Of a stretch of DNA of 34,355 nt, positions 1 through 34,355 are shown in pieces (within the stretch, counting starts at the first letter, position 1; the number at the start of each line of letters is the position of its first letter). Made by a program: the position numbers and the translations under genes. The notes beneath the pieces are model-generated. The model did not search any database. It was not told where the DNA came from and was given only the letters and a program-made list of their open reading frames with translations. The stretch comes from an uncultured Oscillospiraceae bacterium (lineage in GTDB: Bacteria > Bacillota > Clostridia > Oscillospirales > Oscillospiraceae): the NCBI GenBank assembly GCA_949948775.1, contig CATLHC010000025.1, positions 1 to 34,355 on the forward strand, written 5' to 3'.

Positions 1-1
1 G

Positions 2-1789
<1,788 letters not shown>

Positions 1790-1800
1790 AAACAAACGCA

Positions 1801-1828
1801 AACGGGGCGGTCACCCAGCCGCCCCGTT
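1801..1828 (+). terminator. Terminator-like hairpin after nrdD
   Basis: A perfect 10-bp stem (AACGGGGCGG pairing with CCGCCCCGTT) encloses an 8-base loop 11 bases after the nrdD stop. The stem is preceded by A-rich sequence, but only TTTC follows it, so the U-tract is weak. It may terminate only part of the transcripts and leave some read-through to nrdG. Confidence 0.6.
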
Positions 1829-1853
1829 TCACACCCCAAGCCGAATGATCTGT

Positions 1854-2060
1854 CACTGAGGCGCAGTCCATACGGTGCGTTAACGTTCAGTGCCTAGACA
1901 CCGGCGGCAGCACAAATAGAAGCACCGGCGTCGAAAGCCCCATGCGCCGGAAATCAAATGCCAAACGAACCGTATCGGGCGTTCCCCGGGGATACCCAAG
2001 GGGCTGCGGCCCCTTGGGCGAGCTCTTTGCCTACTTTCTCTCGCGTGTGAGCAAGTAGGC
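1854..2060 (+). other. Multi-hairpin structured leader upstream of nrdG
   Basis: The 266-base gap between nrdD and nrdG holds no gene but a chain of inverted repeats. CACTGA (1854-1859) pairs with TCAGTG (1887-1892) around an inner stem GCGCA/TGCGT (1861-1865/1876-1880). CCGGCG (1925-1930) pairs with CGCCGG (1945-1950). A perfect 10-bp stem, 1995-2004 with 2009-2018, is closed by a TGCG (UNCG-type) tetraloop. GCCTACTT (2029-2036) pairs with AAGTAGGC (2053-2060). The last stem ends about 20 bases before the nrdG ribosome binding site. I do not recognise a known riboswitch. It may be a structured cis-acting RNA or a dispersed genomic repeat. Confidence 0.55.
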
Positions 2061-2094
2061 CCCCGGAGGGCGGCCCCTCCAGAGGAGATGCAAA

Positions 2095-2643
2095 ATGAAT
2101 TTTGCGACCATCAAATGGGCCGACGTGGCCAACGGCCCTGGCGTCCGGGTATCCCTGTTCGTGTCCGGCTGCACCCATCACTGCCCCGGCTGCTTCAACG
2201 AAGAGGCCCAGGATTTTCATTACGGCCGGCCCTTTACCGGCGCGGAGGAGGACAATATCCTCCACGCTCTGGCCCCGGCCCACATCAAGGGGCTGTCCCT
2301 GCTGGGGGGCGAGCCCTTTGAGCCGGACAACCAGCGCTCCCTGCTCCCCTTCCTGCGGCGGGTAAAGGAAAAGTACCCCCAGAAGGAAATCTGGTGCTAC
2401 TCCGGGTACGTGCTGGAGGAGGAGCTGTGGAAGCCCAGCCGCGCCCGGTGTGAGTGCACCGACGAGATGCTCTCTCTCCTCGACGTCCTGGTGGACGGCC
2501 CCTTTGTGGAGGCGAAGAAGGATTTGAACCTGCGCTTCCGGGGCTCCTCCAACCAGAGGATTTTGAACGTCCCCGCCAGCATCGCGGCCCATGCCCCCGT
2601 CCTCTGGGACGGGGAGATGACCATACAGCCCATTACGGGATAA
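2095..2643 (+). CDS. nrdG: Anaerobic ribonucleotide reductase activating protein
   Basis: This radical-SAM activase uses a [4Fe-4S] cluster and S-adenosylmethionine to install the glycyl radical on NrdD. The radical-SAM CxxxCxxC motif is present as CTHHCPGC (Cys26, Cys30, Cys33), preceded by GPGVRVSLFVSG as is typical of NrdG. The GGEPF segment (LLGGEPF) that helps bind SAM follows. The length of 182 residues is slightly above the usual 155-175. The start ATG at 2095 is preceded by GAGGAG with 7-8 bases of spacing. It lies downstream of nrdD and 12 bases before dut, so these form a deoxynucleotide supply cluster. Confidence 0.96.
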   Translation: MNFATIKWADVANGPGVRVSLFVSGCTHHCPGCFNEEAQDFHYGRPFTGAEEDNILHALAPAHIKGLSLLGGEPFEPDNQRSLLPFLRRVKEKYPQKEIWCYSGYVLEEELWKPSRARCECTDEMLSLLDVLVDGPFVEAKKDLNLRFRGSSNQRILNVPASIAAHAPVLWDGEMTIQPITG

Positions 2644-2655
2644 GGAGGCCCCCAC

Positions 2656-3099
2656 ATGACTGAACCCGTCCCCGTCAAGCTCCTGGACCCCCGGGCCAGG
2701 GTGCCCGCCTATGGCTCCCCGGACGCCGCCGGGGCCGATCTATACGCCCTCACCGACGGGCCGGTGGCCATTGCCCCCGGCCGGACCGCCCTCATCCACA
2801 CCGGACTTGCCCTGGCCATCCCCCGGGGGTACGTGGGACTGGTGTGCGCCCGGTCTGGCCTGGCCACCAAGCAGGGCCTGGCCCCCGCCAATAAGGTGGG
2901 GGTCATCGACGCCGACTACCGGGGGGAGCTGATGGTGTCCCTTTTCAACCACAGCGGCGAGACGCGGGTGGTGGAGGACGGCGACCGGGTGGCCCAGCTG
3001 GTCATCACCCCTTACCTCGCAGCCCGGTTCCAGCCCGCCCAGGAGCTGGACGACACCCGGCGGGGAACCGGCGGCTTCGGCTCCACCGGCACAAAATAA
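2656..3099 (+). CDS. dut: dUTP diphosphatase (dUTPase)
   Basis: It hydrolyses dUTP to dUMP and pyrophosphate, keeping uracil out of DNA and supplying the thymidylate precursor; it is a cytoplasmic trimer in this family. All five trimeric-dUTPase motifs are visible in 147 residues: I (SPDAAGADLYA), II (ARSGLATKQGL), III (NKVGVIDADYRGE, catalytic Asp85), IV (DRVAQLVITP) and the C-terminal P-loop-like motif V (RGTGGFGSTG). The length is normal for the family. It starts 12 bases after nrdG with an AAGGAGG site at the nrdG stop, so the two are almost certainly co-transcribed. This fits a shared role in dNTP balance. Confidence 0.97.
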   Translation: MTEPVPVKLLDPRARVPAYGSPDAAGADLYALTDGPVAIAPGRTALIHTGLALAIPRGYVGLVCARSGLATKQGLAPANKVGVIDADYRGELMVSLFNHSGETRVVEDGDRVAQLVITPYLAARFQPAQELDDTRRGTGGFGSTGTK

Positions 3100-3105
3100 A
3101 AAGGC

Positions 3106-3130
3106 GGCCCCGGCGCACAGCGCCGGGGCC
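3106..3130. terminator. Bidirectional terminator between dut and a convergent gene
   Basis: A perfect 10-bp stem GGCCCCGGCG/CGCCGGGGCC with loop CACAG lies between the convergent dut and 3141-3617 genes. Read on the minus strand, it is followed by a T-rich run (GCCTTTTTATTTT), the stronger direction. On the plus strand it is followed by ATTTCG. Confidence 0.8.
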
Positions 3131-3140
3131 ATTTCGCTCA

Positions 3141-3617
3141 TTATTCGGGCTTATCCTCATCGTCGGCAGGGGCCCCGCCGCAGCAGCAGGGGGGGTCGTC
3201 CTCCTTGGGTTCCTCGCAGCAGCACTCCGTCTCGGTCTCCACGGCCTCCACCTCTTCATCGGTGAGCTGGCCGGCGGCCTTGATGTCGGCGATGCGCTCG
3301 TTGTTGTAGGAGATGCGGGCCATGGCGTCGGTGATGCGCTGGCAGGCGTCGGCGTAGGCCGCCTCGGGGGCGGAGCCCCGCTCGGCGTAGTACAGCTTGC
3401 CCAGCTCGGAGTAGGTCTTGCGGATGGCCTCCTGCTCGGCGGAGTTGTTCACCTTCAGCTTGCCGATCTCGGCGATCTCCTTGGCCTTGGCGGCGCCGGT
3501 GTCCGCCAGCTCCCTGGCCTTGGCCACGCCGGTCTCGGTCAGCTCCTTCACGCGGGTCACGCCGGTCTGGGCCGCGACCACAGCTTTGTCCTTCAGGCTC
3601 TCGAAATCAATGCTCAT
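3141..3617 (-). CDS. Hypothetical protein with 11-residue helical repeats and a cysteine-rich acidic tail
   Basis: I do not recognise a named family. The 158-residue product has no signal peptide or membrane segment. Residues 18-50 contain three consecutive 11-residue repeats of the form TG-V/A-x-K/R-x-K/R-E-L/I-x-E/D, as in LEA-type or right-handed coiled-coil helices. Residues 60-120 look helical. The tail is acidic and carries two CCC clusters (ECCCEEP and PPCCCGG), which suggests metal binding or redox chemistry. The ATG at 3617 follows TAAGGAGG at good spacing. A promoter lies at 3693-3721 and the shared terminator at 3106-3130, so it is a stand-alone transcript. Its function is unknown. 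Confidence 0.85.
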   Translation of the reverse strand: MSIDFESLKDKAVVAAQTGVTRVKELTETGVAKARELADTGAAKAKEIAEIGKLKVNNSAEQEAIRKTYSELGKLYYAERGSAPEAAYADACQRITDAMARISYNNERIADIKAAGQLTDEEVEAVETETECCCEEPKEDDPPCCCGGAPADDEDKPE

Positions 3618-3692
3618 GGGGTATTCCTCCTTAATCAGTTGTGGGCCGCCCAGCGGCGGCGTCCAACCCGCCGCTTCATTTCCACTGGAGCT

Positions 3693-3721
3693 ATTTTATG
3701 CCGATTCGGGAAAAAATGCAA
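3693..3721 (-). promoter_or_regulatory. Promoter for the cysteine-tailed repeat protein
   Basis: On the minus strand TTGCAT (3716-3721), a 17-base spacer and TAAAAT (3693-3698) form a good sigma-A-type promoter. It gives a leader of about 70 bases before the ATG at 3617. Confidence 0.6.
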
Positions 3722-3784
3722 GAGCCTTTGCCCATTGTTTAGAAAGGTTTAAGACTTTGTCAAAAATTTGGCCGTTTTTTCGGC

Positions 3785-4756
3785 TCATTCCCGGTCCTCT
3801 CCGGCCTCTCCGTCCAGCACCTGCCGGATGAGGAACCGGGGCCGGCCCTTGCTCTCCAGATACAGCTTGCCCAGGTACTCCCCGATGACTCCCAGGGACA
3901 GCAGAATCAGCCCTCCGATGAACCACACCGAGCAGGCCAGGCTGGCCCAGCCCGCCACGGTGTTCCCCGTGGCCCAGCGGACCACATTGTATACGATCAT
4001 GACGAGGGAGATGAAAAACACCAGGAACCCCAGCCCCGTGATCATCCGCAGGGGCTTGGTGGACAGAGAGGTGACCCCCTCCAGGGCGAAGGACACCATT
4101 TTTTTCAGCGGGTACTTGCTCTCCCCGGCGAACCGCTCCCCCCGCTCGTACTCCACCGTGTCGCAGGGGTAGCCGATCATGGGCACAATACCCCGGAGGA
4201 ACAGGTTGACCTCCTTGAACTGGGCCAGCCCCTCCAGCGCCCGCTTGGACATCAGGCGGTAGTCGGCGTGGTTGAACACCGTCTCCGCCCCCAAGAGGTC
4301 CATCATGCGGTAGAACGCCTCGGCGGTGGTGCGCTTGAAAAAGGTATCCGTCTTCCGGGAGGAGCGCACGCCGTAGACAATATCCGCCCCGGCCAGGTAC
4401 TTGTCCACCATGGCGTCGGCGGCGTCCACGTCGTCCTGGAGGTCGGCGTCCATGGAGATGACCATGTCCGCCCAGTCCTTGGCGGTCATCAGCCCCGCCA
4501 GCAGCGCGTTCTGATGCCCCCGGTTCCGGGACAGGTCCGCGCCGCACAGCAGATGGTTCTCCCGGTGGAGCCGGGTGATGACCTCCCAGGTCTTGTCCTT
4601 GGAGCCGTCGTTGACGAACAGCACCCGGCTCTGGGGGCTGATCTTCCCGGCGCTCATGAGGGTCCTCAGCTTGTCTCCCAGCCGCCGGGCGGTCTCGGGG
4701 AGAACCTCCTCCTCGTTGTAGCAGGGAACCACGATATACAGGGTATTGCCGCGCAT
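3785..4756 (-). CDS. GT2 family glycosyltransferase with two C-terminal membrane helices (GtrB/dolichyl-phosphate mannose synthase-like)
   Basis: It probably transfers a sugar from a nucleotide donor to a lipid-phosphate carrier at the inner face of the membrane, for wall or envelope glycan modification. The GT-A fold signatures are clear: VVPCYNEEEVLPET at the start, VNDGSKDKT (residues 48-56), the DXD metal site MDADLQDD (Asp103, Asp105), and QFKEVNLFLRG in the acceptor region. Two hydrophobic segments (about 240-262 and 276-298) near the end match the bactoprenol glucosyl transferase GtrB arrangement. At 323 residues it is a usual length. GGAGG lies 7 bases before the ATG at 4756. No flippase or polymerising partner is adjacent, so the sugar and acceptor are unknown. 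Confidence 0.92.
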   Translation of the reverse strand: MRGNTLYIVVPCYNEEEVLPETARRLGDKLRTLMSAGKISPQSRVLFVNDGSKDKTWEVITRLHRENHLLCGADLSRNRGHQNALLAGLMTAKDWADMVISMDADLQDDVDAADAMVDKYLAGADIVYGVRSSRKTDTFFKRTTAEAFYRMMDLLGAETVFNHADYRLMSKRALEGLAQFKEVNLFLRGIVPMIGYPCDTVEYERGERFAGESKYPLKKMVSFALEGVTSLSTKPLRMITGLGFLVFFISLVMIVYNVVRWATGNTVAGWASLACSVWFIGGLILLSLGVIGEYLGKLYLESKGRPRFLIRQVLDGEAGEDRE

Positions 4757-4816
4757 GGCTTGACCTCCAAAAGCGTTCCGCTTTCATTTCCTGTTTGTTT
4801 GGGTTGTGTCCGGTCA

Positions 4817-4845
4817 ATTTTACCAAAAAACCGCCCTCCCGTCAA
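4817..4845 (-). promoter_or_regulatory. Promoter for the GT2 glycosyltransferase
   Basis: TTGACG (4840-4845 on the minus strand), a 17-base spacer and TAAAAT (4817-4822) match the housekeeping promoter well. The -35 box overlaps the loop of the terminator hairpin of the upstream glycosylase gene. Confidence 0.65.
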
Positions 4846-4850
4846 GGGAG
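4825..4850 (-). terminator. Short terminator after the DNA glycosylase gene
   Basis: Read on the minus strand, a CTCCC/GGGAG stem with a five-base loop is followed by GCGG and six T residues, just after the glycosylase stop at 4856. The stem is short, so strength is uncertain. Confidence 0.45.
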
Positions 4851-4855
4851 CCCCC

Positions 4856-5467
4856 TCACAGGGTGAACCGCCACGGAAAATCGACGGCCTCCTCGGCGTA
4901 GTCGATGCCGATGCGCTTGCCCGCCTTGATGTCCAGCGGTTCCAAGTCCTCGGGCGGCGTGGGCAGACCCAGCTCCTCCAGGCTGCCGCAGAGGAACAGC
5001 TCCTGCGCGCCGTGGGGCAGGCCGTTGAGGGAGCGGTCGATGTTCATCCCGGCGCACAGCTTGCCCGGCCCGTTGAGAAAATTCTTCTTTTGATAGGCCG
5101 TCAGCCCCTCCCACTTGCAATGGAAGCGGTTTTCTGCTATGATATCCTGGTTGTGCCGGGGAGACAGCCCCCGGATCAGCACCGCCGCCGGCTCCCCCTC
5201 GGGCTCGGTGACGAAGTTGAGGCAGCAGTGCATCCCATAGATGAGGTATACATAGGCCGTCCCCGGCGGGGCGAACAGGGTCTTCGTCCGCTCCGTTTTC
5301 CGGTAGTTATAGGCGTGGCACGCCTTGTCCAGCCGGCCGATGTAGGCCTCCGTCTCGGTGACCCGGGCGGCCAGGGTGATCCCGCCGTACCGCCGCACCA
5401 GGTACTTGCCCACCAGGGATCGGGCGATTTCCACGGTGTCGCCGTCGAAAAAAGTCTGCGGGAGCAT
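4856..5467 (-). CDS. DNA-3-methyladenine glycosylase (AAG/MPG family)
   Basis: This base-excision repair enzyme removes 3-methyladenine and other alkylated or deaminated purines from DNA. Family signatures are present: VTETEAYIGRLDKACHA with catalytic Glu40 and Tyr42, His51, then PPGTAYVYLIYGMHCCLNFV, and NGPGKLCAGMNID towards the end, where the family has GPGKLCxALxI. The 203-residue length fits bacterial AAG proteins. I chose the ATG at 5467 because GGAGGAAAAGAC precedes it directly; an in-frame GTG at 5521 would add 18 residues without homology to the family. It is divergent from the EamA gene, with a short shared promoter region. Confidence 0.93.
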   Translation of the reverse strand: MLPQTFFDGDTVEIARSLVGKYLVRRYGGITLAARVTETEAYIGRLDKACHAYNYRKTERTKTLFAPPGTAYVYLIYGMHCCLNFVTEPEGEPAAVLIRGLSPRHNQDIIAENRFHCKWEGLTAYQKKNFLNGPGKLCAGMNIDRSLNGLPHGAQELFLCGSLEELGLPTPPEDLEPLDIKAGKRIGIDYAEEAVDFPWRFTL

Positions 5468-5501
5468 GTCTTTTCCTCCCCCCTCCGTGTTGGTTTCCCA
5501 T

Positions 5502-5530
5502 AGGATACCACACTTTGACACTTTTGAAAA
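5502..5530 (-). promoter_or_regulatory. Possible promoter for the DNA glycosylase
   Basis: On the minus strand TTTTCA (5525-5530), 17 bases and TATCCT (5502-5507), each matching the consensus at four of six positions. It would place transcription about 30 bases before the ATG at 5467. Confidence 0.4.
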
Positions 5531-5548
5531 CCCGGAGTTGAGCTTGTC

Positions 5549-6427
5549 ATGAACGAAAACACCCTAAAAAAACTGGCCAAGCCCATGATTGTGCTGGCCA
5601 CCGTCATCTGGGGCTCTACCTTCTTCATCCTGAAGGACACCCTGGACGACGTGGACCTGATGTTCCTGCTGGCTTTCCGCTTCACCCTGGCGGCGGGCAT
5701 CCTGGCGCTGGTGTTCCGGAAGCGCTGGCGGGCCATGGACCTGGGGTATCTCTGGCGGGGTGGGCTGATGGGCGCGCTGATGTTTGCCGCCTACGCCGTC
5801 CAAAACTACGGCCTCATGGACACCACCCCCGGGAAAAACGCCTTTTTCACCGCCGTGTACTGCGTCATCGTCCCCTTCCTCTACTGGGCGGTGGACAAGC
5901 TGCGGCCCTCCCGGTGGAACGTGCTGGCGGCGGTGCTGTGCGTGGCGGGCATCGGCCTGGTGTCCTGGGATGGAGGCATCTCCCTGACGGGGGGTGACCT
6001 GCTCACCCTGTGCGGCGGCCTTCTCTACGCCTGCCATATCGTGGCGGTGGCCAAGTTCTCCCAGGGCCGGGACATTTTCATCCTCACCGTGCTCCAGTTT
6101 GCCACAACAGCCCTTTGCTGCTGGATTGGGGCCCTGTTCACCCACGGCATTCCCTTGGACGGCCTGCCTGCGCGGGCCTGGTGGGTGCTGCTCTATCTGG
6201 CCATCGCCGCCACCACCGTGGCCCTGCTGTTCCAGAACGTGGGCCAGAAGTACACCGATCCCTCCTCCGCGGCCCTGTTGCTGGCGCTGGAGGCCCCCTT
6301 CGGCGTGGCCTTTTCCGTGCTGTTCGGCGCGGAGAACCCCTCCGCGTTGATGTACCTGGGTTTCTTCCTCATCTTCCTGGCGGTGGTGTGCTCTGAGACC
6401 CAATTCAAGTTCCTGCGCCGGAGGTAA
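5549..6427 (+). CDS. EamA/DMT-family transporter
   Basis: This is a drug/metabolite-transporter superfamily membrane protein of 292 residues, with about ten predicted transmembrane helices in two repeated EamA halves. Early residues ATVIWGSTFFILKD and the mid-protein segment TPGKNAFFTAVYCVIVPFL are typical of the first half; QNVGQKYTDPSSAALLLALEAPFG is the typical end of the second half. The substrate cannot be read from sequence; relatives export amino acids or metabolites. The ATG at 5549 has only a modest upstream CGGAG. The gene is transcribed away from the DNA glycosylase and converges on the hydrolase gene. Confidence 0.92.
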   Translation: MNENTLKKLAKPMIVLATVIWGSTFFILKDTLDDVDLMFLLAFRFTLAAGILALVFRKRWRAMDLGYLWRGGLMGALMFAAYAVQNYGLMDTTPGKNAFFTAVYCVIVPFLYWAVDKLRPSRWNVLAAVLCVAGIGLVSWDGGISLTGGDLLTLCGGLLYACHIVAVAKFSQGRDIFILTVLQFATTALCCWIGALFTHGIPLDGLPARAWWVLLYLAIAATTVALLFQNVGQKYTDPSSAALLLALEAPFGVAFSVLFGAENPSALMYLGFFLIFLAVVCSETQFKFLRRR

Positions 6428-6472
6428 GGGCTTTCCTTTTTTCTTTGAAAAGAGAATGAAAAGCGCGAAGCC

Positions 6473-6587
6473 GTCGCGAACAGGCGCAGCGCGACAAAAA
6501 GGAAGCGAAAAAAGAAACTTTTAGACTATTTCTATGGGAAATAGTCTAAAAGTTCTTTCTGGTTCTCTTTCTTTCAAGAAAGAGAAC
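6473..6587. terminator. Cluster of three hairpins between convergent genes
   Basis: The 181-base gap between the convergent EamA and hydrolase genes contains three inverted repeats: GTCGCG/CGCGAC (6473-6478/6490-6495), a perfect 16-bp stem (6517-6532/6538-6553, loop TATGG) and a 12-bp stem (6562-6573/6576-6587). Read on the minus strand, the 16-bp stem is followed by TTCTTTTTT, so it should terminate the hydrolase transcript. Such long perfect stems are more than a terminator needs, and the block may be a dispersed intergenic repeat. Confidence 0.65.
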
Positions 6588-6608
6588 AAATTAAATGCCC
6601 TTGACCAT

Positions 6609-7535
6609 TTACAGGTGCTTTTCCAGCCACGCCAGCACGTCGGCGTATACCTCGCCCTTGTTGATCTCGTTGAGCATCTCATGGCGCCCGCCGGGATAGA
6701 GCTTCATGGTCAGGTCCACGGTGCCGTGGTCTTTGAAGAAACCGTACACCCTCCGTACGCCCTCCCCGTTGGAACCCACCGGGTCCCGGTCACCGGAGAA
6801 CAGGTAGACCGGCGTGCGGGGGTCCATCCGGGACAGCGCCTTCTCGCTGGAGATATACTGCAGGCCGCCCATCATGTCTCGGAACATCCCGGCGCAGGGC
6901 ATAAAGGTGCAGAAGGGGTCCTTGAGATAGGCGTCCACCACCGCCTCGTCCCGACAGATCCAGTCCGCCGTGGTGCGGGTGGGCTTAAACTGGTCGTTGT
7001 AGGCGCCCAGGGACAGCTTGTTGACAAGGGGGCTTACCGTCTCAGGGCCCTTGAGGGCGCAGATGGCCGAGGCCAGCGCTTTGCCCGCCGCCACCAGGGC
7101 GGGCTTCTCCTGGCCGGTGCCTGATAGAACGCAGCCGTCCACCGTGCCGGGGTAGGCGCACAGGTAGGTCCGGGCCAGAAAGGAGCCCATGGAGTGGCCC
7201 AGCAGGAAATAGGGAATGCCGGGGAATTTCTCGCCCATGAGGACCCGGAGCCTGCGCACATCGGCGGTCACCAGCGTCCAGCCGTCCTTCCTGCCGAAAT
7301 AGCCGTACTTGCCGTCGTCCACCGTTTTGCCGTGGCCCAGGTGGTCCTCGCCGCACACGGCGAATCCGTGGTCCGCCAGATACCGGGCAAAGTGATCATA
7401 GCGGCCGGCGTATTCCGCCACGCCGTGGACAATCTGGACCACCGCCCTCGGTTTGCCCTCCGGCGTCCACAGGCTCGCGCAGCACTTGTGCACTCCGTCC
7501 TTAGAGGGGAAGGTAAATTCCGTAAACTCTGTCAT
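6609..7535 (-). CDS. Alpha/beta hydrolase, monoacylglycerol-lipase/serine aminopeptidase S33-like
   Basis: This is a cytoplasmic serine hydrolase of 308 residues in the lysophospholipase/monoglyceride lipase group. Seen: the oxyanion segment VQIVHGVAEYAGRYDHFA (HGxxE), the GEDHLGHG turn, the nucleophile elbow GHSMGS with Ser115, an acid in LFSGDRDPVG and the catalytic His in YPGGRHEML. Relatives cleave acyl-glycerols or lysophospholipids; the substrate here is unknown. The ATG at 7535 has a weak GGGTGA site. A promoter with a perfect TTGACA -35 lies at 7576-7604 and overlaps the divergent promoter of the S41 protease gene. The gene stands alone, ending in the hairpin cluster at 6473-6587. Confidence 0.9.
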   Translation of the reverse strand: MTEFTEFTFPSKDGVHKCCASLWTPEGKPRAVVQIVHGVAEYAGRYDHFARYLADHGFAVCGEDHLGHGKTVDDGKYGYFGRKDGWTLVTADVRRLRVLMGEKFPGIPYFLLGHSMGSFLARTYLCAYPGTVDGCVLSGTGQEKPALVAAGKALASAICALKGPETVSPLVNKLSLGAYNDQFKPTRTTADWICRDEAVVDAYLKDPFCTFMPCAGMFRDMMGGLQYISSEKALSRMDPRTPVYLFSGDRDPVGSNGEGVRRVYGFFKDHGTVDLTMKLYPGGRHEMLNEINKGEVYADVLAWLEKHL

Positions 7536-7564
7536 ATTTTGTTCACCCTATTCCTGTCATGGTA

Positions 7565-7573
7565 TGGTATAAT
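7565..7573 (+). promoter_or_regulatory. Extended -10 promoter for the S41 protease
   Basis: TGGTATAAT (7565-7573) is a perfect extended -10 element. No good -35 is present at the normal distance, as expected for the extended type. It would give a leader of about 60 bases. Confidence 0.55.
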
Positions 7574-7575
7574 AT

Positions 7576-7604
7576 AGTTTAATATTCCCCGCCCCGTTTG
7601 TCAA
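7576..7604 (-). promoter_or_regulatory. Promoter for the alpha/beta hydrolase
   Basis: On the minus strand a perfect TTGACA (7599-7604), a 17-base spacer and TAAACT (7576-7581). It interlocks with the plus-strand extended -10 at 7565-7573, so the two divergent promoters probably interfere with each other. Confidence 0.55.
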
Positions 7605-7642
7605 TTTACAAAAGGTCCGGGACGCACAAAAGGAGAAACACG

Positions 7643-9532
7643 ATGAAAAAATATCTGGCCCGATTCCTGGCCGCTCTGCTGGCGCTGACGCTGCTGGCCG
7701 CCCCCGCCTCCGCCCTGACGGTGGACGAGGCCCTGAAGCTGCTGGAGGACAACTATTACTACGGCGTCCCGGCCGAGGCCTACGAGGCCCAGACGCTGGG
7801 TGAGCTGTTTCAGCTCCTGGGCGACCCCTACACCCAGTACATGACGGAGGAGGAGTACACCCTGTTCCTGGATCTGGTAGAGGACACCGTGGACATGGTG
7901 GGCATCGGTGTGGAGATCAACTACACCGAGGACGGTATTCTGGTTCGGGACGTGCTGTCCGGTGGGGCCGCGCTGGAGGCGGGGATGAAAGCCGGGGACC
8001 TCATCGTGGCCGTCGACGGAACGCCCTGCGTCCCCGCCGGGGAGGAGCACCGGCAGCTGATGCTGGGCGCCGAGGGGTCAAGGGTCACCGTCACCGTCCT
8101 GCGGGACGGGCAGACCAGAGACTATACTCTGACCCGCCGGGCGGTGTACATCCCCAATACCGAGATCGCTCTGCTGGAGGGCGGCGTGGGCTATGTGGAC
8201 TGCAACAGCTTTGGGCAGGACACCGACGAGCTGCTGGCCGAGGGCCTCAAGCGGTATGACGCCCAGGTGGAATGCTGGATGGTGGACCTGCGGGACAACG
8301 TGGGCGGCTATGTGGACTCCGCGCTGGAGATGATTGCGGCGGTGAACGGCCCGGGCCGTTATCTCTATTTTGAGGAGCAGGACGGCGGGGTGGCGGGATA
8401 TGCCTGTTACTCCGCGCAGCTCACCAAAAAGCCGCTGATCCTGCTGGTAAACGGGGAGAGCGCCAGTGCCTCCGAGCTGCTGGCCTCCGGCGTGCGGGAT
8501 ACGGAGCGGGGCGTCATTATCGGCAGCCGCACCTTCGGCAAGGGCGTGGCCCAGACTGTGCTGGACGAGAGCAGCGATCCGGCGTATTTTGACGGCGACT
8601 GCCTGAAGGTCACCACGGCCCGGTTCTATGCGCCGGGGGGCAGCACCACCGATAAAATCGGCGTCATCCCCACGCTGCTGGTGGACGACGGCTACACCGA
8701 AGCGGTGGCCGCGGCGCTCACCGGCGGCAGCGAGACCACGTCCACGGTGTGCGTGATGCCCGGCTCCCAGCCCTTCTACGTGGACCCGGAGACGCCGGAC
8801 GACGTAATGGCTGTTCTACTGGAGGCTCTGCCGCCCCAGATACCGGTGTTTGTCCTCGTCGACGGAGTCTTTGGTCAGTGTACGCCCGCCCAGGCGGCGG
8901 CCAGGCTGGGGCTGAGCTGGAACAGCCGCTGGTTCTCCGATGTGGAGGACAGCCCTTATGACTTTGCCGTCAACGCCATGGGCACCTATCGGCTGCTCAA
9001 CGGTACCGACCCCGGCATCTTCAGCCCGAAGGAGGAGCTGACCCGCGCCCAGCTGTGCGTCATGCTGGCCCGGGTGCTCAATGTGGGCTCGGGCCGGTCC
9101 GGACAGTTCTCCGACGTCGACGCCGGGGCGTGGTATGCCGGCGGGGTCAACGCCATGGCGGAGCTGGGGCTGGTCAACGGCGTGGGCGGCGGAAAATTCG
9201 CGCCGGAGGATACGCTGACCCAGGAGGAATTTCTCACCATCATGGGGCGGACGGCCCGGTACCTGAACTTCGTCTTGGACGACTACGGCGAGGCGGTGGA
9301 GAACGCCGGGGCCCAGCTGCCCATGGATATGCAGCTGGAGCTGTCCCGCTACTCAGATTGGGCGCACAGCGGCGCGGCGGTGCTGGCCTGGGGCCTGTCG
9401 GACGCGCTGGGCGGCAGCGGGGATATGCTGTATACCTCGCTGGAGAATATTACGCCCTCCGCGCCCATTCTCCGGGAGGAGGCCGCCGCCGGGATGTATA
9501 TGGTGCTGGCGGGGCTGGACATTATCCCCTAA
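7643..9532 (+). CDS. Secreted S41 family C-terminal processing protease with PDZ and SLH repeats
   Basis: This is a 629-residue exported protease. Residues 1-24 form a signal peptide (KKYLARFLAALLALTLL, cleavage after APASA). A PDZ-like region follows (about 85-165: GVEINYTEDGILVRDVLSGGAA onward). The S41 domain has the SASASE motif with catalytic Ser275 and Lys300 in FGKG, spaced 25 residues as in Tsp. The C-terminal third holds S-layer-homology repeats starting FSDVEDSPYDFAV and FSDVDAGAWYAGG, and a degenerate third (YSDWAHSGAAVLAWG). These suggest anchoring to the cell wall. The ATG at 7643 follows AAAGGAGAAACACG; an earlier in-frame start would place extra residues before the signal peptide. 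Confidence 0.93.
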   Translation: MKKYLARFLAALLALTLLAAPASALTVDEALKLLEDNYYYGVPAEAYEAQTLGELFQLLGDPYTQYMTEEEYTLFLDLVEDTVDMVGIGVEINYTEDGILVRDVLSGGAALEAGMKAGDLIVAVDGTPCVPAGEEHRQLMLGAEGSRVTVTVLRDGQTRDYTLTRRAVYIPNTEIALLEGGVGYVDCNSFGQDTDELLAEGLKRYDAQVECWMVDLRDNVGGYVDSALEMIAAVNGPGRYLYFEEQDGGVAGYACYSAQLTKKPLILLVNGESASASELLASGVRDTERGVIIGSRTFGKGVAQTVLDESSDPAYFDGDCLKVTTARFYAPGGSTTDKIGVIPTLLVDDGYTEAVAAALTGGSETTSTVCVMPGSQPFYVDPETPDDVMAVLLEALPPQIPVFVLVDGVFGQCTPAQAAARLGLSWNSRWFSDVEDSPYDFAVNAMGTYRLLNGTDPGIFSPKEELTRAQLCVMLARVLNVGSGRSGQFSDVDAGAWYAGGVNAMAELGLVNGVGGGKFAPEDTLTQEEFLTIMGRTARYLNFVLDDYGEAVENAGAQLPMDMQLELSRYSDWAHSGAAVLAWGLSDALGGSGDMLYTSLENITPSAPILREEAAAGMYMVLAGLDIIP

Positions 9533-9541
9533 ACGCTATGG

Positions 9542-9567
9542 CAGCCAAGGCCGTCCGGTCTTGGCTG
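9542..9567 (+). terminator. Hairpin between the S41 protease and queH
   Basis: CAGCCAAG (9542-9549) pairs with CTTGGCTG (9560-9567), extended inward by a GCC/GGT stem around GTCC. No T-run follows, so it may be a partial terminator or a transcript-stabilising hairpin before queH. Confidence 0.45.
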
Positions 9568-9598
9568 TCTCACTCTGTGTCTGATAGGAGGCGCTGTG

Positions 9599-10186
9599 AT
9601 GAGCTTGCTGCTCCATATCTGCTGCGCGCCCTGCTCGGTGGGCTGCGTCAAAATGCTGCGGGAGGAGGGGGTGGAACCCGCCGGCTTCTGGTACAATCCC
9701 AACATCCACCCCTTTCTGGAATATAAGGCCAGGCGGGATACCCTGCGGCAGTACGCACGGGATATCGGCCTGGAGCTGCGGGAGGAGGACTTTTACGGGC
9801 TGCGGCAGTTCACCGCCGCCGTGGCCCAGGACAGCGACCATCGGTGCGGATACTGCTATGCCTGCCGGATGGAGCGCACGGCGCAGTATGCCGCGGAGAA
9901 CGGGTTTGCGCGGTTTTCCACCACCCTGCTGGTGTCCCCATACCAAAACCGGGAGTTGATCTGTGCCGCCGGGGCAAAAATGGGGGAGAAATATGGGGTG
10001 GAGTTTGTGCCCTATGACTTCCGGCCCCGGTTTCAAGAGGGGCCGGAGGAGGCTCGGGCTCTGGGACTGTATATGCAGAAATACTGCGGATGCGTATACA
10101 GCGAGGAGGACCGGTTCTCCAACCGCAGGAAGAAGGAACTGCATAAGCTGCACAAGGGCCAGGGGAAGGAGCAGCGCCAATGCTGA
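9599..10186 (+). CDS. queH: Epoxyqueuosine reductase QueH
   Basis: This enzyme carries out the last step of queuosine synthesis, reducing epoxyqueuosine to queuosine in tRNA; it is the non-orthologous replacement of QueG (formerly DUF208). Seen: LHICCAPCS at the N-terminus (Cys8, Cys9), HRCGYCYACR in the middle, which together supply the iron-sulfur ligands in this family, and QKYCGCVYSEEDR near the end with the CxC pair. The 195-residue length is typical. I chose ATG 9599 over GTG 9596 because AGGAGG lies seven bases before it. It overlaps rlmD by 7 bases, so the two form an RNA-modification operon. Confidence 0.94.
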   Translation: MSLLLHICCAPCSVGCVKMLREEGVEPAGFWYNPNIHPFLEYKARRDTLRQYARDIGLELREEDFYGLRQFTAAVAQDSDHRCGYCYACRMERTAQYAAENGFARFSTTLLVSPYQNRELICAAGAKMGEKYGVEFVPYDFRPRFQEGPEEARALGLYMQKYCGCVYSEEDRFSNRRKKELHKLHKGQGKEQRQC

Positions 10187-11532
10187 AGGAGGGAAAGGTC
10201 TATCCCGCCGTGGTGGAAGGGTACGCCAGCGGCGGGGAGGGCGTGGCCCGGATCGAGGGCATGGCGGTGTTCGTCAAGGGCGCGCTTCGGGGAGAGCGGG
10301 TGGACGTCTTCATCGAGCACGTCGGCCACAACGCCGCCTGGGGCCGGATGGAGCGGCTGACGCAGCGCTCCCCGGCCCGGACAGAGGCGGACTGCCCCTA
10401 CTACGGGAGCTGTGGGGGATGCCAGTTCCGGCATATGGCCTATGCCGAGGAGCTGGAGGCCAAACGTCAGCGGGTGGAGGACGCCCTGCGGCGCATCGGC
10501 GGGGCGGACATTTCGGTCTCCGTGATCCATGGGGCGCGGGAGACCCGGCGATATCGGAATAAGGTACAGTTTCCGGTGGCGCAGGGGGCTGTCGGCTACT
10601 ACCAGGAGCGGACCCATAAGGTGGTGGACATTGCGGACTGCCTGCTCCAGCCGGAGCTGGACAGTGTCTGCCGCAGCGCCGTAAAGGAGTGGATGGATCG
10701 CTTTCAGGTCCCGGCCTACGACGAGCGGACAGGGAAGGGGCTGGTGCGGCACCTGTTCCTGCGGACCAATTCCGGCGGCGAGGTGCTGTGCTGCATAGCG
10801 GCCAACGGGAAAAAGCTGCCCCATGAGAGGGAGCTGACGGATACCCTGCGGGCCGCCGCGCCCACATTGGCCGGCGTGGTTTTGTCCGTCAACACACGGA
10901 AAACCAACGTGATTTTGGGGGATGCGTACCGCATCCTTTGGGGACGGGACTGGCTGGAAGAAACTCTGTGCGGTCACAGCTTCCGGCTGTCGGTGCCCTC
11001 CTTCTTTCAGGTGAACCGGGAGCAGACCGAGGTGCTCTACCGCCGGGCGCTGGACTTCGCTGCTCTCACCGGGAAAGAAACGGTGGTGGAGCTGTACTGC
11101 GGGATCGGGACCATCAGTTTGGCCTTGGCCGGGCAGGCAGCTCTGGTCATCGGCGTGGAGGTGGTGCCCCAGGCGGTGGCGGACGCCAAGGAGAACGCCC
11201 GGCGGAACGGGTTGGAAAGCAAAACCCGGTTCGTGTGCGGGGACGCGGGCGATTTGGCGGTGCGGCTGCGGGCGGAGGGAGCGCGGCCCGACGTGGTGGT
11301 GGTGGATCCCCCCAGGAAAGGACTGGCGGCTGAAGTGGTGGACACCATCGCCAAAATGGGACCGGATCGGGTGGTGTATGTCTCCTGTGACCCCGCCACG
11401 CTGGCCAGAGACGTAAAGCGGTTCGCCCCGCTGGGGTATGTGCCGGTGCGGGCGGAGGCCGTCGACCTTTTCCCGCGTACGGCCCACGTGGAGACGGTGA
11501 TGCTGCTTTCCCGCGAAAGCCGGACGGCGTAG
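10180..11532 (+). CDS. rlmD: 23S rRNA (uracil-C5)-methyltransferase, RlmD/RlmCD (RumA) family
   Basis: It methylates C5 of a uridine in 23S rRNA using SAM. The 450-residue protein has an N-terminal TRAM RNA-binding domain (about 5-58). An iron-sulfur site is formed by Cys72, Cys78 and Cys81 in CPYYGSCGGCQF, plus Cys154. The Rossmann methyltransferase domain carries ELYCGIGTISLALA, VDPPRKG and the catalytic Cys403 in YVSCDPATLARD. In low-GC Firmicutes the single homologue (RlmCD) can modify two sites, so the exact target is uncertain. The start overlaps queH, with AAGGAG upstream inside queH. Family assignment is secure. Confidence 0.94.
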   Translation: MLKEGKVYPAVVEGYASGGEGVARIEGMAVFVKGALRGERVDVFIEHVGHNAAWGRMERLTQRSPARTEADCPYYGSCGGCQFRHMAYAEELEAKRQRVEDALRRIGGADISVSVIHGARETRRYRNKVQFPVAQGAVGYYQERTHKVVDIADCLLQPELDSVCRSAVKEWMDRFQVPAYDERTGKGLVRHLFLRTNSGGEVLCCIAANGKKLPHERELTDTLRAAAPTLAGVVLSVNTRKTNVILGDAYRILWGRDWLEETLCGHSFRLSVPSFFQVNREQTEVLYRRALDFAALTGKETVVELYCGIGTISLALAGQAALVIGVEVVPQAVADAKENARRNGLESKTRFVCGDAGDLAVRLRAEGARPDVVVVDPPRKGLAAEVVDTIAKMGPDRVVYVSCDPATLARDVKRFAPLGYVPVRAEAVDLFPRTAHVETVMLLSRESRTA

Positions 11533-11547
11533 TCGGCACGGCAAAAA

Positions 11548-11571
11548 GCCGCCGCAGCTGCCTGCGGCGGC
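11548..11571. terminator. Terminator between rlmD and the bile salt hydrolase-like gene
   Basis: A perfect 10-bp stem GCCGCCGCAG/CTGCGGCGGC with loop CTGC lies between convergent genes. Five A residues precede it on the plus strand, so on the minus strand it ends in TTTTT and terminates the hydrolase transcript well. The remaining bases up to 11671 show no gene. Confidence 0.75.
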
Positions 11572-11671
11572 ACAGGTTGCTGGGCGGCAGACCCATGGCA
11601 ATGCGGACGAGGTCCTCAAACAAATGGAATCTTTAATTGAGCCGACCGTATTTCTGCGTCCCAAACGGCGC

Positions 11672-12646
11672 TTAATTCTGGAACCGAATCTGCTCCCCGG
11701 CGATCAAGGGATACCGAATCAAATCCGCGCCGTCCAGGTCTGTGCGGCGCAGGTCCACCGCGCTGATTTGGTGGTTGTCATAGGTGGTGTAGTAGTAGGT
11801 CCCCCGGTCCGCGTTGCAGCAGGAGGTGTAGATGGTATACTCATACACACCGGGCGCCACCTCACAGCAGCCCCGCTGCTGATCCACGCTGTTCAGGATA
11901 TGGAAGAACTGGCTGACGCTCTCCTCCTCCGAGTCCCCGGAGACGGAGTTGAGCCGCACGAAGGCCGCGCGGACAAACCGAGACTGGGAGGACAGATCCC
12001 CAGGCAGGCCCAGCGCCCCCATCCCGCGGCTGTAGAGCTCCAGGTTCAGCCGGCTGGAGAAGCGGTTCTGGGGTTGGCAGGGGGACAGGGCCATATAGTT
12101 GTTCAGGTTGAACATCTGCGCGTCAAAGGGCGGGTTATTGGCCAGCACCCCCGCCGGGTTGTCGTACACATGCAGGCCGTCCTTTACCGACTCCACCACA
12201 ATGGCGCCGTCCCGGTCCGCGATGATCCAGTGGAGCCGGGCCGCGGGCAATGCGGCGCTAAAGCTCCCGCCCGTCAGGTTCAGCCGCCCGAGCCGTGCCC
12301 GGGCCTCCTCCACCGTGGCGCAGCGGCTGAGAATCCAGGGGATAAATTCAAAGGTTTCCACATTGTCCCGCTCCGGCTTGGGCTCTTGATAGACCGCGTT
12401 GCCCACGAAGTTCAGCCCGGCCATGCCCAATCCCTTTTCATTCACCGCATCGTAGTACAGGGGATAGCCGTCCGCCACATGGGCCATGCCGATCATGGCG
12501 TAGTGCCGCTCCAGCGTTTCCCCTGCCCGGAATCGAAGAGGATGGGCCCGGGGCGTGATGGTGACCTCTTCGCCGTAGGAATCCTCATAGTCCAGCGTTC
12601 TGCCGAAGTAAAAGCTGTGCGTCCGATAGGTGGCCGCAGTACACAT
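11672..12646 (-). CDS. bsh: Choloylglycine hydrolase family enzyme, probable bile salt hydrolase
   Basis: This Ntn-type amidase probably deconjugates glycine- and taurine-conjugated bile salts. Translation should begin at ATG 12646, because the next codon is then Cys2, the N-terminal nucleophile exposed after Met removal, and GGAGG lies seven bases upstream; a further ATG at 12664 would bury it. Seen: MCTAATYRT, GRTLDYE (Arg16, Asp19), NEKGLGMAGLNF, and NNPPFDAQMFNLNNY with the asparagines typical of bile salt hydrolases. At 324 residues it matches the family. Penicillin V acylase or another acylase is possible, but the NEKGL and NNPPFDxQMFNLNNY blocks favour bile salts. It has no signal peptide, so it is cytoplasmic. 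Confidence 0.88.
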   Translation of the reverse strand: MCTAATYRTHSFYFGRTLDYEDSYGEEVTITPRAHPLRFRAGETLERHYAMIGMAHVADGYPLYYDAVNEKGLGMAGLNFVGNAVYQEPKPERDNVETFEFIPWILSRCATVEEARARLGRLNLTGGSFSAALPAARLHWIIADRDGAIVVESVKDGLHVYDNPAGVLANNPPFDAQMFNLNNYMALSPCQPQNRFSSRLNLELYSRGMGALGLPGDLSSQSRFVRAAFVRLNSVSGDSEEESVSQFFHILNSVDQQRGCCEVAPGVYEYTIYTSCCNADRGTYYYTTYDNHQISAVDLRRTDLDGADLIRYPLIAGEQIRFQN

Positions 12647-12684
12647 TACAATTCCTCCATTCATGTTGACTGTAGTGCCGCTTG

Positions 12685-12714
12685 ATTATACCATTATACC
12701 CCGCTTTGCGGCAA
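12685..12714 (-). promoter_or_regulatory. Promoter for the bile salt hydrolase-like gene
   Basis: On the minus strand TTGCCG (12709-12714), an 18-base spacer and a perfect extended -10 TGGTATAAT (TATAAT at 12685-12690). A second TATAAT (12693-12698) lies just upstream, so two overlapping -10 hexamers exist. Confidence 0.6.
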
Positions 12715-12730
12715 ACATTTTTTCGTTTTG

Positions 12731-12758
12731 AAAAATTGGCTGCCGGTGCCGGCGCGCC
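12731..12758 (-). terminator. Possible terminator of the first kinase/regulator operon
   Basis: After the kinase stop (minus strand) a GC-rich imperfect inverted repeat around GCCGG/CCGGC is followed by AATTTTTC. The stem is imperfect and the loop very short, so confidence is low. Confidence 0.4.
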
Positions 12759-12761
12759 GCT

Positions 12762-14084
12762 TCAGGGTACCGGGAGATCCGCCGGTATCGGAATCAGCAC
12801 GGTGAGCACAAAATTGTGATAGCCGTCAACGGCGGTGGTCATAATCCCGCCGTACTTTTCCGCCGTGCGGCGGATGCTGGACAGACCGATGCCATGACCG
12901 GGGGCGGATTTGCTGCTGAGAAAAACCTCCCCGCTCCGCCTCAGCTCCCCCTCGTAATAGTTCATCACCGTGACGACCAGATTGCCCGCCGCAGGGCCGC
13001 ACTTCAGCAGGACGCTTCGCTTTTCCTCGTTCTCTACCCTCAGGCTGGCCTCAATGGCATTGTCCAAAGCGTTGCTGAAGATGGTGCACAGGTCCATATC
13101 GCTGAGGAACCCACCCGTGCGAAAATCAATGTCGGCGGACAGAGCGATGCCGTCCCGTTCGGCCCGGCGGATTTTTTCAGACAAAAGCCCGTCCAGCAGC
13201 GGGCTGCCGGTGTCCGTCAAAATCTCATACTCATTTGTGCGCTGGAGGAGCTGACCGATATACGCCTCCAGCTTTTTGTTTTCGCCCACCAGCTGCTGCA
13301 GCCCAAGCAGATGGTTTTTCATGTCGTGGTGAAGCTGCCGCAGGTCCGTATCGGCCTCCGCCTTCGCCATGGTGCTCTCATAGCGGTACCGGGCGGCCAC
13401 CTCGTTCAGACGCTCCTGCTCCCGGCGGGCCTGGGACGAGAGATGGCGCTCCAGCAAAACCAGCGACGCGGTTAGAAACAGCTGGAGCAGGATGGGGTAC
13501 ATGGTCAGTTCCCGCAGATAGACCTCCGGCAAGGCCTCCGAAATGGTTTTCAGCGTGGTTTTGACATAAAGCTCACAGATCACCACCACTCCGGCGGCGG
13601 CCAGACGAAAGCGGTCCACCGGGCGGTGGTCTTGGAAGGGGAACACCCGGCTGATGAGGGTGAGGATCAAAAACTCGCAGAGCAGCTCCACGGCCGCGCT
13701 GACAAAGCGGTTCAGCACAGGCAGAGCGGACCAGCTCACCTGATTCCACCGGAGGAAGGACAGCTCGGGGGTCATAAAAATATTATTCTGCGTGGTGAAG
13801 GCGATCCAGCACAGGGCGCCGTAATAAAGGCTCTCCCAGGCGCCCGTGCCCTTGCGCAGCCGGAGCCACAAAGCATAGCTGGCCGTACGGAACGCGAAGC
13901 GGAACAGGGCCACGGCGGTCTCACCCCCGCCGGGAATCACATAGATGGGGGCCGTGCAGAGCAGCAGCGCAAAGCACAGCGCCTGCCGGGAGCGAGAGAC
14001 ATGGCGTTCCCCCTGAAGCGGGCGGAAAAACCACCCCACCATGAGCGCGTCAAAGACGCAGCGGTAGAGCTCCGGCCATTTCAC
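12762..14084 (-). CDS. AgrC-type sensor histidine kinase (GHKL, HPK10)
   Basis: This is a membrane sensor kinase of 440 residues. The first 210 residues carry about six hydrophobic segments, the AgrC/ComD-like sensor domain that in known members reads a peptide signal. A short coiled coil (about 215-245) leads to the phospho-acceptor LHHDMKNHLLGL (His253), then the N-box FSNALDNAIEA (Asn338, Asn342) and the G-box GHGIGLSSIRRTAEKYGG (about 397-413). The ATG overlaps the regulator stop by four bases (ATGA), giving translational coupling in a two-gene operon. No AgrB protease or AgrD pheromone gene is next to it, so the signal is unknown. Confidence 0.93.
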   Translation of the reverse strand: MKWPELYRCVFDALMVGWFFRPLQGERHVSRSRQALCFALLLCTAPIYVIPGGGETAVALFRFAFRTASYALWLRLRKGTGAWESLYYGALCWIAFTTQNNIFMTPELSFLRWNQVSWSALPVLNRFVSAAVELLCEFLILTLISRVFPFQDHRPVDRFRLAAAGVVVICELYVKTTLKTISEALPEVYLRELTMYPILLQLFLTASLVLLERHLSSQARREQERLNEVAARYRYESTMAKAEADTDLRQLHHDMKNHLLGLQQLVGENKKLEAYIGQLLQRTNEYEILTDTGSPLLDGLLSEKIRRAERDGIALSADIDFRTGGFLSDMDLCTIFSNALDNAIEASLRVENEEKRSVLLKCGPAAGNLVVTVMNYYEGELRRSGEVFLSSKSAPGHGIGLSSIRRTAEKYGGIMTTAVDGYHNFVLTVLIPIPADLPVP

Positions 14085-14794
14085 AGGATACCGCCTCCCG
14101 CATAGGCCGCAAAAGCCTCCAAGAATTCCTTTCGGCGGTGCTTGCTCACCGGAAGCACATCCCCGTTAGACATGCGCACGCCGGCTGCGCTGATCTGGGC
14201 GACGTGCCGCAGGTTGACGGTGTAGCTTTTGTGGCAGCGGAAGAAGCCCTTCCCCCGCAGAACCTCGCCCATGTCGCTCATGGTGGCGTGGCACACCAGC
14301 GGGCCGGAGCTGCGCACGAAGCGCAGGTCATGGTCCAGCACCTCTAGATAGATCAGCTCCGCCAGACAGATGGAGTAGATCTCCCCTCCGGCCCGCAGGG
14401 TGATGCTCTCCTCCCGGCGGGGCGCCAGGTGGCGCAGCGCGTCCAGCAGCTGAAGGCGGAACTGCGCGTACCTGAGCGGCTTTTTTAAAAAGCCGTAGGC
14501 ATGGACCTGGTACCCCTCCATCGCGTACTGGGTCATGGTGGTAATAAAAATGATACACACGTCCCGGCGGTCCGCTCGAAGCCGCCGGGCGGCGTCCATG
14601 CCGGTGATGCCCTCCATCTTGATGTCCAAAAACACCAGGTCGGTGTCCGCGGAGAACTGGGCCAGCAGCGCCTCGCCAGAGTGGATTTCCTTGACGCAGA
14701 ACTGCTCTCCCGTCTCACCGGAAAACCGTTCCAGCTGTGCCCGGACGGCGGCGCGGACCGCCGCCTCGTCGTCGCAGACGATAACCTTCCACAT
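14081..14794 (-). CDS. LytTR response regulator (AgrA/ComE type)
   Basis: This is the cytoplasmic DNA-binding partner of the adjacent kinase. Residues 1-120 are a receiver domain: acidic pair Asp8/Asp9 in VCDDE, phospho-acceptor Asp57 in VFLDIKM, FITTMT and the lysine in FLKKPL. Residues about 135-235 are a LytTR domain (SITLRAGGEIYSI, LIYLEVLDHDLRFV, FFRCHKSYTVNLRHV, LPVSKHRRKEF), which binds 9-bp direct repeats spaced by about 21 bp. I chose ATG 14794, preceded by GGGGAGGGG, over an upstream in-frame start because the receiver domain begins exactly there. A matching repeat pair and promoter lie directly upstream, which suggests autoregulation. Confidence 0.94.
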   Translation of the reverse strand: MWKVIVCDDEAAVRAAVRAQLERFSGETGEQFCVKEIHSGEALLAQFSADTDLVFLDIKMEGITGMDAARRLRADRRDVCIIFITTMTQYAMEGYQVHAYGFLKKPLRYAQFRLQLLDALRHLAPRREESITLRAGGEIYSICLAELIYLEVLDHDLRFVRSSGPLVCHATMSDMGEVLRGKGFFRCHKSYTVNLRHVAQISAAGVRMSNGDVLPVSKHRRKEFLEAFAAYAGGGIL

Positions 14795-14828
14795 AACGCC
14801 CCTCCCCTTGGCCGATGGTTTTGATATT

Positions 14829-14857
14829 AGAATATCCTTTTTCATGAATAAAGTCAA
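14829..14857 (-). promoter_or_regulatory. Promoter of the first kinase/regulator operon
   Basis: On the minus strand TTGACT (14852-14857), 17 bases and TATTCT (14829-14834), about 35 bases before the regulator ATG. The LytTR-like repeat pair starts a few bases upstream of the -35. Confidence 0.65.
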
Positions 14858-14861
14858 TCTT

Positions 14862-14895
14862 CCAGTTGCGGGGAAAAAACGCCCTGTTGCGGGGA
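14862..14895. promoter_or_regulatory. Putative LytTR binding site, direct repeats with 21-bp period
   Basis: CCaGTTGCGGGGA (14862-14874) and CCtGTTGCGGGGA (14883-14895) differ at one of 13 positions and start exactly 21 bp apart, two helical turns. Taken as 9-mers, this is the 9-N12-9 layout of AgrA and ComE sites, with the GTT core of LytTR boxes. The pair sits between two divergent -35 boxes (14852-14857 minus and 14901-14906 plus). It probably binds the adjacent regulator. Confidence 0.65.
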
Positions 14896-14900
14896 TTCGC

Positions 14901-14929
14901 TTGCGCTGTGGCGGAAACCCGGGTATTTT
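14901..14929 (+). promoter_or_regulatory. Candidate promoter of the hydrolase/permease operon
   Basis: TTGCGC (14901-14906), 17 bases and TATTTT (14924-14929). The -35 is imperfect, as expected if an activator bound at 14862-14895 supports it. The transcript would have a leader of about 165 bases including the structured element at 14998-15071. Confidence 0.45.
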
Positions 14930-14997
14930 GTGGGTACACGGCGTTATAGTCACCGCGCTTCATAAAGATTCTATTGACGTCTGCGGTGAGCTTCCTC

Positions 14998-15071
14998 GGC
15001 AGAGCACAGCCCATAAATGGGCGGGCTTTGCCCGCCTTGAAAATCAGTTACCGATTTTCAAATGCTCTGCC
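14998..15071 (+). other. Branched inverted-repeat element upstream of the MBL-fold gene
   Basis: GGCAGAGCA (14998-15006) pairs perfectly with TGCTCTGCC (15063-15071) and encloses two further perfect hairpins: GGCGGGC/GCCCGCC (15020-15026/15030-15036) and TTGAAAATC/GATTTTCAA (15037-15045/15053-15061). An alternative stem GCCCA/TGGGC (15009-15013/15018-15022) overlaps the first inner hairpin, so two folds are mutually exclusive. It ends about 16 bases before the ribosome binding site of the next gene. It may be a switching leader RNA or a small palindromic repeat; I do not recognise the class. Confidence 0.55.
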
Positions 15072-15099
15072 TATAACACGCAAGAGAAAGGTGATGACC

Positions 15100-15969
15100 A
15101 TGCGGCAGATCAAATCCTGGCGTACCCCCACCCCCCACCGCCCGCTTTTTGGGGCGGCCGTGGAGCCCTTCCCCGCCACCCGCTTCTTCGACCAGCTCTC
15201 CTTCATCGGCACGCCCAATGTGGGCTGCTTCGTGCTGGAGACTGCCGAGGGGCTTATCCTGCTGGACTGTATGGAACCTTTGGATGAGCACCGCGACATG
15301 ATTGTCAAGGGCTTGGCCGACCTGGGTCTGGAGCTGAGCGACCTGAAGGCCATCCTGATTACCCACGGACACGGAGACCACTACGGCAGGGCCGACTGGT
15401 TTCGGGAGCGGACCGGCTGCAAGATTCTCATGTCCCGGACGGACTATGCGTTCGCCCAGCACGACACCCGCAACCGCACCGGAGTTTTGCAGTGGGAGAT
15501 TCACGACTTTATCGAGGATGGCGATGTGTTCTGTCTGGGCGGCACCGAAATCCGGGCCTTTGCCACCCCCGGCCACACCCCCGGCTGTCTGAGCTACATC
15601 TTCCCGGTTTCCGACGAGGGCAGGCCCCATATGGCCGCCATGTGGGGAGGCACCGGCGTGCCGTACAAGCTGAGCGACAAGGTGGACTATCTCCGCTCCA
15701 CCCTCTATTTCGCTGACCAGACCGCCCGGTACGGCTGTGATGTGGAGATCTCCGCCCACCCCTTTGTGGACCGGGGCACCGACCGGCTGGCCGTCCTGCG
15801 CGAGATCAGCGACGGCGTCCCCAATCCCTTCGTCCTGGGCCGGGAGAGCTACAAGCGGTACGAGCGGATGTTCACCGATCTCTGCCTGGAGGCCATGGCC
15901 GCCCAGGCCGGAGCGGTGGATCCCCTGCTACCCCCGCCCCCGCCGCCCCCCACCCGTCCAAAGGCGTAA
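15100..15969 (+). CDS. MBL-fold metallo-hydrolase, subclass B3 beta-lactamase-like
   Basis: This is a zinc-dependent hydrolase of 289 residues. Metal-ligand motifs are seen: THGHGDHYG (His89, His91, Asp93, His94), TPGHTPGCLSY (His159) and SAHPF (His220). The HTPGC block and overall order resemble subclass B3 beta-lactamases and related hydrolases, but there is no signal peptide, so a cytoplasmic substrate such as an ester, lactone or thioester is likelier than an antibiotic. The tail carries eight consecutive prolines. ATG 15100 was preferred to ATG 15094, because AAAGG is eight bases from the former and only two from the latter. It shares an operon with the permease 65 bases downstream. Confidence 0.88.
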   Translation: MRQIKSWRTPTPHRPLFGAAVEPFPATRFFDQLSFIGTPNVGCFVLETAEGLILLDCMEPLDEHRDMIVKGLADLGLELSDLKAILITHGHGDHYGRADWFRERTGCKILMSRTDYAFAQHDTRNRTGVLQWEIHDFIEDGDVFCLGGTEIRAFATPGHTPGCLSYIFPVSDEGRPHMAAMWGGTGVPYKLSDKVDYLRSTLYFADQTARYGCDVEISAHPFVDRGTDRLAVLREISDGVPNPFVLGRESYKRYERMFTDLCLEAMAAQAGAVDPLLPPPPPPPTRPKA

Positions 15970-16034
15970 CAAAACCAACCCCGCCGCCGTCCTGCCCACG
16001 GCGGGCGCACATAAAGACAGAGGAGAGGTACTTT

Positions 16035-17510
16035 ATGCAGAGAACGCAAACCTACACCGCAAAAAAGGCGGTCCATCTCGTCATCAGCCTGTTTTTCATG
16101 TTCCTGTTCGGCAGCATCTGCCCCACCTGGGGTCCCGTCACCCGGATGGGCGTCCAGGCCGTCGGCATCTTCCTGGGCGGCGTCTGGATGATCGCCCAGG
16201 GCTTTGGCATGATCGCCCCCTCCTTCCTCATCATGCTGGCCATAATCCTCACGGGGTTCACCAACGGCGCCGACATCATCACCTCCACCCTCGGCTCCCC
16301 CACCGTATGGCAGCTCATCGTCATTTTCGTGGTCCTCTACGCCCTGACGCAGAGCGGCACCGACGCGGTGCTGGCCCGCTGGATGATCTCCCGGAAGAGC
16401 CTTAACGGCAGACCCGTACTGTTTACCGTCGTGTTTATGGCGGCCATGACGGTACTGGGCGCGCTGGCTTCCGCCCTGGGCGCCTATATGTTCTCCATCG
16501 CAATGATCGATTCCATCGCTGAGACGGTGGGCTACGACAACTCCAGCCAGTGGAAAAAAGCGATGTATACCGGGGCCATTGTCACCGCCTCCGTGGGCGG
16601 CGGCATTCTCCCCTTCAAGGGCATGGCCCTTATGATCTACAACCTGATGGAAGGCGGGCTGACCGAAGCGGGGGTGCATATCGATCAGGTCTCCTACCTG
16701 GCGGCCGCCATGGTCTCCGGCCTGTTCATCTCCGTGTTCATCGGGCTGTCCATCGGCACGATCTTCAAAGCGGACTTCTCCAATCTGAAGCAGGCCGATG
16801 TGGCCTCCATCACCGCTGCCGGCGGCACCCGGTTCAATAGGCGCCAGGCCTGGACCTTGATCCTTTTCGTCATCGGCATTCTCTACTCCGTGGTCATGAT
16901 CTGGCTGCCCAAAAGCTTTCCGCAGTACGACGTCATCAACGGCATCGGCCAGGGCTTTTGGTTTGTGCTCGTTGCCGTGCTGATGTTCTTCATTCACGTG
17001 GACGGCGAACCCCTGCTGAATCTGGACCAGGCCATGGGCAAGGCGGTCAACTGGGGCATCGTCATGGCCGTGTGCGCCTTTACCGCTCTGGGCATGATGG
17101 TCTCCAGCCCGGACCTTGGCGTCCGGGACTGGCTGTCCGGCCTGATGAACGCCCTGTTCGGCAATATGCCTTTCCCGCTGTTTGTCGTCGTGCTGGTGCT
17201 GCTCACCCTGGTGTGCACCAATGTGTTTTCCAATACGGCGACCGCCGTGATCATCGGAACGGTGGTCGGTCCCCTGCTCATCAACTACGGGCAGAGCGGC
17301 ATCAACGTCAGCTGTGTGATTCCCGGTATCGTCATGAGCGCCCTGTGCGCCTTCCTGACCATGGCAGCCGGCGGTTCAGCTCCGCTGTTCCTCGGCACGG
17401 AATGCATGCAGGAAAAGCCCAACTGGGTGCTGACCTGGGGCCTGTGGGTATTCCCCATCGTCGCTGCGGCCTCCTCCCTGGCCTACATCATCTGCGCATA
17501 TATCCTTTAA
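16035..17510 (+). CDS. SLC13/DASS-like anion permease
   Basis: This is an integral membrane transporter of 491 residues with roughly 11-12 hydrophobic helices. The second half contains VFSNTATAVIIG, the SNT sodium/substrate motif of the divalent anion:sodium symporter superfamily. The segment SVGGGILPFKGMALM in the first half falls where the paired repeat is expected, although its SNT is not conserved. Relatives move dicarboxylates, tricarboxylates or sulfate. GAGGAG precedes the ATG at good spacing. It follows the MBL-fold hydrolase in one operon, so the permease may take up a substrate for the hydrolase or export its product. The exact substrate is unknown. Confidence 0.82.
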   Translation: MQRTQTYTAKKAVHLVISLFFMFLFGSICPTWGPVTRMGVQAVGIFLGGVWMIAQGFGMIAPSFLIMLAIILTGFTNGADIITSTLGSPTVWQLIVIFVVLYALTQSGTDAVLARWMISRKSLNGRPVLFTVVFMAAMTVLGALASALGAYMFSIAMIDSIAETVGYDNSSQWKKAMYTGAIVTASVGGGILPFKGMALMIYNLMEGGLTEAGVHIDQVSYLAAAMVSGLFISVFIGLSIGTIFKADFSNLKQADVASITAAGGTRFNRRQAWTLILFVIGILYSVVMIWLPKSFPQYDVINGIGQGFWFVLVAVLMFFIHVDGEPLLNLDQAMGKAVNWGIVMAVCAFTALGMMVSSPDLGVRDWLSGLMNALFGNMPFPLFVVVLVLLTLVCTNVFSNTATAVIIGTVVGPLLINYGQSGINVSCVIPGIVMSALCAFLTMAAGGSAPLFLGTECMQEKPNWVLTWGLWVFPIVAAASSLAYIICAYIL

Positions 17511-17536
17511 ATTGTTTTCTCTTCTTCTCTCTATTC

Positions 17537-17577
17537 TGCAGAACTCCCTGTGCCGCCACGGCATAGGGAGTTCTGCA
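17537..17577 (+). terminator. Long hairpin after the permease gene
   Basis: An 18-bp stem (17537-17554 with 17560-17577, one G-T pair) has a five-base loop, 26 bases after the permease stop. A pyrimidine-rich stretch precedes it, but no T-run follows on either strand. It probably marks the transcript end or protects it from exonuclease rather than acting as a classical terminator. The bases from 17578 to 17700 show nothing else I can assign. Confidence 0.5.
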
Positions 17578-17709
17578 TAGAAACCGCCCGCAGCCAGGCG
17601 GTCTCGGGGATCAAGAAGTTTACAAGTCCTCTATACGGCAAACCGCTTGCCTCAAAAGCTGACCGCCGCTCTTCAGATCCTCCTCCAGCGTGCGCCGGGC
17701 ATTCAAGCG

Positions 17710-17738
17710 TGGACAAACCGCCCCGGATATGGTATATT
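17710..17738 (+). promoter_or_regulatory. Promoter of the second kinase/regulator operon
   Basis: TGGACA (17710-17715), a 17-base spacer and TATATT (17733-17738), with an extended TGG before the -10. This strong promoter gives a leader of about 30 bases and supports the GTG start at 17777. Confidence 0.7.
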
Positions 17739-17776
17739 GTCTGCGCATTGTTCTGCGGAAAGGAAGGGGGCTCACC

Positions 17777-19102
17777 GTGCTCACACTGGAGGATTATCTG
17801 CTTGAATTTACAGGTTCCCTGATCTCCCACGCCATCCTGGCGGCCTACCTGTTTGTGATTATGGATACGCGGGGGCGGCAGGTGCTGAAAAAACTGCCCG
17901 CCCTGCTGCTCTCCCCGTTGCTGGTCACCCTGCTGGACGGGGCTTTGTATGTACTTCTCCCCAATGACGCAGTAATCCGTTACTGTGTGTTCTCCTGCAC
18001 CGCCCTGGTGACGTGCACCCTGTGGGTTCGGTGGGCGTGGCGAATCGAATTCTGGCGGGCCTTTTCCGCTGTGTGCATGGCGGGTATGTTCCAGGTGGCC
18101 GCGTCCGGCCTGGCCCAGATATTGGTTCTGAACAGCGAGTTCCCGTATGCGGCGGTGATGGCCGTCTATGGGGCTGTGGCGCTGGTCTCCGCCGCCCTGC
18201 TGCGCCAGCTCCGCTTCGGACACTGGTTCCGCCTTCTGCTGGAAGAAGGTACCGGCCAGCGCCGCATGGCCCTGCTCTTCTTTGCCCTGGAGGCGTCTAT
18301 GGAGGCATTCTTCCTTTTACAAATAGGGGTACAGCCGGATTATCTGGTGCCCTACTATGCGCTTGTGCTGGTGATGGCGGGGCTGGCGGTGGGGCTGGTG
18401 GCCTACCTGGCCCAGCAGATGGATACCGCCCGGAAGCTGGAGGCCCAGCGGGATGTCATCGCCCAGCAGCAGCTCTACGAGCGGGACCTGGAGTCCATCC
18501 GCCGGGAGGTGCGCTCATTCCGCCACGACTATAAAAACCTGCTGGCGGGGCTGTCGGAGCAGGCGGACGAGGGCGAGCTGGATCAGCTGCGCGCCGCCCT
18601 GTCGGAGCTGGACGCGGGCTTTGACCGGCGCATCGGGGAGAAGATCCGAGCCTCCACCCAGCTGGGCAATGTGCGCATCCCCCAGGTGCGCAGCCTCCTG
18701 CTGTCCAAGCTGGCGGCCATGGGGCAAAAAGGGATCGACTGCCGCCTGGAGGCGCTCTACCCCGTGGAGCGGGTCGGAATGGACGTTTGGGACTTCACCC
18801 GCTGCCTGGGCATCCTGCTGGACAACGCCGCCGAGGCTGCGGCGGAAACGGAGACGCCCTGGGTGGAAGTCGTCCTGCTGGCCCAAGGGGAGGGGCTGTC
18901 CCTGCGGGTGTCCAACCCCTACGCCGGAAGTGTTGACCCGGACAAGCTCTGGGCGGAGGGTTCCTCCACCAAGGGGGAGGGCCGGGGGCTGGGCCTGGCC
19001 GGCTATCAGCGGATTCTGGCGGGGTATGCCAACGCGGACTCGTCCACCAGCTGGGCGGAGGGCGTGTTTGTCCAGGAGCTGAGGGTAGAGGGCAGGCCAT
19101 GA
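17777..19102 (+). CDS. AgrC-type sensor histidine kinase (GHKL), second system
   Basis: This is a membrane sensor kinase of 441 residues. About six hydrophobic segments occupy residues 10-220, followed by a coiled coil (about 222-245), the phospho-acceptor SFRHDYKNLLAGL (His250), the N-box GILLDNAAEAA and the G-box GRGLGLAGYQ. I chose GTG 17777, because GGAAGGGGG precedes it and an upstream in-frame ATG at 17690 lies before the promoter at 17710-17738. Its 3' end overlaps the regulator gene by four bases. The architecture matches the first kinase (12762-14084), but the sequences differ strongly, so this is a separate system and not a recent duplicate. No agrB/agrD-like gene is adjacent. Confidence 0.92.
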   Translation: MLTLEDYLLEFTGSLISHAILAAYLFVIMDTRGRQVLKKLPALLLSPLLVTLLDGALYVLLPNDAVIRYCVFSCTALVTCTLWVRWAWRIEFWRAFSAVCMAGMFQVAASGLAQILVLNSEFPYAAVMAVYGAVALVSAALLRQLRFGHWFRLLLEEGTGQRRMALLFFALEASMEAFFLLQIGVQPDYLVPYYALVLVMAGLAVGLVAYLAQQMDTARKLEAQRDVIAQQQLYERDLESIRREVRSFRHDYKNLLAGLSEQADEGELDQLRAALSELDAGFDRRIGEKIRASTQLGNVRIPQVRSLLLSKLAAMGQKGIDCRLEALYPVERVGMDVWDFTRCLGILLDNAAEAAAETETPWVEVVLLAQGEGLSLRVSNPYAGSVDPDKLWAEGSSTKGEGRGLGLAGYQRILAGYANADSSTSWAEGVFVQELRVEGRP

Positions 19103-19836
19103 TTCAAATTTACCTATGTGATGATGAAGAGGCCGTCCTCCACCAGCTCAAAACCGCCCTGGAGTGGAAAATCTTCGTGGAAAACTACGACATGGAGGTG
19201 GCCTGCGCCGCCTCCACGGCCCGGGAGCTGCTGGAGGCGGCCCGGGACGGGAGCCGGAGCGTCTACTTTCTGGACGTGGATTTGAAGGACGGGGAGTGGG
19301 ACGGCTTTGCCCTGGGCCGGGAGCTGCGGCGGCGGGACCCCCACGGCACCCTGGTGTATGTCACCAGCTACGGCGACCTGGCCTGGAAAACCTTCCAGTA
19401 CCATCTGGAAGCCTTTGACTACATCGTGAAGGAGCCGGAGCGCACCGGCCCATCCGCCGCCCGGTGTTTAGAGGCCGTCCACGCCCGCCTGCTGGATGAG
19501 CGCCGGGATCCGGCGGAGGTGTTCTCCCTGCGGGCGGGGGATGAAACGCGGCACGTGCCACTGTCCGATATCCTGTTTTTTGAGACAGCCCCCAAGGCCC
19601 ACCATGTGTATCTCCACACGGCGGACAGCCGGATCGATTTTGTGGGCAGTCTGAACGAGCTGGAGCGGGAGCTGGGCGGGCGGTTTGTCCGCGTCCACCG
19701 GGCCTATCTGGCGGCGGCGGACAAAATCGAGGCGGTGGACTGGAAGGGAAACCGGGTCCAGGTGGGAGGCCGGGAATGCCTGCTGTCTCGCGCCGGGAAA
19801 TCGGAATTAAAAAAGAAACTGGGAGGGGGCCTGTGA
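19099..19836 (+). CDS. LytTR response regulator, second system
   Basis: This is a DNA-binding regulator of 245 residues. The receiver domain (1-125) has the acidic pair in LCDDEE, phospho-acceptor Asp59 in YFLDVDL, VTSYGDLAW and Lys in DYIVKEPE. The LytTR domain (about 140-240) has VFSLRAGDETRHVP, ILFFETAPKAHHVYLHT, FVRVHRAYLAAADKIEAV and LLSRAGKSELKKKL. It is translationally coupled to the kinase by ATGA overlap. Its stop codon lies in the loop of a terminator hairpin. Immediately after that hairpin is a LytTR-type direct repeat in front of the next gene, its probable target. Confidence 0.94.
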   Translation: MIQIYLCDDEEAVLHQLKTALEWKIFVENYDMEVACAASTARELLEAARDGSRSVYFLDVDLKDGEWDGFALGRELRRRDPHGTLVYVTSYGDLAWKTFQYHLEAFDYIVKEPERTGPSAARCLEAVHARLLDERRDPAEVFSLRAGDETRHVPLSDILFFETAPKAHHVYLHTADSRIDFVGSLNELERELGGRFVRVHRAYLAAADKIEAVDWKGNRVQVGGRECLLSRAGKSELKKKLGGGL

Positions 19837-19852
19837 GGCCCCTCCCAGTTTC
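19816..19852 (+). terminator. Terminator overlapping the end of the second regulator gene
   Basis: A 15-bp stem (left arm 19816-19831 with one bulged G, right arm 19837-19851) has loop TGTGA containing the stop codon, and ends in TTTC. A-rich sequence precedes it. It should separate the kinase/regulator operon from the following genes. Confidence 0.75.
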
Positions 19853-19854
19853 TT

Positions 19855-19883
19855 GCCGTTCAGGAACAATTTGCGCCGTTCGG
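19855..19883 (+). promoter_or_regulatory. Putative LytTR binding site before the DUF6440-like gene
   Basis: GCCGTTCAG (19855-19863) and GCCGTTCGG (19875-19883) are direct repeats with a 20-bp period; extended to 12 bases they match at 11. Each fits the published LytTR consensus [TA][AC][CA]GTTN[AG][TG] at eight of nine positions. Downstream is an extended -10 TGGTATGCT (19913-19921) with a very poor -35 at the correct distance, the usual form of an activator-dependent promoter. I infer control by the adjacent LytTR regulator. Confidence 0.6.
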
Positions 19884-19962
19884 GAAATTCCGCCCACGGC
19901 AAACCCGCGTCATGGTATGCTTCCCCTCGCAGACAGGAGGGATAGGAAAGGAGGGAAACGTT

Positions 19963-20142
19963 ATGGCAAAGGAGCGCTTTGTGGAAGTCTATAACCAGGG
20001 CCTTGTGAATGTGGTAAAGATCATCGTTGATACGGAGACCGGCGTCAATTACGCGCTGGGTTCTCACAGCAAGATGAGCGGCACTGGGATGACCGTCCTG
20101 GTGGACGCGGACGGCAAGCCCATCGTCACCCCCATCAACTGA
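19963..20142 (+). CDS. Small DUF6440-like protein
   Basis: This is a 59-residue protein without a signal peptide or membrane helix. The pattern IIVDTETGVNYAL, then SGTGMTVLVDADGKPIV, resembles DUF6440 proteins, small beta-rich proteins of unknown function common in Firmicutes (recalled family resemblance, not searched). AAGGAGG lies nine bases before ATG 19963, a strong site; an earlier in-frame ATG at 19912 overlaps the predicted -10. It sits directly behind the LytTR-type repeat and is probably transcribed together with the next gene 85 bases downstream. It could be an output of the second two-component system. Confidence 0.8.
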   Translation: MAKERFVEVYNQGLVNVVKIIVDTETGVNYALGSHSKMSGTGMTVLVDADGKPIVTPIN

Positions 20143-20227
20143 ACAAATCCGGAACATACGGCAAAACATGAAGGACTCCCGCCTGCCTGCGCCAAACTTG
20201 AACGAGAACGACTTGGAGGTATATACC

Positions 20228-20674
20228 ATGGCAAACGAAGTCAAGAAATTTACCCAGGAGGCCGGATATAAGCCTCTGAAGGACCGCTGCATCATCGTCA
20301 AATACGCCCCGGCAAACCTGAGCGAACAATTGGCGGCGTTTTTCAACTCGGAATTTTATGTTCTCCAGATGTGTGAACACGAGATCGTCCTGCTCCCCTT
20401 CAACACCACATGGGGCAACCTGCGCAAAGAAGTATCCTTGGTGCTTCCCTATGAGGACATCCAGTCGGTGCAGCTGGAAGACGCTATGCTCAACACAGTC
20501 ATCACCATCCGCACCGGGTCGGACGTTATCCGCCTGACCACCCAGCAAGCAGAGCTGAGCGACCTGCGGAGTTCCGGGATCTACGCCACCCTATATGCCG
20601 GCTACTTCAAAAACTGGCACAAGGAGAACCTGGACGGCACGCTGGAGGCGCTGCAGGGGCTGGGAGACCGCTGA
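20228..20674 (+). CDS. Hypothetical protein, 148 residues
   Basis: I do not recognise a family. The protein starts at ATG 20228 with GGAGG about eight bases upstream; an upstream in-frame ATG at 20168 has no such site. It has no signal peptide or membrane segment. Residues 20-130 look like alternating beta strands (HEIVLLPFNTTW, EVSLVLPYEDIQSVQLE, NTVITIRTGSDVIRLTTQ) ending in a helix, which recalls PH-like/GRAM-type folds. That reading is an inference from pattern only. It follows the DUF6440-like gene on the same strand and may share its regulation by the second LytTR regulator. Confidence 0.75.
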   Translation: MANEVKKFTQEAGYKPLKDRCIIVKYAPANLSEQLAAFFNSEFYVLQMCEHEIVLLPFNTTWGNLRKEVSLVLPYEDIQSVQLEDAMLNTVITIRTGSDVIRLTTQQAELSDLRSSGIYATLYAGYFKNWHKENLDGTLEALQGLGDR

Positions 20675-20721
20675 CCTACGTTTGAGACGCCGAAAGGGAG
20701 AAGAGCGGGCGAAGGCTGAAG

Positions 20722-22086
20722 CTACGCCGCGTCCGCGCTGACGTTCTGCGTGGGGCGTGTACCGCGGTTCCACACCCCGCGCCGGTAAAACGCGAACGAG
20801 CACGCCGCGGCGATGGACCACCCAACCGGCCAGGCGCACCAGATGCCCGTCGCGCCCAAGGGCGTCCCGGCCAGGAAAACCGCCAGCGCCACCCGGATCA
20901 TCAAGTCGGTGAAGGTCGCGATCATGAACTTGTCCATCATGCCGGAGCCCCGCAGGACGCCGTCCGCCACCAGCTTGGCCGAGACGACAAAGTAAAAGGG
21001 GGAGAGGATGCGCAGGAACGCGACGCCGGTCTGCAGCGCCTCCACCGTGGGCTCATCCAGGAACAGGCCCAGGACGTATCGCCCCCCAAGGAAGTACAGC
21101 AGCGCCAGGGGGGCGCTCAGCAGCCACACCAGCCTGAGGCCCGCCCGGAGTCCCTCCTTGATGCGCGGCAGCTTTTTCGCCCCCAGGTTCTGGGCGGTAT
21201 AGTTGGAGATGCCGTTGCCCAGGGTGGTGAAGGAGGTGATAACCAGGTTGTTCAGCTTTACCGCCGCGGAATATCCGGCCATCACGCCGGTGCCGAAGCC
21301 GTTGATCACCCCCTGGATGACGATGTTGCCCACGGAGATGAAGCTCTGCTGCAAAATGCTGGGGATGGCGATGCGGGCGATCTGCCTGAGGATGGGCAGG
21401 GAGAACAGCTCCGGCTCCCCCTCCGCCCTGACTCGTTTCAGCCGCAGGAACACCACGGTCACAGCCAGCGCGCAGCTGACGCCCTGGCACAGGAACGTGG
21501 CCCAGGCCACGCCCGCCACCCCCATCTGGAAGGCGGTAACGAAGAGGATATCCACCGCGATGTTGGCGGTGGAGGAGGCCGCCAGAAAGAAAAACGGGGT
21601 GCGGGAGTCCCCCAGGGCGGAGAAAACGCCGGTGGCGATGTTGTAGAAAAACACGAAGGGGAGGCCCCAGATGTAGATGTCCAGGTACAGCTTGGAGTCG
21701 GCGAAGGCCTCCGCCGGGGTGCGGATGAGCCGCAGCAGCCCGTCGCAGGACAGCATCCCCACCGCCATGATGGCGGCGCACAGCGCGGCGCTGGCGATGC
21801 AGGCGGTGGAGACGGCTGTCTTCATCTTTCCGTACTCCTTCGCCCCGAAAAATTGGGAGACGATGACCGAGCAGCCGATGTTGCACCCAAAGGCAAAGGC
21901 GATGAAGATCAGCGTTACCTCATAGCTGTTGCCCACCGAGGCCAGGGCGTTTTCCCCGATGAACTTGCCCGCCACCAGGCTGTCCGCGATGTTGTAGAGC
22001 TGCTGGAAGATGATGCTCCCGAACAGCGGGAGGCAGAAGCTCCACAGCACCCGGGACGGCTTCCCCACTGTTAAGTCCGTATTCAT
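20722..22086 (-). CDS. MATE family multidrug/metabolite efflux transporter
   Basis: This is a 12-helix membrane exporter of 454 residues driven by sodium or proton gradients. N-terminal WSFCLPLFGSIIFQQLYNIADSLVAGKFIGENALASVGNS-type sequence is diagnostic for the family: helix 1 followed by NIADSLVAGKFIG. The second half repeats the theme with IPSILQQSFISVGN. Substrates cannot be read from sequence. The ATG at 22086 has an AAAGAAGGGT site. It is divergent from a LysR regulator, with overlapping promoters, so control by that regulator is likely. No terminator is obvious downstream. Confidence 0.94.
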   Translation of the reverse strand: MNTDLTVGKPSRVLWSFCLPLFGSIIFQQLYNIADSLVAGKFIGENALASVGNSYEVTLIFIAFAFGCNIGCSVIVSQFFGAKEYGKMKTAVSTACIASAALCAAIMAVGMLSCDGLLRLIRTPAEAFADSKLYLDIYIWGLPFVFFYNIATGVFSALGDSRTPFFFLAASSTANIAVDILFVTAFQMGVAGVAWATFLCQGVSCALAVTVVFLRLKRVRAEGEPELFSLPILRQIARIAIPSILQQSFISVGNIVIQGVINGFGTGVMAGYSAAVKLNNLVITSFTTLGNGISNYTAQNLGAKKLPRIKEGLRAGLRLVWLLSAPLALLYFLGGRYVLGLFLDEPTVEALQTGVAFLRILSPFYFVVSAKLVADGVLRGSGMMDKFMIATFTDLMIRVALAVFLAGTPLGATGIWCAWPVGWSIAAACSFAFYRRGVWNRGTRPTQNVSADAA

Positions 22087-22117
22087 ACAAGACCCTTCTT
22101 TCCTCTTGCTGCGCCGG

Positions 22118-22146
22118 TTGACTTTCCGGCGGTTTTTTATTATACT
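22118..22146 (+). promoter_or_regulatory. Promoter of the LysR gene
   Basis: TTGACT (22118-22123), 17 bases and TATACT (22141-22146). It shares its -10 region with the minus-strand promoter of the MATE gene. Confidence 0.65.
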
Positions 22147-22167
22147 GGTTTGCAGACATATTGAAAA
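22139..22167 (-). promoter_or_regulatory. Promoter of the MATE gene
   Basis: On the minus strand TTTTCA (22162-22167), 17 bases and a perfect TATAAT (22139-22144). It faces the LysR promoter, so polymerase cannot occupy both at once. TATAA and TTATA (22169-22173 and 22186-22190) form an inverted repeat just upstream, a possible LysR-type operator. Confidence 0.55.
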
Positions 22168-22214
22168 ATATAAATTATCCTCTTCTTATATATCAAAATA
22201 ATATGGTGAACAGC

Positions 22215-23132
22215 ATGAACATCAGCTATGACAGCTACCGGGTTTTCTACTATGTGGCCAAATATCAAAACGTCACCCAGGCGGCCAACCGCCTGATGAA
22301 CAGCCAACCCAACATCACAAGAGCCGTCAAGAACCTGGAGGGCGCGCTGGGATGCCGGCTGTTTGTCCGCTCCAACCGCGGCGTCCGGCTCACGCCGGAG
22401 GGGGAAAAGCTGTACGCCCACATCGCGCCCGCCGTTGAGCACATTCAGGCGGGCGAGGAAGCCGTCGCGGCGGATCAAAGCCTCCAAAGCGGCATGGTGA
22501 CCATTGCGGCCAGTGAGATCGCGCTGCGCTGCTGCTTGCTGCCGGTGCTGGGGGAATACCGGCGCGGCTATCCGGGCGTGCGCATCCGGGTCTCCAACCA
22601 CTCCACGTCTCAGGCGGTGGCCGCGCTGCGGGACGGCCTGGCCGATCTCGCGGTGGTCACCGCCGGAGACGACCTGCCGAAAGGACTGAGCCAGCGCCGG
22701 GTGCGGGACATACAGGAGGTGCCTGTCTGCGGGGAGGCGTTTTCTTTCCTCCGGGGCAGAGCGCTGCCGCTGGAGGAGCTGTCCCAGTATCCGCTCATCG
22801 GCCTGGGCCCGGACACCGTGTCGTTCCGCTTTTTCAGCAGATTCTTTTCGCAGCACCAACTGCCCTTCCGTCTGGATATCGAGACCGCGGCGGCGGACCA
22901 GATTCTTCCTTTCGTCAAGGAGGGCCTGGGCATCGGCTTTGTGCCGGAGGAATTTCTCCAGGAGCTGTCATCCCCCACACCGGTCCAAGAGCTCTCTTTG
23001 AAAGACCCCGTTCCCAAGCGCTCTATTCTGCTCCTGAAACGGGAACGGCAGGCTCTGAGCGCCGCGGCAAGGGAACTGCATCGGATGATCATGCAGCGCC
23101 GCAATCCTGAAAAAAACCTCTCCCTTTTGTAA
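22215..23132 (+). CDS. LysR family transcriptional regulator
   Basis: This is a DNA-binding regulator of 305 residues. The N-terminal winged helix-turn-helix (about 1-60) reads SYRVFYYVAKYQNVTQAANRLMNSQPNITRAVKNLEGALG in family style, with TQAANRLMNSQPNITR as the recognition core. Residues 90-290 are the periplasmic-binding-protein-like effector domain. I chose ATG 22215, because it places the helix-turn-helix at the usual distance and GGTGA lies upstream; alternatives at 22161 and 22203 lack a ribosome site. It is divergent from the MATE exporter, the classical arrangement for a LysR regulator and its target. The effector is unknown. Confidence 0.93.
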   Translation: MNISYDSYRVFYYVAKYQNVTQAANRLMNSQPNITRAVKNLEGALGCRLFVRSNRGVRLTPEGEKLYAHIAPAVEHIQAGEEAVAADQSLQSGMVTIAASEIALRCCLLPVLGEYRRGYPGVRIRVSNHSTSQAVAALRDGLADLAVVTAGDDLPKGLSQRRVRDIQEVPVCGEAFSFLRGRALPLEELSQYPLIGLGPDTVSFRFFSRFFSQHQLPFRLDIETAAADQILPFVKEGLGIGFVPEEFLQELSSPTPVQELSLKDPVPKRSILLLKRERQALSAAARELHRMIMQRRNPEKNLSLL

Positions 23133-23149
23133 AAAGGGAGAGATTTTTT
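23111..23149 (+). terminator. Terminator of the LysR gene
   Basis: CTCTCCCTTTT (23118-23128) pairs with AAAAGGGAGAG (23132-23142), followed by ATTTTTTC and preceded by six A residues. The stop codon is in the loop. It is symmetrical enough to serve the convergent kinase gene as well. Confidence 0.85.
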
Positions 23150-23205
23150 CAACCATCGCCCGATACGGCGCCTTGATCCTTTCAGGTATTACACGGACCC
23201 ATGTT

Positions 23206-24330
23206 CTACAACCATTTGCTTACGGTTTTTCTCAGTTCATCCCAATGCCGCTCCATGTCGGCCACCAGCTTGCACTGTGTGCGGCACCGGTCCAGATTCT
23301 GCCCCTCGCGGCTGATATGGAAATAGGCGTCTCCGTCCAAATAGTCCGTCAGGAACCGGATGCCGCACTCCAGCGTCATGAGCTTGGCGCCCCAGGGCAA
23401 AAACGCAATCTCGTTGGCGGTCAACGCTCCTCCCGCCCCCTCCAAAAAGGCTTGGGCATAGGACTCAAACAGCCCGACGTCCAAATTGACCTTGCTGAGA
23501 TCCCTCTCGTCTTCCTCGTTATGATTCGCGCCGAAGCGGATGGAATCGCCGAAGTCATTGATGGACAGCCCCTGCATGACGGTATCCAGGTCGATGATGC
23601 ATACGCCCTCCCCGGTATCCTTATCCATGAGAACATTGTTGAGCTTTGTGTCATTGTGGGTAACCCGCAGAGGCAGTTCCCCCTTCCGGAGCGCCTGGAG
23701 CGCCACCGAGCAGTCGGATTCGCGCTCCAGCACAAAGTCGATCTCCCGGCGGCACTGCGCGGCGCGCCCCAGTTTATCCGCCGCGACGGCATCCTTCAAT
23801 TTCCGCAGGCGGTCCTCCGTGTCGTGAAAGCGGGGGATCGTCTCGTGCAGCGTATGGGCCGGATAGCCGTTGAGATACCGCTGGAAGCGGCCAAAAATCC
23901 GGCCGGAAGCGGCGAACAGCGCCGGAGATTCCGCCATCTGATAGCAAACCGTATTTTCTATAAACGGATAGACCCGCCATGCCCCGCCCTTGCTGTCGGT
24001 ATAGTATAGCGAGCCGCCGCGGGGCCGTATCACCCGAAGCGTCTCCCGCTCCGGATCGCCGCCGCTATTCAGAATTTCACGCCGCAGATATTCCGTCACG
24101 CCAACGATATTTTCCATCAGCTGGTCGGGCCTGTGAAACGCGGCCGCACTGATCCGCTGGAGGATAAAACGTCCGCAGCACGCGTTTTCCGGCTGTGTGT
24201 GAACCACAAATGTGTCGTTGATATGCCCCTGCCCGTAGCGCAGCGCTCCAACGACAGGAGCGCCGAAGTCAAAGGCGCTGAGGGCTTCTGCCAGACACTG
24301 TTCGGCCGTTCCGTCAAGATTGACATTCAT
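23206..24330 (-). CDS. nahK: NahK/LnpB-like N-acetylhexosamine 1-kinase
   Basis: It is expected to phosphorylate GlcNAc or GalNAc at C1 using ATP, after phosphorolysis of lacto-N-biose or galacto-N-biose. The 374-residue protein belongs to the aminoglycoside-phosphotransferase/choline-kinase fold and reads very much like Bifidobacterium NahK: YGQGHINDTFVV, RFILQRI, GGAWRVYPFIENTV, LRVTHNDTKLNNVLMD (catalytic Asp227), IIDLDT (Asp247), and FGDSIRFGAN. It lies downstream of the GH112 phosphorylase on the same strand, as lnpB follows lnpA in bifidobacteria, but a broken gene separates them here. The ATG at 24330 has AAAGGG upstream. GalT/GalE partners are not in the window. Confidence 0.88.
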   Translation of the reverse strand: MNVNLDGTAEQCLAEALSAFDFGAPVVGALRYGQGHINDTFVVHTQPENACCGRFILQRISAAAFHRPDQLMENIVGVTEYLRREILNSGGDPERETLRVIRPRGGSLYYTDSKGGAWRVYPFIENTVCYQMAESPALFAASGRIFGRFQRYLNGYPAHTLHETIPRFHDTEDRLRKLKDAVAADKLGRAAQCRREIDFVLERESDCSVALQALRKGELPLRVTHNDTKLNNVLMDKDTGEGVCIIDLDTVMQGLSINDFGDSIRFGANHNEEDERDLSKVNLDVGLFESYAQAFLEGAGGALTANEIAFLPWGAKLMTLECGIRFLTDYLDGDAYFHISREGQNLDRCRTQCKLVADMERHWDELRKTVSKWL

Positions 24331-24375
24331 TTTCTCATACCCTTTCTTTTTATCCGCGGTTGGAAGTGCGCGGCA

Positions 24376-24736
24376 TCAATCGATGATGGCGGGCCGGGCA
24401 CCCTCCGCCCGTTCAATTTGGTCCGGCAGGCGCCCTAGATTCTTGTCCCGACCGGCGCATTGACCCAGATAGTCGAGATATTCCTCCGCGGCGTTTTCTC
24501 CCAGGGCCGCCCGGCAGCCCCTGAAGTCGATGCGGTTGTTGTTCTCACCAAACACAATAGCCGTCTCAGCCGTGGGAGGTGAACTCCAGCGCATCCAGCC
24601 TGGGGGTGCTGTCCAGGGGCTGATCGAAGCAGCCGCAGGTGTCCCGCGCCGCTGGTCGGTGCAGTCGAACACGGTGTTACTGGGCATGGCGCAAGCCCTT
24701 CTCATTCAGCTCGCGGAAGCGAAGGCCTGCCGGTTC
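24376..24736 (-). pseudogene. Frameshifted gene remnant between the GH112 and kinase genes
   Basis: No intact frame spans this 417-base gap, but protein-like pieces alternate between two minus-strand frames in a consistent order: EPAGLRFRELNEKGLRHA, then MPSNTVFDCTDQRR, then RDTCGCFDQPLDSTPRLDAL, then ETAIVFGENNNRIDFRG through to a stop at 24376. Stops interrupt each frame at the switch points (after LRHAQ and after FTSHG). Composition is coding-like, with full amino-acid variety. This is what a decayed gene with at least three frameshifts looks like. I do not recognise the parent family. It has no ribosome binding site. Confidence 0.55.
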
Positions 24737-24747
24737 CCTATTTTCCC

Positions 24748-26919
24748 CTAGATTTTATACCATCGAATCTCATCGGCCGCCAGCTCCAGGGGGAATCCCC
24801 CGCCGCCGTCCTTCCAGACGGTGGTGGACTGGGGCTCGTAGGTGTTGTTCACGACGCAGAACTTGCCGTTTTCCACAAAGGCGTGGACCTCCACATTGAC
24901 GTTGGAGGAAAACCAGCGGTACAGCGCGTCCTCGCCATGCGCAGCCCACAGGATGGCCCGGTAGAGCAGGCGGCTGTTCGCAAAACTGTAGGGCAGGCCG
25001 GAGATGTACACCGCCCGGCCCCGGCCGTACTCGTTGGCCGCCAGCTGGACCTCCCGGTCCCGCTGGACCAGGACCTGGGTTCCCTCCAGGGCGTAAATCC
25101 CCTTCGCGCCCTCCCCGAAGTCCACCGGTCCAGCGCAGTCCGCCAGGATAAAGTGGTCCGGGTGTTCCGCCCAATTGTACTTGTCGTAGCCCAGGGTAAA
25201 GCCGGTCTCCTTCTCCACCCCCAGCACGCCGGAGAGCTGGAGATAGCGGCCCTGGTACTGGTGCCCGGCGGGCTCACCCACACCGATGAGGCCGCCGCCG
25301 TTGTAGACAAACCGCTTGATTGCGGCGGATATGTCCGGGTCTTCCCAGACCGCTCCGCCGGTGTGGGCGGTGTCCCCGCCGCCCACGTTGATGAGCACGT
25401 CCATCCCGTCCAAAGCAGCGGGGTCGGCCTTCACCTCGTCAAAGCTGAGAAACCGTACGTCAAAAGGCGCACCGGCCAGGGCCTCAATCACCCCGGCGTA
25501 GGAGTAGTTCTGCTTTTGGTACAGGGCGTGGTGGACCATGTGGCAGCCCCAGGACCGGGCGCGGCCCCAGCTGTTGAGCACGCCCACGGTCTTGACGCAG
25601 TAAGGGACGGCGCCCTTGATGTTGCCGTACAGCTCCCGGAACTCCCGGCATACGCTCTCCACATAGTCGATGAAGTCGGGGAACCGGCAGGCCAGCTTGA
25701 GGTAGCCGCCGTAGCCGATGCGGTCGATGGGGCGGCGCAAAATGGCCCGGCGGGCGGTGACCCAGTTTTCCTTGGCCTCCCGGACGGGGTCGCCCCCCTC
25801 GTGGAAGGTGTCCGGGAAAAAGTAGGGCAGGAACCGGCCCTCGGTGTACTTCACCCCGGGGATGTCTGAGATGAGGCGCAAGGTGGAGCCGTTGCCGACA
25901 GAACCCACCACCGCGTCCAGCCCGATGGTCTTGAACTCGTCCAGATAGGGCTCGGTGCCGATCCAGTGGTCCCCCAGGAACATCATGGCCTCCTTGCCCA
26001 GCTCGTGGGTGATGTCCACCATCTCCCGGGCCATGGCGGCCACCTCCCGGCGCTGGAAAGCCATGAAGTCCTTGTACTCCCGGGAGGGGACCCGGTACTG
26101 GTTGTTATAGTAGCCCTGGTCGATGATGTACTCGGGACGGAAGGGATAGCCCGCCTCCTGTTCAAACTTCTCCAGGATATAGGGGGAGACGGAGGCGGAG
26201 TAGCCGTACCAGTCCACGTATTTCTCCCGCTTTAGCTCGTCAAAAACAAGGGTAAATTGGTGGAAAAAAGTGGTATAGCGGATTACGTCCACGTAGGGAT
26301 GGTCGGCGATGAATTTGCGCAGCCGCTCCATGGTGAAGGCATGGGTCTTGGGCTGGCGCACGTCGAAGGTGATCTGGCGCTCGAAGTTGGTCCAGCCGTT
26401 GGTGACGGCGTTGTACATGTGAACGGGGTCCCAAATGAGGTAGGCCAGAAAGCTGACGGTATAGTCGTGAAAGCTCTCCGGGCCGTCGATGACCACACAG
26501 CCCGTCTCCCCGTCATATCGCCAGCGGTCGGGGGGCAGGGGCCGACCCGTGGTGCGGTCCATCACCTCCCACCAGCGCTTGATGTCGTCCCGGGCGTTTA
26601 CCTGGAGCAGCTCCGGGCTGACGCCCCGCATCAGCGGGATGGACAGCGGCCCGCCCGCGGCGGTGTGAAAGCCGGTCGTGATGTAGCACTGCTGGACCTC
26701 GTCGGGATTGGCGCGGGCCCAGGCGTTGTCTTTCCGGGTGGTGTAGTAGGTGGAGTAGACCTTGGCGTCCACCTCCTTGAGCTCCTTGGGGAAGTCGGTG
26801 CCGTCACAGTCCCGGATGGCGTCCGCCCCCCAGCGCCTCAGCAGCTCCAAAGTCTCAGGCACCACGTCCACATCGGTGGGGATGGTGACACGGCCAAATT
26901 TTTGTTGTTCTTCGCTCAT
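24748..26919 (-). CDS. lnpA: GH112 1,3-beta-galactosyl-N-acetylhexosamine phosphorylase (LnpA-like)
   Basis: It probably phosphorolyses galacto-N-biose/lacto-N-biose (mucin and milk glycans) to galactose-1-phosphate and N-acetylhexosamine. The 723-residue length equals the GH112 family. Seen: an N-terminal VTIPTDVDVVPETLELLRRWG, FPKELKEVDAKVYSTYYTTRKDN-type catalytic-barrel start, a probable general acid Asp317 in GDHWIGTEPYL, and a C-terminal glutamine-amidotransferase-like region (VLINVGGGDTAHTGG). ATG 26919 is preceded by GGAGG; the upstream TTG is less likely. A GH112 relative acts on galactosyl-1,4-rhamnose, but the NahK-like neighbour favours lacto-N-biose. It has no signal peptide, so the disaccharide must be imported. 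Confidence 0.9.
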   Translation of the reverse strand: MSEEQQKFGRVTIPTDVDVVPETLELLRRWGADAIRDCDGTDFPKELKEVDAKVYSTYYTTRKDNAWARANPDEVQQCYITTGFHTAAGGPLSIPLMRGVSPELLQVNARDDIKRWWEVMDRTTGRPLPPDRWRYDGETGCVVIDGPESFHDYTVSFLAYLIWDPVHMYNAVTNGWTNFERQITFDVRQPKTHAFTMERLRKFIADHPYVDVIRYTTFFHQFTLVFDELKREKYVDWYGYSASVSPYILEKFEQEAGYPFRPEYIIDQGYYNNQYRVPSREYKDFMAFQRREVAAMAREMVDITHELGKEAMMFLGDHWIGTEPYLDEFKTIGLDAVVGSVGNGSTLRLISDIPGVKYTEGRFLPYFFPDTFHEGGDPVREAKENWVTARRAILRRPIDRIGYGGYLKLACRFPDFIDYVESVCREFRELYGNIKGAVPYCVKTVGVLNSWGRARSWGCHMVHHALYQKQNYSYAGVIEALAGAPFDVRFLSFDEVKADPAALDGMDVLINVGGGDTAHTGGAVWEDPDISAAIKRFVYNGGGLIGVGEPAGHQYQGRYLQLSGVLGVEKETGFTLGYDKYNWAEHPDHFILADCAGPVDFGEGAKGIYALEGTQVLVQRDREVQLAANEYGRGRAVYISGLPYSFANSRLLYRAILWAAHGEDALYRWFSSNVNVEVHAFVENGKFCVVNNTYEPQSTTVWKDGGGGFPLELAADEIRWYKI

Positions 26920-26939
26920 TGAATCCTCCAAACCGGGGC

Positions 26940-27097
26940 TTATTCCTTGAAGCCGCCCTCGGACGCGTTGGACTCGGCGGCTGGGGCGGTGCCGCCCTCG
27001 GGAGTCTTACTGGCGCTGCCGCCGGTCTGATTGGAACAGCCCGCCGGCCTGGCCGGCGCCATAACGCAGGCCAGGAGAACGCTCAGGATTTTTTCAT
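26940..27097 (-). pseudogene. Truncated, frameshifted lipoprotein start (probable sugar-binding protein remnant)
   Basis: ATG at 27097 is followed by a run of six A residues; read directly, the frame stops after four codons (MKKS). With one extra A it reads MKKILSVLLACVMAPARPAGC, a lipoprotein signal with the lipobox cysteine, then a low-complexity Ser/Gly/Ala/Pro linker and a stop at 26940 after only about 53 residues. Such signal-plus-linker starts are typical of ABC solute-binding proteins in this group. Prolines and an arginine disrupt the hydrophobic core. It ends 20 bases before the GH112 ATG, the place where the importer genes sit in bifidobacterial lnp operons. Confidence 0.65.
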
Positions 27098-27268
27098 TTC
27101 ATGTTCTCTGTTTCCAAAATATGTAACGGATACGGCGGAAACCTCTCCGCATCTTACATCTATAAGGCTAAACGCTTCCGGCCCCGTTGGCAATCCGATT
27201 GTTGCTGGAGTTTTTATACTTCTTGTCTTTTTTGCAATTTGCCACACGAAAAAACTTTGCTTTGCCTC

Positions 27269-27315
27269 ATTTTCAGCGAAGTCCATAATTATCCTCAAAA
27301 TTATTTTCAGCGAAG
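27269..27315. repeat. 13-bp direct repeat with 34-bp period
   Basis: ATTTTCAGCGAAG occurs identically at 27269-27281 and 27303-27315, upstream of both divergent transcription units. Perfect spaced repeats of this kind are typical of AraC-type regulator sites, so these are candidate sites for the AraC protein encoded next. Confidence 0.55.
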
Positions 27316-27363
27316 AATAAACCTTTCCCATCCTCTCCGCCGTCCGCAAAATTTGGGGAGATG

Positions 27364-27394
27364 AGTTGCACAACTGCGGAAAAAAAGTTATAAT
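27364..27394 (+). promoter_or_regulatory. Promoter and palindromic operator of the AraC-type gene
   Basis: A perfect TATAAT (27389-27394) lies 17 bases after TTGCAC (27366-27371). The -35 is inside the perfect 12-bp palindrome AGTTGCACAACT (27364-27375), a likely operator. The leader to GTG 27453 is about 50 bases. Confidence 0.55.
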
Positions 27395-27452
27395 AAAATT
27401 TAACGGGACAAAATAGCCTTTCGCATTCTTGCGCCGGACGGGAGGGAACGCT

Positions 27453-28280
27453 GTGAGTACCCATCAATATATTTTAACTGGCGCCGTCCCTTCAGCGCGG
27501 CGCACGTATCCTCGGCTGATGTATGTGACCTACGCCCACTATAGCCAGGAGTGGCGGAGCCAAATCCACGCCCACACCTGCTCGGAGATGTTCTTTATCA
27601 CCGGGGGAAACGGCGCGTTTCTCATTCGGGAGGGCAGATTTCCCGTCGCCATCAACGATCTGGTGGTGGTGGACCCAGGCGTCCCCCACACGGAGACCAG
27701 CCAGAACGGCAGCCCAATGGAGTATGTGGTGCTGGGGCTGGAGGGGCTGGAGGCCGCCCCCGGCGGCAAGGGCCACGCGCTGCTCCACCTGTTCGCGGAG
27801 GACGCCGTGTCCGGCTGCCTTCGCACACTCATCCAGGAGAGCCGGGAGCCCCGGCCCGGCTGCGACGAGATCTGCCAGCGACTGCTGGAGGTCATTCTGC
27901 TGCGGCTGCACCGAAGAGATGACTTCACCATGTCCGGCGCCGCTCCCGCAGTCTCCGGCATCAGCCGGGAGTGCAACCTGGTCCGGCAGTACATCGACAA
28001 TCATTTTAAAGAAAATATCTCGCTGGACCAGTTGGCGGAGCTGGCCCATATAAATAAATACTATCTGGCCCATGCCTTCCGCCGGGAGTTCGACACCTCC
28101 CCCATCAGCTACCTTATTTCCCGCCGCATCCGGGAGAGCAGGTTCCTGCTGGCGGAAACCGACCACACCCTGTCCCAGATTGCCCAGATTCTAGGGTTTT
28201 CCTCCCTGAGTTATTTCTCCCAGAGCTTCCGGCGGCTGGAGGGGATGAGTCCCATGGAATACCGGAAACAGAACCGATAG
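27453..28280 (+). CDS. AraC family transcriptional regulator
   Basis: This is a regulator of 275 residues. The N-terminal half is a cupin-type sensing domain (HTCSEMFFITGGNGAFLIREGRF-style, then DLVVVDPGVPHTE with the PGxxH pattern). The C-terminal 100 residues hold two helix-turn-helix motifs: ISLDQLAELAHINKYYLAHAF and HTLSQIAQILGFSSLSYFSQ, ending FRRLEGMSPMEYRK. GTG 27453 follows GGAGGGAACGCT, a clear site. It is transcribed away from the GH112/kinase genes, so sugar-responsive control of those genes is the natural inference. It ends at a strong nested hairpin. Confidence 0.94.
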   Translation: MSTHQYILTGAVPSARRTYPRLMYVTYAHYSQEWRSQIHAHTCSEMFFITGGNGAFLIREGRFPVAINDLVVVDPGVPHTETSQNGSPMEYVVLGLEGLEAAPGGKGHALLHLFAEDAVSGCLRTLIQESREPRPGCDEICQRLLEVILLRLHRRDDFTMSGAAPAVSGISRECNLVRQYIDNHFKENISLDQLAELAHINKYYLAHAFRREFDTSPISYLISRRIRESRFLLAETDHTLSQIAQILGFSSLSYFSQSFRRLEGMSPMEYRKQNR

Positions 28281-28321
28281 ACCCGCCCCGTTTCTAAAGG
28301 CGGACCGAGGGCAATAAACCG

Positions 28322-28378
28322 GCGCGGGAAAAGAATAGAGATGGCGGGAGGCGTTCCCGCCATCTTTAATTCCCGCGC
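28322..28378. terminator. Nested bidirectional terminator between araC- and lacI-type genes
   Basis: An inner perfect 11-bp stem AGATGGCGGGA/TCCCGCCATCT (28339-28349/28355-28365), followed by TTTAATT, sits inside an outer perfect 9-bp stem GCGCGGGAA/TTCCCGCGC (28322-28330/28370-28378). It lies between convergent genes and can serve both. Confidence 0.75.
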
Positions 28379-28439
28379 AGACCATAACAGCGGCACTACA
28401 GGATCACCGGGACCCATAAAATCCGCTTATCAGTATCCC

Positions 28440-29429
28440 TTACGGCACACGTCCCGCAGACTCCCGCTCCACCAGCTCCGCGTGAAGCAGGATGGCGCTG
28501 ATCGGAATATGCTCGATCTGGCTGGACAGTGCGTAGAAGGCGCTCTTGCCGATTTCCTCCCGGTTCTGCCGCACGGTGGTCAGGGCGGGCGTGGTATACC
28601 GGCACAGGGGCAAATCGTCAAAGCCAATGACGCTGAGCCGTTCTGGAACGGAGATATCCCGCTCCTGGCTGTAGATGAGCACCATGTGGGCCAGCAGATC
28701 GTGGCTGCAGATGACAGCCGTGCATCCCCGCTTCAGCAGGCGGGGCAGGTGCTTGTCCACACATTCCGTCAGCCGAAGGTCATAACCTGCCAGCTCTCTC
28801 TGGGCCGGCAGGTTATTTTTGCGCAGCGCGTCGAAAAAGGCGGCGTACCGGGCCTGATAGACATAGGAACCCAGGGCGCTGCTGAGATAGCCGACCCTCC
28901 GGTGGCCCAGCTTCTTCAGATAAGAGACGGCCAGCTCCATCCCCTCCCCGTTGTCCACCCCAACCTGGGTGACGGCGGAGTTCCGGTTGGATTGATTGTC
29001 GTAGAGCACCGTAGGCGTGGTGCAGGTCCGGAATTCCTTCATCCATGGGTCGAAAAAGGACATGCCCAGCAGCAGCGCGCCCCGGTAGCCCCGCCGCAGC
29101 ATATAGGCGTCGTAGCCCATGCTGTTTTGGAGCTCCAGCGTTAAGGGGACGACGTCCACCTGCCAGCCCCCCGGTTCGGCCAGCTTCCGAAAGCCCGTGA
29201 TGATGTCCCAGCCGAAGTCCTCCGGTTTCTCATAGCCCATATTCTGCACGAGCACGCACACCCGCCGGGGTACGTCGGCACGGTTGACCCGGGAATAGCC
29301 CAGTTCCACTGCCATCTCAACAACAGATTTTCGTGTTGTTTCGCTCACGTCCGTCGCGCCGCTCAGCGCCTTGGATACGGTGCCCTTGGACACCCCCAGT
29401 TGTCGGGCGATATCGTCCATTGTGGCCAT
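28440..29429 (-). CDS. LacI family transcriptional regulator
   Basis: This is a repressor-type regulator of 329 residues. The N-terminal helix-turn-helix and hinge read MDDIARQLGVSKGTVSKALSG, then ELGYSRVNR. The rest is the sugar-binding core (VCVLVQNMGYE, LYDNQSNRNSAVTQVGVDN, HRRVGYLSS, ICSHDLLAHMV, LSVIGFDDLPLCRYTTPALTTV). I chose ATG 29429, because AAGGTGG lies six bases before it; ATG 29435 sits on top of that site. It is divergent from the ABC importer operon, and two GTTTCG repeat sites in the shared region are candidate operators. It probably controls maltodextrin-type uptake and utilisation. Confidence 0.94.
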   Translation of the reverse strand: MATMDDIARQLGVSKGTVSKALSGATDVSETTRKSVVEMAVELGYSRVNRADVPRRVCVLVQNMGYEKPEDFGWDIITGFRKLAEPGGWQVDVVPLTLELQNSMGYDAYMLRRGYRGALLLGMSFFDPWMKEFRTCTTPTVLYDNQSNRNSAVTQVGVDNGEGMELAVSYLKKLGHRRVGYLSSALGSYVYQARYAAFFDALRKNNLPAQRELAGYDLRLTECVDKHLPRLLKRGCTAVICSHDLLAHMVLIYSQERDISVPERLSVIGFDDLPLCRYTTPALTTVRQNREEIGKSAFYALSSQIEHIPISAILLHAELVERESAGRVP

Positions 29430-29467
29430 TTTCATCCACCTTCTTCCGCAAAAGCCCTGCTTTATAC

Positions 29468-29496
29468 AGTATAAGAGATTGCCGGCAAAAAATCAA
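29468..29496 (-). promoter_or_regulatory. Promoter of the lacI-type gene
   Basis: On the minus strand TTGATT (29491-29496), 17 bases and TATACT (29468-29473), about 35 bases before the ATG at 29429. Confidence 0.65.
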
Positions 29497-29523
29497 CCGT
29501 TTAATTTCAGAATCGCAATATAA

Positions 29524-29539
29524 GTTTCGATAAGTTTCG
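29524..29539 (+). promoter_or_regulatory. Operator-like GTTTCG repeat, lacI-proximal copy
   Basis: GTTTCG-ATAA-GTTTCG, two hexamers in tandem with a 10-bp period (one helical turn). It lies about 28 bp upstream of the lacI -35. It matches the second site at 29664-29679 in opposite orientation at 14 of 16 positions. Confidence 0.6.
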
Positions 29540-29626
29540 GCAATTTTTACCTGGGCAATTCCAATAAAATTTTCAGGTTTGTCCTGTGCAAAATGGCAAA
29601 AGTTATGAAAGCCGTTGCTTTCTCCC

Positions 29627-29655
29627 TTGACTTTTTGGACTTACATGACTATATT
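29627..29655 (+). promoter_or_regulatory. Promoter of the maltose-type ABC importer operon
   Basis: TTGACT (29627-29632), a 17-base spacer and TATATT (29650-29655). The predicted start near 29662 lies at the edge of the second GTTTCG repeat site, so a bound repressor would block initiation. Confidence 0.7.
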
Positions 29656-29663
29656 TTTCTTAG

Positions 29664-29679
29664 CGAAACTTTACGAAAC
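29664..29679 (-). promoter_or_regulatory. Operator-like GTTTCG repeat, ABC-operon copy
   Basis: On the minus strand GTTTCG-TAAA-GTTTCG, immediately after the predicted transcription start of the importer operon. It is the inverted near-copy of 29524-29539, with centres 140 bp apart, which would allow DNA looping by a LacI-type protein. Confidence 0.6.
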
Positions 29680-29702
29680 AACTTTGAGCGGAGGGATGAT
29701 TC

Positions 29703-30938
29703 ATGAAGCAACGACTCAAGCGCCTGACGGCCCTGCTGCTGACGGCGCTGTCCCTGCTGAGCGCCGCCGGCTGTTCGTCCGCCGGCGCGTCCGGCGAGCA
29801 GAGCATCCGCCTGATGGTCTGGTCCGCGTCGGAGGATCAGTCCAAGGACAGCGGCGAATGGCTCCAAACCTGCTGCGAGAACTTCGCGGCCCTGCATCCG
29901 GAGTGGGACATCACCTTTGTCTACGGCGTGGCCGATGAGGCCACCGCCGCCAACACCGTGTCCCAGGACCCCAGCGCCAGCGCCGACGTGTTCCTGTACG
30001 CCAACGACAACCTGACCGTCCTCACCGACGCCAAGGCCCTGGCCAAGCTGGGCGGCAAATACGCCGATGAGGTGGCCTCCTTCACCAGCGACGCCCTGCT
30101 GGAGTCGGTGACCCTGGACGGCTATCTCTACGGCGTGCCGTTCACCACCAACACCTGGTACATGTACTACGACAAACGGGTGTTCTCTGAGGAGGACGTG
30201 AAGAGCCTGGACGCCATGCTGGAAAAGGGCGTGGTCTCCTTCCCCTTCGTCAACTCCTGGTATCTGCCCGCCTTCTACTTCGGCAACGGCTGCACTCTCT
30301 TCGGCGACGGCACCCAGGAGGAACTGGGGGCCGACTTTGGCGGGGAGAACGCCGCCCAGGTGACGGACTATCTGATTGACCTCATCAAAAACCCCAATTT
30401 CGTGGTGGATGACGGCGGCTCCGGTATGGCCGGCCTCCGGGACGGCAGCATTAAGGCCATGTTCAGCGGCTCCTGGGACTCCGCCAGCATCCGGGAGATT
30501 TTGGGCGACAACATGGGCGTGGCCGCCCTGCCCACCTACACCCTCAACGGCGAGACGAAACAAATGTACTCCTATGCCGGGTCCAAGGCCGTGGGCGTCA
30601 ACTCCCAATCGGAGAATATGGTGGCGGCGGTGGAGTTGGCGGTCTATCTCGGCTCCGCCGAGGCCCAGCGGCTGCACTATGACCTTCGCAACGTCATCCC
30701 CAGCAACACCGAGCTGATGGACGATCCGGACATCGCCGCCGACCCGGTGGTCATCGCCCAGAACGACACCTTTGACCGCACCAGCAAACTCCAGCCCTTT
30801 GTCCCCCAGATGACCAACTGCTGGACACCGGTAGAGAACATGGGCCGGGGCATTCGGAACAGCTCCGTTACCCACGCCAACGCGGTAGAACAAACCACTG
30901 CCATGAACGACGCCATGAACAGCGACGGCATCAGCTGA
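29703..30938 (+). CDS. Maltose-type ABC transporter solute-binding lipoprotein
   Basis: This is an extracellular sugar-binding protein of 411 residues. The N-terminus is a lipoprotein signal (KRLTALLLTALSLLS, lipobox SAAGC, Cys24), anchoring the protein to the membrane face. Family features follow: IRLMVWSASEDQ, a central GYLYGVPFTTNTWYMYYDKRVF, GSIKAMFSGSWD, and KAVGVNSQSE late in the protein. Length and pattern fit family-1 (malto-oligosaccharide) binding proteins. GGAGGG lies about eight bases before ATG 29703. It is first of an operon with two permeases. The maltodextrin preference is inferred from the permeases and the debranching enzyme. Confidence 0.92.
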   Translation: MKQRLKRLTALLLTALSLLSAAGCSSAGASGEQSIRLMVWSASEDQSKDSGEWLQTCCENFAALHPEWDITFVYGVADEATAANTVSQDPSASADVFLYANDNLTVLTDAKALAKLGGKYADEVASFTSDALLESVTLDGYLYGVPFTTNTWYMYYDKRVFSEEDVKSLDAMLEKGVVSFPFVNSWYLPAFYFGNGCTLFGDGTQEELGADFGGENAAQVTDYLIDLIKNPNFVVDDGGSGMAGLRDGSIKAMFSGSWDSASIREILGDNMGVAALPTYTLNGETKQMYSYAGSKAVGVNSQSENMVAAVELAVYLGSAEAQRLHYDLRNVIPSNTELMDDPDIAADPVVIAQNDTFDRTSKLQPFVPQMTNCWTPVENMGRGIRNSSVTHANAVEQTTAMNDAMNSDGIS

Positions 30939-30954
30939 GAGGAGGGCAAAGACA

Positions 30955-32352
30955 ATGACGACAAAAATGCTGACCTTGAACGCGCAGGCGGTTCAGCGGG
31001 ACCGTATCGAGAGCCTAGAGGTCATTCAGGCCCTCCGGGACGGAGGGCCTGAGACCAAGGCGTCAGCCTTGGTCATGGGTCTTGGCAACATGGTCCATAA
31101 GCAGGTGGTCAAGGGCTTGCTTTTCCTGGCCGTGGAGATCGCCTACATCGCCTTCATGATCGTCTCCGGCTTCCACAACCTGGCCATGCTGGTCACCCTG
31201 GGCAGCGTGGAGCAGCAAGAGGTCTGGAACGAGGAGCTCCAGGTATTCCTGTACACCAAGGGCGACCAGTCCATCCTGCTGCTGCTCTACGGCGTGGCCA
31301 CCATCCTGCTGAGCCTGGTCATGTTCTGGATCTGGCGGGGCACGGTGAAGAGCGCCTACAAGGCCGAGCTGTGCGACAAGCGGGGCTGGCACGTGAACAC
31401 CTTCGCCGACGACCTCCAGAGCCTGCTGGACGAAAATCTGTACCGCCTGCTCATGACGCCCTCCATGTTCTTCATCGGGATTCTGACCATCCTGCCCCTG
31501 GTGTTCATGATCTGCATGGCCTTCACCAACTACAGCAAGATCGGCGACCATTTGGTGCTGTTCGACTGGGTGGGGCTTGCCAATTTCGCCACTCTGTTTG
31601 ACGGCAGCAGCGTGCTGGGCGGCACCTTCTGGTCCGTGCTGGGCTGGACCCTGGTGTGGGCCTTCTTCGCCACCTTTACCAACTATTTCGCGGGCATGGT
31701 GCTGGCCATCGTCATCAACCGCAAGGGGACAAAGGCAAAAGGCTTCTGGCGCTTCTGCTTCGTCATCTCCTGCGCGGTGCCCATGTTCGTGTCCCTGCTC
31801 ATCATGCGCACCATGCTCCAGCCCGAGGGCGCGGTAAACGTGCTGCTGCGCTCCCTGGGACTGATCGCCCCGGACGCCAGCCTCCCCTTCTTCACCAACG
31901 CCACCTGGGCCCGGGTTACCGTCATCGTCATCAATATCTGGGTGGGCGTGCCCTATACCCTGCTCCAGCTCACCGGCGTGCTGCAGAACATCCCCGCCGA
32001 CCTCTACGAGGCGGCGGACATCGACGGGGCCAACAAGGTGCAGCAGTTTTTCAAGATCACCCTGCCCTATATGCTCTACGTTACCACCCCCTACCTCATC
32101 GCCACCTTCACCGGCAACGTGAATAACTTCAACGTGATCTATCTGCTGTCCGAAGGCCGGCCCGTCACCGACCTGGCCTCCACCGCCGGCTCCACCGACC
32201 TGCTGGTCACCTGGCTGTACAAGCTGACCATCGACAAGCAGTACTACAACATCGGCGCGGTGGTGGGCATCCTGACGTTCATCATCCTGGCCATCGGCTC
32301 GCTGCTGACCTACCGCAACAGCAAGTCCTACAAAGAGGAAGGGGGATTCTAA
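30955..32352 (+). CDS. ABC transporter permease, MalF type
   Basis: This inner-membrane permease has 465 residues and about eight hydrophobic segments. The cytoplasmic coupling (EAA) loop is visible as EAADIDGANKVQQFFKITLPYM, where the shared ATPase docks. The N-terminal 170 residues add two membrane helices and a soluble stretch before the core permease domain, as in long MalF proteins. GGAGGGCAAAGACA precedes ATG 30955, 16 bases after the binding protein. No ATP-binding subunit is encoded in the window; Firmicutes often use a shared MsmX/MsmK-type ATPase. Confidence 0.93.
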   Translation: MTTKMLTLNAQAVQRDRIESLEVIQALRDGGPETKASALVMGLGNMVHKQVVKGLLFLAVEIAYIAFMIVSGFHNLAMLVTLGSVEQQEVWNEELQVFLYTKGDQSILLLLYGVATILLSLVMFWIWRGTVKSAYKAELCDKRGWHVNTFADDLQSLLDENLYRLLMTPSMFFIGILTILPLVFMICMAFTNYSKIGDHLVLFDWVGLANFATLFDGSSVLGGTFWSVLGWTLVWAFFATFTNYFAGMVLAIVINRKGTKAKGFWRFCFVISCAVPMFVSLLIMRTMLQPEGAVNVLLRSLGLIAPDASLPFFTNATWARVTVIVINIWVGVPYTLLQLTGVLQNIPADLYEAADIDGANKVQQFFKITLPYMLYVTTPYLIATFTGNVNNFNVIYLLSEGRPVTDLASTAGSTDLLVTWLYKLTIDKQYYNIGAVVGILTFIILAIGSLLTYRNSKSYKEEGGF

Positions 32353-32355
32353 GCG

Positions 32356-33219
32356 ATGAAAGAGAAAAGCTACAAGCGCTCGAAACAGATCTCCAACATC
32401 ATCGTCCACGCGGTGCTGGCGGTGCTGGCCTTCGTGTGGGTGTTCCCGGTGCTGTGGGTGGTCATGACCAGCTTCTGGGCGGAGAAGGGCTCCTACGTGT
32501 CCACCTTCTTCCCCAAGTCCTTCACTTTGGACAACTACATCAAGCTGTTCACCGACACCACCCTGCTCAACTTCCCCAAAATGTTCCTGAACACCCTGAT
32601 CATCGCCGTCTTCTCCTGCCTGCTGTCCACCTTCCTGCTGCTCAGCGTGTCCTACTGCCTGAGCCGCATGAAGTTCAAGATGCGCAAGCCCTACATGAAC
32701 ATGGCCATGGTGCTGGGCCTGTTCCCCGGCTTCATGTCCATGATCGCGGTGTACTTCATCCTCAAGGCCGTGGGACTCACCGAGGGCAACCTCATCCGGG
32801 TGGCGCTGGTGTTCTGCTACTCCGGCGGCGCGGCCATCGGCTTCCAGGTGGCCAAGGGCTTCTTTGACACCACCCCCTACGCCATCGACGAGGCGGCCAT
32901 GCTGGACGGCTGCACCCGCTGGCAGATCTTCACCAAGATCACGCTGCCCCTATCCAAGCCCATCGTCATCTACACGGTGCTGACCTCCTTCATCAGCCCC
33001 TGGGTGGACTTCATCTTCGCCAAGGTCATCTGCCGGGCCAACGCCGACCAGTACACCGTGGCCATCGGCCTGTGGCGGATGCTGGAAAAGGAGTACATCG
33101 ACAACTGGTACACCTGCTTCGCCGCCGGAGCGGTGCTTATCTCCATCCCCATCGCCCTGCTGTTCCTGAAGATGCAGAAGTACTATGTCAACGGCACCGG
33201 CGGCGCGGTAAAGGGCTGA
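32356..33219 (+). CDS. ABC transporter permease, MalG type
   Basis: This is the second permease subunit, 287 residues with six hydrophobic segments. The EAA loop reads DEAAMLDGCTRWQIFTKITLPLSKP. The N-terminal helix VHAVLAVLAFVWVFPVLWVVMTSF-type sequence is followed by YVSTFFPKSFTLDNY, as in MalG. It starts three bases after the malF-type stop with AAGGGGG upstream, so the two are tightly coupled and form the translocation pore together. A hairpin downstream may reduce read-through to the debranching enzyme gene. Confidence 0.94.
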   Translation: MKEKSYKRSKQISNIIVHAVLAVLAFVWVFPVLWVVMTSFWAEKGSYVSTFFPKSFTLDNYIKLFTDTTLLNFPKMFLNTLIIAVFSCLLSTFLLLSVSYCLSRMKFKMRKPYMNMAMVLGLFPGFMSMIAVYFILKAVGLTEGNLIRVALVFCYSGGAAIGFQVAKGFFDTTPYAIDEAAMLDGCTRWQIFTKITLPLSKPIVIYTVLTSFISPWVDFIFAKVICRANADQYTVAIGLWRMLEKEYIDNWYTCFAAGAVLISIPIALLFLKMQKYYVNGTGGAVKG

Positions 33220-33252
33220 TATCACCTCTAAACGTTCATTTCCTCTCCTTCT

Positions 33253-33290
33253 GGGGCGCGGTTCTGTCGCAGGGGCCGCGCCCCGCTTTT
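33253..33290 (+). terminator. Hairpin between the importer operon and the debranching enzyme gene
   Basis: GGGGCGCGG (33253-33261) pairs with CCGCGCCCC (33276-33284), with a 14-base loop, and is followed by GCTTTTA. The T-run is short, so it may be a partial terminator. Confidence 0.55.
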
Positions 33291-33350
33291 ATGTGCGGCG
33301 GGCGTTGACTCCACCCGCCGACCCAGCTAAAATGGAATCGGGTGAGCCAC

Positions 33351-34355
33351 ATGAGATTTGTCTTTGGAAAACAGGATATGACCTGCCAGGAACGCGTCCG
33401 CGAGCACGGCTGGATCCTCACCAACGGCCTGGGGGGATACGCCTCGATGACCGCGGCGTTTTCCGCCTCCCGCTGCGACCACAGCCTGCTTATGGCCGCA
33501 GCGTCCGCCCCCGCCGTCCGGGTAAACCTGGTCCACCGCCTCCAGGAGACGCTGGACGCGGATGAGGACGGTGTTTTCCTCTCCACCCAGGAGTTTGCCG
33601 ATGGAACGCCCCCTGAGGAGGGCTTCCGCCATCTGTCCTCCTTCCTCTGGGATGACGGCCCGGTGTGGCTGTACCACGTCCGGGGGGTCCAGGTCCGGCG
33701 GCGAGTTGCCATGGAATATGGGACCAACACCACGGCGGTGGTGTACGACGTGGAAAACCGCGGGGAAAAACCCTGCACCCTGCGGGTGCGGCCCTTCTGC
33801 CTGTTCGCCCCCAAAGGGCAGGCCATGACGGAGCAGACCGCCCCCGCCTGGAAAAACGGCGCCTTGACAAAGGGAGACTGCCGGCTGTACCTGCGCACCA
33901 GCGGGAGGCTGGTGCTGGAACCCACCGCCTGGGAGCGCGGCGCCTACCCTGAGGACGCCAGGGACGGGCGGACGGCCTCCAGCCCGGCCGTCTCCTGCTG
34001 CCAGGCGGAGCTCACGGTCCCGGCGGGGGCGTCGAGGACGCTGGAGATCGTCTTTTCCGACCGGCCCATCGCCGTCTCCGGGGCGGAGCTGCTGGAGGCC
34101 TGGTCCCGCCGTGCCCGGGAGCTGGAGGCCTGCTCGGGTCTTCGGGACCCCGTCGCCCGGCAATTGGCGCGGAGCGCCGACGCTTTTATCACCCGCCGGG
34201 ACTCCACCGGTGGCATGACCATCGCAGCGGGCTATCCCTTCTTCGGGGACTGGGGCCGGGATACCATGATCGCCCTGCCGGGGTGCCTGCTGTCCACCGG
34301 ACGCTTTGAGGAGGCCAAAAGCGTGTTGCGCACCTTTCTGGCCTATGAACGGGAC
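33351..34355 (+). CDS. Amylo-alpha-1,6-glucosidase (glycogen debranching enzyme), 3' end cut by window
   Basis: This is a debranching-type glucosidase that would process branched alpha-glucans or maltodextrins in the cytoplasm. The frame is open to the last base (335 residues visible), so the catalytic domain is incomplete. The N-terminal domain shows HGWILTNGLGGYASMTAAF and SLLMAAASAP, the usual start of bacterial/archaeal-type enzymes. The last part shows GYPFFGDWGRDTMIALPGCLL, the start of the catalytic (alpha/alpha)6 domain. ATG 33351 has only a weak GGGTGAG site. It follows the maltose-type importer on the same strand, supporting a shared role in alpha-glucan use. No signal peptide is seen. 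Confidence 0.9.
   Translation, partial: MRFVFGKQDMTCQERVREHGWILTNGLGGYASMTAAFSASRCDHSLLMAAASAPAVRVNLVHRLQETLDADEDGVFLSTQEFADGTPPEEGFRHLSSFLWDDGPVWLYHVRGVQVRRRVAMEYGTNTTAVVYDVENRGEKPCTLRVRPFCLFAPKGQAMTEQTAPAWKNGALTKGDCRLYLRTSGRLVLEPTAWERGAYPEDARDGRTASSPAVSCCQAELTVPAGASRTLEIVFSDRPIAVSGAELLEAWSRRARELEACSGLRDPVARQLARSADAFITRRDSTGGMTIAAGYPFFGDWGRDTMIALPGCLLSTGRFEEAKSVLRTFLAYERD

Follow-up and report, generated by a model that had tools for sequence, protein, structure and literature searches.

Described LytTR regulators and the locus under study

Two LytTR response regulators of Escherichia coli have transporter genes as targets. YpdB activates yhjX, which is presented as its only direct target, through repeats of 21-bp period (PMC4847170). 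BtsR activates btsT, which encodes a pyruvate transporter (PMC10653868); the BtsR site is given as an oligonucleotide, ACCGCTTAC-12-ACCACTCAG, in PMC4847170. PMC6193735 describes the repeats of LytTR operons as 9-mers of varying sequence, spaced 11-13 bp apart (mostly 12) and strongly biased towards a position 10 bp before the -35 box; the operons studied there are self-activating through such repeats.

The window, which is the whole stretch of 34,355 nucleotides that was analysed, contains a locus that resembles these systems to different degrees. It shares with YpdA/YpdB-yhjX a LytTR response regulator, two direct repeats of 21-bp period and a transporter target. However, the kinase is of the LytS type there and a GHKL protein similar to AgrC/DcuS here, and in the present locus an MBL-fold hydrolase accompanies the permease in a target operon that is divergent and adjacent (PMC4847170). 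BtsS/BtsR-btsT is alike in having a LytTR regulator, and its transporter carries a carboxylate (pyruvate), whereas the kinase and transporter families differ and the ligand is established only for the E. coli system (PMC10653868). The P2/P3 region of Staphylococcus aureus agr also combines a LytTR regulator (AgrA), direct repeats and an intergenic region with two promoters, but in agr the repeats are separate for the two promoters, which have 18- and 20-bp spacers, while a single pair lies here between two promoters with 17-bp spacers (PMC4227749). Besides, the agr operon includes the peptide-signal genes agrB and agrD, whereas only regulator, kinase, MBL protein and permease were identified in the conserved cassette described below.

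The LytTR Regulatory Systems (LRS) of Streptococcus mutans are similar in their 9-12-9 repeats, located about 10 bp before the -35 box and drifting between species, but in them the LytTR protein has an inhibitory membrane protein as its partner (PMC6193735). Membership of the LRS was considered and rejected because the present regulator has a receiver domain and its partner is a GHKL kinase. Three features of a LytTR-type two-component system are present: a regulator with receiver and LytTR domains, an adjoining membrane kinase and 9-12-9 direct repeats. The VirR boxes of Clostridium perfringens are likewise two direct repeats, which are bound independently and whose spacing is critical.

Genes and features of the cassette

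The features of the locus are the following (positions in the window).

12762-14084, minus strand: membrane histidine kinase with GHKL domain, 440 aa (Pfam)
14081-14794, minus strand: response regulator with receiver and LytTR domains, 237 aa (Pfam)
14829-14857, minus strand: predicted regulator-kinase promoter, TTGACT-17-TATTCT (promoter scan; TTGACG-17-TATGAT aligned in L035 and L054)
14861-14874, plus strand: repeat 1, T+CCAGTTGCGGGGA (aligned repeats in L035 and L054)
14861-14869, plus strand: first 9-mer in the LytTR register, TCCAGTTGC
14875-14881, no strand: stretch between the repeats (6 of 7 bases kept between window and L035)
14882-14895, plus strand: repeat 2, C+CCTGTTGCGGGGA (aligned repeats in L035 and L054)
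14882-14890, plus strand: second 9-mer in the LytTR register, CCCTGTTGC
14901-14929, plus strand: proposed MBL-permease promoter, TTGCGC-17-TATTTT (by eye; relatives aligned gap-free)
15100-15969, plus strand: MBL-fold hydrolase, 289 aa, no evident signal peptide (Pfam; by eye)
16035-17510, plus strand: permease, 491 aa (Pfam CitMHS)

The gene names given in the earlier note stand. The regulator matches PF00072 (Response_reg, 64.3 bits) and PF04397 (LytTR, 58.5 bits), both above cut-off, and the kinase matches PF14501 (HATPase_c_5, 75.3 bits), also above cut-off. The best NCBIfam match of the regulator is BtsR, at 69 bits against a cut-off of 246. For the permease, the assignment to SLC13 rests on the Pfam family CitMHS, with 35.1 bits against a cut-off of 31.9; NCBIfam gave no match, and the comparison with PDB sequences gave no relative (a single chance match).

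The MBL protein exceeds the Pfam cut-off for Lactamase_B. Its residues H89, H91, D93, H94, H159 and H220 are invariant in six aligned sequences, and we take them to be the metal ligands. The metal-ligand set of subclass B3 metallo-beta-lactamases is three His, Asp-His and His, and in sequence comparison the solved proteins nearest to it are B3 enzymes, 2gmn among them (E 1.9e-25). The label of B3 beta-lactamase is not warranted, as the score for NF033105 (111.5 bits) lies below its cut-off of 240. By eye, the N-terminus is free of any hydrophobic stretch. The likeliest role of the MBL protein and the permease would be to import an anionic compound and hydrolyse it within the cell, given that a CitMHS-type permease is encoded in the MBL protein's own operon. 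In the library of open-access full texts that was searched, neither the combination of MBL, SLC13 and two-component system nor a link of LytTR with the MBL fold or CitMHS was found.

The direct repeats and the two predicted divergent promoters

Between the regulator and MBL genes, which start at 14794 (minus strand) and 15100 (plus strand), lie 305 bp of intergenic DNA. This region contains the 13-mers CCAGTTGCGGGGA (14862-14874) and CCTGTTGCGGGGA (14883-14895), identical at 12 of 13 positions and starting 21 bp apart, whose shared form is CC(A/T)GTTGCGGGGA. Repeat 1 begins with CCAGTT, as does the VirR box. When the intergenic region was dinucleotide-shuffled, none of 1000 sequences had a pair as good at 21 bp, and 1 of 200 had one at some spacing from 12 to 40, which bears out the repeat pair first noticed by inspection of the letters; the pair is more than chance. 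The 9-N12-9 layout proposed at that time also holds, but not its register, for the published LytTR register starts the 9-mers one base earlier (14861 and 14882). The stretch 14875-14881, taken together with the bases immediately preceding it, contains an A-tract that is conserved in all three cassettes.

The minus-strand promoter is the sole promoter-like match in 14000-16100, where one was found and 0.5 expected. In the scan it agrees with the consensus at 9 of 12 positions; counted by hand, its counterparts in the related loci L035 and L054 agree at 10 of 12. On the other side, the proposed plus-strand promoter agrees, also counted by hand, at 7 of 12 in all three loci; this is below the promoter scanner's threshold of 9, and the scanner returned no match for it. 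Gap-free alignment places TTGTAC-17-TAAATT (L035) and TTGTTC-17-TAAATT (L054) as its counterparts. The start points of both promoters are putative; on these counts the MBL-permease promoter would be a poor one and that of the regulator near-consensus.

The distance of 5-7 bp first proposed between repeats and -35 boxes has to be corrected, as the gaps measured from the 13-mers are 4 and 5 bp. In the published register, repeat 1 lies 3 bp from the minus -35, and the 9-mer of repeat 2 ends 10 bp before the plus -35.

Orthologous cassettes and conservation of the site

Relatives were sought with the MBL protein, and the scan of genome contigs yielded two loci, L035 and L036. Matches were found in 2 of 42 genomes of the window's genus (E<=1e-40), in 3 of 394 of the order (1e-60) and, in the class, in 1 of 391 (1e-70), which is the window's own genome. 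In the family of the genome that carries L035 (G804) there were 3 among 299 genomes (1e-60), and in the family of G1070 a single one among 397, at a strict threshold (1e-90) and in an overlapping draw, which is G804 again. The plasmid search returned 65 records, each below 60% identity.

Complete cassettes were found in the window, L035 and L054. In L035, from Clostridium sp. MCC353, the divergent arrangement is complete, with regulator, kinase, MBL protein and permease 50%, 46%, 69% and 66% identical to those of the window; in L054 (genome G1058) the corresponding values are 52%, 46%, 68% and 66%. The kinase-regulator gene pair is kept in both, and both genomes examined of L035's genus (2 of 2) carry the cassette. 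Since L035 and L054 belong to the same genus they represent one independent lineage, which together with the window makes two. L036, titled uncultured actinobacterium, encodes at 2190-6254 an MBL protein (66% identical) and a permease (67%) without the regulator and kinase, and a PucR-type regulator gene lies upstream of the pair. L055 and L057 have relatives of the MBL protein, with no relatives of P0001, P0002 and P0004 in the stretches examined.

Alignment of the three intergenic regions is gap-free over the span of repeat 1 through the plus -10. The repeats of L035 are CCATTTATGCTG and CCTGTTATGCTG, those of L054 are CCATTTAAGCTG and CCTGTTATGCTG, and in both loci they stand 21 bp apart. 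In all three, 18 bp separate the start of CCTGTT in repeat 2 from the plus -35, followed by the 17-bp spacer and TATTTT or TAAATT. The check proposed in the earlier note, conservation of the repeats and of their 21-bp spacing in orthologous loci, thus gave a positive result in the only two complete orthologous cassettes found, which come from one genus.

Between window and L035, 8 of 14 bases are kept in each repeat, against 15 of 29 in the minus promoter and 14 of 29 in the plus promoter, so conservation of the repeats barely exceeds that of the promoters. The DNA beyond the plus promoter keeps 15 of 71 bases. Of the 13 repeat positions, seven are unchanged in both copies, four have changed in step (the same new base appears in both copies) and two otherwise. 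Such in-step changes would be expected of two copies read by a single protein. Judged as a repeat by itself, the L054 pair is not unusual, with 52 of 1000 shuffles doing as well.

These data bear on the idea of a duplication that is vestigial or due to chance. The motif score of the window is weak (see below), and another 12/13 direct repeat at 21 bp occurs in the 34-kb window at 30278, within the ORF 29703-30938. However, place, period and in-step changes are conserved in another genus, and such an origin is hardly credible.

Fit to published LytTR sites and proposed mechanism

In the published register, the window reads TCCAGTTGC-12-CCCTGTTGC-10-TTGCGC-17-TATTTT. The repeats and the 10-bp gap have the geometry of published LytTR activator sites. 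A LytTR matrix was built from 38 published 9-mers, corresponding to 19 of the 25 rows printed in PMC6193735. With this matrix the repeat pair is the top plus-strand site in the intergenic region of every one of the three loci, and 21 bp is the best of the spacings 17-26 in window, L035 and L054. Among all placements in 11 kb, the pair ranks first in L035 (18.997) and in L054 (17.4), and in each of them its score is equalled by 1 of 2000 intergenic shuffles. Repeat 2 reads ACCTGTTAT in both relatives, which closely resembles published LytTR repeats. In the window the pair ranks 11th of 68652 placements, and 287 of 2000 shuffles are as good.

By motif alone the window's site would go unrecognised; what identifies it is the repeat, its spacing and the sites in the orthologous loci. 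The suggestion that the specificity may be new was overstated, because the 9-mers taken one base earlier show some resemblance to published LytTR repeats; what survives of it is that the window copies are the weakest fit of the three.

The adjacent LytTR regulator probably binds at the repeats, and would from there activate the MBL-permease operon. The membrane kinase (12762-14084) would sense an outside signal and phosphorylate the regulator (14081-14794). The repeats would then be occupied by two regulator molecules, arranged head to tail along one helix face, 10 bp before the weak plus -35, and the bound regulator would recruit RNA polymerase to the hydrolase-permease operon (15100-17510), whose products may take up a compound, probably an anion, and hydrolyse it intracellularly. 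The regulator operon, with its near-consensus promoter, would probably be expressed at a basal level, which the bound regulator may alter in either direction. Activation of the MBL-permease operon would be the conserved job, since both the matrix site and the 10-bp gap point to its poor promoter.

The earlier note had one site serving both operons. A LytTR site between divergent operons is indeed supported, but activation of the regulator's own operon is the weaker part of that proposal, with a promoter already near consensus and on the reverse side of the repeats. Activation of both promoters from the one site, including positive autoregulation of the regulator-kinase operon, is conceivable though doubtful: the LytTR operons studied in PMC6193735 activate themselves through such repeats, and the matrix reads a minus-strand pair in L054 (ACAGCATAA-12-ACAGCTTAA, 13.6) and, weakly, in L035 (7.1), but the minus-strand reading never exceeds 5 in the window and the repeats stand just 3 bp from the minus -35 in the published register. 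Self-activation is unproven, because the regulator promoter is near-consensus and the repeats are backwards relative to it.

The occupied site could instead mainly repress the regulator's own promoter while activating the other side. Repeat 1 is only 3-4 bp from the minus -35, and a near-consensus promoter needs no help; against this, the gap from repeat 1 to the minus -35 shifts by 1-2 bp in the relatives, and predominant repression seems unlikely.

The regulatory layout is of a well-known kind and ordinary. The target operon and the half-sites' change in step appear to be what is new, each to a modest degree. We would put forward only speculatively, and with considerable doubt, a one-operon signalling cassette in which a single two-repeat site is shared back to back by both promoters, its half-sites having been rewritten in step as the regulator diverged, and which controls the uptake and intracellular hydrolysis of a substrate new to LytTR systems; the hydrolase-permease pair would be its movable part, as in L036, where it lies downstream of the PucR-type regulator gene. 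If activation of the MBL-permease operon by the adjacent regulator is right, a rare MBL hydrolase-permease pair is tied to a sensor kinase, and the ligand of the kinase would be a route to the substrate. Besides, window and relative would constitute a natural experiment in LytTR DNA preference, with regulators 50% alike and sites differing in step at four positions.

Other LytTR regulators and extent of the regulon

A second copy of the pair was sought in the 2.82-Mb draft genome (89.4% complete) with up to three mismatches, and only the window site was found. With a relaxed 9-mer pair, the search gave the window site and five two-mismatch places, fewer than the reversed-pattern controls (12 and 19). 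On these counts from the draft, a wider regulon was rejected or at best weakly indicated. The regulon may be a single operon, as reported for E. coli YpdB, since the pair was found once in the 2.8-Mb draft.

The genome of the window has 14 matches to the regulator protein, so other LytTR regulators are present. A second pair of kinase and LytTR regulator is encoded at 17690-19836, on the permease's strand and 200 bp downstream of the permease. It is improbable that the site serves another LytTR regulator such as this one, close as the second pair is to the permease: the conserved cassette in L035 and L054 has the P0001-type pair only, further scanned neighbours belong to other families, and the stretch upstream of the second pair contains no comparable 21-bp repeat.

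Upstream regions of LytTR regulators in related genomes were also compared (90 regions: the 30 best matches and 60 further listed). Direct repeats with at least 10 of 11 identities at a spacing of 21 occur in 7 of the 90, window included, while the 30 other spacings (14-44) gave 0-2 each, 16 altogether. With a looser 9-mer cut (8 matches) the peak at 21 is modest, 12 regions against 9 for the next spacing. The matrix from the published rows gave 5 at spacing 21 and at most 3 at others; a general motif for the other regulators was discarded, as this matrix barely stands out. The regulators of the group seem to share the spacing and to differ in letters.

In L127 (genome G031) a LytTR regulator gene faces a divergent 1007-aa ORF (3112-6135, 6304-7035), with a 10/11 pair at 21 bp between them, possibly a similar layout with another target. 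Six regulator matches, 32-34% identical, each contain one in-match TGA (G011:C1, G001:C1, G006:C24, G010:C34, G025:C131 and G021:C62), which may simply mean that the alignment runs past the terminal stop.

Leader and downstream elements

The leader of the MBL gene contains a strongly folding element (14998-15071) with the ends GGCAGAGCA/TGCTCTGCC; the fold of 14990-15078 has -38.4 kcal/mol and a z-score of -6.2. It is a dispersed repeat that occurs in 6 of the 42 genomes of the genus; its own genome has 2 matches and G017 has 20. A role of this RNA element in the switch was rejected because it is a dispersed repeat and, by eye, the short leaders of L035 and L054 lack it. Searches of the window with Rfam and ARAGORN gave no matches. 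After the permease gene, a long inverted repeat was seen by eye at 17537-17577, which is perhaps a terminator.
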